Shown: positions 1 through 64,000 of the stretch, piece by piece
Numbering within the stretch: the first letter of the stretch is position 1
Layout of the letters: each line of letters begins with the position of its first letter
DNA from: Deltaproteobacteria bacterium
GTDB lineage: Bacteria > Desulfobacterota > Syntrophobacteria > Syntrophobacterales > Syntrophobacteraceae
NCBI GenBank assembly: GCA_021813685.1
Contig: JAKAJS010000097.1
Coordinates: 24,363 to 88,362 of the forward strand
Direction of reading: 5' to 3'
DNA length: 64,000 bases
Notes under the pieces: model-generated
Databases searched by the model: none
What the model saw: only the letters and a program-made list of their open reading frames with translations
Told to the model about the DNA's origin: nothing
Made by a program: the position numbers and the translations under genes

Positions 1-529
1 GTATGTCCTTTAGTCTTTCGAGTTCTTCATAGCGCAGCGCATTGGACATCGCGATCGAAAACGGCCCCCGCAGGAGCAGAGCCCGGTCGGCATGCTCCCT
101 GGTAAAAACCGCGCTACCCTCTGCCAGAACGGTGAAAGCGCCTATGTTTTTGCCCTCCATGCCCAGATCCATGATCAGAGCGGAATGGTGCGCAAGGTCG
201 ATATACGGGCGAAGGTCCTTCACCACGGAGTACTCTTCCGTCCGGTCAATGAGCAGGATCTTGCCGGTTGCTACCACCGACACGAGATCCTTGACCGATT
301 CCCTGGACAGCGGCACAGGCGGCAACGATTTTTTGCCGCCAAGATGATCGATTACGAGCATCGTCGTAAGGTTTCTGGAACTCGGCTCAAACAAGGCCAG
401 AGCCACATGGGAGGCGGGGATGAATGACCGGAAATATTGCAGGCAGTTAAACAATGCTTTCTCGACATCGAGGCTGCTGCAAATTTGCAAGGTGGCGTCC
501 CGGAAGAACTCGAATTCGCTTAATTCCAT
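1..529 (-). CDS. GAF-domain protein, probable N-terminus of a sigma-54-dependent transcriptional activator (truncated by window edge)
   Basis: Minus-strand reading from ATG at 529: MELSEFEFFRDATLQICSSLDVEKALFNCLQYFRSFIPASHVALALFEPSSRNLTTMLVIDHLGG...PFSIAMSNALRYEELERLKD; GAF followed by the NALRY..LKD linker typical of FhlA-like activators. AAA+ domain not visible. Confidence 0.7.
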   Translation of the reverse strand, partial: MELSEFEFFRDATLQICSSLDVEKALFNCLQYFRSFIPASHVALALFEPSSRNLTTMLVIDHLGGKKSLPPVPLSRESVKDLVSVVATGKILLIDRTEEYSVVKDLRPYIDLAHHSALIMDLGMEGKNIGAFTVLAEGSAVFTREHADRALLLRGPFSIAMSNALRYEELERLKDI

Positions 530-596
530 AGCTCACCCTCAGTCGGAAATTTTTGGGTAAATATAGCTCGATTTTGGACCGAATTCATTGGAAAAC

Positions 597-645
597 GATA
601 TTTCACAAAAAAAAAGACCATATTTCCACAATTCCGGCTCGCCTC
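597..645 (+). promoter_or_regulatory. Conserved upstream element (putative activator binding site) copy 1
   Basis: GATATTTCAC..22-bp spacing..ATATTTCC followed by AATTCCGGCTCGCC; same element at 1957, 4210, 5035, 5709. Confidence 0.6.
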
Positions 646-713
646 GGCTCCATCGCGTCGTTGCTCATCAGAAAACCAGTTAAAAATCAATTACTTGTAA
701 ATACATTCCTTCA

Positions 714-730
714 TTGGCATCAGTGTTGCT
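714..730 (+). promoter_or_regulatory. sigma-54 (-24/-12) promoter P1
   Basis: TTGGCATcagtgTTGCT; GG-N10-GC. Confidence 0.8.
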
Positions 731-799
731 CCTTATGCCGGGTAACTGTGGAAATGAATGGTACCGAAAAATAAATTCAATTATCTCAAGGAGAACAAA

Positions 800-1096
800 A
801 TGAAAAAAGCTCTGACAACCCTGCTTCTGGTTTTCGCCATGGTCGGCTTCATCGGTTTTACCGGCTCGCCGGCCGGCGCAGCAACTGCCTCTGAGTACTG
901 CAATCCCGCTTATACAAATTGGATCGGGGCCCCGGGAAGCCAGGGCGCTGTGTGCCCGACGGCTGTCGCCTCCGCCCCGGACCCTGCGCCGGTGTACTGC
1001 AATTCCGCTTACACGGCCTGGATCGGAGCGCCGGGAAGCGAAGGGGCAACGTGCCGCGGGCTTGTCGCAAGCCACGGGAATAATGCCGGGAATTAA
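800..1096 (+). CDS. Small secreted Cys-containing repeat peptide, family A copy 1
   Basis: Signal peptide MKKALTTLLLVFAMVGFIGFTGSPAGA; two repeats YCNxAYTxWIGAPGSxGAxC; RBS AAGGAG; paralog at 4426. Confidence 0.85.
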   Translation: MKKALTTLLLVFAMVGFIGFTGSPAGAATASEYCNPAYTNWIGAPGSQGAVCPTAVASAPDPAPVYCNSAYTAWIGAPGSEGATCRGLVASHGNNAGN

Positions 1097-1200
1097 CCCT
1101 TCAAACACGTCCGGTACCAACGGAGCAGGGGGGCGGGGTTTCCGTCCTCCCCTCCATAAAGAACAGGTTTTCTGTATAAAGCTGCATAAAGGAGCAAAAA

Positions 1201-1617
1201 ATGGTCTGGCTCGAAACGATAAGTATTCGCTCGGCCGGGATTACCGAAGCCCGAGAAGTCCTGGAACTCTGCAGTCAGATCGCCGAATCTACTGCGCCCG
1301 ACACTGCGTTGGGAGTAAAGGTATTTTGCAATGTCGCTTATGCGACCGACATCAGCATCCATCTTCAATGGAATTCGGATCCCGGACCTTCGAGCGTTTT
1401 AGGAAATGAGTTGACTGCGACGCTTCGTGACTTTGGCTTGATAAGTCACACGGTGTGGATCGAGCAAGAACATCCAGCCGGTCTCCATGTTTTGGAAACG
1501 GGTCCGGGGCAAAATCCAGCAGGAATACGGAAAAGGAATGGCCGCCAAGAAGTTGGAATTCTGGGAGAAAACCGAAAATTTGCGCGCAGGAGACAAGAAT
1601 TCGTGCGAGAAACCTGA
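1201..1617 (+). CDS. Hypothetical protein (possible frameshift near the 3' end)
   Basis: MVWLETISIRSAGITEAREVLELCSQIAEST...; RBS AAGGAG upstream; an overlapping ORF at 1487-1699 looks like a continuation in another frame. Confidence 0.5.
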   Translation: MVWLETISIRSAGITEAREVLELCSQIAESTAPDTALGVKVFCNVAYATDISIHLQWNSDPGPSSVLGNELTATLRDFGLISHTVWIEQEHPAGLHVLETGPGQNPAGIRKRNGRQEVGILGENRKFARRRQEFVRET

Positions 1618-1956
1618 TCCGGGTGGCCGGACCACCCGGTCAGTATTCAAAAACAAGCGGAGCAAACAGAATACCTCGTCTAGATCATGCTCTGCCTGAA
1701 TTTCAGGTCAATCCCCAACATTAGTTCCGCAACACCTCCTTCCGAATATTCGCGCCCCTCTTCGTGATCTTGTTCGGCCTCATGGTATCGGCATTATAGA
1801 GCATAACACCTTGCTTCCTCGCCCGATCAAGACCCCGATCCGGCTCATTTCGAAAACCTCGTCCCTTATCAGAAGCTTGCCCGTGCGGTCGGCAGGCTCC
1901 TGCAGACGTTTTGACAAACACGGAAAACGAGGCTGTTTTTCCATGCGTCGATTAAG

Positions 1957-2005
1957 GATATTCCACGAATAAATGTATTGTATTTCCTAAATTCTTGCTC
2001 GCAGC
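1957..2005 (+). promoter_or_regulatory. Conserved upstream element copy 2
   Basis: GATATTCCACGAATAAATGTATTGTATTTCCTAAATTCTTGCTCGC; 117 bp upstream of the next -24 element. Confidence 0.6.
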
Positions 2006-2073
2006 AGGCGCTATAAATCGGAGTGCATCTTTATTATTTATTTAAATCGCTTACTTATGGAAAAACGTCCTGT

Positions 2074-2090
2074 TTGGCATCGGTGTTGCT
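2074..2090 (+). promoter_or_regulatory. sigma-54 (-24/-12) promoter P2
   Basis: TTGGCATcggtgTTGCT; GG-N10-GC. Confidence 0.8.
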
Positions 2091-2160
2091 GTTAAAACGA
2101 TTAACTGCGGAATATGGATGCAGAAACACGAAACCAAATTGCTGAAAAAGGAGAAAAGAA

Positions 2161-2418
2161 ATGAAAAAGATTTTGAATGGCGCCTTGATTGGGTTGTCGA
2201 TTATGGGATTGGTCCTGGTTTCCGGTGTAGCTACCCCGGCAATTGCCTCGAACGTTGCTCCGATGTGTTTTGCCGGTTCCTGTCCCGATATGAGCAAACC
2301 GGACGCCTTGCGCCCGAGCGGCCCGTATGCTTGCGGTATCGCTTCGCCGGCGGACCCCGGCTATCTCCTTGCGCGTGCACTTCCCTGCCGTGTCGACAGA
2401 AACCTGGCGGCCAAATAA
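2161..2418 (+). CDS. Small secreted peptide, family B copy 1
   Basis: MKKILNGALIGLSIMGLVLVSGVATPAIAS signal peptide; PMCFAGSCPDM motif shared with the 5225 ORF. Confidence 0.8.
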   Translation: MKKILNGALIGLSIMGLVLVSGVATPAIASNVAPMCFAGSCPDMSKPDALRPSGPYACGIASPADPGYLLARALPCRVDRNLAAK

Positions 2419-2558
2419 CACCCGAAGCGCTGCCGCGGTGCAAAAGGGATGAGAGAGATCTTCCACCGGCTCTCTTATCCCTTTTCCTATTCAGATTCCT
2501 GCGTGCCGACTCGGCAATGCGTGATGCCTTCCATACTTGTCTACAGGAGTATTGACCG

Positions 2559-3374
2559 ATGCCGGTTTTGTTCATCTCCAGGGGAAGCATGTCCGGTGCG
2601 TGCCAAGTGGTAGAGTGTCTTGGGAAAAACACCGGGATCAGGTGTATCTCGCGGGAGAGCCTGGTAAAAAGAGCCATGCGCCATAGCGAGACGGCTCGCA
2701 GACTGTTGCAGGAATTAAACGGCGCCATTTCCCATTATGAAAGGTTCAGCGCATTGCGGTGGCGCTATCTGGTGCTGCTGCGACACGCGCTGTTGGAGGA
2801 AATAGTTGAAGATAACGTAGTCTATCACGGCTATTCCGCCCATTTTCTCCTGCCCGTTCTCCAGCATTTTATCAGAGTGCGAATAGATGCCCCGATCGAG
2901 TTTCGTATCAGGATGACGATGGAGCGTCTCAAATGTGATGAGGAAAAAGCCGGCTCCATAATCAAGACCGACGACGAGCAACGGGTGAAGTGGGCTCGAT
3001 TTATGTACTGCCGGGATATTCGCGATCCCCGCTTCTATGACTTGCATCTGAATCTCGGCCACATGAGCCTTAAGGCGGTGTGCGGTCTTTTAACACAATC
3101 CTTTTCCGAACAGGAATTCCAGGCGAATCCGCAAACCAGGGAAGAGGTGAAAAAATTACTCCTCGAGGCCACCGTCCAGGCAGCGCTGGTGAGCGATGCG
3201 CGACTCAGTGAATGCGAGATCAGTGCAAAGCTCGAAGACGGGTGCATGAATCTCTACGGTCCCTATCTCGGGGCCGTGAGGGCCACTGCGATCGATGTCG
3301 CAAAAAAAGCTGCCTGCACCGCCGACGTCTTCTACAAGCCCGGCTATTCACCTTGGTTGGACACTTTTTCTTAG
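2559..3374 (+). CDS. Cytidylate kinase-like family protein
   Basis: MPVLFISRGSMSGACQVVECLGKNTG...; overall pattern of the AAK6/cytidylate kinase-like family with a degenerate P-loop. Confidence 0.6.
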   Translation: MPVLFISRGSMSGACQVVECLGKNTGIRCISRESLVKRAMRHSETARRLLQELNGAISHYERFSALRWRYLVLLRHALLEEIVEDNVVYHGYSAHFLLPVLQHFIRVRIDAPIEFRIRMTMERLKCDEEKAGSIIKTDDEQRVKWARFMYCRDIRDPRFYDLHLNLGHMSLKAVCGLLTQSFSEQEFQANPQTREEVKKLLLEATVQAALVSDARLSECEISAKLEDGCMNLYGPYLGAVRATAIDVAKKAACTADVFYKPGYSPWLDTFS

Positions 3375-3450
3375 ATAACCTGTCATTCGCTTCTGACACG
3401 AGGCAATGAGCTCCCATCAGCTTTTCCATGCATCCCGGGGAGGTCCCGAA

Positions 3451-4116
3451 ATGTGCGAACACGACTTTCACAATGAGATTTCCCAGGCCCTTGACCAGAT
3501 TCAAAGACTGCTGGATCGCTCCGTGGGCTGCCAGGAGAAGATCCAGGAAATCCAGACCAACATGCAGGAACTGGAAAAGGAGGGCACTTCAAATCTTGTC
3601 CAATCGGTCACTGCATCCAACACCCTGGCCGACCAGAGGACCGGGATGGCGCAGGAAAGAACCGCTCTCGTTCGGGAACAGACCCGCTTATCGACCAGAT
3701 CGACCGAACTGGCGACGATCCGTACCGATCTTGCCCAAGACCGCACTTCGCTCGCCGGCCAGCGGACCGACCTTGCTGCCGTGCGCTCTCAACTCTCCAG
3801 GGCCAGAACCAATCTGGCTTTCCAGCGCACCGAGATGGCGGCCGACCGCACCCGATTTTCCAGGGTCCGAACGGAATTGTCCCGTGGACGAACATTCCTG
3901 GCGCTCGTCAGGACAGGCCTGGCGTTTCTGACCTTGAGCGTCGGTTTCTATCGGTTTTTCGGCCCTTCCTGGTGGTCCATCTTCGACGGCCTGATTGCTC
4001 TTTTCAGCCTGACTCTCACAATTTCGGGCCTTCTGGGATATCGGCGCACATGCCAAACCATCAACAATGTGGAACAGGCCGTCATCCCGTCACCGGATTG
4101 GGAAACGGCATTGTAA
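3451..4116 (+). CDS. DUF202-like membrane protein with a 14-unit heptad RT repeat
   Basis: Repeats such as TIRTDLA QDRTSLA GQRTDLA lead into RGRTFLALVRTGLAF (DUF202 signature) and C-terminal TM segments. Confidence 0.7.
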   Translation: MCEHDFHNEISQALDQIQRLLDRSVGCQEKIQEIQTNMQELEKEGTSNLVQSVTASNTLADQRTGMAQERTALVREQTRLSTRSTELATIRTDLAQDRTSLAGQRTDLAAVRSQLSRARTNLAFQRTEMAADRTRFSRVRTELSRGRTFLALVRTGLAFLTLSVGFYRFFGPSWWSIFDGLIALFSLTLTISGLLGYRRTCQTINNVEQAVIPSPDWETAL

Positions 4117-4209
4117 AGTGAACAGTAAGCCGGCTGCAGACCAAAATCTTTGATCGCAAAATCTACGCGCCAAGGGGAGACCTGGGTTCTCACGAATTTC
4201 GTGAAAAAC

Positions 4210-4255
4210 GATATATCACGAAAAGATATACGATATTTCCCAATTTCTGGCTCGA
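4210..4255 (+). promoter_or_regulatory. Conserved upstream element copy 3
   Basis: GATATATCACGAAAAGATATACGATATTTCCCAATTTCTGGCTCG. Confidence 0.6.
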
Positions 4256-4328
4256 ATCCCTTCGATTGATTGCCTGCAAATCAGGATTAATACTGAAAAA
4301 TCCGTATCTTAGATAATCAATTCCTCGG

Positions 4329-4345
4329 TTGGCACCGGTATTGCT
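4329..4345 (+). promoter_or_regulatory. sigma-54 (-24/-12) promoter P3
   Basis: TTGGCACcggtaTTGCT; near-consensus. Confidence 0.85.
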
Positions 4346-4425
4346 CTATAAGCCGTGGAATTGGGGAAATGAGCGCGGAAACTCGAATTCAATCACCTAA
4401 ATTTCAATCATCTCAAGGAGATCAA

Positions 4426-4722
4426 ATGAAAAGGGCATTAGCGACTCTGCTGTTGGTTTTCGCCATGGTTGGCTTTATCGGGCTTATCGGCTCGCCGGCC
4501 GGCGCAGCAACTACCTCTGTCTACTGCAATCCTGCTTATACGAACTGGATCGGAGCGCCGGGAAGCCAGGGTGCTATCTGCCCGACGACTGTCGCCTCTG
4601 CTCCGGATCCGATGCCGGTTTACTGCAGTTCCGCGTACACGGCCTGGATCGGGGCGCCGGGAAGCGAAGGGGCAACATGCCAGGGACTTGTCGCCAGCCA
4701 CGGGAACAAGGCCGGAAATTAA
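4426..4722 (+). CDS. Small secreted Cys-containing repeat peptide, family A copy 2
   Basis: MKRALATLLLVFAMVGFIGLIGSPAGAATTSVYCNPAYTNWIGAPGSQGAICPT...; paralog of the 800-1096 product. Confidence 0.85.
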   Translation: MKRALATLLLVFAMVGFIGLIGSPAGAATTSVYCNPAYTNWIGAPGSQGAICPTTVASAPDPMPVYCSSAYTAWIGAPGSEGATCQGLVASHGNKAGN

Positions 4723-4754
4723 CCATTTAAGCTCATCCGAGTCCTACCGAAGCA

Positions 4755-4787
4755 GGGGGGGGCTTCCGCCCTCCCCTCCCCAAAAAA
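4755..4787 (+). terminator. G/C-rich hairpin after family A copy 2
   Basis: GGGGGGGGCttccGCCCTCCCCTCCCC then AAAAAA; an analogous hairpin lies after copy 1 near 1128-1156. Confidence 0.45.
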
Positions 4788-5034
4788 GCAGTTGAAAGAG
4801 AGTCGATCCGGCCTCCTTTCGAGGGGTCGAGACACATCTAGCCTACAACCGCTGCCGAAGGAATAGCAGAAGCACATTCTCCATCTGCCCAACGGATTCC
4901 CACACATATCGTTTCGATCTCATCGCTTTCCCTGCTTTTCCAAGTTTCTGAAGGCTCTAAGCAAATAACCATCTTCAGTCGAAAAATCCCGACGTTAGAT
5001 ACGATCCCGTTTTTGCGTAACTTCACTAAAACAC

Positions 5035-5078
5035 GATATTTCGCGAAAAATTAGACCAAGTTTCCCCAATTTCGGCTC
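5035..5078 (+). promoter_or_regulatory. Conserved upstream element copy 4
   Basis: GATATTTCGCGAAAAATTAGACCAAGTTTCCCCAATTTCGGCTC. Confidence 0.6.
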
Positions 5079-5150
5079 TCAGCCATTCAGATTAACGCGA
5101 AATATATTTTTTTATCAGCAAAATCAAACCCTTATAAAAGATTCCCCCGT

Positions 5151-5167
5151 TGGCATCCCTGTTGCTG
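5151..5167 (+). promoter_or_regulatory. sigma-54 (-24/-12) promoter P4
   Basis: TTGGCATccctgTTGCT; GG-N10-GC. Confidence 0.8.
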
Positions 5168-5224
5168 AATATGACTGATAACTGCGGAAACGCACAAACA
5201 CGGACTTGCAAAGGAGAAAAAAGA

Positions 5225-5464
5225 ATGAAAAAAATAATGAGTGGAGCTTTGATTGCGTTGTTTCTCATGGGAGCCGCTCCGGTTTCCGGCATCCATACCC
5301 CGGCGCTCGCCTCACAGATACATCCGATGTGCTGGGCCGGTTATTGTCCCGATATGACCAAAAAGGATCCGCCCGCCAAATCGTCCGATCCCCGCGCGTA
5401 TCACCGGGCCGATCCTCCGAGGGAACGGGTTGCCCCAACCCCCATGGGCAATGTCGGCTTCTGA
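5225..5464 (+). CDS. Small secreted peptide, family B copy 2
   Basis: MKKIMSGALIALFLMGAAPVSGIHTPALASQIHPMCWAGYCPDMTKK; paralog of the 2161 product. Confidence 0.8.
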   Translation: MKKIMSGALIALFLMGAAPVSGIHTPALASQIHPMCWAGYCPDMTKKDPPAKSSDPRAYHRADPPRERVAPTPMGNVGF

Positions 5465-5644
5465 TTCTCAGTAAACCAAAACGGTGCGGGATAGTTCTCG
5501 GCCCAACGGCGAAGTCGCCCCCGGATTTCCGGGGGCGCTCCACTCGACGCAAAAAACCGACCCACCTTCCCTCAGTAAATTGACCCACCCGGCTTGCAAC
5601 TCTGGAATTCTCTTTTTTTGATCCCGCCAAAACGCGCCTTACTG

Positions 5645-5697
5645 GTGCTTTTGATTGCGTTGTTTCACATGGGTTTCCGCCCTGGTTTCCGGCATTT
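5645..5697 (+). pseudogene. Truncated relic of a family B gene (signal-peptide region only)
   Basis: gtgcttttgattgcgttgtttcacatgggtttccgccctggtttccggcat closely matches 5245-5292. Confidence 0.65.
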
Positions 5698-5708
5698 TAA
5701 AAAAGAGT

Positions 5709-5755
5709 GATATTTCAGAAAAAATGTATCATATTTCCTAAATCATTACGCGCAG
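5709..5755 (+). promoter_or_regulatory. Conserved upstream element copy 5
   Basis: GATATTTCAGAAAAAATGTATCATATTTCCTAAATCATTACGCGC. Confidence 0.55.
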
Positions 5756-5825
5756 GGATTCCAAAGCGCCGCGCCCCAAATTACTTTCCCGTTGCATATC
5801 AATGCCTTATGACAAATGCCCGTGC

Positions 5826-5842
5826 ATGGCATGACAATTGCC
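5826..5842 (+). promoter_or_regulatory. sigma-54 (-24/-12) promoter P5
   Basis: ATGGCATgacaaTTGCC; GG-N10-GC, 117 bp after element copy 5. Confidence 0.65.
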
Positions 5843-5893
5843 TTGAAATTAGGAGAACAGGAAGAGCAATCCTTTTGAAGAAAGGAAATTGAA

Positions 5894-6097
5894 ATGAGCA
5901 CTATGAAAAAAATCAAAAGGGTCAAGATGCTGCTGGCTAAAACTGAACAGGCCTTACACGGCCATTTTCAGCACAAATTGAATGCAATGCACGTCTATTG
6001 CCATTTGAGCGGGCTAATCGGAAGCCGGTATGCCATGGCTGTTGCCCGAAAGTGGGAAAGAAACCTAATCTATTCACATATTGTTTACAGAAAATGA
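5894..6097 (+). CDS. Small basic hypothetical protein
   Basis: MSTMKKIKRVKMLLAKTEQALHGHFQHKLNAMHVYCHLSGLIG...; GAAGAAAGGAAA upstream; downstream of P5. Confidence 0.5.
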   Translation: MSTMKKIKRVKMLLAKTEQALHGHFQHKLNAMHVYCHLSGLIGSRYAMAVARKWERNLIYSHIVYRK

Positions 6098-6181
6098 ACG
6101 CCCGGGGCATCGCTGCGTCAGCACAAAAAGATAAGGAAGTATGACAATGCAAGCGAAGTATCAGCGAATTAAATTCAAATA

Positions 6182-6538
6182 GTGTTCCTGGGGCTGCTTT
6201 CCCTACTGGTCCTGGCAAGCCTCATTGTTTGGTACAAGAAGAGAAGTATAGAAGAAAGACCTGATCGCGCCATTATTTTCGGCCCAATTCGCGCAATGTA
6301 CGTATGTTATCAGTGCGACACCATCTTCAATTCACCCAGATGCCCATTATGCGATGCAGAGGCCGTTTTGCCTCTGATACAACTTACGGGAAGCATAATG
6401 GAAGATGAGAGGCTCGCAGCCGTACTCGGCAAGCTGCAGGGTTCCAGCGCATGGAAATCGCCAAACTCTCAGAGCTTGCGCAATGGGGGGGGGAATAATT
6501 CCAATAGCTTCGTCAGCGCTGGAATTATCCAGCAGTGA
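6182..6538 (+). CDS. Hypothetical single-TM protein with a zinc-ribbon-like CxxC...CxxC motif
   Basis: GTG start; LGLLSLLVLASLIVWY TM segment; CYQCDTIFNSPRCPLC. Confidence 0.5.
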   Translation: MFLGLLSLLVLASLIVWYKKRSIEERPDRAIIFGPIRAMYVCYQCDTIFNSPRCPLCDAEAVLPLIQLTGSIMEDERLAAVLGKLQGSSAWKSPNSQSLRNGGGNNSNSFVSAGIIQQ

Positions 6539-6806
6539 GCAGTCTGCGTGCCGGGATTGCGCCATAGCTCATATGGTTGGTGTGCCTTTAAACGGCTCTC
6601 AAAAGCCCGCACATGGTGAGAACGGGGTTTAGCAGGATTCTCTACAAGGACCCTGGGGTCCCCCCGTATCTAAAAAGGAAATGTGACGAAAAATTGTCGG
6701 AAAGAAAGGAACGGCGATGGAAAGAGGCGCCCGGCGCCGGCAACCACGATCGGGAAGTGGTCTGCTTCACAGCGCGTCAACTATTCGATCGGGAGAAGAA
6801 ACCGAT

Positions 6807-8126
6807 ATGGCTTCTGAATATCAACCGAGCGCGTACCCCAAAGATCTTGCATCTTTCGTCCTGGACCATTGGCAATCCGGTGGCGAACGGGGATACGCCT
6901 CAATTCCGAATTCCGCTGAGTTGGAGCATTTGATCTCAATTTGTTACCAGGCGAGTCTGCTTCGCGATGAGGAACGCTCGGTGAGGTTTCGGATTATCTT
7001 TCTCGCCCCGGATCGTTTTCCGCCCGATCAAGGGCCGCCAACCGGCCTGCACAGGCTTTTGTTCAGCGGCCCGCTGCCATTTACCGCGCGCGAATTGCGC
7101 AAACTCTCGTTTTCTATAGATTTCTATGGTTCCCTGATAGGATTGTGGCGTGGTGAAAATGGCGGATTTTCGATTTGGGGACTTGTGCATTCCGGCTCGC
7201 GATGGGCTCAAAGTTTCAATGGAGGAGGCAAAAGGTTCCAATCTCTTCCCGACTCTTTGGTAATAAACGTTACAAGCCCCGGACACATAACCGTCAACAA
7301 CGGGTCTACCGAAATCGGCACCCTGAATTCCGGGAAGATTATCCGCCCCTCCAGAGCTGTTCTCGATTCTATGTGGCTCGATTCGGAATTCGCCTCCATA
7401 GTCGATGAGGAGGTTGCGTTGCACCTGGAAGCCCGGAAGCGTGCTAAAAGCCCCTGGGCTGTGATCGATCCCGGTTTTTTCAGGATACTAAAGAAACAGA
7501 TCGTGATGAGAATGATCGGAAGGATTCGCTCCTACAGGCATGGGGGCGCCCTGATCTCCGTCCCCGATGAACTTAAAGCCCGATTTTTGGAGCCCAATCC
7601 CTACGTAAGGCTTAAATACAGATTCATCGACGAAGAACCCTCCAGACGATTTCGCACTCTTATTGTGAGTATTGCCAATGAATTGGCTGAAATTTACGGC
7701 TCTGCCGATAGTCCGCCGAAGGAGGCAGGCTGGGCGGAGTACTTGACGAGCAAAAATCGTACTCTATACAGGCTCAATGAGTCGCTGTTCGAGTGGGCCC
7801 ATCTGGTTGCAGGCATGACCCAGGTAGACGGGGCCGTACTGGTGACGCACAGATTGGAACTGATCGGATTTGGCGCTGAGATATCCGGCAAGCTGGAGCG
7901 TATCGATGAAGTAGCTCATGCTTTGGATTCCGAAGGAATTGAGATCATAAAGGAGCAGACCGGCGGCATCGGTACTCGTCATAACTCGGTTTACAGCTTT
8001 TGCAATGCGCTGCATAACGCCGCGGCGATAGTAGTCTCACAGGACGGAACCGCACAACTGGTAAAGTGGAACGGAGATATGGTGACCTTCTGGGAACAGC
8101 TCTTACCGAGCCTCATAGAGGTATAG
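6807..8126 (+). CDS. Diadenylate-cyclase-like (DAC/DisA_N-like) domain protein
   Basis: C-terminal QVDGAVLVTHRLELIGFGAEI...GGIGTRHNSVYSFCNALHNAAAIVVSQDGTAQLV resembles the DGA and RHR motifs of DAC domains. Confidence 0.6.
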   Translation: MASEYQPSAYPKDLASFVLDHWQSGGERGYASIPNSAELEHLISICYQASLLRDEERSVRFRIIFLAPDRFPPDQGPPTGLHRLLFSGPLPFTARELRKLSFSIDFYGSLIGLWRGENGGFSIWGLVHSGSRWAQSFNGGGKRFQSLPDSLVINVTSPGHITVNNGSTEIGTLNSGKIIRPSRAVLDSMWLDSEFASIVDEEVALHLEARKRAKSPWAVIDPGFFRILKKQIVMRMIGRIRSYRHGGALISVPDELKARFLEPNPYVRLKYRFIDEEPSRRFRTLIVSIANELAEIYGSADSPPKEAGWAEYLTSKNRTLYRLNESLFEWAHLVAGMTQVDGAVLVTHRLELIGFGAEISGKLERIDEVAHALDSEGIEIIKEQTGGIGTRHNSVYSFCNALHNAAAIVVSQDGTAQLVKWNGDMVTFWEQLLPSLIEV

Positions 8127-8837
8127 CAGCCATTGGCTGCATATTTGTGTCTACACACTTGCCCGCAAGCCCGGGGATTGATCCAGCCCCAATTCCGGCC
8201 AACTATAATTAATGGTTTTTATTTGCTTTCCCAGAAGCGACGGTTCTCTACATTAAACAAAATTAAATAATTTTCATCGCAAAAACGGTGGGAGCGTGGC
8301 TAATTTCGACACCGCCCGTTAAGGCGCTCGAGCTCAACACGCGCCTCAATAGATCGTGGGCCAAGAAAAACGTTATCGGCCCGTCCACCACCCGGGACGC
8401 CTGTGATAGACTCCTCGCAGATAATTCGCGCCACTTTCGCGCAAAAAGGCAGCCGCCTTTTCCGTCTCGCGCCTTCGGCCATTGTGCACTTGCATTTCAG
8501 CGGGGGCTCCCTTCTCTTTCAACTCACTTTCCATCATCTGCTTTCCATCCTTGAACGGTTCATTATAGCAATGGGTCGAAAGCCCTCGAGCCGAATTCCT
8601 CTCCAGGAATTTTTTAGGAAGGCCGACACACGCACCGCGACTGCAGTTCCTTTCGAGGAATGGCTTTCTTTTTTGTTTTACAGTGCATACACTCCCAGCT
8701 TCGGTCGTTTTTATGATACCTGCAAGCTCTCGACTCACACCATCGGAGAGCTGCCTCATGAAGCGCTCAGCCTCCCGGCCAGTTTTATTTTTCTGGTAGA
8801 GGAAGACCTTATCGAGCCAGAAGTTCAGGTCTTCAAT

Positions 8838-9101
8838 AAAAATGGCCACATCCTTCTTGATTCGTTTCTTGCCGAAGTAATAAAGAAGGCTGGAATCGGC
8901 TACAGGGTTCCGTACTCTACGAGACATTCATTCGCAGCTTGGGCGTTGACCCTCGGGATGAACCCCAACAAGCTTGTCAAGCGCATGGGACATGGCTCAA
9001 AGAAGATGGTCTATGAAGTCTACGGCAACTACGTTGAGGGTCTCGAAAAGGACGCGGACAAGATTTTGGAATATTTTGGCAATGACTTCACCAGATTGTA
9101 A
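8838..9101 (+). pseudogene. C-terminal fragment of a tyrosine recombinase (phage integrase)
   Basis: GIGYRVPYSTRHSFAAWALTLGMNPNKLVKRMGHGSKKMVYEVYGNYV: RHxxA, GH and catalytic Tyr context; no N-terminal integrase sequence recognised upstream. Confidence 0.7.
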
Positions 9102-9106
9102 AAAAG

Positions 9107-9163
9107 AAAGCCTTCGCTTTCGCTGTCATGACCGGCGAAAGTCTCAACGAAAGTCGAAGGCTC
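9107..9163 (+). terminator. Hairpin between integrase fragment and tmRNA 3' end
   Basis: AGCCTTCGctTTCG...CGAAAgtCGAAGGCT inverted repeat. Confidence 0.5.
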
Positions 9164-9199
9164 GGGATTACCAAGTATCCGAAAGTATTGCTAACAATC

Positions 9200-9557
9200 T
9201 GGTGGAGGCGGCGGGAGTTGAACCCGCGTCCGAAAGCATTCCGCCAAAGCTTCTACATGCTTATTCCGCTCTTTGATTCTCGCCCCGGCGACCTCCTGCG
9301 GACGGGATTTCTCCGGTGCACAGCCCGCTAAATCTCACTGCCAACCACTGCAGGCGTCATGGCGGCAGCCATCCCGCTTAGTCGACGCCCCCATTGGCCC
9401 CCGCGGGAGCAGGACCTGGAGACGGCAGCCGCGGTTAAGCGGCTACAGCGAACGCGTAATCGTCTGCGTTTGTTTTATTCCCCACTGTTTAACGAGCAGC
9501 AAGGACCTCGGCATGCAACTGTGACTTCTTTACCTCCGTCGAACCCGTTTCGCCCCC
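9200..9557 (-). ncRNA. ssrA: tmRNA (10Sa RNA)
   Basis: Minus strand starts GGGGGCGAAACGGGTTCGACGGAGG and ends GGGTTCAACTCCCGCCGCCTCCACCA; acceptor stem GGGGGCG/CGCCTCC pairs; tag ORF ends ...ADDYAFAVAA*. Confidence 0.95.
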
Positions 9558-9616
9558 CTTTCAAAAAGATGTAAGATAATTGTATAGCTTTTCCGGCCAA
9601 AGTCAAGCTGTGCCGT

Positions 9617-10483
9617 TCACGCTCCTTCGTGCAGCAAATAATCGCGAAAACAGTTCCGAAGATTGCTGTAGATCCCTTTGCGGCTGTTTGTCACATAGAG
9701 GCAGTGGCGGACATGGAAGATTTCGTTCGCCACTCTTTCCACCGCCCATTGAGGCTCCGTCTTTCCTTCCCGTTCGAGCCCCGCCGTCAGGAGCGGCACG
9801 AGCTTATCGCTCATGCGCAGTTCGGTATCGACGAGCAGGAGAGCAACGGATGGGGAAAGCTCGCGGACCCTTGCAAGAAAAGCCTCGACGGCCTCGCGCT
9901 CAACGCCCCGAGGGGGCGAGGATTTGACCTCGATGTAGACAAGACGTCCCGCCACTTGGGCGATCACATCGTAGTCCCCGCCCAGGCGGGTATTTTCGAG
10001 CTTCACATTGAAAAGGGCGGGTGCTAGAAACTCCCGCCGAAGGATCTCGCACACGTACCACTCAAGAGTTCGGCCAAAGCTCGGGACCTTGCGTATGAGC
10101 CGGTAGCTCTCGCCGGCAAGGATAACGATCCCCAATTGGGCGAGCGTTTCCATGTAGGCTCCGACTGCCCTTCGAGAACAATACCGGGTGAGCGGGTCAA
10201 AGCCGTTTGCCTCCGGGGTCTTTATGAGATCCCTCAGGAAGAGCCGGAAGGAATACCGCCGCAGCATGCGATAGAAACGGATGAGGGAGGAATTGTGGAT
10301 TTCCGGCGAAAAGAGAAGTTGGGCGTCTCCCCCGTGGCTCAAGACCGGAAACCCGAGCTGCCACAGGAGATTTTCGACCGGGTGTTTTGTCCGCGCGGAA
10401 AGGCTTTCGACGCTACGCTCGAGAGCCTCGATTCTTTCGCCCAGCTCAATGATGCGTCTTTCGAAAAACTCCTGCGGCTCCAT
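9617..10483 (-). CDS. PD-(D/E)XK nuclease-like hypothetical protein
   Basis: GGDYDVIAQVAGRLVYIEVKSS core motif in a C-terminal domain. Confidence 0.55.
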   Translation of the reverse strand: MEPQEFFERRIIELGERIEALERSVESLSARTKHPVENLLWQLGFPVLSHGGDAQLLFSPEIHNSSLIRFYRMLRRYSFRLFLRDLIKTPEANGFDPLTRYCSRRAVGAYMETLAQLGIVILAGESYRLIRKVPSFGRTLEWYVCEILRREFLAPALFNVKLENTRLGGDYDVIAQVAGRLVYIEVKSSPPRGVEREAVEAFLARVRELSPSVALLLVDTELRMSDKLVPLLTAGLEREGKTEPQWAVERVANEIFHVRHCLYVTNSRKGIYSNLRNCFRDYLLHEGA

Positions 10484-10492
10484 TTGCCTTTT

Positions 10493-12406
10493 TCAGGAAG
10501 CTGCGGGCTTATCCAGAAGGACCCTTATTTCATAGGCGCCGGCAGTGCGCGCCTTGTCCACCGGGTAGCCAAGCTTTTGAAAAACCCCGAACGCCTGCTC
10601 ATTTCCGAGCGGGATGTAGGAAACGATCCTCTTAATGCCTCGCAGCGCAACTTTTTGGGCCAGGTGGCGAATCATCGCGGTGGCCACCCCCCCGTGGGCG
10701 AAATCGGGATGAACGGCAAAGTCGACTTCGGCCGAAATGGCATCGTCCGCCAGGTGATAGCGGGCAAGGGCGATGAGCCTGCCCCGCCCCTTTTCCCCGG
10801 CAAAGCCGAGGATGCACATCTCCCGGTGATAATCGGTATTGACCATCGCCTTGACATCGTAGTGGGGGTAAACCTTGAGGAGCGAAGGAAACCGAAGATA
10901 GGCCTCGGTGTGGGGCAGCGAATAGAAAAACTCCTTTACGGCCCGCTCATCGATCGATTTGGAAGGCCGGAAGAAGACATTTCCCACACGCGGCAACTCC
11001 ACGCAACACTCCCAATCGTGCGGGTAGATGGCACGCGTTGCGGCCGATTCTCCAGTATCCTTTCCCACGTAATTGATACGGCGGGCGGCCTCCAAAAGCT
11101 CGTCCCGAAAGTCCGGGTGGGCAATCGAGATGAGAGCGAGCGCCCGTTCCCGGATGCTTTTCCCCTGTAGCGCCGCGACCCCGTACTCGGTTACGACGTA
11201 TTCGACTCCTCCTCGCGTAGTGACCACCCCGGCCCCTTCGGTGAGGGCGGGAACAATCCTCGAACGCGTCAGATCCATCGTCGTGGAAGGAAGCACCATG
11301 ATGGATTTCCCGCCCCGCGAACCCTTGGCGCCCCGCAAAAAGTCGATCGTTCCGCCCACCCCGCTGTATATTTCGTAGCCGAGCGAATCCGCGCACACCT
11401 GACCGGACAAATCGACCTCCAGGGCCGAATTGATGGTCACCATCCTGTCGTTTTCCGAGATGATGGAGTAATCGTTTGTGTAGTCGATCGGATGGAGGGC
11501 GACCATCGGGTTGTTGTCTACGAAATCGTAGAGGTCGCGCGAGCCAAGGCAAAAGCTCGCAATGATTTTCCCCGGATGCAGGGTCTTTCGCGCATTGGTT
11601 ATTGCGCCTTTTTTGACCAGGTGCAGGTAGGCGTCGGTCAACATATCGGTGTGGACGCCCAGGTCTTTTTTGCCTTCCAGGGCGTAGAGCGAGGCGACCG
11701 ATAGGCTCCCCACCCCCGCACGGATCGTCGAGCCGTCTTCGACAAGCCCGGCCACGTGACTTCCGATATCCAGGGCGATTTGATTCATGATCGGAAGCCG
11801 CACTTCGAGAAGCGGCTCCTCGTACTCGACGAAGGCGTCGATGTGGCTCACGTGAATGAAGGAATCCCCCAGTGTCCTGGGCATCCGCGGATTTACCTGG
11901 GCGATCACGTGCCGCGCGCGCTCGGCGGCGGCCTTTGCGATATCCACAGCTATCCCGCAGGAACAAAAGCCGTGGTCGTCGGGCGGCGACACCTGGATGA
12001 GAGCGACGTCGATCGGCAGGGCGCCGGAGCGAAAAAGCCCGGGGATATCCACGATGTTAATGGGCGTATAGTCGGCCCGCCCCTCGGCGACCGCCTCCCG
12101 ATTGGCCGAGGCCACAAAGAAGGACTTGAGGCGGCACTGGTCCACGCCCGCCTCGGTGAACCGGGCACTTCCCACACTCAGGATGTGCAGAATTTCCAGA
12201 TCCGAAAGCCTGTGGAGCCTTTCTTCGAGCGCCTTGGCCAGATGCTGGGGCTCCCCGCCCCCCGAGCCCATGAACACCCGATGCCCGCTTCGAACGACAT
12301 CGAGCGCGCTATGGGCATCCTTTTTCCCCTGCTCATAGAGCGGGCGCCATTCGCGAGTGATCTGCGAAGCCGATCTTGGAGACAAGCCAACCGGATCGAT
12401 CGCCAT
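10493..12406 (-). CDS. Acetyl-CoA hydrolase/transferase family protein fused to a C-terminal GNAT domain
   Basis: Full-length CoA-transferase-like sequence (GGVEYVVTEYGVAALQGKSIRERA) followed by a GNAT-like region (HPDFAHGGVATAMIRHLAQKVALRGI). Confidence 0.85.
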   Translation of the reverse strand: MAIDPVGLSPRSASQITREWRPLYEQGKKDAHSALDVVRSGHRVFMGSGGGEPQHLAKALEERLHRLSDLEILHILSVGSARFTEAGVDQCRLKSFFVASANREAVAEGRADYTPINIVDIPGLFRSGALPIDVALIQVSPPDDHGFCSCGIAVDIAKAAAERARHVIAQVNPRMPRTLGDSFIHVSHIDAFVEYEEPLLEVRLPIMNQIALDIGSHVAGLVEDGSTIRAGVGSLSVASLYALEGKKDLGVHTDMLTDAYLHLVKKGAITNARKTLHPGKIIASFCLGSRDLYDFVDNNPMVALHPIDYTNDYSIISENDRMVTINSALEVDLSGQVCADSLGYEIYSGVGGTIDFLRGAKGSRGGKSIMVLPSTTMDLTRSRIVPALTEGAGVVTTRGGVEYVVTEYGVAALQGKSIRERALALISIAHPDFRDELLEAARRINYVGKDTGESAATRAIYPHDWECCVELPRVGNVFFRPSKSIDERAVKEFFYSLPHTEAYLRFPSLLKVYPHYDVKAMVNTDYHREMCILGFAGEKGRGRLIALARYHLADDAISAEVDFAVHPDFAHGGVATAMIRHLAQKVALRGIKRIVSYIPLGNEQAFGVFQKLGYPVDKARTAGAYEIRVLLDKPAAS

Positions 12407-12415
12407 AGAGCGTCC

Positions 12416-13273
12416 TTATTGGCGGGCGCGGTGGACGGCCCCGCCCCTGATCGCCCTGAAGGCATCCCGGATCTCTTTTCTGTACAGAAAAAGGATCAGC
12501 GCTATGCCCACAGGGACCATCGCAATGCACAACACCTGCCCCACCGTTAAACCGCCCCACACGTACCCCAGCGGCGGCGGGTCGGGTTCCTTGAAAAACT
12601 CGATTATAAACCGGAAGACGGCGTAAAAAAGCAGAAAAAAGGCAACCATCATGCCATCTTTAAACTGTCTTTTTCGCAGTTGCCACAGTATGATGAACAG
12701 AAGCAGTCCTTCGGCCAATGCCTCGTAGAGTTGCGAGGGATGCCGCGGGACCGGCCCCCCGGCCCATGCGGGCGCGTTCGGAAATATCATCGCCCAGGGA
12801 ACGTGGCTGGGAAGACCCAGCAGTTCGCCGTTGATGAAATTGCCGATACGTCCGAGCCCCAGCCCGATCGGAGCGGTAACCACGGCCGAGTCGGCAAGAA
12901 CGGCCAGGGGTATTTTCTTTCGCCTGGCAAATATCAATCCGGCGATAAGGCACCCGATAAGACCTCCGTGAAAGGACATTCCCCCGTGCCAGGTCGCGAT
13001 GATTTCCAGGGGATGGCGGAGATAATAGCCGAAGTTGAGGTATTCGTAGAAGAGTATGAAGCCGAGCCGCCCCCCGGCGATTACGCCGATCGCCAGATAG
13101 AACACGAGGTCCTGAGCCGTCTCGCCAATCAGGCCGACCTGCTTTGAGCGCTCCTGTTTTTGAATCAGGAAATAGGCGGAGATAAAGCCCAGAACATACA
13201 TCACCCCGTACCACCTCACGCGGACCGGCCCCAGTGAGAATATGACGGGATCAATTTTCGGATAAGGAATCAT
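12416..13273 (-). CDS. lgt: Prolipoprotein diacylglyceryl transferase
   Basis: MIPYPKIDPVIFSLGPVRVRWYGVMYVLGF...GGMSFHGGLIG...RIGNFINGELLG. Confidence 0.95.
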   Translation of the reverse strand: MIPYPKIDPVIFSLGPVRVRWYGVMYVLGFISAYFLIQKQERSKQVGLIGETAQDLVFYLAIGVIAGGRLGFILFYEYLNFGYYLRHPLEIIATWHGGMSFHGGLIGCLIAGLIFARRKKIPLAVLADSAVVTAPIGLGLGRIGNFINGELLGLPSHVPWAMIFPNAPAWAGGPVPRHPSQLYEALAEGLLLFIILWQLRKRQFKDGMMVAFFLLFYAVFRFIIEFFKEPDPPPLGYVWGGLTVGQVLCIAMVPVGIALILFLYRKEIRDAFRAIRGGAVHRARQ

Positions 13274-13425
13274 TTGTCGACCTCCACAACCCGGAAGGCT
13301 ATCATACCGCGAGGTCGGGGTCAATCGACCGGTGCGCCGTCGAGGCGAAAGACTTTTGTGAAACAAGCCGTGAGCGGAGGGTCTTCGACCTGACCGACCC
13401 CCGGAAATAGAGAAAGGATTGCCGT

Positions 13426-13731
13426 ATGCACGACACGAACGAAAAAAATCATGGCCATCATGGACATCACGCACATCACGAGGGCCATTCGCACGACCAT
13501 GATGGCAAACACCCTGAGGAGCGTTTGGAGACGAGCAGGTTTCGCAAAATGGTGGAGCACTGGGTAGGGCACAACGAAGATCACGCCGGTTCCTACAGGC
13601 TTTGGGCCGGCCGGGCGCGCGAGGCCGGATTGGACAAATCGGGCGAGATCCTGGAGCAGATCGCCTCGGAAACCGTCGAGCAGAATAAAAAATTTCTGGA
13701 AATACTGCGCCTCCTCGACTCGCAGAAATGA
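13426..13731 (+). CDS. Small protein with His-rich N-terminus (probable metal-binding)
   Basis: MHDTNEKNHGHHGHHAHHEGHSHDHDGKH... Confidence 0.6.
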   Translation: MHDTNEKNHGHHGHHAHHEGHSHDHDGKHPEERLETSRFRKMVEHWVGHNEDHAGSYRLWAGRAREAGLDKSGEILEQIASETVEQNKKFLEILRLLDSQK

Positions 13732-13813
13732 AGCGCTAGTTGTCGGCGATCCAGGGCCAGGGGAAAGCCCGCCAAACCGTTTTCCTTCAATTACACCGGG
13801 GAGAAAATCAGAA

Positions 13814-14401
13814 TTGATAGCGGGAGCCGTCCTTGCCGGAGGTCAGAGCCTGCGGTTCGGGAAAAACAAGGCGTTTCAGAAGTTCCGGGGCAAACGATTT
13901 ATCGATCTAGCCGTCGAATCGCTTCGCCCGTTTTGCGACCCGGTCATGATCGTGGCCAACGAGATCGAACCCTACCTGGATACGGGCGCGATGCTGGTCC
14001 GGGATATCATTCCACACCTGGGGCCGCTGGGAGGCATCTATACGGCGCTTCTTTTCAGCCCCTGCGAATGGGTTTTTGTAAAGGCCACCGATATGCCCTT
14101 CCTGGTTCCCCCAATGGCCTCTCTTCTGCTCGAAGCCCGAAGAGCGGACCTCGATGCCGTCGTGCCCAAGGTGGGTGAATTTTTCGATCCACTGCTCGCG
14201 CTTTACAACCGGAGGTGTCTGCCTGTAATCGCACGCCAGTTGCAGGCCGCTCCCCCCAAGCTCCAGGTCGTTGCCTTCTACCGCAAAATCAAGCTCAGAA
14301 CCATCTCGGAGGACGAGTGGCGAAAAGCAGACCCCGAGGCCGACAGTTTTACAAACGTCAACACCCTCTCCGATCTGGCCGAGATCGATGGGCTTCAATG
14401 A
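13814..14401 (+). CDS. mobA: Molybdenum cofactor guanylyltransferase (MobA-like)
   Basis: AGAVLAGGQSLRFGKNKAF nucleotidyltransferase signature; KATDMPFLVPP. Confidence 0.85.
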   Translation: MIAGAVLAGGQSLRFGKNKAFQKFRGKRFIDLAVESLRPFCDPVMIVANEIEPYLDTGAMLVRDIIPHLGPLGGIYTALLFSPCEWVFVKATDMPFLVPPMASLLLEARRADLDAVVPKVGEFFDPLLALYNRRCLPVIARQLQAAPPKLQVVAFYRKIKLRTISEDEWRKADPEADSFTNVNTLSDLAEIDGLQ

Positions 14402-14538
14402 CTAAACCCGGTTTGGATTTGATCTAAAGGCCGGAATCTGCTATCCAACTGTGTGGTAGGGACGGCTAAACAGCTCCCCTTTTGATATACGCATCCGGGG
14501 GTAAGCGCATTTCCGATTGACTGCAGCCAAAGGTCATT

Positions 14539-15183
14539 ATGCTCAAGGGAACCATCATTGAAAGCGGTTATTACAAGATTCTCGAAACATTCATAGTTCC
14601 CAGGCTCATGGAGTGGAAGCTGACCCCGGATACCATCACGATCGGCGGGTTGCTGCTCAGCATGCTCGCCGGGCTTGCCTTCGCGTTTCTGCCTCTTCTG
14701 GGGGGATTTCTTACTCTCCTTGCCGGCCTGCTCGACACTCTGGACGGCTCCCTGGCAAGGGCCACCGGGCAGAGCAGAAAATTCGGCGCCTTTCTCGATT
14801 CGGTCATAGACAGGTACACCGAATTCATTATCTACCTGGGCATCTGGTTCTACTTCTACCGCGGCGACGACCGAACCCCCTACTCCCTGCTCATCCTGCT
14901 CATTCTTTTCGGCTCCCTCATGGTCAGCTACACCAGGGCCCGCGCCGAAGGCCTGGGGGAAAGATGCCTGGGGGGGGCCTTTCAGAGAGGAGAGCGGATC
15001 GTGCTGCTCGGGGCTGCCGGGATACTCAATCCGCTCGTCAATCTTTTCGCTGCCGGCCTCGCCGCCGCCTGGGCCATGAACCTGGCCTTGAAAAGCGCAC
15101 TCGTCCTCCTGGCATTCGGCACCAACCTGACCGCCCTGTGGCGCTTCCTGCACGTTCTCAACCAGCTCAGAAAGAAAGCCTGA
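14539..15183 (+). CDS. CDP-alcohol phosphatidyltransferase family protein
   Basis: DTLDGSLARATGQSRKFGAFLDSVIDR motif; multiple TM segments. Confidence 0.85.
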   Translation: MLKGTIIESGYYKILETFIVPRLMEWKLTPDTITIGGLLLSMLAGLAFAFLPLLGGFLTLLAGLLDTLDGSLARATGQSRKFGAFLDSVIDRYTEFIIYLGIWFYFYRGDDRTPYSLLILLILFGSLMVSYTRARAEGLGERCLGGAFQRGERIVLLGAAGILNPLVNLFAAGLAAAWAMNLALKSALVLLAFGTNLTALWRFLHVLNQLRKKA

Positions 15184-15234
15184 AAACCGCTCATCGGCTC
15201 GGGGGGAGAAATCGAAAAGAAAAGTGCCGCAAAC

Positions 15235-15690
15235 TCAAATGGGATTGGGAGCCTTCTTTAACACTACCATGTCATCTTCTCGGTAAATTTCGAAAGAATC
15301 TCCCACCTTGAAGCCCAGCATCTCGACCAGAAGGGCCTTGTTGAGCGTAACGCTTCCGCTTTGGCCGATAGTTCGGAAATTGCCGGTTTTGATCACCACG
15401 GTGGGGTTGGATACCGGGGGTCTTTGCCGTTCGCGCCTGCGAAACGGAGTTCTATCCGGGGCCGGCTGCGCAACGGCCGGTACAGCCAGAACGGGGGAGG
15501 CCTGGCCGACAGGCTTGTTGAACTCCACCTGGGGGATCTCCCCAAGTTCCATAAGCCCCTTCAGATAGAGGTCCTGGACCTCGCTTTTGAATCGCAACCC
15601 GAAGACTTTCTGCACCGATTCCAGTGATCTGCCGTTTCTGATCTCGTTTACCACGAGTTTTGGATCGATATTCTTGTACTCGATCTGCAT
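15235..15690 (-). CDS. AbrB/SpoVT-like C-terminal domain protein
   Basis: RTIGQSGSVTLNKALLVEMLGFKVGDSFEIYREDDMVVLKKA. Confidence 0.6.
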   Translation of the reverse strand: MQIEYKNIDPKLVVNEIRNGRSLESVQKVFGLRFKSEVQDLYLKGLMELGEIPQVEFNKPVGQASPVLAVPAVAQPAPDRTPFRRRERQRPPVSNPTVVIKTGNFRTIGQSGSVTLNKALLVEMLGFKVGDSFEIYREDDMVVLKKAPNPI

Positions 15691-16226
15691 ACCTTTCCCT
15701 TTTCGCACTAATGGCGTGGAATGAAAATTAATGGAATGTGGCACACCCTGAGGAAATACTTTTCTTCACTCGTTCGAAGAACAAAGGTATTACGGGTTTG
15801 GTGAAACCTGCCGAATCAGGCGCAGGGCCAAATTCGCTTTCCAGGGCGATAAATCATTCTCTGGGGAACCTGGATAAACCCTAAATAGCCGCATTCACGT
15901 TGTCAAGGAGGCACCCACCACGATTTGAAAACGGTTTTGCTGTAAAAGAGAAATCCTCCCAGGAGAGAACTCTATTATATCAGGTTAGCCAAACATGAGA
16001 ATATGAATTTAAAGGTCGCTTCTATTTTTTTTCTTTTTTTTCCCGACCGGCGACGACGGCGGGGGCAAAACAGCCGAATGCGCGCCCTTCAAGGCAGAAG
16101 AGCAGTGAGACGAAACGAGAGCCAGACCGGCTTTCCTCCTCGCCTGCCCCGGTCACCCCATTGTGCGTGAAAATCGACGCTTGGATCGACCAAAAGGGAA
16201 TTAATTTGAAAATTAACTCAATCGGG

Positions 16227-16775
16227 CTAGACCGTACCGTTGCGCGTCTTGGGCCTTCTTTTCACAGCGGGCCTGCTTTCCGGCGACTCGGGATCGAAAC
16301 CGAGCGCAGCGGCTGCTGCGGCCTTCTTTTGCTTTCTTTCCTCGAGAAACTTGACCAGGTTGGCGGGAAGGCCCCTTTTCTTGGCGGCTTTGCTGCGAGC
16401 CTTGGTCAAAGATCTTGCCGAAAGGGGCTGCTTTAGAGAAAACCCCCATTTTTCCTTGTACTCTCGGGGCGTAAGGTTGTGCCCCCTGAGGTGCTTTGTG
16501 GTAAGCTGCCTCATCTGCGTTCCGCACTCGAGGCAAACGATCCTGTCATCCTGGATGGATTCCCGCGGTTCTATTGCAGCCGCTCCGCTCCCGACAGGGC
16601 TCATGTCCCCTTCCGCACCACTTTCCAGCAAAACGCCCTTCTCTTCAGCTCTCTGTATCTTTTGCAGTGTAGAGAAAATCCTGATAAGAGCTTGCTCGAC
16701 CTGTTCGGCCGACATCTGCGCAACTGAGGCCTGGGTCTGAACAATCTCCGCCGCAATGTCCAGAAGTTTCTTCAT
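16227..16775 (-). CDS. Ros/MucR family transcriptional regulator
   Basis: DRIVCLECGTQMRQLTTKHLRGHNLTPREYKEKWGFS. Confidence 0.85.
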   Translation of the reverse strand: MKKLLDIAAEIVQTQASVAQMSAEQVEQALIRIFSTLQKIQRAEEKGVLLESGAEGDMSPVGSGAAAIEPRESIQDDRIVCLECGTQMRQLTTKHLRGHNLTPREYKEKWGFSLKQPLSARSLTKARSKAAKKRGLPANLVKFLEERKQKKAAAAAALGFDPESPESRPAVKRRPKTRNGTV

Positions 16776-17060
16776 CGTCGCCCCCGACAAAAACAGCTCA
16801 ATCTCTCGATACTCATTGCACGATACTCATTAAAAGATAGATATCTACCAACCCTTTGTACCTAATACGCATGATGAAACATCAAGTCAACAGGAATCAT
16901 CGACGCTAAATTTGTCACGGCGCCGAAAAAATCCACCGGTAACATCGCCGAGACCCTTTCACAGTAACCCGAAAAGCCCCGGGCTCTCGCTTTTCTTCCC
17001 CCCTTCGCACTTTCGCGGCTTGGAGTGAATAAATTTTCCGATCCCGCAAATTCACTCATT

Positions 17061-17089
17061 ACGTAACCCAACCGTCACGCAAACGTAAC
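17061..17089 (+). promoter_or_regulatory. Pho-box-like direct repeats
   Basis: CGTAAC/CGTCAC/CGTAAC at 17062, 17073, 17084: exact 11-bp periodicity upstream of phoB-like gene. Confidence 0.55.
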
Positions 17090-17206
17090 AAATCGGGCGG
17101 TAGAATTGCGCCCGTTTTGTATAGCTTTCTTCCATTTGTTACCTGATATCCCGGCAAAAACCGTGCTATACTGCCGGGGCAACGGGAATTCCCAGCGAGG
17201 GGCACA

Positions 17207-17890
17207 ATGAACCGATCGAAGATTCTGGTTGTGGAAGATGATGAGGACATAGCGCAGCTTTTGGCCCTTACGATGAAGAAGGCCGGCTTCGAGGTGGCCG
17301 TATCGGAAAACGGCCGGGACGCACTCCACCTCATTCGCAGGCATCCGCCCGATTTGCTCCTTCTGGATCTGATGATCCCCGGGGTCGACGGCTTTGAAGT
17401 CTGCCGGGAAATCAAGCGGGACCCCCGCACCGCGGAGGTCCCGGTCCTGATCCTCACGGCTCGTGGGGAGGAGATCGACCGCATAATCGGCCTGGAACTC
17501 GGGGCGGATGATTATGTGGTAAAGCCTTTCAGCCCGCGGGAGCTGCTTTTGCGCGTCCGGGCGATCCTGCGCCGTTCCGGCCAGGAATATCACCCCAGGG
17601 CGCTTTTCAACAAATCGGGCATGGAAATCGATTTCGAAGGCCACCGGATCAGCATCGAGGGGGAGGAAATCGTTCTTACGGCAACGGAGTTCAAATTGCT
17701 CTCCGAGTTGATAAACAACCAGGGAAAGGTTTTGAATCGTGAACAACTCCTCGACAGGGTGTGGGGGTATCATTTTGAAGGATATGCCCGCACGGTGGAC
17801 ACTCATATCCGCCGGTTGAGGCAAAAACTGCTCGGCTGCGCCGACTGGATAGAGACCGTGCGCGGCGTGGGGTATAGATTTCGGACTTGA
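17207..17890 (+). CDS. phoB: OmpR/PhoB-family response regulator
   Basis: Receiver (LLLLDLMIPG) plus winged-helix output domain (TATEFKLLSELINNQGKVLNREQLLDRVWGYHFEGYARTVDTHIRRLRQKL). Confidence 0.8.
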   Translation: MNRSKILVVEDDEDIAQLLALTMKKAGFEVAVSENGRDALHLIRRHPPDLLLLDLMIPGVDGFEVCREIKRDPRTAEVPVLILTARGEEIDRIIGLELGADDYVVKPFSPRELLLRVRAILRRSGQEYHPRALFNKSGMEIDFEGHRISIEGEEIVLTATEFKLLSELINNQGKVLNREQLLDRVWGYHFEGYARTVDTHIRRLRQKLLGCADWIETVRGVGYRFRT

Positions 17891-17891
17891 T

Positions 17892-19295
17892 ATGCGTCCT
17901 CAATTAAGACTTAGATTCGGTCTTTTGCTTTCGGTGTGGGGGTTTTTTTTCGCAGCCCTGTTTCTTTCGGCCCTCTACCGCAACGGCCAAACCGTCGACA
18001 ACTTTGCCGTCGCTCAATATATCGTCATAGTTGCCGGATTTTTCCTGGCGCTGCTAAGCCTTGTTTTTATCGTGAAAACAAATCACTCGGTGGGGATACT
18101 GAGCAGAGCGGCCGATTCGATCGGACAGGGCAAGGTGGGGCCGCTCACGCAGTTTTACCCCGGCCAATACCTCTACCCTCTCGCCAAATCGATTCGGGAA
18201 AACGCCGAGCGCGTCGAGTCCTACATCAAAACGATCACCGAGCAAAAATCCCAGCTCGAAAGCATCCTGGACGGCATAGAGGAAGGCATCCTGCTCCTCA
18301 ACTCTTCGGGCAGGATCGATTCGTCGAACCGGGCGGCAAGGAACATGTTTTCCTCGGTCCTTGAACTCAGAGGCCGAAGGCCGCTCGAGGTGATTCGCAA
18401 CACCGAGCTCCAGGCGGCGTGCGGCCGGGTACTCGCAAACGAAATCCATTCCTTTCACAGTGAAGTGGTCATGGGAACAGACCGGTTCTACCATGTGCAC
18501 ATTGTCCGGGTGGAGCAATCGCTTGGCGAGTACGGGGCGATCATCGCGCTCCATGACATCTCGGAGCTAAAAAGACTGGAAAAAGTGCGGCGAGACTTCG
18601 TAGCCAACGCTTCCCACGAGCTGAGAACGCCTCTTACCTCGATCAAGGGCTACACCGAGATGCTCCTGAGCGATGAAAGCGACCCTGAGGTACGCAATTC
18701 CTGCCTCGAGGTCATTTCCAAGAACACCGACAGCATGATAAAGCTTGTCAACGATCTGCTGCAACTTGCCAGGGTCGAAGACTACGACAACACCACCGAT
18801 ATGAGGCCGGTCAAGACCGGTGAGGCCCTCCTGGAAGCCTGGAAAGCATGCACTCCCCTTGCCGAGCGCAAAAACATCGTCCTGGAAAGCCCTCTTTTGC
18901 AGGAAGGGCCCCTGGTGCTGGCTGATTTCGAGCAACTCGTGCAGGTGTTTCGAAACCTTTTGGAGAATGGTCTGCGGTACAGCGAGGCCGGAGGAAAAGT
19001 GGACGTCTTTGCTCACGAGCAGGACGGACGGGTGACCATAGGCGTTGGCGACAGTGGCCCGGGGATCCCGCGAAAAGACCAGCAGAGGATATTCGAGAGG
19101 TTTTTCCGCGTAGAAAGGCATCGGGGCAAAGAGGCCGGCAGCACCGGGCTGGGGCTTGCCATCTGTCGGCACATCTTAAGGAATCACGGGGGGACGATCT
19201 GGGTGGAAAGCCCGCGCCAGGGCATGTCTTCCGGATCGATCTTTTTTTTCACACTTCCGGCGGCCAAAGATCCCAATCCACCGCAGAGCCGCTGA
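17892..19295 (+). CDS. phoR: PhoR-like sensor histidine kinase
   Basis: PAS plus HisKA (FVANASHELRTPLTSIKGYTEML) plus HATPase; adjacent to the phoB-like gene. Confidence 0.75.
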   Translation: MRPQLRLRFGLLLSVWGFFFAALFLSALYRNGQTVDNFAVAQYIVIVAGFFLALLSLVFIVKTNHSVGILSRAADSIGQGKVGPLTQFYPGQYLYPLAKSIRENAERVESYIKTITEQKSQLESILDGIEEGILLLNSSGRIDSSNRAARNMFSSVLELRGRRPLEVIRNTELQAACGRVLANEIHSFHSEVVMGTDRFYHVHIVRVEQSLGEYGAIIALHDISELKRLEKVRRDFVANASHELRTPLTSIKGYTEMLLSDESDPEVRNSCLEVISKNTDSMIKLVNDLLQLARVEDYDNTTDMRPVKTGEALLEAWKACTPLAERKNIVLESPLLQEGPLVLADFEQLVQVFRNLLENGLRYSEAGGKVDVFAHEQDGRVTIGVGDSGPGIPRKDQQRIFERFFRVERHRGKEAGSTGLGLAICRHILRNHGGTIWVESPRQGMSSGSIFFFTLPAAKDPNPPQSR

Positions 19296-19306
19296 GAGCG
19301 CAGAGG
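19277..19306. repeat. CACCGCAGAG...GCGCAGAGG-type intergenic repeat
   Basis: tccaccgcagagccgctgagagcgcagagg; related to 43422-43550. Confidence 0.55.
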
Positions 19307-19391
19307 TTCGCCGCCGTCGCTCTCGTCGGGATTGATCTTCCCGGGAGGATAGTGTAGTTTTTTTGAAACTCAAATTTTGAGGAGAAAGAGC

Positions 19392-20069
19392 TTGATACTA
19401 CAATTTCCTCCAAACGGGCGGCGCGAGCGTTCCGGCCTGGTCAAAGCCGGGCGCGAAATCGAACGGGAAAGCTTTCGGATCATCGACGAGGAGATGGGCC
19501 ACCATTCTTTTCCGGGCGATCAGTGGCAGATTATTCGGCGGGTTATCCACACGACCGGCGATTTCGACTATTCCCACCGGGTCTGTTTCACCCCGGATGC
19601 CATTTCCAAAGGAATGGAAGCCTTGGGGAAAGGAGCGCCGATCTACGCGGACACCAGGATGATCCAGGCGGGGCTATCTCCCTGGCGCCTGGAATGGCAC
19701 GGCAACGAGGTGATTTGTCCCACCTCGAACCCGCAGAGCAAGGAAGCGGCGGAAAAAAGCGGGCTGACGCGAACCCTTGCAGCCTTCCGGAGTTGCGGGC
19801 GCGACCTCAACGGAGCGGTCGTGGCCATCGGAAACGCGCCCACCGCACTCCTGGAAGTCATACGGCTGATCCGGGAAGAGGGCGTGCGGCCGGGTCTGGT
19901 CATAGGCGTCCCGGTTGGCTTCGTTCAGGCAGAAGAGTCCAAAAGCTCCCTCGCGCAAATCCCTGAACAACCTTCGATAACCGTTTCAGGCAGAAAAGGC
20001 GGCAGTTCGGTCGCCGTGGCCATACTACACGCGCTGCTCGAACTCGCCGAAAAAGTCGATGGCCGGTAA
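19392..20069 (+). CDS. cbiC: Precorrin-8X / cobalt-precorrin-8 methylmutase
   Basis: RVIHTTGDFDYSHRVCFTPDAI...GAPIYADTRMIQAGLS...IGNAPTALLEV. Confidence 0.9.
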   Translation: MILQFPPNGRRERSGLVKAGREIERESFRIIDEEMGHHSFPGDQWQIIRRVIHTTGDFDYSHRVCFTPDAISKGMEALGKGAPIYADTRMIQAGLSPWRLEWHGNEVICPTSNPQSKEAAEKSGLTRTLAAFRSCGRDLNGAVVAIGNAPTALLEVIRLIREEGVRPGLVIGVPVGFVQAEESKSSLAQIPEQPSITVSGRKGGSSVAVAILHALLELAEKVDGR

Positions 20070-21354
20070 AGCTTCCCCACGCGGCGGCGGAAGCACCCAC
20101 CGCCCCCCCACCCTGCGTTCGGGCTTCAGTACGGGAACGGCTGCAAGCGCTGCGGCTATGGCCGCCTTGCGACTTCTACTCACCGGTACCACGGCCGAGG
20201 CGATAGCCGTCCGGCTGCCTTCGGGCGTCTACCTGGGCGTGCCTGTTGCGGGGGGCAGTCTCGACGACGGGACCGGTTGTGCCCGGGTAATAAAGGACGG
20301 GGGCGACGACCCGGATGTCACCAACGGAGCGGAGATCCGGGCGAGGGTGAACATCTTTTGCAACACCTCCCTCGGCTCGGCCAAAGCCCCTGAAATTGTC
20401 GTTTTCGCCGGGACGGGCATCGGTACGGTAACCAAACCGGGACTTCCCGCACTTCCCGGAGAACCCGCCATTAATCCCGGGCCAAGGCAGATGATTTCCG
20501 AAAATATCACCCTGGAGCTCCTGCGTGCCGACAGGAGCGCACTCGAGCGGGTACTGCAAAAAGCCCCGCCCCAAGGAGGACACGCATCGGGAAAACCCGC
20601 CCTGCGCCTGCCCCTCTACGCCACAGAAGACCGGCTGCTCAGTCTGCCCGACGGGTTTGCGATCGCCATAGAGATAGAGGCGCCCAAAGGGGAAGAACTC
20701 GCCCGCCACACGCTCAACCCCCGGCTGGGAGTAATCGGCGGGATATCCATCCTGGGTACGACGGGCCTTGTGAGGCCGTTTTCTCATGAAGCTTACGAAG
20801 AGACCATCCAGGCCGCTTTTTCCGTTGCCGCCTCGAATAGCCGCTCCGATTGCGTGGTGCTCAGCACCGGGGGAAAGAGCGAGCGCTTTTCCCGGCAGAT
20901 CCTTCCCGAACTCGCCCCCGAAGCCTTCGTCCAGATTGCCGATTTCTTTCGCTTCGCGGTCCTGGAGGCGGTAAAATTCGGTTTCTCCCGGATCATCCAC
21001 AGCGTGTTTTTCGGCAAAGCCGTAAAGATGGCTTCAGGACACCCTTACACCCACGCGCACGCCGCCCCCCTGGACCTGGAATTTCTCGCCGCCACGGCCC
21101 GGGAGCTCGGGCGCGATGAGAAGACCTGCGCAAGACTCGCCGCAGCCAATACCGCGCGGCATGCCCTCGACATTCTCGCAGAAGGTGGTTCTGGCGACGT
21201 AGTCGCCTCGATCGCCCGGAAAGCAGCCGAAGAATCCACGAGGCTTACCGGCGATGCCTGCCGTATCAGGCTGCTTCTATTCGACTACGACGGAAATCTT
21301 CTTGCCGATGTAACACCGCCGGGTGCGCGGGACGATCGCGAGGCGCCGCTATGA
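20059..21354 (+). CDS. cbiD: Cobalt-precorrin-5B (C1)-methyltransferase
   Basis: LRSGFSTGTAASAAAMAALRLLLTG; CbiD family pattern. Confidence 0.9.
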   Translation: MAGKASPRGGGSTHRPPTLRSGFSTGTAASAAAMAALRLLLTGTTAEAIAVRLPSGVYLGVPVAGGSLDDGTGCARVIKDGGDDPDVTNGAEIRARVNIFCNTSLGSAKAPEIVVFAGTGIGTVTKPGLPALPGEPAINPGPRQMISENITLELLRADRSALERVLQKAPPQGGHASGKPALRLPLYATEDRLLSLPDGFAIAIEIEAPKGEELARHTLNPRLGVIGGISILGTTGLVRPFSHEAYEETIQAAFSVAASNSRSDCVVLSTGGKSERFSRQILPELAPEAFVQIADFFRFAVLEAVKFGFSRIIHSVFFGKAVKMASGHPYTHAHAAPLDLEFLAATARELGRDEKTCARLAAANTARHALDILAEGGSGDVVASIARKAAEESTRLTGDACRIRLLLFDYDGNLLADVTPPGARDDREAPL

Positions 21355-22598
21355 AACCCTCTGAGTGGAAACCACCTCGCATCGCCGTCATCGGAATGGG
21401 AACCGGCCCGCAATGGCTTGGCGCCCTGGCTCTCGAGTGGATCCGAGCGGCGCAAACTCTCGTTGGCAGCGCAAGGCATCTCGAATCGTTTCCGGATCAT
21501 GCGGGTGAAAAGCTCCATTTCCGATCCCCGCTTTCGGAAAGCATCGAAGAAATCGGCAGAATCTCAAACACCAACCGGGTTGCGGTTCTTTGTTCCGGAG
21601 ACCCGCTGTTTTTCGGCATCGGAAAGACACTCGCCCAAAGCTTCGGCAAGGAGCGGTTGGTGATCCTCCCCAATGTCACGAGCGTTCAGGCGCTTTGCGC
21701 CGGGGCCTGCGAGAGCTGGGACCTGACGGAAACGGTGAGCTTTCATGGTGCCAAAGGCTACGCCGGCATCGAGCGGATCCTCGAAATTCTCAAAAAAGGC
21801 CGCAAAGCGGCGGTGCTGACAGACCCCGCGCACACACCCGGCTGGCTTGCACGGGAACTCATCAGGTCCGGCAACCCCGATTGCAGGCTCCTTATCGGCG
21901 AGGACCTGGGAACCCCCTCGGAAGCAATACACTTGCTTTTGCCCCCAGAAGCCGCAAACCTTGAGTTTTCTCCCTTAAACGTCCTGCTCGTTAAGCCCGG
22001 CGGGTCCGCAAAAAACGAAGTACCGCAAAGGGTCTTCGGCTTCGAGGAAGAGGCGTTCGAACGCGATGCCGGAATGATCACCAAGATGGAGGTGCGGGCG
22101 GTGGCCCTTGCCTCGCTTCAGCTCCAGGACGACCAGGTGCTCTGGGACCTGGGCGCCGCAACGGGGTCGGTTTCCATCGAAGCGGCGAGGATAGCGCGAC
22201 TGGGCCAGGTTTTCGCCATCGAAAAGGATTCCTCCCGCTATGCCAAACTCCTCAGAAACCTGGAAAAATTCAGGGCATACCGGGTGAGGGCCATTTGTGC
22301 GAAAGCCTCCGAGGCCATCGACGCCCTTCCCTCACCCGACCGAGTGTTTATCGGCGGAAGCGGAACCGATCTGGAGACGATACTCGACATCGTATCGCGG
22401 AAACTTCTCCCGGGCGGCCTGGTGGTGCAAACCGCGGTCCTTCTGCAAACCCTGGAAAAGGTCGAAACCTTTTGGAAACGCAAGGGCTTCCAGGTCTCTA
22501 TCCTGCAAATCCAGGTAAACCGTTCGGTCCCGACGGGCAAAGATCTGCGGCTCGAAGCGCTCAACCCCGTTTTCATACTAACCGCGAAGAGCAATTAA
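21351..22598 (+). CDS. Precorrin-6Y C5,15-methyltransferase (decarboxylating), CbiE-CbiT fusion
   Basis: CbiE N-terminus (VIGMGTGPQWL...) plus CbiT methyltransferase (LWDLGAATGSVSIEAARIA). Confidence 0.9.
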   Translation: MKPSEWKPPRIAVIGMGTGPQWLGALALEWIRAAQTLVGSARHLESFPDHAGEKLHFRSPLSESIEEIGRISNTNRVAVLCSGDPLFFGIGKTLAQSFGKERLVILPNVTSVQALCAGACESWDLTETVSFHGAKGYAGIERILEILKKGRKAAVLTDPAHTPGWLARELIRSGNPDCRLLIGEDLGTPSEAIHLLLPPEAANLEFSPLNVLLVKPGGSAKNEVPQRVFGFEEEAFERDAGMITKMEVRAVALASLQLQDDQVLWDLGAATGSVSIEAARIARLGQVFAIEKDSSRYAKLLRNLEKFRAYRVRAICAKASEAIDALPSPDRVFIGGSGTDLETILDIVSRKLLPGGLVVQTAVLLQTLEKVETFWKRKGFQVSILQIQVNRSVPTGKDLRLEALNPVFILTAKSN

Positions 22599-22765
22599 GA
22601 ATTACGAATTACGAATTGAAGGACTTAGGGATTTAACGGGTTAAGGTGGGGGAATTTAAGAATCGGAAATGGTTAATTGACTAATGGGCTTCAATCTCCA
22701 TTCCCGATCCTTAAATTCTTGAATTTTCATTTAGTTCGTAATTCGTAAATTCGTAATTCTTAATT
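22593..22765. repeat. Intergenic nested inverted repeat (AATTACGAATT family) between convergent genes
   Basis: aattaagaattacgaattacgaatt ... aattcgtaaattcgtaattcttaatt plus an inner inverted repeat aatttaagaatcggaaatgg/ccattcccgatccttaaatt. Confidence 0.75.
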
Positions 22766-23681
22766 CCCCATAGGCGCTTTCGTACCGTTGGCAAAATTCT
22801 TCCCAGCTGAACCGGTGTTCCTGGGTTCCGTAATGTTCCACGGAAAAAGAGGCCGTAGTTGCGCCCATACGGCATGCGACCTCGAGGGGAAGCCCCATCG
22901 CCCGGGCTTTGAGGACCCCTGCGCGAAACGCATCTCCCGCCCCTGTGGGGTCGACCACGTTGGCGGCCGGAACAGCCGGTATTGCAACCGTTTCGCTGCC
23001 GTTTTCCATAGCGGCCCCTTCCGCCCCCTTCGTGGTGATCACCACCTGTACGGCGTTGTGGAGATCGCGCATCTCCCAGCCGGTCATCCGCAGAAACAGG
23101 GCGAGCTCATAATCGTTTGAAATGAAGCAGAAGGCGCCGGAAACGGCTTCCCGCAGTTCCTCCCCGTTCCAGATATTCAAGCTTTGCCCCGGATCGAAAA
23201 AATAGGGTGCACCGGAAAGTCTCGCTTTTTTTGCAAGGTTCATCATATCGGTCTTGTTGCCCGGGCCGATAAAGACCTCGCAGGAGGCGTCGAGTGCAGG
23301 CAGATCGGCTTCGAAAGCCATTGCACCGGGGTTGAATGCGGTTATCTGGTTATCGTCGCGGTCGGTTGTGATATAGGCACCGGCAGTCAGAACGCCGGCG
23401 ACCGGCTTTATGTGGGATACGGGCAAGCGGTTTTGAACGAGCCATTTTTCATAGCGCGAAAAATCCTCGCCCGCGGTGGCGACAATGCAGGGAGCTTCCC
23501 CGAGTACGGCAAGGCTATAGGCAATATTTCCGGCAGTCCCCCCGAATTTTTCGACCAGTCCGTTTATGTTGAAGCAAACATTTAGAACATGGATCTTGTC
23601 CGGCAGGATGTGATCGGCAAAACGACCGGGAAAGTCCATGATGCGATCATAGGCGAGAGAGCCCGAGATGAATATATTCAT
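22731..23681 (-). CDS. PfkB family carbohydrate/adenosine kinase
   Basis: MNIFISGSLAYDRIMDFPGRF...VVDPTGAGDAFRAG; C-terminus ELRITNLRITN is encoded by the intergenic repeat. Confidence 0.9.
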   Translation of the reverse strand: MNIFISGSLAYDRIMDFPGRFADHILPDKIHVLNVCFNINGLVEKFGGTAGNIAYSLAVLGEAPCIVATAGEDFSRYEKWLVQNRLPVSHIKPVAGVLTAGAYITTDRDDNQITAFNPGAMAFEADLPALDASCEVFIGPGNKTDMMNLAKKARLSGAPYFFDPGQSLNIWNGEELREAVSGAFCFISNDYELALFLRMTGWEMRDLHNAVQVVITTKGAEGAAMENGSETVAIPAVPAANVVDPTGAGDAFRAGVLKARAMGLPLEVACRMGATTASFSVEHYGTQEHRFSWEEFCQRYESAYGELRITNLRITN

Positions 23682-23855
23682 GAGTATGCTCCTGGATTGT
23701 TGCGAATTGCCGAGACCATACAATATTCTCCGGGGTTTGAAAACCTTGAAAGTGCCAAAGAGCAGCCCACGCGATTGAATCAGAACGCACCCTCTGGTAG
23801 AATGAATGGTCTGGAGCAGGATTCTCGAACATGCCGCACCGTTGAAGGAGACAAA

Positions 23856-25136
23856 ATGAGAGAAGTGGTGATCGTGAGCGGCGCCAGGACCGCCGTTGGA
23901 AATTTCATGGGAGCGCTAAAGGATATCCCCGCAGCCCGGCTTGGAGCACTCTGCATTCGTGAGAGCCTGAAACGCGCGGGTCTCAGGCCCCGGGCTACAG
24001 CAGATATGCTATCTTTTACCCCCGAAAAGCTAAAGGGAGCAGGCCTCATCGAACTGGAGCGCAAATACCGTGAATGGGACGAAACGCATCGGGAGATCGA
24101 GGTCGACGAGGTCATTATGGGCAACGTGGTCCAGGCTGGCCAGGGACAGAACCCGGCCAGGCAGGCCGTCATCTATGCCGGTATGCCCAAGGAAGTCCCT
24201 GCTTTTACGGTAAACAAAGTCTGCGCCTCAGGGATGAAGGCGGTTGCCCTGGCCGCCCAGGCGATAGCTGCCGGGGATGCCGAAGTGATGGTAGCCGGCG
24301 GCATGGAAAACATGAGCATGATCCCCTACGCCCTGCCCCGCCTGCGGGAAGGCGCGCGCATGTTTAACGTCGAAGCGGTCGATCTCATGGTCCACGACGG
24401 TTTATGGGAGCTTTTCTACGGCTATCACATGGGGGTAACGGCCGAAAACATCGCCGAAAAATATGAGATCGGCCGCGAAGAGCAGGATAAACTCGGCCTG
24501 GAAAGCCATCAGCGCGCGAGGGCTGCGATCGCTTCCGGAAGGCTTAAAGACGAAATTGTTCCGGTACCCGTAAAGTCCAAAGGGGGCCCGAGCACCTTTG
24601 AAATCGACGAGCGCCCCATGGACACGAGCCTCGAGAAAATGGCGAAGCTCAAGGCATTTTTCAAAGACGGCGGTACGGTCACGGCGGGCAACGCCTCGGG
24701 GATAAATGACGCCGCCGCCGCACTTCTGATCATGTCCCGGGAGAAGGCGGACCAGTTGGGGCTACAGCCCCTGGCCCGCATCAAGTCTTATGCCGCCGGC
24801 GCCATCGACCCCGCCTACATGGGCCTGGGCGTAATTCCCGCCACGCGTCTGGCTTTGAAAAAAGCCGGGTGGACCATGGACCAGGTCGATCTCGTCGAGC
24901 TCAACGAAGCCTTCGCCTCCCAGGCCATCGCCTGTATGCGCGAGTTGAACATGGATTGGGAAAAGGTAAACGTAAACGGAGGAGGCATTTCCATCGGGCA
25001 TCCCGTCGGCTGTACCGGCGCCCGGATCACCTATGGCCTTGCCATGGAAATGAAACGTCGGGGCCTGCGTCGGGGCCTGGCCACACTGTGCATCGGCGGC
25101 GGCATGGGATTCGCCATAACGCTGGAAAGTGTTTAG
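23856..25136 (+). CDS. Acetyl-CoA acetyltransferase (thiolase)
   Basis: MREVVIVSGARTAVGNF...VNKVCASGMKAVALAAQ...GGGISIGHPVGCTGAR. Confidence 0.95.
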   Translation: MREVVIVSGARTAVGNFMGALKDIPAARLGALCIRESLKRAGLRPRATADMLSFTPEKLKGAGLIELERKYREWDETHREIEVDEVIMGNVVQAGQGQNPARQAVIYAGMPKEVPAFTVNKVCASGMKAVALAAQAIAAGDAEVMVAGGMENMSMIPYALPRLREGARMFNVEAVDLMVHDGLWELFYGYHMGVTAENIAEKYEIGREEQDKLGLESHQRARAAIASGRLKDEIVPVPVKSKGGPSTFEIDERPMDTSLEKMAKLKAFFKDGGTVTAGNASGINDAAAALLIMSREKADQLGLQPLARIKSYAAGAIDPAYMGLGVIPATRLALKKAGWTMDQVDLVELNEAFASQAIACMRELNMDWEKVNVNGGGISIGHPVGCTGARITYGLAMEMKRRGLRRGLATLCIGGGMGFAITLESV

Positions 25137-25324
25137 GGAGTAGGAAAAGGAAAACCAAAGAACGGGGGAGGGCTTCCCCCGCCCCCCGGGAAGCGCCTCG
25201 GCGACACTGTCGCCGTGGCGCCGACTGAGCCGCGCAGCGGCGTGGGGATGCAGGGGGCGAAAGCCCCCGCGCTTTTGCCGATCTTCAGGCACAACTTCTC
25301 CCGGCCCCGCTGTGGAGGTCCTTA

Positions 25325-25738
25325 ATGAACAGACGCTTGCGTCTTTCTCACGTCTTAACGATTCTTGTAGTTTTTTTCGGCCTCGTTTCTTCCGGCAGAT
25401 GCCAAATGATCGAGTCCCGCAATTACGTGATCCATTGCGTGATCGATCCGAAACAGATCGATTATGCGACACGCCTTTTTAAAACCCGACTGGTTCAACA
25501 GGACCCCGAGGCCGCTCTGATCGGGTGCAAAAACCTCACACGGGTCGACCTGGAAGGCGCGAGGGATTTCGCCCTGGGCGCAGCGTGCGCCGTTCGGATC
25601 GGGAACCACCTTTTTTCAGGACTTCTGTGCGAAGACAGCCGCTATGGCAGGCTGCTCTGCGCAAAATCCAACGCAACGACAAGAGATGACGTCATACGCT
25701 ATATCGAAGCCAATTGCATCCCAGCAGGCAATCGGTAA
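25325..25738 (+). CDS. Hypothetical secreted protein
   Basis: Signal peptide MNRRLRLSHVLTILVVFFGLVSSGRC; conserved Cys pattern. Confidence 0.6.
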   Translation: MNRRLRLSHVLTILVVFFGLVSSGRCQMIESRNYVIHCVIDPKQIDYATRLFKTRLVQQDPEAALIGCKNLTRVDLEGARDFALGAACAVRIGNHLFSGLLCEDSRYGRLLCAKSNATTRDDVIRYIEANCIPAGNR

Positions 25739-25800
25739 CGGCCCCGGTTTGCCCGCACGCACCAAAGTTGGTGATTTCTGACTCAAACCGAAGAAGAAAA

Positions 25801-26259
25801 ATGAAAATCCGGATTACCCTGTCTGCACTGCTCGTCGTCTTGCTTTGGGCGCCTTTTGCACACAGCGCTCCCGGCGATGCTATTCTTGGATTTTGGAATA
25901 CGAAGAATCGAGACACCCGGTTCGAGATCTACAAATGCGGGGCGAAATACTGTGGAAAGATATCCTACATGCGCCACCCGAACTATTCCCCGACGAACAA
26001 AGAGGGACTCGCCGGCCGCCCCAGACTCGACAGCCACAACCCCGACCCCGCTCTCAGGAAACGCACGCTCCTGGGTCTCCCGCTTCTTTCGGGATTCCGC
26101 TACATGGGTCACAACCTGTGGGGAGGCGGCAAAATCTACGATCCCGACGACGGCAAAAAGTACAGCTGCAAAATCTGGCTCGATGGAGCAAACCGGCTGA
26201 AGCTGCGGGGCTACATGGGGATTTCACTGTTTGGTCGAACGGAAACCTGGGTGAGGTAA
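25801..26259 (+). CDS. DUF2147-domain secreted protein
   Basis: GDAILGFWNTKNRDTRFEIYKCGAKYCGKISYM...GKIYDPDDGKKYSCKIWLDG. Confidence 0.8.
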   Translation: MKIRITLSALLVVLLWAPFAHSAPGDAILGFWNTKNRDTRFEIYKCGAKYCGKISYMRHPNYSPTNKEGLAGRPRLDSHNPDPALRKRTLLGLPLLSGFRYMGHNLWGGGKIYDPDDGKKYSCKIWLDGANRLKLRGYMGISLFGRTETWVR

Positions 26260-26343
26260 AGGTAAAAAGCTCGCCCGACACCCATCCCCGAAAACCTTCC
26301 AAACCTGCTGTTCGACCAAGAGGAAGGTTTTCGGATCCAGTCT

Positions 26344-26664
26344 TCAGTTCACATAGCCGGTCGGATTCTGAAAATTTTCGAGGATCTCCTCGGCCTTCGC
26401 CGCCTCGATCCTGCCGTCATTGTGCGCTTTATAGGAATCTTTGAGATCGGTTATCAACCCGTTCAGTTCGCAGACTTTTTTCTCGATCATAAAGGCAAGC
26501 GCCTTCAATCGATTTTCAGCCCCCACCGTCTTCGAAAGGATCTGGTCTATTTCATCCTGGAAAGGTTGCAGATCGGGATGTTCTTTCAGGAATTGATCTC
26601 TGGCTTCCAGGGCCGTTTCCAATTCCTCCCGAGAGTCGATCTTGCGCTTTGTAGATTCATCCAT
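26344..26664 (-). CDS. Conserved hypothetical protein
   Basis: KEHPDLQPFQDEIDQILSKTVGAENRLKALAFMIEKKVCEL; coherent coiled-coil-like ORF. Confidence 0.6.
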   Translation of the reverse strand: MDESTKRKIDSREELETALEARDQFLKEHPDLQPFQDEIDQILSKTVGAENRLKALAFMIEKKVCELNGLITDLKDSYKAHNDGRIEAAKAEEILENFQNPTGYVN

Positions 26665-26865
26665 TTGTCAAATCCTCCATGGGTTGGCAGCCGCACCTTG
26701 GCAAGCCGCCCTATTTTATAAATATTGGCGGAATTTGATTCTTTTGTACAGGGGTATTCTGCGGGGTATGCATCGGGTAGTTCGCCTACCCTATGGCAAA
26801 ACCCGATGGCGATCGTGCCCCCCTTCCTTCATCCTGAGGTAAATAGCATCCTTAGAATTTCCAAT

Positions 26866-26940
26866 GCAGAAAGCATAACCTGTGAATCAAAAATGAGACC
26901 AGAGCTTTTAGAACGGATGGCATCAACAATTTCCTCCGGC
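26866..26940. repeat. Dispersed repeat copy 1 (about 75 bp)
   Basis: caatgcagaaagcataacctgtgaatcaaaaatgagaccagagcttttagaacggatggcatcaacaatttcctcc; closely matches 33480-33554. Confidence 0.7.
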
Positions 26941-27375
26941 CTTTCGAGGCCTCTACAACAGCTTGTCGCGCTTCAGAGGAAAAACGCCGACAAGCTCATC
27001 CCAAAAAGAAAATGATCGAAGCATCGTTTCAAGAGAAGCAGTCTCACCTTGCGATGGGAAGTTGGTTTAGAATCGGGGAACCTTATGCGGGCCTGACACT
27101 CACAAACAAAATGATTACTTTCTCAGTTTTTGTTGCCTGGGAGACGCCATGACTCGCACATTGGGGTCGCGGCCGTAAAACGTCGGAAACCCTTACAGAT
27201 TCTGACTATTCAAATAAGTTCTTGATTAAATACATCATATTATTTACTCCAACGAAAGAGGCAGGAATAGACGTCGGAGAAGTTTACGAATTAGAGCCAA
27301 TTAATTCACCGATAGCTTGGTCGTTTTTCTGCGTTTTAGCATTTAACTCAATATCTTAGTATCCCTGAAGAGGCC

Positions 27376-27392
27376 ATGGCATAATTTTTGCT
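27376..27392 (+). promoter_or_regulatory. sigma-54-like promoter upstream of PEP-CTERM gene
   Basis: ATGGCATaatttTTGCT; GG-N10-GC. Confidence 0.65.
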
Positions 27393-27459
27393 GAAAGCTT
27401 CGATCCATAATGTTAACCGGTGACCAGGTTCAAAAACAAATAACACATGGAGGTGAAAA

Positions 27460-28134
27460 GTGAAAAGAGCGATATTCATTGTCGGATTGGTTGTAGCGTT
27501 GGCTGCGTGGACGGCGCCAAATGCACATGCGGGGATGATAAGCGGCAGCGTCTGGACGACAAATAGCTACAATTTCACAACGCATGATCTCACCAACGGT
27601 GCGATAAGCGGTCTAGGTCAGGCCGACCTCACCTTTAGCGTGGACGCGATCAACTTCCAGGACCCTATCCCCCTAATAAATGGTACTCAGACCACTTATG
27701 CGCAGTTCCTGAGCGGTTCGCTGAACTCCAATCCAAATAATTTTACTGCAGGTACGACAAAGGCTGGTAGTTCTATTCATTTCAACGACTTAGTACAGAC
27801 CGCGCCTAACGGCGTGGCCTCGATCTTCCAATTAAGCGGAACGGCTTACTTTGACAGCTCTGTTACCGTATGGAAAGATGATGGTTTTGATCTGTATATA
27901 GATGGTCAACTCTTTACGGATGCAAGCGCCCCGACCGCCCCTACCCCAATCACCATCGATGGCATTAGCAGTGGCCTTCACAGCTTTACAATTAATTACG
28001 CTGCCTGGAACTTCATTCCAGAGCAACTCACCATCACTGGCATGACCCCCACTCCCGAGCCTGCTTCCCTGGTTCTCGTACTTGCCACCCTGCTTGGCTT
28101 CGGACTCGTTGGCCTCCGCAAGCAACGAGCCTAG
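27460..28134 (+). CDS. PEP-CTERM sorting domain-containing secreted protein
   Basis: GTG start with ATGGAGG RBS; signal peptide; C-terminal TPEPASLVLVLATLLGFGLVGLRKQRA. Confidence 0.85.
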   Translation: MKRAIFIVGLVVALAAWTAPNAHAGMISGSVWTTNSYNFTTHDLTNGAISGLGQADLTFSVDAINFQDPIPLINGTQTTYAQFLSGSLNSNPNNFTAGTTKAGSSIHFNDLVQTAPNGVASIFQLSGTAYFDSSVTVWKDDGFDLYIDGQLFTDASAPTAPTPITIDGISSGLHSFTINYAAWNFIPEQLTITGMTPTPEPASLVLVLATLLGFGLVGLRKQRA

Positions 28135-28165
28135 CACGAGCTGGAGTCTAGTATTTAAGAGACAG

Positions 28166-28202
28166 ATGGGCGGGGTTTAACGGGCCTCGCCCATTTCTTT
28201 TT
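28166..28202 (+). terminator. Rho-independent terminator after PEP-CTERM gene
   Basis: ATGGGCGGGGtttaacgggCCTCGCCCAT then TTCTTTTT. Confidence 0.7.
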
Positions 28203-28544
28203 CCGGGGACCACAGGGGCTCCCCGTTTCAGTCGATCATATCGTTTACTCGGCCTACAGCAGAAGCGGGCCACGATTTGAAGACCTCTTTCCGATGTGGC
28301 AGCTTTTCCCTGTTCCATTATTTGACCACTTTCCTCCCGCTCCTTTAAGACGAAAGCTCTGAAATTGCCGTGGGTGCGCCCCGGAAGAAGATCCGGGACC
28401 GGTATTTTCCGGCCGGTTCGATCCCGCGTTTCGACCAAGGCCCCTCTTGAGAGGCGACCGAATGCGCCCTTCTCCCGGCAGGGAAATAAGAAGAGGCAGA
28501 GCCGTTGCCGACTCCGCCTTCATACCGGAAGCAGAAAACCGACA

Positions 28545-28895
28545 CTATTTTGTACGGTTGAAAGTATAGGTGACATTCTGATAGGCCAATGCCGTGGCCA
28601 CGTATTTCTGTGTCTGATCCGGAAGCAGACGCAGCTCGTACCAAACCGTAACGGCATCGCCCACCTTTGGCACATAATTGTATTCGTTAAGCAAATTCGT
28701 GAATGGTATGCAGTATACCGTTATCGTATTCACGGTTATGCTTTGGTCATACGTATTGACGTCCGTGATTTGCCCCGCTATCTCTCCATTCGCAATCACG
28801 CTGTATCCCGCTGCCCGTGCGTTCACTGACGATGCCACAGCAAACGCGAAAACCATAACTGCAAGTAACGAGACTTTAACATGTAACTTTTTCAT
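28545..28895 (-). CDS. Hypothetical secreted protein
   Basis: MKKLHVKVSLLAVMVFAFAVASSVNARA signal peptide. Confidence 0.65.
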   Translation of the reverse strand: MKKLHVKVSLLAVMVFAFAVASSVNARAAGYSVIANGEIAGQITDVNTYDQSITVNTITVYCIPFTNLLNEYNYVPKVGDAVTVWYELRLLPDQTQKYVATALAYQNVTYTFNRTK

Positions 28896-29385
28896 AAACT
28901 CTCCTCTCATTCGTATGAATCGTGCTTATCATTTGTGATGTGACTGGATGGTGAGATCCAATCGCCTCTAACCAATATGCTGTATTATCATATCCTATAC
29001 TTGGTAATGCAATGACCCTGATTACTCATTTTATGATAGGTATAATTACCTATATGCGTTTCGACACAGATAGCGTTACCAGTGTGGGTGATCCTGATTG
29101 CTTTGTGCGAGCCTTGCACCCGGCGCCGTTTTGCGGCTCCCCGGGGGGCGCGGGGGAAACATTCCCCCGCTCTTTTGCTTTTTCATCAGCCTTGCGGTCC
29201 GGACCGGACTCTTTCTTTTTTTCCTTGTCATTGTGTCTCAAAGTTGGCAGACTGCCAGTACGCTCTTCACCAGGGACCGTTTTCCCTGTTGCCGGCCGAT
29301 GCTGAGGTTGGCGCCACACCACTTTTCAGGCTCCGGATCTGCGAGGTTCTTCACTGGAACGAATAGAACGAGAAGGAAAGCAGAC

Positions 29386-30258
29386 ATGCTGTCGCAACGA
29401 TTGCCCAGACTGGTGTTGCTGGTATTTCTTCTCCTGCCTCGGCAAGCCTGGTGCTCTCAGGCCGGAAAGGGTCTCACCCTGGCGGTGCTCCCCTGTTACG
29501 ATGCCTTTGCCACTTTCAAGAAATTCAACCGCCTGGCCCAATACTTGAAAAAGCAAACGGGGCTTCCTGTCGACATTGTTATTTCAAAAGATCTTGAAAG
29601 CACGCGCTCCTCCCTACAGAGCGGCGAGATAGACTTTGTCCTGCAGGACCCCCACACCTACGTGGAATTGGCGGCAAATTTGCGCAGGGACTTTCTTCTT
29701 TCGACCCTGGCGCGGGATGGAACCGGGTTTCAAAGGGGCCTGGTCATCGTCCGAAAAGACGGTGGAGTGCGAAAGTTAGCAGATCTGCACGGAAAAAGAG
29801 TCCTGTTCGGCCCCAAGCTCTCCATCACCCGGTGGGCGGGAGCACGGGAACTGTTTCAGCAAAACGGGATAGATATCGATAGGGATCTAAAATCCTATTC
29901 TCAAGACGGCTGCTGTGAAGACGTGGCTTTCAATGTTTTTCTCCAAGCCGTCGATGCGGGGGTGGTATGTGACGATTATTTTTCAGAGCATGGCGGAAAA
30001 AACTCCGAACTGGGCATCGATCTTGACCGGCTCGCCGTAATTGGAAAGACTCGCCCGTTTCCGACAAGGGTCCTTGCCGCTCGCCGGGGGATAGACGAAA
30101 AGGTCCTGGCGCAGGTAAGCCGGGCCTTGCTCGCCCTCGATATCCGCAACCCCGAAGGCGAGAAAATACTGGCTCCCGCCGGACTGGGAGGATTTCAACG
30201 CTCCGAAGACAAGGATTTTACGAACATCAGAACGCTCATGGGCAAAACCCCGCCATAA
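29386..30258 (+). CDS. PhnD-like periplasmic substrate-binding protein
   Basis: LTLAVLPCYDAFATFKKFNRLAQYLKKQTGLPVDIVISKDLESTRSSLQSGEIDFVLQDPHTYVELA; signal peptide. Confidence 0.8.
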   Translation: MLSQRLPRLVLLVFLLLPRQAWCSQAGKGLTLAVLPCYDAFATFKKFNRLAQYLKKQTGLPVDIVISKDLESTRSSLQSGEIDFVLQDPHTYVELAANLRRDFLLSTLARDGTGFQRGLVIVRKDGGVRKLADLHGKRVLFGPKLSITRWAGARELFQQNGIDIDRDLKSYSQDGCCEDVAFNVFLQAVDAGVVCDDYFSEHGGKNSELGIDLDRLAVIGKTRPFPTRVLAARRGIDEKVLAQVSRALLALDIRNPEGEKILAPAGLGGFQRSEDKDFTNIRTLMGKTPP

Positions 30259-30282
30259 CAAACGTCCTTCGACGAGGTTGCA

Positions 30283-32085
30283 ATGGACCGTTCGCCGCGA
30301 CTCATCCGACTTAGCCTCAGGGTGAAACTGACGCTGCTCATCGAGGCATGCATCATCATTCTCGTGACGATAACGGGTGTAGCCACCACGATGCGTGAAA
30401 AGTACACCCTCGAGCAGGAGCTTCGCAAGAGGGGATTTGCCCTGACGAGCGATCTGGCCCGATTTGCGGCAAGGCCGCTCTTGAGCAGGAATTTGCCCGA
30501 TCTTCGCAGGTTCGTACTCCATTTCATGCAGGAAGAGTATGTTCGTTATGTCATGATTCTTGACACCACGGGCAAGGTGGTCATGCACAACGACCTGGCC
30601 CGGGTGGGAAAGTATTCGGAAGACCCCCTGAGTATCTCGGCTGCGAGCTCCGGCATCCCGGGCTGCACGGACACCCATGTCTCCCGCACCGAAGAGCTCC
30701 ACTGTGACATGTTTGCACCCATTCGGGCAGGCGACATCCCGTTGGGGGCGGTGCGGCTGGGCTACTCCCATCTGGCCATCGAAAAGGAGCTTACGCATGC
30801 TCGAAGACAAATTCTGGTCATCGCCCTTGTGACCAGCCTTGCGGGATGGGTATTATCCTATCTTCTCGCCTCGTTTATTTCCTTTCCGATCAAGAAGATC
30901 ACCGAGGCGACGCGTCATGTGGCAAACGGGGACCTCACCACCCGGATCGTTGTCCGCAGGCGCGATGAGATCGGAGACCTGGCCGGCGCGTTTAACAAAA
31001 TGACCCTCGATTTGTGTGATACCACCGTTTCGAAGGACTACTTCGACAACATCATAAGAAGCATGAACGACACCCTGATAGTGGTCGACCCGGAGGGCAG
31101 GATTAGAAGTGTAAACAGGGCGGCCTGCAGGCTCCTGGAATATGAGGCGGACGAACTTTCGGGGAGGGACATCGATGTCATTATCGCACCGGATGCCCCT
31201 GGCGCGGGGTTGTCACGCTGCCGCAAGGCGATGACAGGCGCAGCCATTGTGAATCAACAGATAGACTACGTGACCCGGACGGGCAAAAGAGTCCCCGTGG
31301 ACTTTTCCGCAGCGGTTCTGAGAAACAAGAAAGGAGAGCTCGAGGGAGCGGTCTGCATTGCCCGCGACGTCTCGGAACGAGAGGAGGCCGAACAGGCTCT
31401 TCGTGAGTCGGAGAGGCGGCTGCGCTACCTCTACTCGCGACTGCTGACCGCCCAGGAGGAGGAGCGCCGCCGGCTGTCCATCGAACTCCACGATGAACTG
31501 GGACAGTCTCTCATGGTGCTCAACCTCAGGCTCCGATCGATTCGCGACAACTTGCAGAGCGGCCAGGAGGATCTGAGAGAGGAATGCGACGGGATGCGTG
31601 CCTACATCAAGGAGGTCGCAGAAAACGTGCGGCGACTCTCCCGCGATCTCAGCCCATCCATGCTGGAGGATCTGGGCCTGTGGGCGGCAGTAAGGCGCCT
31701 CACCGAATCCTTCGGCGAGCACACGGGGATCGAGTGCCTGGTCGAGCTCACCGATGCTTTGAGACCGTTTTCCAAAGAGGAAGAAATCATCGTATACAGG
31801 ATCATCCAGGAGTGCCTCACAAACATTGCCAAGCACGCTGGAGCGACCCGCGTGAGCCTTACCTGCGGCCTTTCGGATGGTTCGGTTCTGCTGCAGATAG
31901 AAGACAACGGGAAGGGGTTCGATGTCCAGGAGGCCTTCCTGAAAAATCCCGGAGCAAGAGGACTGGGGCTGCCTGCATTGCACGAGCGTGCCCGGATGCT
32001 GGGGGGCTCCATGAACGTGCTGAGTCGGGAGGCTACCGGAACCAGGATAACCTTTTCCATCCCCCGGAGCCAAAAGGGAGCGTAG
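30283..32085 (+). CDS. HAMP-PAS sensor histidine kinase (HisKA_3/NarL-type)
   Basis: HAMP (FPIKKITEATRHVANGDLTTRI), PAS, ERRRLSIELHDELGQSLMVLNLRLRSI, HATPase. Confidence 0.9.
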   Translation: MDRSPRLIRLSLRVKLTLLIEACIIILVTITGVATTMREKYTLEQELRKRGFALTSDLARFAARPLLSRNLPDLRRFVLHFMQEEYVRYVMILDTTGKVVMHNDLARVGKYSEDPLSISAASSGIPGCTDTHVSRTEELHCDMFAPIRAGDIPLGAVRLGYSHLAIEKELTHARRQILVIALVTSLAGWVLSYLLASFISFPIKKITEATRHVANGDLTTRIVVRRRDEIGDLAGAFNKMTLDLCDTTVSKDYFDNIIRSMNDTLIVVDPEGRIRSVNRAACRLLEYEADELSGRDIDVIIAPDAPGAGLSRCRKAMTGAAIVNQQIDYVTRTGKRVPVDFSAAVLRNKKGELEGAVCIARDVSEREEAEQALRESERRLRYLYSRLLTAQEEERRRLSIELHDELGQSLMVLNLRLRSIRDNLQSGQEDLREECDGMRAYIKEVAENVRRLSRDLSPSMLEDLGLWAAVRRLTESFGEHTGIECLVELTDALRPFSKEEEIIVYRIIQECLTNIAKHAGATRVSLTCGLSDGSVLLQIEDNGKGFDVQEAFLKNPGARGLGLPALHERARMLGGSMNVLSREATGTRITFSIPRSQKGA

Positions 32086-32087
32086 CG

Positions 32088-32747
32088 ATGAGCGCATATC
32101 GGGTTGTGCTTGCAGACGATCACGTACTGTTTCGAAAGGGGATAAAGAGCATACTCGAAAAGGAAGAGGAGATCGAAGTGGTGGGAGAAGCGGGCGACGG
32201 CCTCGAACTTCTGGCTCTCTTAAGACGGGTCGATGCCGACATGGTGCTTCTGGATATATCCATGCCGCAACTACGAGGGCTGGAAGCCGCCCGGGAAATC
32301 AAAAAAGTCTCGCCCGATGTAAAAATCCTGATCCTGAGCATGCACAGGGACAAGGGATACATCCAATCGGCGATGAGCGCGGGCGTGGAGGGATACCTTC
32401 TGAAAGCGGACGCCGATACGGAGCTTTTCGCAGCCATCGAGAGAATCCGGCACCAGGGACAGTACCTGTCGCCCCTTTTGTGCGAGCAACTGGCCTACGG
32501 AATGTTCGCATCCCGAAACGCAAGCCGGGAGGCCATCGAGGAAGAACCATTGAGCATCAGGGAGCGTGAGGTGCTCAAATTGATTGCCGAGGGCTTTTCG
32601 AACCGACGGATCGGGGATCTGCTCTCGATCAGCATTCGCACCGTTGAAAATCACCGCGCCAATATCATGAAAAAGCTACAGGCGAAAAACGCCGCAGACC
32701 TCACCAAATACGCCATCGCCAGAGGTTATACAACCCCGACCGAATGA
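32088..32747 (+). CDS. NarL/LuxR-family response regulator
   Basis: Receiver VVLADDHVLFRKGI...MVLLDISMP; HTH LSIREREVLKLIAEGFSNRRIGDLLSISIRTVENHRANIMKKL. Confidence 0.95.
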   Translation: MSAYRVVLADDHVLFRKGIKSILEKEEEIEVVGEAGDGLELLALLRRVDADMVLLDISMPQLRGLEAAREIKKVSPDVKILILSMHRDKGYIQSAMSAGVEGYLLKADADTELFAAIERIRHQGQYLSPLLCEQLAYGMFASRNASREAIEEEPLSIREREVLKLIAEGFSNRRIGDLLSISIRTVENHRANIMKKLQAKNAADLTKYAIARGYTTPTE

Positions 32748-32819
32748 GGCGCTCGCGAGATGCTGTCAGGCCGAAAAAGAACCGGCAGATCGCCGATGAC
32801 GGCTCGGTATTTTCGAAGA

Positions 32820-33385
32820 AGAGATCGATCATTCCGACTGGCTTTTACTCATCAGAACAGATTCTATATTTCTGTGGATCGATCGCGCGAAGGCTTCAAA
32901 TTTCCGGGCCTGCTTCAGAGACGGCATCCCATCAGGCAGCAAGCCAAGATTGGCCGGGTATCGGGCATCGACATAGAGCTTGTCCACCTTAGTGACCTTT
33001 TTCATACAGGACCTCGCCGTTCTCCTCGATATCCTTGGCGAACATGCTCCCCTGCCGTATGAATTCTTCGTGCATCGGTTTTGTGTGAACGATCAAGTGG
33101 CTGAGGGCCGCAGTAGATGATCTACGCGTCATAGACCGGATCGGACGGGTCAACGGGCATGCGCTTTCGAATCTCCCGCAGCAATGAGGAGACACGATGA
33201 TAGTGCTTCATGCTCTCATCGAAGCTCCGTGGAGTGAAATCGTCTTCGGTGACAACAAGAAGATCGATGTCGCTGTCAGGCCCCGGCTCGCCGACGGCAT
33301 GAGAGCCGAAAACAATCACTTTTCGAATATTGCCGGCTCCAGCCAACCTGGAAATAATCTCCCGTCTGATTTTCTCAGCGATCAT
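32820..33385 (-). pseudogene. Decayed MNT nucleotidyltransferase / HEPN pair
   Basis: MNT N-terminus IRKVIVFGSHAVGEPGPDSDIDLLVV (33122-33385) interrupted after KRMPVD; its C-terminus LIVHTKPMHEEFIRQGSMFAKDIEENGEVLYEKGH resumes in another frame; HEPN C-terminal remnant KVDKLYVDARYPANLGLLPDGMPSLKQARKFEAFARSIHRNI follows. Confidence 0.65.
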
Positions 33386-33479
33386 CTGCCTGGCCTCAAG
33401 AATCTTTATGGAGATTGATAGTATTCGTCATCGTTGATTGCCTTCCCGCATACTCGCCTAATTGCATCCATAATTATTC

Positions 33480-33554
33480 TAATGCAGAATCTATAACCTG
33501 TGAATTAAAAATCAGACCAGAGCTTTTAGCCCGGATGGCATCAACAATTTTCTC
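33480..33554. repeat. Dispersed repeat copy 2 (about 75 bp)
   Basis: taatgcagaatctataacctgtgaattaaaaatcagaccagagcttttagcccggatggcatcaacaattttctcc; matches 26866-26940. Confidence 0.7.
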
Positions 33555-34003
33555 CAGATCTCCAACGTTCCGGCATGAGCGCCGTCGTTGCCGTCTTCCT
33601 TTATAGAAGATGAAAGTTGTTCGAGTTCCCTTGGAAGGCGTCCATTCTTAAAAAGCCAAGGCAACCGCAACCCAAGGTCACGACGAATTTTCTTGTTAAG
33701 GCCTTCAACGTCTTCACCTGGCAGCATGGACCTGGTAGCCACGTCAACGCATAGTCGAAACATCGTTCCCGCTGCGTTACAGCAGCCAACTGCCAAACAT
33801 GTTGAACCTTCGTTGAAAACCTTCTCGATGTCTTTCGGGATATAATCCGGTGAGGCAATTACAGCTCGGTCCTTAAGGCTCACATGTCCACGCAGATCGA
33901 GGAAATCATTCAGAGCCCCGAGGTCAAGGAGTCCCTTCTGTTTGAGGGTCTGAGAAGAGCTCAGTTTATCGACCAATATGTGAAGACGGTCGATTTGTGG
34001 CAT
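33512..34003 (-). CDS. DUF4145-like protein, 3' end apparently disrupted
   Basis: PDYIPKDIEKVFNEGSTCLAVGCCNAAGTMFRLCVDVATRSML...LSSSIKEDGNDGAHAGTL then runs into the dispersed repeat. Confidence 0.6.
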   Translation of the reverse strand: MPQIDRLHILVDKLSSSQTLKQKGLLDLGALNDFLDLRGHVSLKDRAVIASPDYIPKDIEKVFNEGSTCLAVGCCNAAGTMFRLCVDVATRSMLPGEDVEGLNKKIRRDLGLRLPWLFKNGRLPRELEQLSSSIKEDGNDGAHAGTLEIWRKLLMPSGLKALV

Positions 34004-34172
34004 TCACCGCAAACACAGAAGGCCTCGTGCGTGCTCACCACACCGTTAAAATCGACTTTAATACTGGATAAAACAGTGAATGGAATTCAGCGAGCATTGC
34101 AGCGGGGACAGTCGGTCACGAGCCAGCTCATAACGGCTGGTCCTTGGATGAAAAAGTACCGCACAAAGCACT

Positions 34173-34196
34173 GCGGGCCGCCCAAGGGCGGCCCGC
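34173..34196 (-). terminator. Perfect hairpin downstream of the tRNA pair
   Basis: GCGGGCCGCCC-aa-GGGCGGCCCGC. Confidence 0.5.
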
Positions 34197-34204
34197 GAAA
34201 TGGA

Positions 34205-34277
34205 TAGTCCCAACGGGACTCGAACCCGTGTCTTCGGCGTGAGAGGCCGATATCCTAGGCCACTAGACGATGGGACC
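34205..34277 (-). tRNA. tRNA-Glu (anticodon CTC)
   Basis: GGTCCCATCGTCTAGTGGCCTAGGATATCGGCCTCTCACGCCGAAGACACGGGTTCGAGTCCCGTTGGGACTA folds as a cloverleaf. Confidence 0.95.
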
Positions 34278-34291
34278 GTCAGAAAAAAAAT

Positions 34292-34365
34292 TGGCTGGGG
34301 GACTAGGATTTGAACCTAGGTAGGCAGATCCAGAGTCTGCAGTCCTGCCGCTGGACGATCCCCCA
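34292..34365 (-). tRNA. tRNA-Gln (anticodon CTG)
   Basis: TGGGGGATCGTCCAGCGGCAGGACTGCAGACTCTGGATCTGCCTACCTAGGTTCAAATCCTAGTCCCCCAGCCA. Confidence 0.95.
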
Positions 34366-34505
34366 ACGCATCGATGCACAATAAACAAAGCTTGCTCCAA
34401 AGTCAAGGCGAAAGCGCACCCAGTACTCCTCTACGCAAGGATTTCCACAATGACCCAATCCCTGCTATAATTCACGCACTTGAATCTTCTTGTGGAGGAG
34501 AATGG

Positions 34506-34703
34506 ATGACTACCGTTATGCCGGAAGGCGAAGCGCTGCGCAGGGCTGTAAAATGGATCTCGGAAGAGATCGGGGAGCACCCGGATAAATCCGTACAGAA
34601 GCTCGTAAACGAGGCTGTGGCCCGTTTCGACCTCTCCCCCCGGGACACCGACTTTTTGATGTCCTTTTACAAAAAGGGGGGAAGTACGCCCCAGGCCAAC
34701 TGA
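34506..34703 (+). CDS. Small conserved protein
   Basis: MTTVMPEGEALRRAVKWISEEIGEHPDKSVQKLVNEAVARFDLSPRDTDFLMSFYKKGG; GGAGGAG RBS. Confidence 0.65.
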   Translation: MTTVMPEGEALRRAVKWISEEIGEHPDKSVQKLVNEAVARFDLSPRDTDFLMSFYKKGGSTPQAN

Positions 34704-34706
34704 ATC

Positions 34707-35675
34707 CTAGAGACCCGCCCGGACCAGGTCGTGAAGCCGGATAATTCCAACCACCCTGCTTTCGCCGTCCAGCACCGGAAGGACCGATATCTGCGAAGGG
34801 CGGTTTTCCATGAGGCTCAGAGCTTCGACAGCGAGCCGGCTTTCTTCTATCACAACCGGGTTGGCGGTCATGAGGCTGTCGATCTCCCGGTCGAGCAGAT
34901 TTTCCCCGGACTGCACGGCTCTTCGCAAGTCCCCGTCGGTAAAAATCCCCAGAAGATCTCCGGCGTGGGATACGACCAGGACGGCCCCCATCGCCTTTCC
35001 GGTGAGCATCACCAGAGCGTCGCGCATGGGCGTACCGCTCATCGCGACAGGCAGTTCGGCCCCCGAGTGCATGAGGTCCTTTACCCGGAAAAGCAGCCGG
35101 CGGCCCAAAGCGCCCGAAGGATGGAGCCGGCTGAAATCTTCGGACGAAAAACCTTTTAGAGTCAGAATGCAGCCCGCAAGCGCATCCCCCAGAACCATCG
35201 CCGCGGTGGTGCTGCTCGTGGGGGCAAGATTTAGCGGGCACGCCTCGGAATCAACCGATGCGTCCAGGCAGATGTCGCAATCCCGGGCAAGGGTCGAGTG
35301 GATTTTTCCGACCATCGCTATGGTTTTGAGCCCCAGGCGCTTAAACATTTGCAGCAACTGCACCACTTCGCCGGTCTCTCCGCTGTTGCTCAAAAAAAGA
35401 CCGACATCCCCGCGCTGAATTATCCCGAGGTCCCCGTGCATCGCCTCGACCGGGTGGATGAAAATGGAGGGCGTGCCCGTGCTCGAAAGGGTCGCCGAAA
35501 TCTTTCCGGCCACGATGCCCGACTTTCCCAAACCGGTTGAGATCACCTTTCCTTCCATTCGCGAAAGGAGTGCTGCGGCCATTTCAAATTCAGGGCCGAT
35601 CCGGTCGCAGAGACATTCCAGAGCGGCTATTTCCTTGCGGATCAGCTCTTTTGCAAGATCAAGACATGAAATCAT
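34707..35675 (-). CDS. kdsD: KpsF/GutQ-family arabinose-5-phosphate isomerase (SIS plus CBS domains)
   Basis: GLGKSGIVAGKISATLSSTGTPSIFIHPVEAMHGDLGII; C-terminal CBS pair. Confidence 0.9.
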   Translation of the reverse strand: MISCLDLAKELIRKEIAALECLCDRIGPEFEMAAALLSRMEGKVISTGLGKSGIVAGKISATLSSTGTPSIFIHPVEAMHGDLGIIQRGDVGLFLSNSGETGEVVQLLQMFKRLGLKTIAMVGKIHSTLARDCDICLDASVDSEACPLNLAPTSSTTAAMVLGDALAGCILTLKGFSSEDFSRLHPSGALGRRLLFRVKDLMHSGAELPVAMSGTPMRDALVMLTGKAMGAVLVVSHAGDLLGIFTDGDLRRAVQSGENLLDREIDSLMTANPVVIEESRLAVEALSLMENRPSQISVLPVLDGESRVVGIIRLHDLVRAGL

Positions 35676-35698
35676 AATTGTTTGTACCGCCAAACCTG

Positions 35699-36586
35699 TC
35701 AGCTTTTCACGTTGAGATAATTTCTCAGACTGAATTGCGCGTTGTTGATTTTGAGTTTCCTGCGGATGTTTTTCCTGTGGGTGCGCACGGTGCTCTCCGC
35801 AATGTTTAGCTGCCGAGCTATCTCGTCGGTTGTCACCCCGTTTTTGATGAGCGAGGCGATCTGCAATTCGGTAAAGGAGAGCGCCATGGCCACGCGGGAG
35901 TCGACGGCAAACCCGGTGGTGAGATCTTCGATTTGCTTGGTAAGCATTTCGAGCTGGACGGAATGGTTGTGGAGGCCCGGATCGTTTTTAAGCTTTACCA
36001 CCATGGGTATGACCAGGTTTCTGAGTTTCATCGCGATCCGCTTTTCCACTTCCTCCCGTTCGCGTTCGATATTTTGGGCGAAAACCGAAAGCGCCCGGTT
36101 GGTATCCAGAAGCTGGGTATTCAGGGTTTCCAACCGTTGCTGCTGTGCGAGCAGATCCTCGCGGCTTTTTTTGAGATCGTCTATCAGCCGCTTGGATTTC
36201 CGCTCATTTTCCAGCGCCTTGAGGGCCCGCACCACCGAGTGGTAGAGCAGCTCATTTTGAAAGGGTTTTTCCAGCAGATCGAACGCCCCCAGCTTGAGCG
36301 CCCGGATAGCGATCTCCTTATCGGCATAGCCGGTTATAATGATGATTTTCGAATCGCCGCCAAACTGCGAAATGAGGTCCAGACCGCAGACATCCAGAAT
36401 GAAGATATCGAGCAGGATTATGTCGCACCGCTCCCGCCTGGCACCTTCAAGGGCCGCCTCCGCATTGGGGAAAGCTTGCGCGTGAAGCCCCCAGCTCTGA
36501 ATCACCTCGGTCAGGGTTTCGCAAACCAACTGGTCGTCGTCCACCACCATGACCCTGGAATTCTTGAAAGCTTCCAAAGCGTCCAC
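35699..36586 (-). CDS. Response regulator with coiled-coil linker and LuxR-type HTH
   Basis: VMVVDDDQLVCETLTE...IILLDIFILDVCGLDL; FTELQIASLIKNGVTTDEIARQLNIAESTVRTHRKNIRRKL. Confidence 0.85.
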   Translation of the reverse strand: MDALEAFKNSRVMVVDDDQLVCETLTEVIQSWGLHAQAFPNAEAALEGARRERCDIILLDIFILDVCGLDLISQFGGDSKIIIITGYADKEIAIRALKLGAFDLLEKPFQNELLYHSVVRALKALENERKSKRLIDDLKKSREDLLAQQQRLETLNTQLLDTNRALSVFAQNIEREREEVEKRIAMKLRNLVIPMVVKLKNDPGLHNHSVQLEMLTKQIEDLTTGFAVDSRVAMALSFTELQIASLIKNGVTTDEIARQLNIAESTVRTHRKNIRRKLKINNAQFSLRNYLNVKS

Positions 36587-36901
36587 TTTGAATCATCTCC
36601 TTCGGAGCACCAAAGCGACCAAAATGCCAAAATATTGGAAAATACGCGGATCGTGCGGGATGCCGAATGCCCCCTTCGCTGACCATCTGCCCCACTGTTT
36701 TGCTCTCGGGTACTCTGTTACCAAAAAATCGAACTAAACGCAATAAATTAGCTATTTAGTATGAAATGCCCTATAATAGCCGCAACCTGGTATTCGAAAA
36801 TTTTTCGGCAGCGTTAAAGTGCAGATTCCGGAAAGCCGATTTATAGTAAAATAGATTTATCGATATATTACTCATCACTCGCGATACGGTATTGAGCTGA
36901 C

Positions 36902-38254
36902 ATGGCAAAAGTGCTCCTCGTTGAATACGACCAGACCTGGCAAAATATTGCCATGCAAGGCCTGAGCGCCCACAAGGTGGAATGCTCCACGGCGTTGAGC
37001 GAGGCCTACAAGCGGCTGGAAAGCGAAGTCTTCGACGTGATCGTGGTGAGCATAGAAACCAACTATGGCGATAACGTTCGAACCCTCAAGAGCAAGCTTC
37101 CGCCCAATACCCCCGTGTTGGTGGCCAGTGAGCAGACAAAGACCGAAAATGTGGTCCAAACGATTCGGACCGGCGCCTTCGACTTCATCGTCAAACCCTA
37201 CAATGCGGCCAGGATCGGTGTTGCCGTCGAGCAGGCTCTGGAAAACCGGGCTCTTCGCAATGAAATCGACTACCTGCGGCGCACCCAGGACATTACCTAC
37301 GATTTCGACCGGATCATAGCCGTAAGCCCGGCCATGGGAAAAGTCATCTCCACCCTGAAAAGGATTGCGGACTCGGAGGCAACGATCCTTATCACCGGAG
37401 AAACGGGGACCGGCAAGAGCATGCTCTCCGGAACGGTACACTACAACAGCCGAAGACGCTCCAAGCCGTTCGTGAAAATCAACTGCGCCAATATTCCCGA
37501 AACCCTTCTGGAAAGCGAGCTTTTCGGACACGAACGGGGGGCTTTTACGGGGGCGACCAAAACCCGCACGGGAAGACTCGAGCAGGCCAACGGCGGCTCG
37601 GTATTCCTCGACGAAATAGGCGAACTCACTCCCGCGCTCCAGGCAAAGCTTCTGCGGGTGCTCGAAGAAAAATGCTTCGAGCGTCTGGGAGGCAATCAGA
37701 CTATCCGCACCGATATTCGCATCATTGCGGCGACCCACAAAAACCTCGAGGCCAACGTGGAGGCCGGCACTTTCCGGCAGGATCTCTACTACAGGATCAA
37801 TGTATTACGGGTGCACCTGCCGGCCCTGCGAGAGCGGGCCGAGTGCATCGAACCCCTTTCCAAATACCTGCTGGAAAAGACCTGTCGTGAACTCAAGAAG
37901 AATTTCAACGGTTTTGCCCCGGGGGTCATGGATCTTTTCAAGCGCCACACCTGGCCCGGAAACGTTCGCGAGCTTTCAAACACCATCGAACGGGCGGTTC
38001 TGCTGGAAGAAAGCAACCGGATAACCCTGGAGAGCATCTCGGTTTCAGGATTTTCGCAGAAAGCCGACCCCCCTTCCTCCAAGCCCATAAAAGACCTGGA
38101 GACAAGCGAAAAAGACCTGCTGGTAAAAGCCCTCGAATTGGCCGACTGGGTTCAGAAAGACGCCGCCATCCGCCTCGGAGTAACGGCGCGCAAGCTCAAC
38201 TACATGATTCGAAAACATGGCATTACCCACACCCGGTGGCGCAGGAACAAATGA
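36902..38254 (+). CDS. NtrC-family sigma-54-dependent regulator with degenerate receiver domain
   Basis: GETGTGKSML Walker A, ELFGHERGAFTGATKTRTGRLEQANGGSVFLDEIG; receiver lacks the usual acceptor Asp (VIVVSIETNYGD). Confidence 0.9.
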   Translation: MAKVLLVEYDQTWQNIAMQGLSAHKVECSTALSEAYKRLESEVFDVIVVSIETNYGDNVRTLKSKLPPNTPVLVASEQTKTENVVQTIRTGAFDFIVKPYNAARIGVAVEQALENRALRNEIDYLRRTQDITYDFDRIIAVSPAMGKVISTLKRIADSEATILITGETGTGKSMLSGTVHYNSRRRSKPFVKINCANIPETLLESELFGHERGAFTGATKTRTGRLEQANGGSVFLDEIGELTPALQAKLLRVLEEKCFERLGGNQTIRTDIRIIAATHKNLEANVEAGTFRQDLYYRINVLRVHLPALRERAECIEPLSKYLLEKTCRELKKNFNGFAPGVMDLFKRHTWPGNVRELSNTIERAVLLEESNRITLESISVSGFSQKADPPSSKPIKDLETSEKDLLVKALELADWVQKDAAIRLGVTARKLNYMIRKHGITHTRWRRNK

Positions 38255-38365
38255 AATTAAGAATCACGAATTAAGAATTACGAATTCAAAATCAAAAGCC
38301 CGGGCTGATTCCTCCCAGGCTCTTAATTCGTTTTTAATTCGTAATTCCTAATTCTTAATTGCCTT
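38255..38365. repeat. Intergenic inverted repeat (AATTACGAATT family) between convergent genes
   Basis: aattaagaatcacgaattaagaattacgaattc ... cttaattcgtttttaattcgtaattcctaattcttaatt. Confidence 0.75.
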
Positions 38366-40091
38366 CCAGCTCTTCTTTCAGCTTTTCTATGTTTGTCCTG
38401 GCGAACTCAATATCGGGATCGAGTTCCAGCGCTATCGTGTAGAGGCGAATGGCCTCGTGTTTATGGCCGAGTTCTCTCAGGTTGGAGCCGATGTTTGCAT
38501 AATCTATTGCGGAGCCCGGGTCCAGCTCGATTGCCCGTTCAAAAGAAGCGATCGATTCGTCGTGTCTTTTGAGCTTGAAGTAGCAAAACCCCTTGAGATT
38601 GAAGATTTCCTTGAGATCCGGGTTTGCCTTTTCGGCCAGTGCCAGAGCTTCGAGAGCCTCCTCGTATCGTTCCAAATCCTTGAGGCACGAAGCGATGTGG
38701 ACGTGTATGCTTCCGATTTCTCCCGGGTCGGGAGACTGGTGGAGCGCGCTGGTAAAGAGGGCAAGGGCTGACTCGACGTCTCCTCGAAGCTCGAGACTGT
38801 GAGCCAAGAAAAATGTCAGGTCGTAGCGGGGACCGAAGGTTGTCAGAAGCCGGTCCATTTGCGTGACCAGTTCATCGCCGTCCAGTCCGCGCAACATGGT
38901 GCGGGCTGCGTGTTGAGCGAAGTCGGTATTGCGGGTGTGATCGAGAAAGTGGGCGCCGGGAACGATCATGTAGACCGCCGGCACCTGCAACTCCGGATGG
39001 GTGACATTAATCGCGAGCACCTGGAGGCCAATTTTGGAAAGCGCTTCGACACACCTTTCGAGTTCCACCCGGATGTTTTCGTCCTCGTGGTCGGGCATAT
39101 CCTGGATGGAAATCCTGCCGTTCTTTCCGGTCATGAAGGCGGCTTCTTCGAGGCTCGCATACTTGGGAAGCGTAGGCCTGTAGGAGGTCCGGCTCTGGAA
39201 ATCGCCGGCAAGCTGGGCCACCTCGGTAAGCGCCCGGCAAAGAGATTTTTCGGGATTGGAGGTGGTTCCGGCGGTAAAGACTATTTCGCTGCTTTCGGGA
39301 AAAGTGATCGGGTCGTAGGCAAGAGCCGCAACGGTCGGCACTCCGGTATCGAGCGAGAAGTCGCGCAAAAACAGCTCGATTCCATTCTTTCGAAATTTTT
39401 CCAAAAGTTCGATCGCCGCCGGGTCCTTGATGGAAGCGGAATCGATTTCCGGAGTAAGAGTCCCGTCGTAGGTAACAATCGAGCCGACATGCCTTTCGAC
39501 CACTTCGCAAAGCCCCTGCAGGATGGCTTCCTCCAGAGTGTTTCCGCTGGCCGGTCCGTTATACTCGTTGATCGTGTAAAACCAGTCGATCGGAACCCAC
39601 TGCTCTCGTCCGAGAGTGAGATTGCGCGCCTTTACCCACCGCAGAGGCAGGTCTTCCAGAAACGAACGACATAGTTCCACAGGCGTGGTGGTGTCGTAGA
39701 CCGATTTTTTCAGATCCTCGATCGAGACCGCAAAGTCATCGAGTTCTTTGTACCGAAAGACGGGAAATGGAAAGGTGTGGATGAAGGAAAAGAAGCTGAA
39801 ACGCTCGATGAGTTCCATAAGCGCACTGGCTTCGGATTGCTTTGCGGTTGCGCCCTTGCCCATCTGTTTTTTGGTCCCGGTGAGCCGGGTGGCGTCTTCG
39901 CCGCAAAGGCTAATAAAAACAGGGATGTCAAGCCTTCCGGTATCGATCCGCACCGTCTTGGCAAGCACATCCCGGTGTAGCCGGGACAAACGCTCCCGCA
40001 CCCAGGCAATCGTCTGTTCGGGCGTCCTGGCTTTATCCTGGTCGTGGCTGTATTTTTTGAAACTGTCTTGGATATCGATATTTGCAATCAT
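38355..40091 (-). CDS. YcaO-like family protein with C-terminal TPR repeats
   Basis: YcaO core (GKGATAKQSEASALMELIERFSFF...EEAILQGLCEVVERH...RALTEVAQ) plus TPR motifs (PGEIGSIHVHIASCLKDLERYEEALEALALAEKANPDLKEIFNLKGFCYFKLKRHDESIASFERAIELDPG). Confidence 0.9.
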   Translation of the reverse strand: MIANIDIQDSFKKYSHDQDKARTPEQTIAWVRERLSRLHRDVLAKTVRIDTGRLDIPVFISLCGEDATRLTGTKKQMGKGATAKQSEASALMELIERFSFFSFIHTFPFPVFRYKELDDFAVSIEDLKKSVYDTTTPVELCRSFLEDLPLRWVKARNLTLGREQWVPIDWFYTINEYNGPASGNTLEEAILQGLCEVVERHVGSIVTYDGTLTPEIDSASIKDPAAIELLEKFRKNGIELFLRDFSLDTGVPTVAALAYDPITFPESSEIVFTAGTTSNPEKSLCRALTEVAQLAGDFQSRTSYRPTLPKYASLEEAAFMTGKNGRISIQDMPDHEDENIRVELERCVEALSKIGLQVLAINVTHPELQVPAVYMIVPGAHFLDHTRNTDFAQHAARTMLRGLDGDELVTQMDRLLTTFGPRYDLTFFLAHSLELRGDVESALALFTSALHQSPDPGEIGSIHVHIASCLKDLERYEEALEALALAEKANPDLKEIFNLKGFCYFKLKRHDESIASFERAIELDPGSAIDYANIGSNLRELGHKHEAIRLYTIALELDPDIEFARTNIEKLKEELEGN

Positions 40092-40109
40092 GTAGTCACC
40101 AGAAACCGT

Positions 40110-40997
40110 TTAGTTATGGACCGCCTCGTCTTCCTGCTCTTCGCTTTTGCGGATCAGTTCCAGAAGCTGGAAGGCGGCGCGCGGTGAGAGGTAAACACGG
40201 GGCATGCCCTTTATCTTGTTGAAATCCTGGACGCATTTCGGACGCTGGAGAGCAATCTTCAGGAGCGTTTCGTTTGTCAGTATCCTGAAGGGGGCGCGAT
40301 CGCGGCGGCGGGCCTCTTTTTCCCGGAACAGGTAGAGCGCCTTGAGAATGCGCTTGCCCGCAACGTCCAAAGACTTTGCGCCATAGATGTGTAAAAAATC
40401 CCCCGGACGGAAGATCTTTTTCACCACCTGCTGGGTGCAAAGCTTTTCCGAGGCCTCCAGGGCGGTTTGGAGCAGTTGCTGTTCTTCGAGCTGCAACGCC
40501 AGCCTGTGCCGCAGCGGAATGAGAAAGTGGGTGTCAAATCGGGCATACTCGATCTGCTCCTCGCGAAGGGGACGCCGCCCCCAGTCGTAGCGTTGCCACT
40601 TTTTATCCAGGCTGATCCCGAAGTGTTCGAGCAGAATCGGCGCAAGCCCCAGCTGCCTGTAGCCGAGGATCTTGGCGGCGACCGAAGTATCGAAAACATT
40701 GCGCACCATGAACTTGAAATCACGCTTGAGCCCGGCGATGTCATTGGGGGCTGCGTGGAAGATTTTTTCCACCTCGGGGTTTTGCAGCACCTCCCCGAAT
40801 GGCTGGATATCGCCCACCGAAAGCGGGTCGATAATGTAATCCTTCTCGTTGCTCGATACCTGTATGAGACAGATTCGGTTGAAGTAGGCGTAGAAGCTGT
40901 TCGACTCCGTATCTACTGCAATATGAGAGGACTCTTCGACCTCCCGGACGAATTGTAGAAAATCACGCTTGTTTTCGATCAGAACCACACTGTTCAT
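40110..40997 (-). CDS. rnd: Ribonuclease D
   Basis: IAVDTESNSFYAYFNRICLIQVSS...YDWGRRPLREEQIEYARFDTHFLIPLRHRL; HRDC-like C-terminus. Confidence 0.9.
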   Translation of the reverse strand: MNSVVLIENKRDFLQFVREVEESSHIAVDTESNSFYAYFNRICLIQVSSNEKDYIIDPLSVGDIQPFGEVLQNPEVEKIFHAAPNDIAGLKRDFKFMVRNVFDTSVAAKILGYRQLGLAPILLEHFGISLDKKWQRYDWGRRPLREEQIEYARFDTHFLIPLRHRLALQLEEQQLLQTALEASEKLCTQQVVKKIFRPGDFLHIYGAKSLDVAGKRILKALYLFREKEARRRDRAPFRILTNETLLKIALQRPKCVQDFNKIKGMPRVYLSPRAAFQLLELIRKSEEQEDEAVHN

Positions 40998-41056
40998 GAT
41001 GCAACTTTTCCGCCCTTTTCTCCTATGTTATTGTAAGACAGGAAAATGAGGCCGAA

Positions 41057-41821
41057 ATGAACAAACGCAAAGGCAAAAACTCCGAACCGATGCGCCGGTC
41101 CACACGGCGTACGCCGCCTTCAGGATTCTATACTCCGTTTCAGGAGTTAGATCAACTGTTTGGACCAACTTTTTCCGCGGGCGACAGCCAAGAGCGAGCG
41201 CCGGCGGGAAAAGTCGAGTTTCATCCTGGCGATATTAAAGAAGAAACCGACGATCGCTCCCTTTTTACGCGTGCGATGTCCGGTGTAAGCCCACTAAACG
41301 GCGGAGTGCGCCAAAAGGTCGCGCTGCGCCCCCGGGCAAGGAAGGCGCCGCGGTTTCTCGCCCGGGAGGAACTCGAGGCCTACGCCCAGCTCGTGGACCT
41401 GGTAGCCGGCCACGGCCCCTTCGAGCTTTCCAACTCCGACGAATACATCGACGGGGCCGTTGTGGGAATTTCTCCCGATGTTTTAAAGAAACTGCGCGAA
41501 GGATATTTCAGCCACCAGGACAGCCTCGACCTGCACGGACTAACCCGGGAGCAGGCCCGAGAGGAGGTGAGAAGCTTCCTGATGGACTCCTTTGCCGCCA
41601 GGACCCGATGCGTACTGATCATCGCGGGCAGAGGCCTCAATTCCAAAGACAGGGAGCCGGTTCTCAAAAACAGCCTGGTCGCATGGTTTTTGCGCGCGCC
41701 CTTAAAAAGAGTAGTCCTGGCATTCGCTTCGGCTCGCGCCTGCGACGGCGGCTGGGGGGCATTCTATGTGCTTTTGCGCAAAAACGGGGACAAGGCCCCG
41801 CTCATCACTCCGGCTCGATGA
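41057..41821 (+). CDS. Smr-domain protein
   Basis: SLDLHGLTREQAREEVRSFLMDSFAARTRCVLIIAGRGLNSK. Confidence 0.85.
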   Translation: MNKRKGKNSEPMRRSTRRTPPSGFYTPFQELDQLFGPTFSAGDSQERAPAGKVEFHPGDIKEETDDRSLFTRAMSGVSPLNGGVRQKVALRPRARKAPRFLAREELEAYAQLVDLVAGHGPFELSNSDEYIDGAVVGISPDVLKKLREGYFSHQDSLDLHGLTREQAREEVRSFLMDSFAARTRCVLIIAGRGLNSKDREPVLKNSLVAWFLRAPLKRVVLAFASARACDGGWGAFYVLLRKNGDKAPLITPAR

Positions 41822-42407
41822 TATTTTCCTCCATCAGCCACTCGATACTTTCGGTAAGCGGAAGGCCGACGACATTGGTGTAGGAACCTTCCAGGGAGCG
41901 CACCAAAAAGGCCCCCGCCCCTTGAATGCCGTATGCCCCGGCCTTGTCCAGGGGTTCGCCCGTCTTTACGTATGCCGCTATCTCTCCGCGTGAAAGAAGT
42001 TTAAAGCGCACACGCGTAGCCACCGACCCAAGCCTGCAAATGCGGCCTTCGAAAGCGAGGCAGATGCCCGTAATTACCTCGTGCTCCCTGTTGCTAAGAG
42101 TTTCGAGCATTTGCGACGCCCCCTCTCCATCCGAAGGCTTCCCGAAGATGCGACCGCCGACCATGACGATCGTATCGGCGCCAAGCACCCAGGCGGAGGG
42201 CTGGAGGGCCGAAACGGATTGGGCCTTGAGACGGGCGCAATTTTGCGCAAAAGCCGCAGCGGCTTCCGGGTCAAGGCGCCCCTCCGGAACGTCCGGTTCG
42301 TCCACCGTGCCGGGGCGGACCTCAAAGAAAACGCCCGCAGAGCGCAGCAACTCACTTCTTCGCGGGGAGTTCGAAGCCAGAACGAGGGGCTTACGATTCC
42401 GGAACAT
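41805..42407 (-). CDS. maf: Maf-family nucleoside triphosphate pyrophosphatase
   Basis: LVLASNSPRRSELLRSAGVFFEV...VLGADTIVMVGGRIFGKP. Confidence 0.95.
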   Translation of the reverse strand: MFRNRKPLVLASNSPRRSELLRSAGVFFEVRPGTVDEPDVPEGRLDPEAAAAFAQNCARLKAQSVSALQPSAWVLGADTIVMVGGRIFGKPSDGEGASQMLETLSNREHEVITGICLAFEGRICRLGSVATRVRFKLLSRGEIAAYVKTGEPLDKAGAYGIQGAGAFLVRSLEGSYTNVVGLPLTESIEWLMEENIIEPE

Positions 42408-42410
42408 GGG

Positions 42411-42854
42411 CTATACCGGTTTCTCCCCGACGGGAGTTATCTCGTCGCCGCACCGGATCGGTCCCCCTTCGATCACTTTTGCGAAAACGCCCTCGCGGGG
42501 CATGATGCAGTCTCCGGCCTGGTAGTAAATCGCACATTTTTTATGGCATTCCTTCCCGATCTGAGTGATTTCCACCAGGGCCGATTCCCCCAGCCGGAAC
42601 CTGGTGCCGATCGGAACGGCAGGCCAGTCTATCCCCTCGGTGGCGATGTTTTCGGCAAAATCTCCGAATCCGACAGTCAAACCGGCAGCCCGGGCCTTCT
42701 CGATGCTCTCCTTTGCCAGAAAACTCACCTGCCTGTGCCATGCCCCCGCATGCGCATCCCCCTGAAGGCCGTGTTCGGCGGAAAGCCAAGCCTCCCCGAC
42801 GGTTTCCTTCCGGGTCCCCTTTTTTTTGCTCACGGCAATCGAGACGATTTTCAT
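42411..42854 (-). CDS. MOSC-domain protein
   Basis: MKIVSIAVSKKKGTRKETVGEAWLSAEHGLQGDAHAGAWHRQVSFLA...CHKKCAIYYQAGDCIMPREGVFAKV. Confidence 0.85.
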   Translation of the reverse strand: MKIVSIAVSKKKGTRKETVGEAWLSAEHGLQGDAHAGAWHRQVSFLAKESIEKARAAGLTVGFGDFAENIATEGIDWPAVPIGTRFRLGESALVEITQIGKECHKKCAIYYQAGDCIMPREGVFAKVIEGGPIRCGDEITPVGEKPV

Positions 42855-42879
42855 CCGCACTCTCCCCGCTTTCCGACGC

Positions 42880-43332
42880 TCATTTTTCTTGCTGCAGCGC
42901 GCCACATTCTTCGAACCCGCTCGCACCCGGCACCCTGTTCATGAGATCTCTCAAACTGACCGCCTCAAGATGTTCGAAAACGGCCCGGGTGGCCTCCGCC
43001 CAAACGATTCTGGTAACACACTGTTCCGAGCGCTCGCACGCGCCGGCGCTGCCGATACAGTCGGTCAGTTTCAACCCGCCTTCCAGAAGCGCCACCACCC
43101 CCGCAACGGTGATCTCCTCAGGCGGCCTGCCCAGCCGGTGCCCACCCTTTGCCCCGCGAACGCCTGTTACATAGTTCGCCTTTTTGAGGGGCATGACAAT
43201 CTGCTCCAGATACTTGACATCGATCCCCTGTCTCCGGGCGACCACTCCCAACTGGACGGGTCCCTCACCGGCGTGCAGAGCAAGGTCGAGCAAAAACCGA
43301 ACCCCATACCTGCTCCTGGTCGACAGCTTCAT
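42880..43332 (-). CDS. Rrf2-family transcriptional regulator
   Basis: MKLSTRSRYGVRFLLDLALHAGEGPVQLGVVARRQGIDVKYLEQIVMPLKKANYVTGVRGAKGGHRL. Confidence 0.9.
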   Translation of the reverse strand: MKLSTRSRYGVRFLLDLALHAGEGPVQLGVVARRQGIDVKYLEQIVMPLKKANYVTGVRGAKGGHRLGRPPEEITVAGVVALLEGGLKLTDCIGSAGACERSEQCVTRIVWAEATRAVFEHLEAVSLRDLMNRVPGASGFEECGALQQEK

Positions 43333-43421
43333 GTAAACTCCTCGCGGCGGGCGATAACTGCTGTTGAATAAAAGGTCGTGTATAGTATCGTTTCGACCTC
43401 CCGGGGGTCAAGGGATAAAGC

Positions 43422-43550
43422 CCCACCGCGGAGACGCAGAGTAAAATGCCCTCTAGCGCTTTGGCAGCTTTTGCGGTCGGTGGCAACAGTTCCGGTTTTC
43501 TTGATTACTGAATTCGCTTTCCTCTGCGCTCTTTGCGCCTCTGCGGTGGA
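43422..43550. repeat. Long inverted repeat of the CACCGCAGAG/GCGCAGAGG type
   Basis: cccaccgcggagacgcagag ... cctctgcgctctttgcgcctctgcggtgga. Confidence 0.65.
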
Positions 43551-43649
43551 GTTTAGAGAAAGCCCCCCGAAACGCCACGGCAAAAAAATCATTTGGAGTT
43601 TTGCCCGGTAATGTTATTTTAGCCTCATCCCTATGAGGAAGGAATCCCC

Positions 43650-44072
43650 ATGCATTCAAGAACGCTTGTGCTCAGATTTCCCAGAGAAGTTGTCGATAAG
43701 CCCATTATAGTCAACCTGGTGCGCGATTATCACCTGGATTTCAATATTCTCAAGGCCCAGATATTCCCGAGAAAAGAGGGAATGGTGGTAATGGAGTTGC
43801 GCGGTAAGCTCGATGATTTCGAAGAAGGGATCCGCTATCTGGAAGAAGCCGGGGTCCAGGTCGAACCGGTAGGTCAGGGGATTCGCCGTGATGAAGAAAG
43901 GTGCACCCAGTGCGGCGCCTGTACCGCGGTCTGCCTCACCGGAGCGCTCCACGTCACGAGGCCTCAGATGCAGATCGAATTCGATTCGGAACGGTGCAGC
44001 GCCTGCGAGCTGTGCGTAAAGACCTGCCCGGTAAGGGCGATGATTGTCACATTCGATAAGGCCATTGCCTGA
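43650..44072 (+). CDS. NIL-domain 4Fe-4S ferredoxin
   Basis: NIL N-terminus plus CTQCGACTAVCLTGAL and CSACELCVKTCPVRAM. Confidence 0.9.
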   Translation: MHSRTLVLRFPREVVDKPIIVNLVRDYHLDFNILKAQIFPRKEGMVVMELRGKLDDFEEGIRYLEEAGVQVEPVGQGIRRDEERCTQCGACTAVCLTGALHVTRPQMQIEFDSERCSACELCVKTCPVRAMIVTFDKAIA

Positions 44073-44210
44073 CCAATCCGTATCAAAAAGCATCGGTTTG
44101 CGATCCAGTCCCCGATCCGGCACTGGATTGGGACGCTCCCGCGTCTTAGTTTAATGGAATGTATGCTCGATTTGGACAAAGATTTCCTGCAACCGGGACG
44201 GAGTTTCCAA

Positions 44211-44936
44211 ATGGCTGAAAAAAAGCATTCCCATAAGCCTTCAAAGAATGTAAAGCAGGAGATGCTGGACGGTGGAAGCAAAGAGAAGCCGGCGATCGAA
44301 CTGGTGCTCAAGTGCGATACCAAGGGAAGCGTCGAAGCGGTTTCCGCTCTGATTGCCAGGCTCGATGTCCCGGAAGCCGAAATAAAGATTATCCGCTCCG
44401 GAGTGGGAGACATTACCAAGGAGGACCTGCTGATGGCTCTTAGCGGCAGCGGGCTCGTCGTAGGGTTCAACGTGGTGGTTGCCCCCAGGCTGGAGCAGTG
44501 GGTCAAGGAGCATCAGGTCGAGATTCGGCTCTACAAGGTGATCTACAAACTTGCCGAAGACCTCGGGACGATTGCCCGGACAATGGCCCCGGTGGAAACG
44601 GAAGACAAAATCCTTGGCAAATGCGAGGTGATCGCAACTTTCAAATCGAAAAAAGGAGGGGTGATTCTGGGTTGTGAGGTTGTGGAGGGGGCGCTCCAGG
44701 TCGGGAAGCGCTTCCGTGTGGTAACGGCCATGGGCCCGGTGCACAGTTCCCGGATCGAATCGCTGCAGATCGAAAAGCACCCGGTCAAGGAAGCCCACAG
44801 CGGGCAGCAGGTCGGCGTGCAGATCCTGGACTCGACGTTTGGCAAGGTCGGCGATTTCATCGAATGCTACGATGAAATAGTGCGCAGGAAAGAAAAGTGG
44901 TCTCCAAGGGGAGATATTCTCTATATGGGTTCCTAA
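44211..44936 (+). CDS. Stand-alone IF-2 C-terminal-domain (domains III-IV) protein lacking the GTPase domain
   Basis: ELVLKCDTKGSVEAVSALIARL...IIRSGVGDITKEDLLMA...VVGFNV...EIRLYKVIYKLAEDL...ILGKCEVIATFKSKKGGVILGCEVVEGALQVGKRFRV. Confidence 0.8.
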   Translation: MAEKKHSHKPSKNVKQEMLDGGSKEKPAIELVLKCDTKGSVEAVSALIARLDVPEAEIKIIRSGVGDITKEDLLMALSGSGLVVGFNVVVAPRLEQWVKEHQVEIRLYKVIYKLAEDLGTIARTMAPVETEDKILGKCEVIATFKSKKGGVILGCEVVEGALQVGKRFRVVTAMGPVHSSRIESLQIEKHPVKEAHSGQQVGVQILDSTFGKVGDFIECYDEIVRRKEKWSPRGDILYMGS

Positions 44937-44956
44937 TCAGGATGGAGTGAGAGTAG

Positions 44957-45532
44957 ATGAAGAAATGGGGATGCGCGGCAATCTGTCAAATCGTTATCTT
45001 TTCGGTGGTTCTCTTCCTGCCCCGGACCGGACGGGCTTTTGGCTACAATGCGACCAAAAAATTCGATGAAGCCCATATCACCCTGCCGGCGCCCGATTCG
45101 GTTCAAACGCAGAGGTATCTCGGCCTCCCCGCGATGAAACCGTTTACAGTTGGCCAGATAAAGGCGAAGGTGGTCGTAATCGAGTTCATGAGCGCTCTTT
45201 GCGAATTCTGCTCCCTCAGTGCCGGGACGATGAACACCATTTACCGCACGGTCCAGGAAAATCCGCAACTGGCCCCCAATGTGAAGGTGATAGCAGTAGG
45301 AGTCGCCAGCACCAACTCCCAGCTCGAAGCATTCAAAAAGCAGCACTCCATCTCCTATCCGGTTCTCAATGACGCAAACGGGGCGATCGCCTATGCCATG
45401 GGAAATCTGCCCACCCCGACCACCCTGATCGTTTCTACCAGGACGGGCAAGGCGCTCTACAGCCACGTCGGCCTCATCTGGAGTTCCGACGGCTTCGTCG
45501 AGGAGATTGAAAAGCAGCTCAAGAAGAGTTGA
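44957..45532 (+). CDS. Secreted TlpA/thioredoxin-like protein
   Basis: KAKVVVIEFMSALCEFCSLSAGTMNTIY; CEFC redox motif; signal peptide. Confidence 0.8.
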   Translation: MKKWGCAAICQIVIFSVVLFLPRTGRAFGYNATKKFDEAHITLPAPDSVQTQRYLGLPAMKPFTVGQIKAKVVVIEFMSALCEFCSLSAGTMNTIYRTVQENPQLAPNVKVIAVGVASTNSQLEAFKKQHSISYPVLNDANGAIAYAMGNLPTPTTLIVSTRTGKALYSHVGLIWSSDGFVEEIEKQLKKS

Positions 45533-45544
45533 CAAAATACATTT

Positions 45545-46465
45545 ATGGATGCCGAATTCCAAAACAGGCAAAGTGTCCTGAAAAGCTCGATCCTCGGGGA
45601 TTTGCCCGAAGAAGAGCTCGCCGAACTTGCCCGAACGGTTGAAACCCGGCTTGCCTTGCCCAAAGAGCTCATCTATTCCGAAGGCGATCCCCCGGACGCT
45701 TTCTATATCGTCTGTTCGGGTCGGGTAAGGATCTTTGTCAGGCGCAAAAACGGGCTCGAAAGGGAGTTCGCCGTTCGCACAGAAGGCGAACATTTCGGAG
45801 AGGTATCGCTTTTGACCGGCGAGCACCGCACCGTCAATGTCGAAAGCCTCGCCGAAACCCGCCTTCTGGTCTTCTCCAGGGAGCAATTCGACCGTTTGCT
45901 CCGCGACTTCCCGGAATTATCCCGAAAATTCGTGCGCGAAATGCGCAATTGGCTTCTCGAAGACCAGAAAATCATCGAAAAAGAAGCCGATGTTCTTCTG
46001 AGCTCTTCCAGGGCCTCCTGTTTCGATTTTATCCTCGTCCTGGGAATCAGTTTCCTTCTGGCCTTGACCTTCAATTTTCTGAACCCTCGTGGAATTCCTC
46101 TCATCCCGCCGCAACCGGAGCCCGTTCCGGCGATCAGCGCCCCCATGGCCATGCGTGAATACGAGCAGAAAAAGGCTGTGCTCGTGGACGCCATGCCCAA
46201 CAATTTTTACCAGCTCGAGCACATCAAGGGAGCCCTCAACCTGCCGCCGGCCCAGTTCGATCTCATGTACATGGCGAACTTTTCCCAAAGCGAGAACAAA
46301 GACAGGGATATCATCGTCTACGGCAGTACGGTGAGCGGTCCCTACGACCTGCAAACCGCAAACAAACTCATCCTAAGGGGATATAGGAACGTAAGAGTCC
46401 TCGCCGGCGGACTGAGGGCCTGGAAAGCCAACGGCTACCCGGTCGAAAAGAAGGGTTCCCGATGA
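45545..46465 (+). CDS. Cyclic-nucleotide-binding-like domain plus TM plus rhodanese-like domain protein
   Basis: LIYSEGDPPDAFYIVCSGRVRIFVRR...GEHFGEVSLLTGEHRTVNVESLAETRLLVF; TM; rhodanese-like YEQKKAVLVDAMPNNFYQLEHIKGALNLP. Confidence 0.8.
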   Translation: MDAEFQNRQSVLKSSILGDLPEEELAELARTVETRLALPKELIYSEGDPPDAFYIVCSGRVRIFVRRKNGLEREFAVRTEGEHFGEVSLLTGEHRTVNVESLAETRLLVFSREQFDRLLRDFPELSRKFVREMRNWLLEDQKIIEKEADVLLSSSRASCFDFILVLGISFLLALTFNFLNPRGIPLIPPQPEPVPAISAPMAMREYEQKKAVLVDAMPNNFYQLEHIKGALNLPPAQFDLMYMANFSQSENKDRDIIVYGSTVSGPYDLQTANKLILRGYRNVRVLAGGLRAWKANGYPVEKKGSR

Positions 46466-46941
46466 TCGCCGGGTTGCTAAAGCGGGTGATAACGAGCGAG
46501 TATCTCTCTTTTACCCTGCGGCTTGTTCTCGGCTTTTTTTTCATCTACGCCAGTCTTGGCAAGATCGCTCATCCCGCCCAGTTTGCCGAAGCCATAGCCA
46601 ATTATCGCCTGGCGCCCTACGTGCTCCTCAACCTCACCGCCGTACTCCTGCCCTGGGTCGAGTTCATCACGGGTCTCTTTCTGATCATCGGATTCAAATC
46701 ACACACCTCGGTAATCGTGATCGGCGTGCTCCTGGTGATGTTCGAAGTGATGATCCTGATCAACATCTACCGCGGAGCCCCCATCTCCTGCGGATGCTTC
46801 GATTCGGGGGGCGAGCCGATTGGATGGGAAAAAGTCTTCGAAGATGCGCTAATGCTGGCCTTTGCCGTGCAAATCTATTATTTTGACAGACTGGAGATTT
46901 TGAAACACTTCAGATCCACAACGGACCAGGGCGCCGGATAG
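46462..46941 (+). CDS. DoxX/MauE-family membrane protein
   Basis: LRLVLGFFFIYASLGKIAHPAQFAEAIANYRLAP...ISCGCFDSGG. Confidence 0.8.
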   Translation: MIAGLLKRVITSEYLSFTLRLVLGFFFIYASLGKIAHPAQFAEAIANYRLAPYVLLNLTAVLLPWVEFITGLFLIIGFKSHTSVIVIGVLLVMFEVMILINIYRGAPISCGCFDSGGEPIGWEKVFEDALMLAFAVQIYYFDRLEILKHFRSTTDQGAG

Positions 46942-46977
46942 CCCCGGCCGGAACCTCATAGCGGCGGTACGTTTTCC

Positions 46978-47262
46978 ATGAGCCTTCTATCGATCATTTC
47001 ACTCTTTTTCGGTTTAACCCTGATATACACGGGTTTTCTTCTCGCCTCGGCAAATCACGTCGCAGCCGGGATCGGGGCAAGCCTTGCAGGTCTGCTCCTA
47101 TGCCTCAGGCCGATGTTCCGTGCGGCGAGGATTTTAAGAGGCCACTCGATGGGAGGCGCTTCCCCACGAACCCTTCCCCGCAACGCCACTCGAAGAGCCA
47201 GGCCCAAAAAGGTCTACCTCAAAATCGTAAAGTCCGAAGACGACAAACCCACGATTCACTGA
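46978..47262 (+). CDS. Small membrane protein
   Basis: Two N-terminal hydrophobic segments; basic C-terminus. Confidence 0.5.
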   Translation: MSLLSIISLFFGLTLIYTGFLLASANHVAAGIGASLAGLLLCLRPMFRAARILRGHSMGGASPRTLPRNATRRARPKKVYLKIVKSEDDKPTIH

Positions 47263-47299
47263 TGCGGGGTCTAAACCCGCTTCGGAGAAGGAGACACCG

Positions 47300-47788
47300 A
47301 TGGACTGGGAAGAAGTTGTCAGGGACCCGAGCCTTAAAAACCTGCCTTTTAAAATCGAGACCAATAAGTGGGGAAAGATTATGATGGCTCCGGCCTCGAT
47401 TCTTCACGGCATTTATCAAAACCTCATTGGCAGTACCCTTGCCAGGTTGGTCGAGGGAGGGAAGATAGTAACCGAATGCTCCATCCAGACAGCTGAAGGT
47501 GTTCGGGTCGCCGATGTGGCATGGGGAAGTGAATCCTTCATCAAAAAGCACGGCATCAGTATTCTCAAATTTCCCGAGTGTCCCGAGGTTGTTGTTGAAA
47601 TAGAGTCCCCCTCCAATACCGCTTCCGAATTGGAAGAAAAAAGGCATCTCTATTTCCAGGCCGGCGCCCGGGAATTCTGGCTTTGCGAGGAAAATGGCAA
47701 TATGCGTTTCTTCAATCCTGAAGGGGAAATGGGAAGAAGCGATATTTTCGCGGAATTTCCCGCTCGTCTCGACATCGAAGTTGCATAG
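47300..47788 (+). CDS. Uma2 family (PD-(D/E)XK-like) protein
   Basis: GVRVADVAWGSESF...LKFPECPEVVVEIESPSNTASELEEKRHLYFQAGAREFWLCEENGNMRFF. Confidence 0.85.
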   Translation: MDWEEVVRDPSLKNLPFKIETNKWGKIMMAPASILHGIYQNLIGSTLARLVEGGKIVTECSIQTAEGVRVADVAWGSESFIKKHGISILKFPECPEVVVEIESPSNTASELEEKRHLYFQAGAREFWLCEENGNMRFFNPEGEMGRSDIFAEFPARLDIEVA

Positions 47789-47943
47789 AGCGGGGAAGCG
47801 ATTCGCCTCCGGACAGGAATCGCGCCCACTTTTTCCAGCAGACCGGAACGACCATTTCAAGATCGATCAATGGAAACGATGCTTGTCAACAAGGTGAACT
47901 GTCCGAAACTGTTCTCATGAAGTTCCACGTCCTCGGATAGCCT

Positions 47944-48183
47944 CTATGTCTTCCAGAAGATCGGCTCAGTATAGTCAATATAGGCCTGCGCATCCTTTAA
48001 GAATCGATCGGTCTCCCAACGCGAGGACAAATCAAGCATTCTTTGAACCTGCGCTTCGGTTAGCACACCACCCCGGTAAGCCTCGATCGCCAGGGATTCG
48101 AGGGCACCACGGGACAAGTCCTTCCATCGGTTTTGTATCTGTTGGACAAGTTCATCCGGGACCGAAATAAAGACATCCCTAAT
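47944..48183 (-). pseudogene. UPF0175-like antitoxin-family ORF without a canonical start codon
   Basis: IRDVFISVPDELVQQIQNRWKDLSRGALESLAIEAYRGGVLTEAQVQRMLDLSSRWETDRFLKDAQAYIDYTEPIFWKT*; in-frame TAA just upstream, only ATT available near the AAGGAG. Confidence 0.55.
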
Positions 48184-48497
48184 GGCTCCTTAAAGCAGGG
48201 GGTGAGCATTTTCACCGCCCGTGGCGGCAACCCTCTAAATATACAGCTTCTCGGCTATTCTGGCACAAAAAACAACAGCAACCCGGAGACGTTCAATTTT
48301 CTCTTCCGGTTAATAGAAATCTTGCAGGCGATATCTTACTTCCCCGGGAAGCCGACCATACCCGTCCATTGAGCGAACTGGTATCCGCCGGCAAAGGACT
48401 AACACGAAATACTCCTTCGAAAATAGAGTAAACAAAGGCAGGCGCAACAGGCAAAATTTCCTTCCCTTTATTCCCCGATGTGGTACAAGAGCGAACC

Positions 48498-48531
48498 ATG
48501 GTTAACCTCCACACTGGCCACGGTTAACCAT
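48498..48531. promoter_or_regulatory. BirA-type biotin operator
   Basis: ATGGTTAACC-N14-GGTTAACCAT perfect palindrome upstream of bioB. Confidence 0.85.
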
Positions 48532-48564
48532 AACGCACTCCTCTCCAGGAAAGGCCCTGACTCC

Positions 48565-49539
48565 ATGGGAACCCCCGAACTAAAAGCCATCCGCCAGGCG
48601 GCCGAAAAGGGCGAGGCGATATCGTGCGAGCCGGCGCTCCATGTGTTGGGCGCCTCCTCGGCCGATCTGCCCGAAATTTTCGCCGCCGCAAGCCTTGTCC
48701 GCAACCGCTATTTCGGAAACAGGGTCTCGCTTTGCTCCATTTTCAGCGCCCAGAGCGGTGCGTGTTCGGAAGATTGCGCCTTTTGCGCGCAGGCCTCCTG
48801 CCACGATACTGAATCCGAAATTCATCCTCTTTGCTCGAGCGAGTCCCTGGCGGAAGCCTTTGAGGAAGCGACAGAACTTCCCGTTACTCACCTGGGGATT
48901 GTCACGAGCGGATGTGCGCTCTCCGAGGAAGGAGTAGAGCGGCTGTGCGCGGTAATCGCGAAAAAGAGCCACCCGCGAGTCCACTGGTGCGCATCTCTAG
49001 GGTGTCTCGACTATGAGCTTCTTTGCCGTTTGAAATCCGCGGGGCTCAAAAGATTTCATCATAACCTCGAGACGGCACCGGGTTATTTTTCGCAAATCTG
49101 CACGACCCACAGCTTCGATCTTCGCCTGGAAACGGTGAGGCGGGCAAAACAGGCGGGACTCGAGGTCTGCTGCGGCGGGATATTCGGACTCGGGGAAACG
49201 AACGAGCACCGGGTGGAACTGGCTCTCCTCATTGCGCGTGAAGGAGTCGAGTCCATCCCGCTAAATTTTCTCATTCCCATTCCCGGCACGAGGCTGGAGA
49301 AGATGGAAGCGTTAAAACCGCTCGAAATCCTGCGAATCGTAAGCATGTTTCGCCTGACCAATCCCACGACGGAGGTACGAGTTTGCGCCGGGCGGGTTCA
49401 TCTGGGAGATCTTCAGTCGATGCTCTATTTTGCGGGAGCAAACGCGATGATGACCGGACGGCTCCTCACCGTCGACGGCAGCGGAGTGGAACGGGACATA
49501 AAGATGCTCAAAGCCCTGGAAGTCCAAAATGATTTCTGA
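48565..49539 (+). CDS. bioB: Biotin synthase
   Basis: RYFGNRVSLCSIFSAQSGACSEDCAFCAQAS radical-SAM motif; C-terminal AGRVHLGDLQSMLYFAGANAMMTG. Confidence 0.95.
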   Translation: MGTPELKAIRQAAEKGEAISCEPALHVLGASSADLPEIFAAASLVRNRYFGNRVSLCSIFSAQSGACSEDCAFCAQASCHDTESEIHPLCSSESLAEAFEEATELPVTHLGIVTSGCALSEEGVERLCAVIAKKSHPRVHWCASLGCLDYELLCRLKSAGLKRFHHNLETAPGYFSQICTTHSFDLRLETVRRAKQAGLEVCCGGIFGLGETNEHRVELALLIAREGVESIPLNFLIPIPGTRLEKMEALKPLEILRIVSMFRLTNPTTEVRVCAGRVHLGDLQSMLYFAGANAMMTGRLLTVDGSGVERDIKMLKALEVQNDF

Positions 49540-50686
49540 GAAGTGGATCGATGACGAACTGGCCCAGCTTCGGGAAAAGGGGCTGGAGCGACGCATCTCG
49601 GTATTCGACAAAGCAGGCGGAAAAATCGAGATCGGCGGGAAGACATTTCTCAATTTTTCCTCAAACGATTACCTCGGGCTTTCTCACCACCCGGAGGTGA
49701 TTTCCGCAAGTCGCCGGTATCTGGAAAACTACGGCTGCGGGGCAACGGCCTCAAGGCTTGTGACCGGGACGCTTTCCCCGTACGTGGAACTCGAAGAAGC
49801 GCTCGCGGCGTTTAAAGGCTATCCTGCAGCGCTGGTTTTCGGGAGCGGTTTTTTGGCCAACGCCGGAATCATCGCCTCTCTCGTGGGTCGAAGCGACCAC
49901 ATTTTTGCGGACAAACTGGTTCATGCGAGCATGATCGACGGGGCCGCACTAAGCCGCGCCACTCTCAAGCGCTTCCGCCACAACGACCCGGAGCACCTCG
50001 AATCGCTCTTAAAACAGTCTCCCGCCTCCGGGCGCAAACTGGTAATGACCGAGTCGGTTTTCAGCATGGACGGAGACGTCGCCCCGCTTCCCGAAATCGT
50101 GTCGGTCGCAGCCGCACACGGGGCGATGATCATGGTCGATGAAGCGCATTCGACCGGTGTATTCGGCCCGGGCGGAAGCGGAGTGATCCGCCGGTACGGA
50201 CTCGAAGACCGGGTGAATGTCTCCATGGGTACGCTCAGCAAGGCGCTTGGCGGCTATGGCGGATTCATCGCCTGTTCGCACGCGCTTCGAAAATTCCTCA
50301 TAAATCGCGCCCGCGCCTTTATCTACACCACGGGGCTCCCGCCCGCGGTAATCGGCGGGGCGATCGGGGCGCTTTCGGTCATCCAACGAGAAGGCAACCC
50401 GGGTGAGGAATTGCTCCGGCGCGCAGCGAATTTCAGGAAACGTTTGCAGGAAGCGGGCCTCGACGTTCTTGACTCGCAAAGCCAGATCATACCGGTGCTC
50501 ATAGGAGAGAATCAGAGAACGCTTGCGGTTGCGGAAAGACTTAAATCGAGAGGCATACTGGCTGCGGCCATCCGCCCGCCGACCGTGCCCGAGGGAACCG
50601 CGCGCCTCAGGCTCTCTCTCACCCTGGACCACAGCGAGCAGGATCTCGCGTGGGCGGCCGCGGAAATCGCCGGGGCGTGCCGATGA
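49529..50686 (+). CDS. bioF: 8-amino-7-oxononanoate synthase
   Basis: FLNFSSNDYLGLSHHPEV...MVDEAHSTGVFGPGGSGV...GTLSKALGGYGGFI. Confidence 0.95.
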   Translation: MISEKWIDDELAQLREKGLERRISVFDKAGGKIEIGGKTFLNFSSNDYLGLSHHPEVISASRRYLENYGCGATASRLVTGTLSPYVELEEALAAFKGYPAALVFGSGFLANAGIIASLVGRSDHIFADKLVHASMIDGAALSRATLKRFRHNDPEHLESLLKQSPASGRKLVMTESVFSMDGDVAPLPEIVSVAAAHGAMIMVDEAHSTGVFGPGGSGVIRRYGLEDRVNVSMGTLSKALGGYGGFIACSHALRKFLINRARAFIYTTGLPPAVIGGAIGALSVIQREGNPGEELLRRAANFRKRLQEAGLDVLDSQSQIIPVLIGENQRTLAVAERLKSRGILAAAIRPPTVPEGTARLRLSLTLDHSEQDLAWAAAEIAGACR

Positions 50687-51423
50687 GAAATTGCCCGGTC
50701 ATACTTGTTTCCGGCTGGGCGCACGGAGAGGAGTCCCTGCGCCCGGCAGCAGAAGCGCTCGCTCCTTCCCGGCCCGTCCTCTCCTTATCCCTGGCCTCAG
50801 CCGGCGCAGGGCAGGAAGCGGAAGGGGCTGTTTCCTCGTATGCGCGGACCATAGCAAACCATCTCGATCGATGGGACAAGCCCGCCTGCCTGCTCGGGTG
50901 GTCGACCGGGGGCGTAGCGGCGCTCGAAACGGCGGCGCGCTACCCCGACAAGGTCGCCGGCCTGGTTTTACTCGGCACGACCGCGAAGTTTTGCTCGGAG
51001 GGCGAATACAGCGCGGGCGTAAGGCCTGCGGCCTTGCGGGCAATGATTCTAGGGCTTGGGAAAAACCCCGAGGGGGTGCTTTCCGAGTTTCTTTCCAGGG
51101 CGCTTCACCCGTTGGAGACGGAAGAAGGCGTTTTGGCCGCCAGAATCAAAGCGGCTCTCGATACAGGAATAGACACGCTCATCGGCGGGCTCGAATACCT
51201 GACCAAAACGGACCTTCGACCGGAGCTTCCCGCGATCGCCCTCCCCTGCCTCATCCTGCACGGCGAAAAGGATCTGATCGTTCCCCCGCAGGCCGCCAGC
51301 TACCTCGATTCGAACCTTCCGCTCTCCCGGCTCGAACTTTTGCCCGCAACAGGCCACTGCCTGTTAGAGCAATGCGGAAGCTCCCTCATCCAAAAGATCG
51401 TGCACTTTGTGGAGCGGTTGTGA
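50683..51423 (+). CDS. Alpha/beta hydrolase, probable pimeloyl-ACP methyl ester esterase (BioH/BioG-like role)
   Basis: LLGWSTGGVAALETAARYPDKVAGLVLLGTTAKF; position between bioF and bioC. Confidence 0.75.
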   Translation: MRNCPVILVSGWAHGEESLRPAAEALAPSRPVLSLSLASAGAGQEAEGAVSSYARTIANHLDRWDKPACLLGWSTGGVAALETAARYPDKVAGLVLLGTTAKFCSEGEYSAGVRPAALRAMILGLGKNPEGVLSEFLSRALHPLETEEGVLAARIKAALDTGIDTLIGGLEYLTKTDLRPELPAIALPCLILHGEKDLIVPPQAASYLDSNLPLSRLELLPATGHCLLEQCGSSLIQKIVHFVERL

Positions 51424-52217
51424 AAAGCATACAAGGTGCTTCCTCGGTTTCCGCCCGTTTTGCCGCGGCCTCCAAAACCTATGACACGGTATCCGGAGCG
51501 CAGAAGGCGGTAGCCGAGAAGCTTTCGGCCTTTCTTCCACCTCCCGTGGAAGTCGACAGCGTGCTCGAGATCGGGTGCGGTACCGGACATCTTACCGAAC
51601 TTTTGGTGCACCGGTTCCCGCTCGCCTCTATCGATGCCGTAGACATTTCCGGGCCGATGACAGATTCAGCGAGGGAGCGCATCGGGAACTCCGGCAGGGT
51701 CTGTTTTCACGTAGCCGATGCAAGACGCTTTCGCCCCGGAGGAACGTTTTCGCTTGTCGCCAGCAGTTCCGCCCTCCACTGGATCACACCGGCAGAGGAG
51801 ATCATGGATAGGATAGCGGCAACGCTGAAGACGGGCGGCAACCTGGTATCGGCGCTTATGGTCGAGGGAACGCTGGGGGAGCTCGGGGCTGCGCGGGCGA
51901 GTCTTTTCCCTCACAAATCGGCACCCGTGCGCCTTCCGGCCGTGGAGGAAATCCTTTCAGCCATTGCCGGGGCGGGCCTCACCCTTGAGCGATATCGCTT
52001 CGAGAGATTGCGCCAGACTTGCGGCTCGGCCCGCGAACTTCTGCACAGCTTGAATCGGCAGGGAGTCACCGGAAGGCCCGAGTCCGGCTCCCGTCTGCTC
52101 AATCGAACCGAACTGCTTGCGCTTACCGACTATTATGACCGGCATTTCGCGGCCCCCGAGGGGGGCGTTGCTGCCACCTACTGCGTTCTTTACCTGACTG
52201 CGAGAAAGAAAAGATGA
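51420..52217 (+). CDS. bioC: Malonyl-ACP O-methyltransferase
   Basis: VSARFAAASKTYDTVSGAQKAVAEKL...SVLEIGCGTGHLTELLVHRFP...ASSSALHWITP; GTG start overlapping the previous stop. Confidence 0.9.
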   Translation: MKSIQGASSVSARFAAASKTYDTVSGAQKAVAEKLSAFLPPPVEVDSVLEIGCGTGHLTELLVHRFPLASIDAVDISGPMTDSARERIGNSGRVCFHVADARRFRPGGTFSLVASSSALHWITPAEEIMDRIAATLKTGGNLVSALMVEGTLGELGAARASLFPHKSAPVRLPAVEEILSAIAGAGLTLERYRFERLRQTCGSARELLHSLNRQGVTGRPESGSRLLNRTELLALTDYYDRHFAAPEGGVAATYCVLYLTARKKR

Positions 52218-54280
52218 GCATACAATCGGGATTTTTCATTACGGGTACGGATACGGACGCGGGCAAAACGGTTGCTGCTGCGGCGGTGCTGGTTTCCCTT
52301 CGCGCCGCCGGGATCGATGCGGTCCCAATGAAGCCGGTCCAGACAGGCGCCTTTATCTCAGAAGAGGGGATGCACAGTCCGGACCTCGACTTCTGTCTGC
52401 GCATGGCGGAGCTGAAACCGCACCCCGAGGAACTCCAGGACATGGTTCCTTACCTCTACGAGCCCGCCTGCTCGCCCCATCTCGCAGCATCGCTCGCAGG
52501 GCGCGAAATCTCCATGGAGCGGATCGTCAAAGCGTTTCAAAACCTTTCACACAGGCACGAATGCGTGGTCGTAGAAGGCGCAGGGGGTCTTCTGGCACCC
52601 ATTGCCGCAGACAGGACGATGCTCGATATCATGGGCGCGCTCGCTCTACCCGTGATCCTCGTCGCCCGGCCAGGACTCGGGACCATCAACCACACGTTTC
52701 TCTCCATCCGAGAACTCGAACGCGCGGGCCTGAACCTCTACGGCATCATCTTTTGTGAGACCGCCAAATCCGACTGGGGAAAAATAGAGCAGGATAACGT
52801 GGAGACGATCGCCCGGATGGGAAAGGCGCGGGTGCTGGGGCGCATAGGGTTTATCCCCGAACTGGCGAAGCCCTGCGCGCCCTCAGGACTTCTCCGGAAC
52901 GTGCTTGCGCCCGACCTCTTTCGACCGGATGAAATGCTCGCGGCAAATTCACAGGGCCAAACAGCAAAGGCCACAATTCGGGAAATGGACCGGGCAAGCG
53001 TGTGGCATCCCTACACGAGGCACTCGGCGACAAGGGAGGGATTTCCGGTGATCGCCCGGGGAGAAGGCGTCTATCTTTTCGACACCGAGGGAAACCGCTA
53101 TCTCGACGCCATCTCTTCCTGGTGGGCCTGCAATCTGGGACACAGCAACCCCAGACTCGTCGGCGCGCTCGTTTCCCAGGCGCGTCAACTCCAGCACAGC
53201 ATCCTTGGAAACCTCACCCACCCGCGCGCTGTCGAGCTCGCTTCCTCTCTTGCACAATTTTTCCCCGACACACGAAGGAGGACACTTTTTGCCAGCGACG
53301 GGGCGAGTGCGGTCGAAGCGGCGCTGCGGGTCGCCATCCAGTATTGGCACAACAGGGGGGAGAGCGGCCGCATAAGGTTTGCCGCCTTCGAAGAGGCCTA
53401 CCACGGCGACACCATCGGGGCAATGTCGGTGGGTTACCTGCCCGATTTCCACGCCGCCTACCGCCCGGTTCTCTTTCCGGTCCACAAGATGAAAACCCCG
53501 GACTGCTCCGCGTGCCCGGCGGGAAAATCCCGGTCGGGCTGCGAGATGGAGTGTTTGTCCCTCCTCGAGAGCGTGGTACGCAATAACGCGCGCGAGCTTG
53601 CCGCCGTTATTGTAGAGCCGCTGTGCCTGGGCGCTGCCGGAATGAAAATGTACCAGGCGGAGTGTCTTCGAAAGATTTCCGAGCTTTGCCGGGAAAACGA
53701 GGTGCTTCTCATCGTCGATGAGATCGCGATGGGCTTCGGGAGAACCGGCAGGATGTTTGCCTTCGAACACGCAGGGATCGACCCCGATATCGTCTGCGTC
53801 GGCAAAGGCCTCTCGGGAGGCTATCTGCCCATAAGCGCTGCAGTGGTAAAGGAGGAAATATTCCAGACCTTTGCCGATGAACCCCGGGACAACACCTTTT
53901 ACCACGGCCACACCTTCGCCGGAAACCCCGTCGCTGCCGCCGTGGCGGTCGAATGTCTCGATATCTACCGGGAAGAAAATATCGTGGCGAAGGCGAAACA
54001 GGCCGGGAATACTCTTTCCACAAGATTTGACGCTTTCCGGGACGTTTCCGGGGTCACCAACGTCCGCTGCCTCGGAATGATTGCCGCTCTGGATCTGAGC
54101 GAAAGAAGGGGCCTTTCGGGAACGGATCGCGCCCGGCGCATCTGCTCGGATATGCTGAAAAAAGGATTTCTGGTTCGCCCCCTGGGCGCGACTCTTTATC
54201 TCATGCTGCCGCTCATAACCTCTGAGGCGCTTATAGCCGAAACCGTGGATGGACTGCTCGATTCGGTCTCCAGGGTGTGA
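52214..54280 (+). CDS. Fused dethiobiotin synthetase / adenosylmethionine-8-amino-7-oxononanoate aminotransferase (BioD-BioA)
   Basis: N-terminal BioD (FFITGTDTDAGKTVAAAAVLVSLRAAG) continuous with BioA (VWHPYTRHSATREGFPVI...VDEIAMGFGRTGRMFAFEHAGIDPDIVCVGKGLSGGYLP). Confidence 0.95.
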   Translation: MSIQSGFFITGTDTDAGKTVAAAAVLVSLRAAGIDAVPMKPVQTGAFISEEGMHSPDLDFCLRMAELKPHPEELQDMVPYLYEPACSPHLAASLAGREISMERIVKAFQNLSHRHECVVVEGAGGLLAPIAADRTMLDIMGALALPVILVARPGLGTINHTFLSIRELERAGLNLYGIIFCETAKSDWGKIEQDNVETIARMGKARVLGRIGFIPELAKPCAPSGLLRNVLAPDLFRPDEMLAANSQGQTAKATIREMDRASVWHPYTRHSATREGFPVIARGEGVYLFDTEGNRYLDAISSWWACNLGHSNPRLVGALVSQARQLQHSILGNLTHPRAVELASSLAQFFPDTRRRTLFASDGASAVEAALRVAIQYWHNRGESGRIRFAAFEEAYHGDTIGAMSVGYLPDFHAAYRPVLFPVHKMKTPDCSACPAGKSRSGCEMECLSLLESVVRNNARELAAVIVEPLCLGAAGMKMYQAECLRKISELCRENEVLLIVDEIAMGFGRTGRMFAFEHAGIDPDIVCVGKGLSGGYLPISAAVVKEEIFQTFADEPRDNTFYHGHTFAGNPVAAAVAVECLDIYREENIVAKAKQAGNTLSTRFDAFRDVSGVTNVRCLGMIAALDLSERRGLSGTDRARRICSDMLKKGFLVRPLGATLYLMLPLITSEALIAETVDGLLDSVSRV

Positions 54281-54316
54281 GCCCTCTGCAGGCTGGCCCG
54301 ATATTCGCGGAGGTAG

Positions 54317-54339
54317 GCCCGCACAGAAAATGTGCGGGC
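54317..54339 (+). terminator. Hairpin after the biotin operon
   Basis: GCCCGCACagaaaatGTGCGGGC. Confidence 0.55.
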
Positions 54340-54367
54340 GTGGGGAATCTATTTCTTCATTCCGACG

Positions 54368-54571
54368 CTAGTTCCAGTCGGTTGTGGATTTTTCCTCATA
54401 GCCGGCCAGCAAAAGTTCCAGGTCCTCAGCGCTTAGTTTACGCACCTCTTCGGGCTGCCAGCGAAACTTCTCGATCAGATACCGGTGGATAGCCTTCATT
54501 CCCTGTAACCCGACGTAGCCTTCTCTTTCTGCAATATGATCACCGATTGCTTCGAACGCTTGGTGGCTCAT
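54368..54571 (-). CDS. Small hypothetical protein
   Basis: MSHQAFEAIGDHIAEREGYVGLQGMKAIHRYLIEKFRWQPEEVRKLSAEDLELLLAGYE. Confidence 0.6.
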   Translation of the reverse strand: MSHQAFEAIGDHIAEREGYVGLQGMKAIHRYLIEKFRWQPEEVRKLSAEDLELLLAGYEEKSTTDWN

Positions 54572-54673
54572 TGGCTCATCGCTCCTTTCTCGACGAATCA
54601 ATTTCGGTACTATTAACAATAAAGCTAATAACTCCCGTAGACCCGGGAAAGTGACAATATCTCGGAAAAGGAC

Positions 54674-55378
54674 CTATGCCAGCCCGAGGTAGGCGCGGAC
54701 GATCGCCGGGTCGCAGCGAAGTTTCTCCGATGGCCCTTCGAAAACGATCCTTCCATTTTCGAGCACGTACGCGTAGGAAGAGATCTTGAGGGCTTCCCGG
54801 GCGTTCTGTTCGACGAGCAGAACGGTTTGCCCCTCGTCGCGCAATTTTTGGATGAATTCAAATATAAAGCGGACCACGAGGGGGGCGAGCCCGAGGGAGG
54901 GTTCGTCCAAAAGCAAGAGCCCGGGGCGAGCCATGAGGCCCCGTGCAATCGCGAGCATCTGCTGTTCGCCTCCCGAAAGTGCGCCGGCGGCTGTTTTGCT
55001 TCGCTGCCGCAACACCGGGAAATACTCCTCCATTTTACCGATATCTGCCCTCACCTCTTTTCCCGGGCGCCTGTATCCTCCGAGTTCGAGATTTTCCCGA
55101 ACACTCATCCCCGCAAGGACCTGCCTTCCCTCGGGCACCTGCGCAATGCCTTGGGCTACCCGCTTGTGGGCGCTCATACGGGAAATGTCCCTGCCCTTGA
55201 ACGCGATCGTACCGGAGGTAAGGGGCGTCAGCCCGCTCAGGGCGTTTAAGATCGTACTCTTCCCGGCCCCGTTGGGGCCTATCAAAGAGACGACCGACCC
55301 CGCGGGAACGTGGAAGCAGACGTCACGTATCGCCACGACGGGTCCATAGGCCACTGTCAGATCCGAAACGCTCAGCAT
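54674..55378 (-). CDS. livF: Branched-chain amino acid ABC transporter ATP-binding protein
   Basis: LIGPNGAGKSTILNALSGL; LSGGEQQMLAIARGLMARPGLLLLDEPSLGLAP. Confidence 0.95.
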   Translation of the reverse strand: MLSVSDLTVAYGPVVAIRDVCFHVPAGSVVSLIGPNGAGKSTILNALSGLTPLTSGTIAFKGRDISRMSAHKRVAQGIAQVPEGRQVLAGMSVRENLELGGYRRPGKEVRADIGKMEEYFPVLRQRSKTAAGALSGGEQQMLAIARGLMARPGLLLLDEPSLGLAPLVVRFIFEFIQKLRDEGQTVLLVEQNAREALKISSYAYVLENGRIVFEGPSEKLRCDPAIVRAYLGLA

Positions 55379-55388
55379 TCCGACACCC

Positions 55389-56153
55389 TCATGCCTTTCC
55401 TTCCCTGCCCAGGTAGGCTTCGATGACCTCGGGGTGCTCCGCCACCTCTTCCGGGGTCCCGGTTGTCACCGTTTGTCCGAAATGAAGCACCGTTATTGTG
55501 TGGCACAACCGCATCACGAAGGGCATATTGTGTTCGATCAAAAGGATAGCGACACCCGATCGGGCGAGAGAGCGGAAAAGGGCCTCCATTTCCTCGATTT
55601 CTCGCAGGCGCATTCCGGCAATCGGCTCATCGAGAAGCAGCAGCCTGGGACTCAGGGCCATCGCCCTGGCGATTTCGAGCCTGCGCCGCTCGCCGTAGGA
55701 GAGGCTGCCCGCGAGCACGGACGCACGGCCCTCGATTCCCGCTTTTTCCAGGCAGGACATGGCGGCCGAAACGCTTTGCCTTTCCTCGACCTGCGCCGAG
55801 GGCAGGCGCAGCAGGCGAGGGATGAGCGCGCGCCCTCCCATCAGGTGCTGAGCGGCAATGACATTTTCCATGCAGGTCATTTTGGGGAAAAGCCGTATGT
55901 TCTGGAAGGTGCGCGCAACGCCCAGGGCAGCTATCCGGTGGGGGCGAAGCCCATGGATGGGAGTTCCCGCAAGCAGCAAGCTGCCCGCATCGGGCAAGGC
56001 CAAGCCGCTCACCACGTTTATCAGGGTGGTCTTCCCCGAACCGTTGGGGCCGATCAAACCGTGTATGGTTCCGGCCCGGACGCCAAAAGAAACTTCGGAA
56101 AGCGCCTTGACGCCGCCAAAAGAGCGGCTGATTTTTTCCAGTTCCAGAAGCAT
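55389..56153 (-). CDS. livG: Branched-chain amino acid ABC transporter ATP-binding protein
   Basis: LIGPNGSGKTTLINVVSGL; LSYGERRRLEIARAMALSPRLLLLDEPIAGM. Confidence 0.95.
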   Translation of the reverse strand: MLLELEKISRSFGGVKALSEVSFGVRAGTIHGLIGPNGSGKTTLINVVSGLALPDAGSLLLAGTPIHGLRPHRIAALGVARTFQNIRLFPKMTCMENVIAAQHLMGGRALIPRLLRLPSAQVEERQSVSAAMSCLEKAGIEGRASVLAGSLSYGERRRLEIARAMALSPRLLLLDEPIAGMRLREIEEMEALFRSLARSGVAILLIEHNMPFVMRLCHTITVLHFGQTVTTGTPEEVAEHPEVIEAYLGREGKA

Positions 56154-56156
56154 ACC

Positions 56157-56999
56157 CTAAACCCGGGCTTTCTGAGGGAAAAGCGAGGTCATCCCGTTGG
56201 GAAGATAGAGAATCACAAGCAGCAGGATCACCCCGTTTACGCCCAGGCGAAGCGGCCCGGCCGTAACGCCTACGCCGCGGAGCACCTCGGGAAGAGCGGT
56301 AAGCAGAAAGGCCCCGAGAATCGGCCCGAAAACCGACCGCGTTCCTCCCACTATGTTGAACATCAGCAACTGCACTTCGGCCGCAAAACCAAACTCCCCC
56401 GGTGTTATGAGAAAGTTGAGATGAGCGTAAAGCGCCCCGGCAATCCCGGCCAGAAAAGCCCCCGAAATGAAGGAGATGTTCTTATAGCGGGCGGTGTGCA
56501 CGCCCATGACCATCGCGGCCGTTTCATCTTCCCGGATGGCGGCGAAACTCCAGCCGATTCTCGACCCTCGCAACACCACCAAGAAATAGGCCGAGGCAGC
56601 AAGTGACCCGTAGATGATGAGTGTTGTCGTCCTGGTGGGAATCCCGATCAACCCTTCCGCCCCTCCCGTTATGGCGAGGTTTACCGCCGCAATCCGCACG
56701 ACCTCCCCGAAGGCAAGGGTGGCCATGGCCAGAAAGATGCCCCGTATCCTCAAAACCGGAGCACCGATCGCCGCGGCTACTCCAGCCGAGAGGCAGGCGC
56801 CGGCGGCTATGGCCAGGGGAAAGGGCAGATGGAAGCGCATCGTCAGGATGGCGGAGGCATAGGCGCCTATCCCCGCGAAAGCCGCATTGCCAAGGGAGAG
56901 CTGCCCCGCCGAAAGCGGAACGTAGAGGCTGAGGGCGAGCAGCGCGTTTATCCCCGCGAAATTGATGAGACTGCCGTAGACGGCAAAAAATTCGGTCAA
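56157..56999 (-). CDS. livM: Branched-chain amino acid ABC transporter permease
   Basis: LSLYVPLSAGQLSLGNAAFAGIGAYASAIL; LivM pattern. Confidence 0.95.
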   Translation of the reverse strand: MTEFFAVYGSLINFAGINALLALSLYVPLSAGQLSLGNAAFAGIGAYASAILTMRFHLPFPLAIAAGACLSAGVAAAIGAPVLRIRGIFLAMATLAFGEVVRIAAVNLAITGGAEGLIGIPTRTTTLIIYGSLAASAYFLVVLRGSRIGWSFAAIREDETAAMVMGVHTARYKNISFISGAFLAGIAGALYAHLNFLITPGEFGFAAEVQLLMFNIVGGTRSVFGPILGAFLLTALPEVLRGVGVTAGPLRLGVNGVILLLVILYLPNGMTSLFPQKARV

Positions 57000-57012
57000 C
57001 GGTCAAAATCCT

Positions 57013-57903
57013 TCAGACTTGCCTCACCCGCCCGCGTCCGAGCAGCCCCGAAGGCTTCAGGATCAGGATCAGCAAGAGCACGGTAAACGCAACGGCGTCG
57101 CGAAGATTCGACATGCCGGTCACCTCGACGGTAAACACCTCGCTCAACCCGAAGGCGATGCCCCCCAGAATGGCCCCCGGAATGCTTCCCATCCCTCCCA
57201 GGATGATCACGGCAAGCCCTTTCAGTTCGATCGGGCGGCCCATATCGGGGGCAAGCGCATTGAAATAGAGCCCGTAGAGGATGCCGGCGGCCCCGCCCAG
57301 AGCCGAGGAGACAAAGAAAGTCTGCGAGACTATCCTGTCTACATTAATGCCAAGCAGCCGCGCGGTGTTCTCGCTCTCGGCCACGGCGCGAATCGCCTTG
57401 CCCGTGCGGGTGAATTTGAGCAAAACCGTCAAAATCACCATGAGCGCCAGGGCGGTCGCGACAATTTCGAGCTGGAGCGAACTCAGGATAAGCGGCCCCA
57501 AATGGTATATCCGGTTGGGAAACATCCCTTCGGGAAACCGCACGGTCCGCGCGCCGAAAATTCCCAGGGCGGCGCTTTCGAAAATGATCGCCATCGCAAT
57601 GCTGGAAATGAGCCCGGAGAGGTTCGAATCCGCGCGCCGCCTGAGTGGAGCAAAGGCGACACGGTGCAGAACGAGGCCGAGCAGCCCCGAGAGAAGGGTC
57701 GCAAGCGGAAAGGCCATCCAGGCGGGAAGGCCTGCCGAGGTGGCAAGCCACAGAGCGCTCAGCCCCCCGAGGGTAAATATGGCCGCATGCGCGAGATTGA
57801 GAATGTCCAGAACACCGAAGACGAGCGTATACCCGATCGCAAAAAGCCCGTAGACCGACCCGATGAAAAACCCGTTTAGCAACTGCTGGAAAAAGACGGA
57901 CAT
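57013..57903 (-). CDS. livH: Branched-chain amino acid ABC transporter permease
   Basis: MSVFFQQLLNGFFIGSVYGLFAIGYTLVFGVLDILNLAHAAIFTLGG. Confidence 0.95.
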   Translation of the reverse strand: MSVFFQQLLNGFFIGSVYGLFAIGYTLVFGVLDILNLAHAAIFTLGGLSALWLATSAGLPAWMAFPLATLLSGLLGLVLHRVAFAPLRRRADSNLSGLISSIAMAIIFESAALGIFGARTVRFPEGMFPNRIYHLGPLILSSLQLEIVATALALMVILTVLLKFTRTGKAIRAVAESENTARLLGINVDRIVSQTFFVSSALGGAAGILYGLYFNALAPDMGRPIELKGLAVIILGGMGSIPGAILGGIAFGLSEVFTVEVTGMSNLRDAVAFTVLLLILILKPSGLLGRGRVRQV

Positions 57904-57925
57904 AAACTGCGCTTCCCTGCCGGGT

Positions 57926-59080
57926 TCATTCGCCAAAGACCGTAAACCTGCCGTTTTTCACAATTTCGACGACCGGCTTGCACTGCGCATCGCGTCCCGG
58001 GGTAAAAGAAAACTTCCCCAGCACTGTATCGAGGTCGTTCACCCCGGCGAGTGCCTCACGCAGCGCCTTGGGATTGTCGGTGGAACCGGAACGTTTGAGT
58101 GCGTCAAGCATGATATAGACCGCGGCGTAGGCCTGGGCTGCAAACTGGTCGGGGGGCGAGCCGAACTTTGCCGTATAGGCGCGAACGAAGGCACGGTTTA
58201 GCGGATTGGAGGACGATTCGTTCCACGCCGCCCCGACAATCACATTTTCCGCAGCCTTGCCCGCATTTTTCATGAGAGAAGGAGAATTGAAACCGTTTCC
58301 CCCGATTATGGGGACGCTTGCCGGAATTCCCAGCCGGCGCGCCTGGGCGACTATCCCCGAGGCTTCCTCCACAAGAGCGGACACCACCAGCGCGTCGGGC
58401 TTGAGGCTCCTGATCTCGGTCAACTGGGCCGAAAAATCACGGTCTCCCTTGGCGAAGGTCTGTTCGGTAACAATCTTTATGTGCGAATCCCGGAGGGCCT
58501 TTTTAAAGACATCGTAGCCGCTCTTCGTGAATGCATCGTCGTTGCCATACATGAGGGCCACCTTCTTGATGCCCAGTTTCTTCTCGACGACGTTCACCGT
58601 ATCGGGGATCACCTGCATTTCGGTGAGCGAATCGCGAAAGACATAATTCCCGATATCCGTAATCCCTTTGGCCGTGTTGCTTATGCCCAGAACGGGGACC
58701 CCGGCCTTCTGAGCGATCCGGTCGGTCACCTGGGCGGTGTTGCTCAGAGTGGGGCCGATAATGGCCACGACCTTATCGGCAAAAAGAAGCCGGTTAAAGA
58801 CATTTACCCCCTGCTGCGGCTGGCTTGCATCATCTTCGAATACGGGGACAATTTTTATGCCCGTCTGCCCGGCCCGCGCATTTATCTCCTCGATTGCCAG
58901 CTGCGCCCCGTCTTTTTGCGTTTCCCCGTAGGCCGCCGCAGCCCCGGTCAAACTGAGAGCAAATCCGATTTTCGCTTCTCTCGGCGCAGCGGACGCCCGG
59001 GAGCAAATCCCACTCAGGCCCAGAACCAGCGCAAGCACCACCATTGCCTTCTTCGCACAGTTTCCTGCCACTACGTCCAT
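57926..59080 (-). CDS. livJ: Branched-chain amino acid ABC transporter substrate-binding protein
   Basis: KIGFALSLTGAAAAYGETQKDGAQLAIEEINARAGQTGIKIVPVFEDDASQPQQGVN. Confidence 0.9.
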   Translation of the reverse strand: MDVVAGNCAKKAMVVLALVLGLSGICSRASAAPREAKIGFALSLTGAAAAYGETQKDGAQLAIEEINARAGQTGIKIVPVFEDDASQPQQGVNVFNRLLFADKVVAIIGPTLSNTAQVTDRIAQKAGVPVLGISNTAKGITDIGNYVFRDSLTEMQVIPDTVNVVEKKLGIKKVALMYGNDDAFTKSGYDVFKKALRDSHIKIVTEQTFAKGDRDFSAQLTEIRSLKPDALVVSALVEEASGIVAQARRLGIPASVPIIGGNGFNSPSLMKNAGKAAENVIVGAAWNESSSNPLNRAFVRAYTAKFGSPPDQFAAQAYAAVYIMLDALKRSGSTDNPKALREALAGVNDLDTVLGKFSFTPGRDAQCKPVVEIVKNGRFTVFGE

Positions 59081-59629
59081 CTCCCGCCTCTCTTTCCGTT
59101 ATGGTTCATTTCCCCTGCAAACCCAATGCGGCAAGCCCCCGATAGCCCCTCGTAAATCTTTGATCCTGCCGGCTTCGCGTGTCAAGCCAAAAAGCAAACA
59201 GAGGATCTTTCGTTTTGCAGTTTGTTCCTAGTGCTCCGGAAAGACGGAGGAGGAAAAAAGCTCGCGATTTCAGCCAGGAAACGTCAAATAATCTTGACAC
59301 CTCCCTCTGCTTTTAATAGAGTTACCGCCTGTAGTGACAGAATATAAGCTTTGACCACTTTCTTCAGTTTTCATTTCCGGGTACTATCCTTTCCAGTTCG
59401 CAGTTCGCGCTTGTGTGGCAGAGACTTTTTATCTTCTCTCTCCTCTTTCGCTGATTCTCGTGTTCGGTGTCTATCGTCTTAGATTGGTTTTTTTCATATC
59501 CGAACGCGATTTCTGTTTTTCTGCATAAAGGAAGGGGGTGGTAGGCGTCTTGCCAGATTGGTCGATTCCGGTCCTTTATTATCCATTTAATTTCCTACTT
59601 TAACGCATTCTTATCAGGAGGTTTCAACT

Positions 59630-60253
59630 ATGGCTGCACAAACACAGGGAAATCCGGCGGTTGTAGGGCTTGCAGGCTTTGGCGCAACCACGCTTCTACT
59701 CCAGTTTCACAATCTTGGCTGGTGCCACCCGGGAGTAGTTTTTTGCCTCGCCCTCGCCTTTGGCGGGGGAGCGCAGCTCATAGCCGGATTTATGGAATTT
59801 AACACCGGAAATAATTTCGGCTTCTGCGCTTTTTGCGGATACGGCGCATTCTGGATCGCGCTGGCGTTTATTTTTTTCATCCTGGAAGTCGAAACCATGA
59901 AAGGCCAGACTTTTATTCATGAATTTCTAACGATCAGCCCGGCCGATGTCGGATGGTTTATGGTAACATTTACGCTCTTTACATTCATTTTGCTCATCGG
60001 TTCGCTCGCAATCCATACCGCCATGTTTCTTACCTTTTTTACCCTTACACTCGGCTTTATCGGCCTTGACCTGGTCTTCCTGGCCGGCATGAAACAGGTC
60101 CTGACCATCACGGCGATCGACCTGGCAGTATGCGCATTGCTCGCATGGTATATGATGGCGCACGTGATATTTTTGCAGGTTTTCGGCAGAAACGTCCTGC
60201 CCGTCGGCGGCCCCCTTGTGGCAAAGCCCCAGATGGCAGCAAAAGCCGCCTAA
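59630..60253 (+). CDS. GPR1/FUN34/YaaH (SatP) family acetate transporter
   Basis: NPAVVGLAGFGATTLLLQFHNLGW; six TM segments; YGAFWIALAF. Confidence 0.9.
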   Translation: MAAQTQGNPAVVGLAGFGATTLLLQFHNLGWCHPGVVFCLALAFGGGAQLIAGFMEFNTGNNFGFCAFCGYGAFWIALAFIFFILEVETMKGQTFIHEFLTISPADVGWFMVTFTLFTFILLIGSLAIHTAMFLTFFTLTLGFIGLDLVFLAGMKQVLTITAIDLAVCALLAWYMMAHVIFLQVFGRNVLPVGGPLVAKPQMAAKAA

Positions 60254-60280
60254 CCTGCCCGATCCAACCAGGCAAACCTG

Positions 60281-60314
60281 CAGCCTGTCCGGCATCCGGG
60301 CAGGCTGTTTTTTT
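60281..60314 (+). terminator. Rho-independent terminator after SatP gene
   Basis: CAGCCTGTCCGGcatCCGGGCAGGCTG then TTTTTTT. Confidence 0.85.
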
Positions 60315-61622
60315 CTACGCTCCCGGTGGAAACTTCCTGAATTTTTGTTCGACTATCCTGGTGAGGTTCTCCCGGGTGTTAAGACCGGGGTCCTCCTGGA
60401 CCAGATCGAAAAGTTTTCCCAGAATCTCGCCCACCCGGGGCCCCGGCCTCAGGGCCAAAATCTTCATAACGTCCTGTCCGCCAAGGGCAAGCTCCCGGAC
60501 GCTAAAAGCCGAAATACGGCCGAGTTGGCTTTTAAGGGAAGTCCGAAGCCGCTCCAGTTCCGCCCTGCCGGCATGCTGCCATCCCCCGGAAAGCATTTGC
60601 GCCTGCGCAAGAGCGATGGAATCCTCCAGGAGTTCGCGGCCGATTTGGGTGATAAACCGCCTCATCTGCGCCTCGCTCCAGAAAAGAGCTTCTTCGGAGA
60701 TCTGACGGGCGACGAGCGTGGAAACCTCTGCTGCCTGCCGGTTCGACACATTCCAGGCCCTCAAGGTCTTCACCGTAAGAAGAGCGCTTCGGGAGGCTGC
60801 GTCCCCCTCCCCGGAGGAAAGAGCCGATTCATGAAAAAGAGCGGCCAGTCTCACACGAAGGCTTTCCGGACAATGGAGGATACACGAAAGGGTATGGTCG
60901 AACAGGCTGATCCCCGTCCCCTCGCGGAACTCCATCCGCGCTCCCGCATCGAGAAACGGAAGCAGCCCTGCGAGTGCCTCGCTTTCCCTCAGCAGTCCGA
61001 AGGCCAGGGACACGTTGGGCGAGAGCAGAATTTTTAGAATTTCGTCTCGAACCCTTTCCCCCGAAATCTCCCCGAGTCCTCCCGACTCCGCCCTCATCGC
61101 ATCGAAAGTGGCCGGTTCGATGTGAAAACCGTAGACTCCACAAATTCTGGCAGCGCGCACGATCCTCAGTGGGTCTTCCAAAAACCGGGCGCGAGCGTCT
61201 CCAACCCCACGAACGATCCCTTCTCTCAAGTCCTCGCGGCCCGCGTTCGGATCGAGCAGCAGGCCGTCCGGATAGGAAAGAGCAATCGAATTGATGGTAA
61301 AATCCCGCCGCGCAAGGTCGGCGGCAATACCCCCCTTTCCCGGGGCAAAGCTCGTCACCTCGATGTCGCGCGCGCGCGTATGGACCTGGACTGTGCCATG
61401 CCTGATCCCCACGGGGATGACGGCGGGAAAAAGCGAGATGATCTCGGAGCTGCCGGCGCTCGTGGCCAGATCCCAATCCTTGGGCTCCATACCCAGGAAA
61501 TAATCGCGCAGCGCGCCCCCTACAAGCCACACGCCGAATCCGGCGCGATGGATCTTCTCCATCGCACTCAAAACGTCGCGGGGGACGAAGGAAAGACCGG
61601 GCTCGGCCGAAGCGCTCACCAT
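60315..61622 (-). CDS. CCA tRNA nucleotidyltransferase / poly(A) polymerase family
   Basis: VWLVGGALRDYFLGMEPKDWDLATSA...RRDFTINSIALSYPDGLLLDPNAGREDLREGIVRGV. Confidence 0.9.
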   Translation of the reverse strand: MVSASAEPGLSFVPRDVLSAMEKIHRAGFGVWLVGGALRDYFLGMEPKDWDLATSAGSSEIISLFPAVIPVGIRHGTVQVHTRARDIEVTSFAPGKGGIAADLARRDFTINSIALSYPDGLLLDPNAGREDLREGIVRGVGDARARFLEDPLRIVRAARICGVYGFHIEPATFDAMRAESGGLGEISGERVRDEILKILLSPNVSLAFGLLRESEALAGLLPFLDAGARMEFREGTGISLFDHTLSCILHCPESLRVRLAALFHESALSSGEGDAASRSALLTVKTLRAWNVSNRQAAEVSTLVARQISEEALFWSEAQMRRFITQIGRELLEDSIALAQAQMLSGGWQHAGRAELERLRTSLKSQLGRISAFSVRELALGGQDVMKILALRPGPRVGEILGKLFDLVQEDPGLNTRENLTRIVEQKFRKFPPGA

Positions 61623-61777
61623 GTCGGAGCACCAACCGCCCAAAGAATGTCGTGAAAAGGCTTGCTATTTTTCATCAGGTCAATATAATGGAGAGTCGTA
61701 TTCTCTGGCAAGCTGTATTGAAATTCCGTCGAATCGTCCGGACGAGTTGTAAATTTTCTTGGCAAGGTGGGGTGTAA

Positions 61778-61924
61778 ATGGATACCGACAAGGCATATTC
61801 CAAAATGCAAGAAGCCAACCGCATCATCGAGGATTTCCCGATGGGCAAATACGCGCTCTATTCCCTGCTCTTTCTCGCGGAGATTGCGGCCTGCTTTGTC
61901 GTCGTTCACCTGATCAAGGGCTGA
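61778..61924 (+). CDS. 48-aa single-TM small protein
   Basis: MDTDKAYSKMQEANRIIEDFPMGKYALYSLLFLAEIAACFVVVHLIKG; AAGGTGGGGTG upstream; below the length cutoff of the supplied ORF track. Confidence 0.55.
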   Translation: MDTDKAYSKMQEANRIIEDFPMGKYALYSLLFLAEIAACFVVVHLIKG

Positions 61925-61988
61925 CCTGTCCGCCCGGGATAGCTAGATCGCAGACAAATCGCAATTCACCTCTTTTACGGAGTTTCCA

Positions 61989-62084
61989 TTGACAGGCGCA
62001 TTGTCGTTCCTCCTTCTACTCGCTCTACTACTAAGTCCGCAAAGCCGGACAGGAGGACCAGGCGCCTTCAGCTCGCCGAGCTGA
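61989..62084 (+). promoter_or_regulatory. Leucine-rich leader peptide (leuA attenuator)
   Basis: TTG start 6 nt after GGAG: MTGALSFLLLLALLLSPQSRTGGPGAFSSPS*; seven Leu in eight codons incl. four CTA. Confidence 0.8.
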
Positions 62085-62110
62085 AAACCAACGACAAACC
62101 GTCGATCAAA

Positions 62111-62145
62111 GGCCATGGGGTTCTCCCCATGGCCTTTTTGTTTTT
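62111..62145 (+). terminator. Attenuator terminator upstream of leuA
   Basis: GGCCATGGGG-TTCT-CCCCATGGCC perfect stem then TTTTTGTTTTT. Confidence 0.85.
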
Positions 62146-62193
62146 CCAAGGACTTTAACCCCATTTTTTGCATTTGGCGAAAAGGAGAACACA

Positions 62194-63738
62194 ATGAGAA
62201 AGATCCATATCTTCGACACGACACTGAGGGATGGCGAACAGGTACCCGGGGCAAAGCTCAACAAGGCACAAAAACTCGAAATCGCCCAGCAGCTGGCAAA
62301 ACTCGGTGTCGATGTGATCGAGGCCGGCTTTCCCTGCTCTTCGCCGGGAGACCTCGAGGCGGTGCGCGGGATAGCGCAGCAGGTACGGGGGCCGGCGATC
62401 GCCGCACTCGCCCGCGCGGTGAAGGAAGATATCGATATTGCGTGGGAAGCGGTCCGCGAGGCACAAAGGCCCAGGCTTCACGTGTTCCTTGGCTCCTCGG
62501 ACATCCACATCCAGAAAAAGCTGCGAAGCGATAGAAGCAAGGCCGTGGAGATGGCCGTCGAGGCGGTAAAATATGCAAGGAGCCTGTGCCCGGAGGTGGA
62601 ATTTTCCACCGAGGACGGCTCGAGAACCGAGTACGAGTTTTTGTGCCGCATCATCGAAGAGACCATCAAGGCGGGGGCCTGTGTCATAAACGTTCCGGAC
62701 ACGGTAGGCTATGCGCTGCCCGAAGAATACGGGGATCTCATCCGCAGACTCCGGGAGAGCGTTCCCGCACTGGATAAGGTCCTTTTGAGCGTCCACTGCC
62801 ATGACGACCTGGGGCTTGCGGTGGCAAACAGCATTGCGGCAATTCGAAACGGCGCCGACCAGGTGGAGTGCACGATCAACGGGATCGGCGAAAGGGCCGG
62901 GAACGCTTCCCTGGAAGAGATCGTGATGGTTCTCAAAACACGGGCGGAAAACTACCGGACGACAACAGACATCGTGATCAAAGAACTGTACCGCACCAGC
63001 CGCATGGTCAGCCGGATCATGAACATTCCGGTGCAGCCCAACAAGGCGATAGTGGGCAGCAACGCCTTTTCCCACTCCTCGGGGATACACCAGGACGGAG
63101 TGATCAAGGACAGGACCACCTACGAGATCATGAAGCCCGAGGAATTGGGCATCAAGCAGCAGACGATAGTGCTCACGGCCCGCTCGGGGCGAGCGGCTCT
63201 TCGACACCGCCTGGCCGAACTGGGGTTTTCGCTCGATGCGCAGACCTTCGAACGCGTCTACGGTCGATTCATCGACGTGGCCGACCGCAAGAAGGAAATC
63301 GGCGCCGAGGACCTGCAGTCGATCGTAGAGATCGAGGTCTCCAAGGTGCCCGAGACCTACAAGATGCACAGCATGCAGATAATGAGCGGAAACAAGATGG
63401 TCCCCCTCGCCTCCGTGACTCTTGAGCGGGACGGAGAGGTCTTCACCGACGCTGCGACGGGAAACGGTCCGGTCGACGCCGTTTTCAAGGTGATCGAGCG
63501 CATCACGACCACTTCGGGAAAACTGATTGACTACGATTTGAAAGCGGTCACCATGGGCAGGGATGCGCTGGGGGAGGCCATGGTGCGGGTGGAAATCGGC
63601 GAGGTCATCTATTCGGGAATCGGGAGCAGCCCCGATGTGATCGAAGCCACCGCCCGCGCGTATCTGAACGCCTACAACCGATTCTTCGCAAACGGGGGCG
63701 CACAAAAGGCGCAAAGCCCCGCGGGTGAAAAGGAGTAG
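62194..63738 (+). CDS. leuA: 2-isopropylmalate synthase
   Basis: IHIFDTTLRDGEQVPGAKLNKAQKLEIAQQLAKLGVDVIEAGFP...CHDDLGLAVANS...NAFSHSSGIHQDGVIK. Confidence 0.95.
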   Translation: MRKIHIFDTTLRDGEQVPGAKLNKAQKLEIAQQLAKLGVDVIEAGFPCSSPGDLEAVRGIAQQVRGPAIAALARAVKEDIDIAWEAVREAQRPRLHVFLGSSDIHIQKKLRSDRSKAVEMAVEAVKYARSLCPEVEFSTEDGSRTEYEFLCRIIEETIKAGACVINVPDTVGYALPEEYGDLIRRLRESVPALDKVLLSVHCHDDLGLAVANSIAAIRNGADQVECTINGIGERAGNASLEEIVMVLKTRAENYRTTTDIVIKELYRTSRMVSRIMNIPVQPNKAIVGSNAFSHSSGIHQDGVIKDRTTYEIMKPEELGIKQQTIVLTARSGRAALRHRLAELGFSLDAQTFERVYGRFIDVADRKKEIGAEDLQSIVEIEVSKVPETYKMHSMQIMSGNKMVPLASVTLERDGEVFTDAATGNGPVDAVFKVIERITTTSGKLIDYDLKAVTMGRDALGEAMVRVEIGEVIYSGIGSSPDVIEATARAYLNAYNRFFANGGAQKAQSPAGEKE

Positions 63739-63826
63739 AAATTGGGCTCGGCTTTCTTGAACAAATTTCAAAAGCTGTATAGAATCAGCCCTTGATTTTG
63801 ATTTCCAGCTGGATTAGTCGGGGGAA

Positions 63827-64000
63827 ATGAGAAGATTCGAAACCGATGCAATCGTTTTGAGTACGTGCGACCATGGGGAGTCGGATCGTCTGGTGACGTT
63901 TCACTCGGCCGAATTCGGCAGATTGCGCGGCATCGCCAAGGGGGCCAGGAGGAGCAAAAAACGATTTGCCAACGTGTTCGAGCCCTGTAGTCTGGTTCGC
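63827..64000 (+). CDS. recO: DNA repair protein RecO (N-terminus, truncated by window edge)
   Basis: MRRFETDAIVLSTCDHGESDRLVTFHSAEFGRLRGIAKGARRSKKRFANVFEPCSLV. Confidence 0.9.
   Translation, partial: MRRFETDAIVLSTCDHGESDRLVTFHSAEFGRLRGIAKGARRSKKRFANVFEPCSLVR

Follow-up and report, generated by a model that had tools for sequence, protein, structure and literature searches.

The locus analysed here raises the question of whether five small open reading frames, each placed behind a -24/-12 promoter and a near-identical upstream block, answer to a single sigma-54 activator, and how far such a regulon would extend. The window, meaning the whole stretch of DNA analysed (64 kb, C125:24363-88362), belongs to a 5.06 Mb MAG with an estimated contamination of 6%, from a member of the Syntrophobacteraceae living in soil or wetland. 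The genome contains rpoN (PF04552 match, E 3.6e-64). It is highly probable that the locus belongs to a dedicated sigma-54 regulon comprising a GAF-AAA+-Fis enhancer-binding protein (EBP), a tandem enhancer, an IHF site, a -24/-12 promoter and 11 dispersed units.

Search profiles and genomes

Elements were searched with a sequence-only profile (R1) trained on eight sites, namely the five of the window and three (C87, C204 and C125:13k) that a pattern search had given. The PWM used for scoring the window was built from only nine sites of two other species, with none from the window's own genome. Distances are given in a common register, counted from the G of GATATT to base 1 of the 17-mer TTGGCAT... 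The relatives scanned were 27 genomes of Syntrophobacteraceae; G000 is the window's own genome, G023 is the Syntrophobacteraceae MAG BA69 and G025 is Syntrophobacter sp. SbD1. Unit-level counts cover 21 units or sites from three species of one genus.

Enhancers, promoters and IHF-like sites of the window

The five blocks and five GG-N10-GC promoters claimed in a preliminary description are all present, on the plus strand. Element 1 occupies 597-634, with boxes at 597-612 and 620-634, and is followed by promoter TGGCATCAGTGTTGCT at 715-730; element 2 (1957-1994) is followed by TGGCATCGGTGTTGCT at 2075-2090, element 3 (4210-4247) by TGGCACCGGTATTGCT at 4330-4345, element 4 (5035-5072) by TGGCATCCCTGTTGCT at 5151-5166 and element 5 (5709-5745) by the weaker TGGCATGACAATTGCC at 5827-5842. 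All five elements match both the profile and the PWM. In agreement with the earlier description, the boxes are spaced at 22 bp, or at 21 bp in copy 5. Element-to-promoter distances of 117, 117, 119 and 117 bp in copies 1, 2, 3 and 5 also agree with the earlier values; copy 4 measures 115 bp in the common register, the 116 bp given before having been counted from the next base. Column conservation over the 21 sites extends the element about 17 bp further upstream, to a third and weaker box located at 578-594 (plus strand) in copy 1, upstream of box 1 at a spacing of about 17 bp. The three-box layout is also found in distant relatives.

The PWM scores of the five blocks (59.5, 58.7, 54.6, 44.0 and 27.4) are the top five in the 64 kb. 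The next-best window site scores 3.6 and the maximum over 100 random 64-kb sequences is 11.8; a chance origin of the blocks was rejected on these scores. Five window sites lie within one mismatch of TGGCAC-N5-TTGCW, with 0.84 expected by chance, four of them being promoters of the regulon. When compared with the consensus TGGCAY-N5-TTGCW, four of the five window promoters have at most one mismatch and the fifth is weaker.

The preliminary description mentioned neither an IHF site nor the activator gene and the ancestral activator/WLE unit presented below. The IHF consensus WATCARNNNNTTR is found between element and promoter, on the plus strand, as a perfect match in unit 1 (AATCAATTACTTG, 685-697), unit 4 (AATCAAACCCTTA, 5122-5134) and unit 5 (TATCAATGCCTTA, 5797-5809), with one mismatch in unit 3 (AATCCGTATCTTA, 4299-4311) and in a degenerate form with two mismatches in unit 2 (AATCGCTTACTTA, 2045-2057). 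Over the 21 units it is perfect at this fixed position in 9 and within one mismatch in 15, the shuffled-spacer expectations being 0.005 and 0.1; paralogy inflates these values, yet identity among the spacers of the five window copies is no higher than 25-43%. The sites start 30-32 bp upstream of the -24 GG (41 bp in SbD1, where the spacer is longer) and are poor in about 6 of the 21 units. The box-to-box distance is 22 bp throughout, with the exception of three units with 21 bp. The distance from element to promoter is 115-119 bp in 18 units; in the other three it is 127-128 bp, longer by roughly one helical turn. Many copies are paralogous, and part of the similarity of the elements is therefore shared ancestry.

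Distribution of the element

Profile R1 identified exactly 11 elements at E < 1e-7 in the 5.06 Mb genome, the next match having an E of 0.3. A -24/-12 promoter follows each of the 11 and stray copies number zero, which rules out a generic repeat found away from promoters. The held-out matches (C242, C204 minus strand and C104) each precede a family B gene already listed by a separate protein search, with the promoter at the same spacing. The locus had been presented as a local regulon of five promoters: these five do share the element, but the set comprises at least 11 promoters and is not purely local, because five of the 11 are on other contigs (C87, C204 twice, C242 and C104) and one is 12 kb away. 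The 11 units comprise four of family A (two with a WLE gene downstream), five of family B, one encoding a 67-aa protein and one encoding an outer-membrane protein of the Phenol_MetA_deg type; the A, B, 67-aa and porin-like types are mutually unrelated in sequence. Two promoters are weak, the one at window 5827 and the one at C125:13k. Exact TGGCAYN5TTGCW sites number 47 in the genome and the element is present at only 9 of them, so it marks a sub-regulon.

The scan of genome and relatives proposed in the preliminary description yields, besides the 11 promoter-linked genome sites, 10 more in two congeners: seven by profile and one by eye in BA69, and two in SbD1. These are the only other genomes with the element, which the profile search did not find in 24 of the 27 family genomes; family B was not found by protein search in 25 of the 27. 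The congener elements are always upstream of small ORFs, at the spacing seen in the window. In BA69 they stand before the genes of six family B-type peptides, before one for a family A peptide and before an ortholog of the 67-aa ORF; in SbD1 the peptides that follow are of a third type, which is related to family B (probability 96%). Genome-wide specificity, spacing and conservation support the earlier reading of the blocks as the probable enhancer of a dedicated sigma-54 regulon.

Target genes

Family A comprises two peptides of 98 aa in the window, at 800-1096 (signal peptide and two CX17C repeats) and 4426-4722, and family B comprises one of 85 aa at 2161-2418, with the motif MCFAGSCPDM, and one of 79 aa at 5225-5464. 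All four, on the plus strand, were assigned by inspection, protein search and Ka/Ks, and are predicted to be secreted. The fifth ORF (5894-6097, plus strand) encodes a 67-aa protein with no evident signal peptide, whose ortholog after the same element in BA69 is 72% identical. Ka/Ks is about 0.1-0.2 in family A, below 1 in every pair of family B (mostly 0.15-0.6), 0.16/0.49 for ORF 5894-6097 and well below 1 for the WLE gene; by this measure the small ORFs behind the five promoters have the appearance of real genes, as had been proposed. Inspection identified Sec-type signal sequences at the start of families A and B and, because of these only, the peptides would most likely act outside the cytoplasm.

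Pfam gave no matches for family A, family B or the 67-aa ORF, and NCBIfam none for family A, one family B peptide and the 67-aa ORF. Homology between the mature peptides of families A and B is unsupported (hhalign probability 5%). A family A match on C18 is another signal-peptide ORF and lacks the element. DUF3141 genes were found near regulon units at L061:3276-5612 (G000, C242) and L078:9885-12149 (G025, C71).

The WLE gene (1201-1617, plus strand) is the ancestral partner gene of the activator. Its predicted ABM-like ferredoxin fold is a lead only, being a resemblance of fold at about 10-13% identity, with no Pfam match to the ABM monooxygenase family. A homolog with 55% identity is present in L111 (DMNE01000367.1), a contig binned as Nitrospiraceae UBA9159, by transfer or misbinning.

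The proposed activator and its paralog

Divergent from element 1, at 1-529 on the minus strand, is the N-terminal part (176 aa) of a 515-aa GAF-AAA+-HTH_8 sigma-54 EBP, the remainder being upstream of the window and containing Sigma54_activat (PF00158, E 1.3e-69) and HTH_8 (PF02954, E 5.7e-05). The N-terminal part is a GAF-type sensor domain by domain matches and model: GAF_2 was recognised in 12 of 18 aligned relatives, and GAF domains such as 3k2n and those of nlh1/nlh2 and NifA were matched by the AlphaFold model (pLDDT 85.7), a Chlorobium sigma-54 regulator being among the proteins matched. The activator is a GAF one-component EBP, having a GAF sensor domain and no receiver domain. A paralog with 65.7% identity is located 12 kb away on C125, divergent from another element (C125:13k) that precedes the Phenol_MetA_deg-type outer-membrane protein gene. 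An IS66-family transposase (L033:15735-17030) is located between the two paralogs.

FhlA-type GAF EBPs, whose FhlA binding site is of the TTTC..GAAA type, are similar to this activator in site type and in the match of the paralog over AAA+ and HTH, where the FhlA model is its best NCBIfam match. However, the activator has a single GAF domain and the paralog scores 348 bits, far below the curated equivalog cut-off of 830, so its identification as FhlA, the formate hydrogenlyase activator, was rejected.

As a refinement of this reading it is possible, though doubtful, that the two paralogs split the regulon, one serving only the porin-like gene at C125:13k and the other the ten small-gene promoters. 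The paralog does adjoin the site where the promoter is weakest and the spacing 128 bp, but the boxes there are of the same type, the recognition helices of both proteins are similar, and a 127-bp spacing is also found at SbD1 sites adjoining an activator of the main type.

The elements might instead be bound mainly by some other EBP or by a repressor, the divergent activator gene being a chance neighbour. Such genomes have many EBPs. This alternative is nevertheless very improbable, as the closest orthologs of the activator are each divergent from an element in three species (in the congeners, the two best in BA69 and the best in SbD1), activator remnants adjoin unit copies, and in more distant species members of this activator subfamily are likewise placed opposite similar boxes and a GG-N10-GC promoter. 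Binding of the elements by the divergent activator is accordingly the preferred, though predicted, pairing.

Evolution of the units

The more distant activators (G016-G020, G010, G002 and the SbD1 paralog) face a GG-N10-GC promoter, behind which there is usually a WLE gene; in most cases the boxes lie at about 105, 87 and 65 bp and keep the same relative spacing. All genomes in which a WLE gene was identified also yielded an activator match; G020, G003 and G024 have an activator match and no WLE match. The ancestral unit is an activator divergent, across the enhancer and sigma-54 promoter, from the small ABM-fold-like WLE protein, and is kept in other species of the family. In G010 two adjacent WLE paralogs are divergent from the activator (L097:569-1223), so the WLE gene itself was duplicated. 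In a few species, duplication multiplied the peptide units. Activator gene fragments are present beside the family A unit on C204 (L036:4118-4264, minus strand) and beside an SbD1 unit (L078:6130-6403, minus strand), and are traces of unit copying; tblastn identified no such remnant beside the C87 copy.

These remnants, along with an identity of about 76-86% over 500-600 bp, block included, among the C87, C204, C242 and C104 copies, would fit a duplicated or mobile cassette in which the shared block was merely carried along without common regulation. Such a cassette has very little probability, since block and promoter are kept over unrelated ORF types while spacers fall to 25-43% identity, the conserved islands are the enhancer, the IHF site and the -24/-12 promoter, and the spacing is held or moved by about one turn. 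Duplication is the mode of spread of the regulon, and no alternative to regulation.

Proposed mechanism

The order enhancer, IHF site, -24/-12 promoter, with a one-component EBP gene beside one target, is textbook sigma-54 control. In the proposed mechanism the activator encoded at 1-529 (minus strand), probably together with its 66%-identical paralog, would bind the tandem enhancer formed by the two strong boxes 22 bp apart and the weaker third box. IHF would bend the DNA at the fixed promoter-near site, and the bend would let the activator contact sigma-54 RNA polymerase at the -24/-12 promoter. A ligand of the GAF domain would turn on the 11 dispersed transcription units together. It is a tentative suggestion, of rather low probability, that the cysteine-paired, secreted peptides of families A and B and of the SbD1 type form a hitherto unknown and recently expanded repertoire, which a single sigma-54 activator would deploy together on sensing a ligand. 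In uncultured Syntrophobacteraceae this repertoire would serve as a diversifying system outside the cell, for signalling, surface functions or antagonism.

Comparison with known systems

The statement that no described system has this layout was too strong, because LuxO/Qrr (PMC8043402) and PrsR/PEP-CTERM (PMC1569441) share it. In Vibrio, the sigma-54 EBP LuxO controls the dispersed paralogous small genes Qrr1-5, each with an EBP site and a -24/-12 promoter, one copy being divergent from the EBP gene and thought ancestral (PMC8043402). The likeness lies in one EBP with dispersed small units, one of them beside the EBP gene. However, the Qrr genes encode small RNAs, LuxO belongs to the phosphorylated response regulators and the targets share no homology; assignment to this system was rejected, the targets here being coding by Ka/Ks and the sensor being a GAF and not a receiver domain.

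PrsR/PEP-CTERM comprises exported proteins in single-gene units, each with an EBP motif and a -24/-12 motif, the former tied to one EBP by phylogenetic profile (PMC1569441). Exported products (predicted here), single-gene units and the paired motifs are shared, whereas a PEP-CTERM tail marks the targets of that system, whose EBP is a response regulator paired with the kinase PrsK. Inspection of families A and B and of the 67-aa ORF identified neither a PEP motif nor a C-terminal helix, and these tail-less products exclude a regulon of the PrsR/PEP-CTERM type.

The orp promoters of Desulfovibrio vulgaris, in divergent operons, contain an EBP site, an IHF site around -43 and the -24/-12 promoter, in this order, and IHF was shown to be needed (PMC3897727); the order of elements is as here, and target operons, EBP and motif differ. 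One-component EBP regulons of D. vulgaris have the EBP gene beside its own sigma-54 promoter and mostly comprise 1-4 operons, the largest 12, a range in which 11 units would be near the top; the sections consulted describe no paralogous secreted-peptide regulon (PMC4641369).

As it misses defining features of LuxO/Qrr and PrsR/PEP-CTERM, this is a new regulon of a known general kind, with new target families. The literature search found no description of it, and regulon, activator subfamily and peptide families appear new. The regulon is unusually complete for one obtained from sequence alone, comprising activator, tandem enhancer, IHF site, promoter and 11 targets, and the prediction held at untrained sites. 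Through it, small exported peptides unrecognised by the family libraries searched can be approached from the side of function, and it shows how an EBP with a single divergent target can become a dispersed peptide regulon. Public metatranscriptomes exist for BA69 and cover oxic and anoxic phases (PRJNA923161; PMC11451228), so the regulon is open to a culture-free test.

Elsewhere in the window, a good sigma-54-type promoter without the regulon element (TGGCATAATTTTTGCT, 27377-27392) is followed by an exported ORF at 27460-28134 with a PEP-CTERM-like tail at its end (TPEPASLVLVLATLLGFGLVGLRKQRA). This promoter and ORF are possibly part of a PrsR-type regulon.
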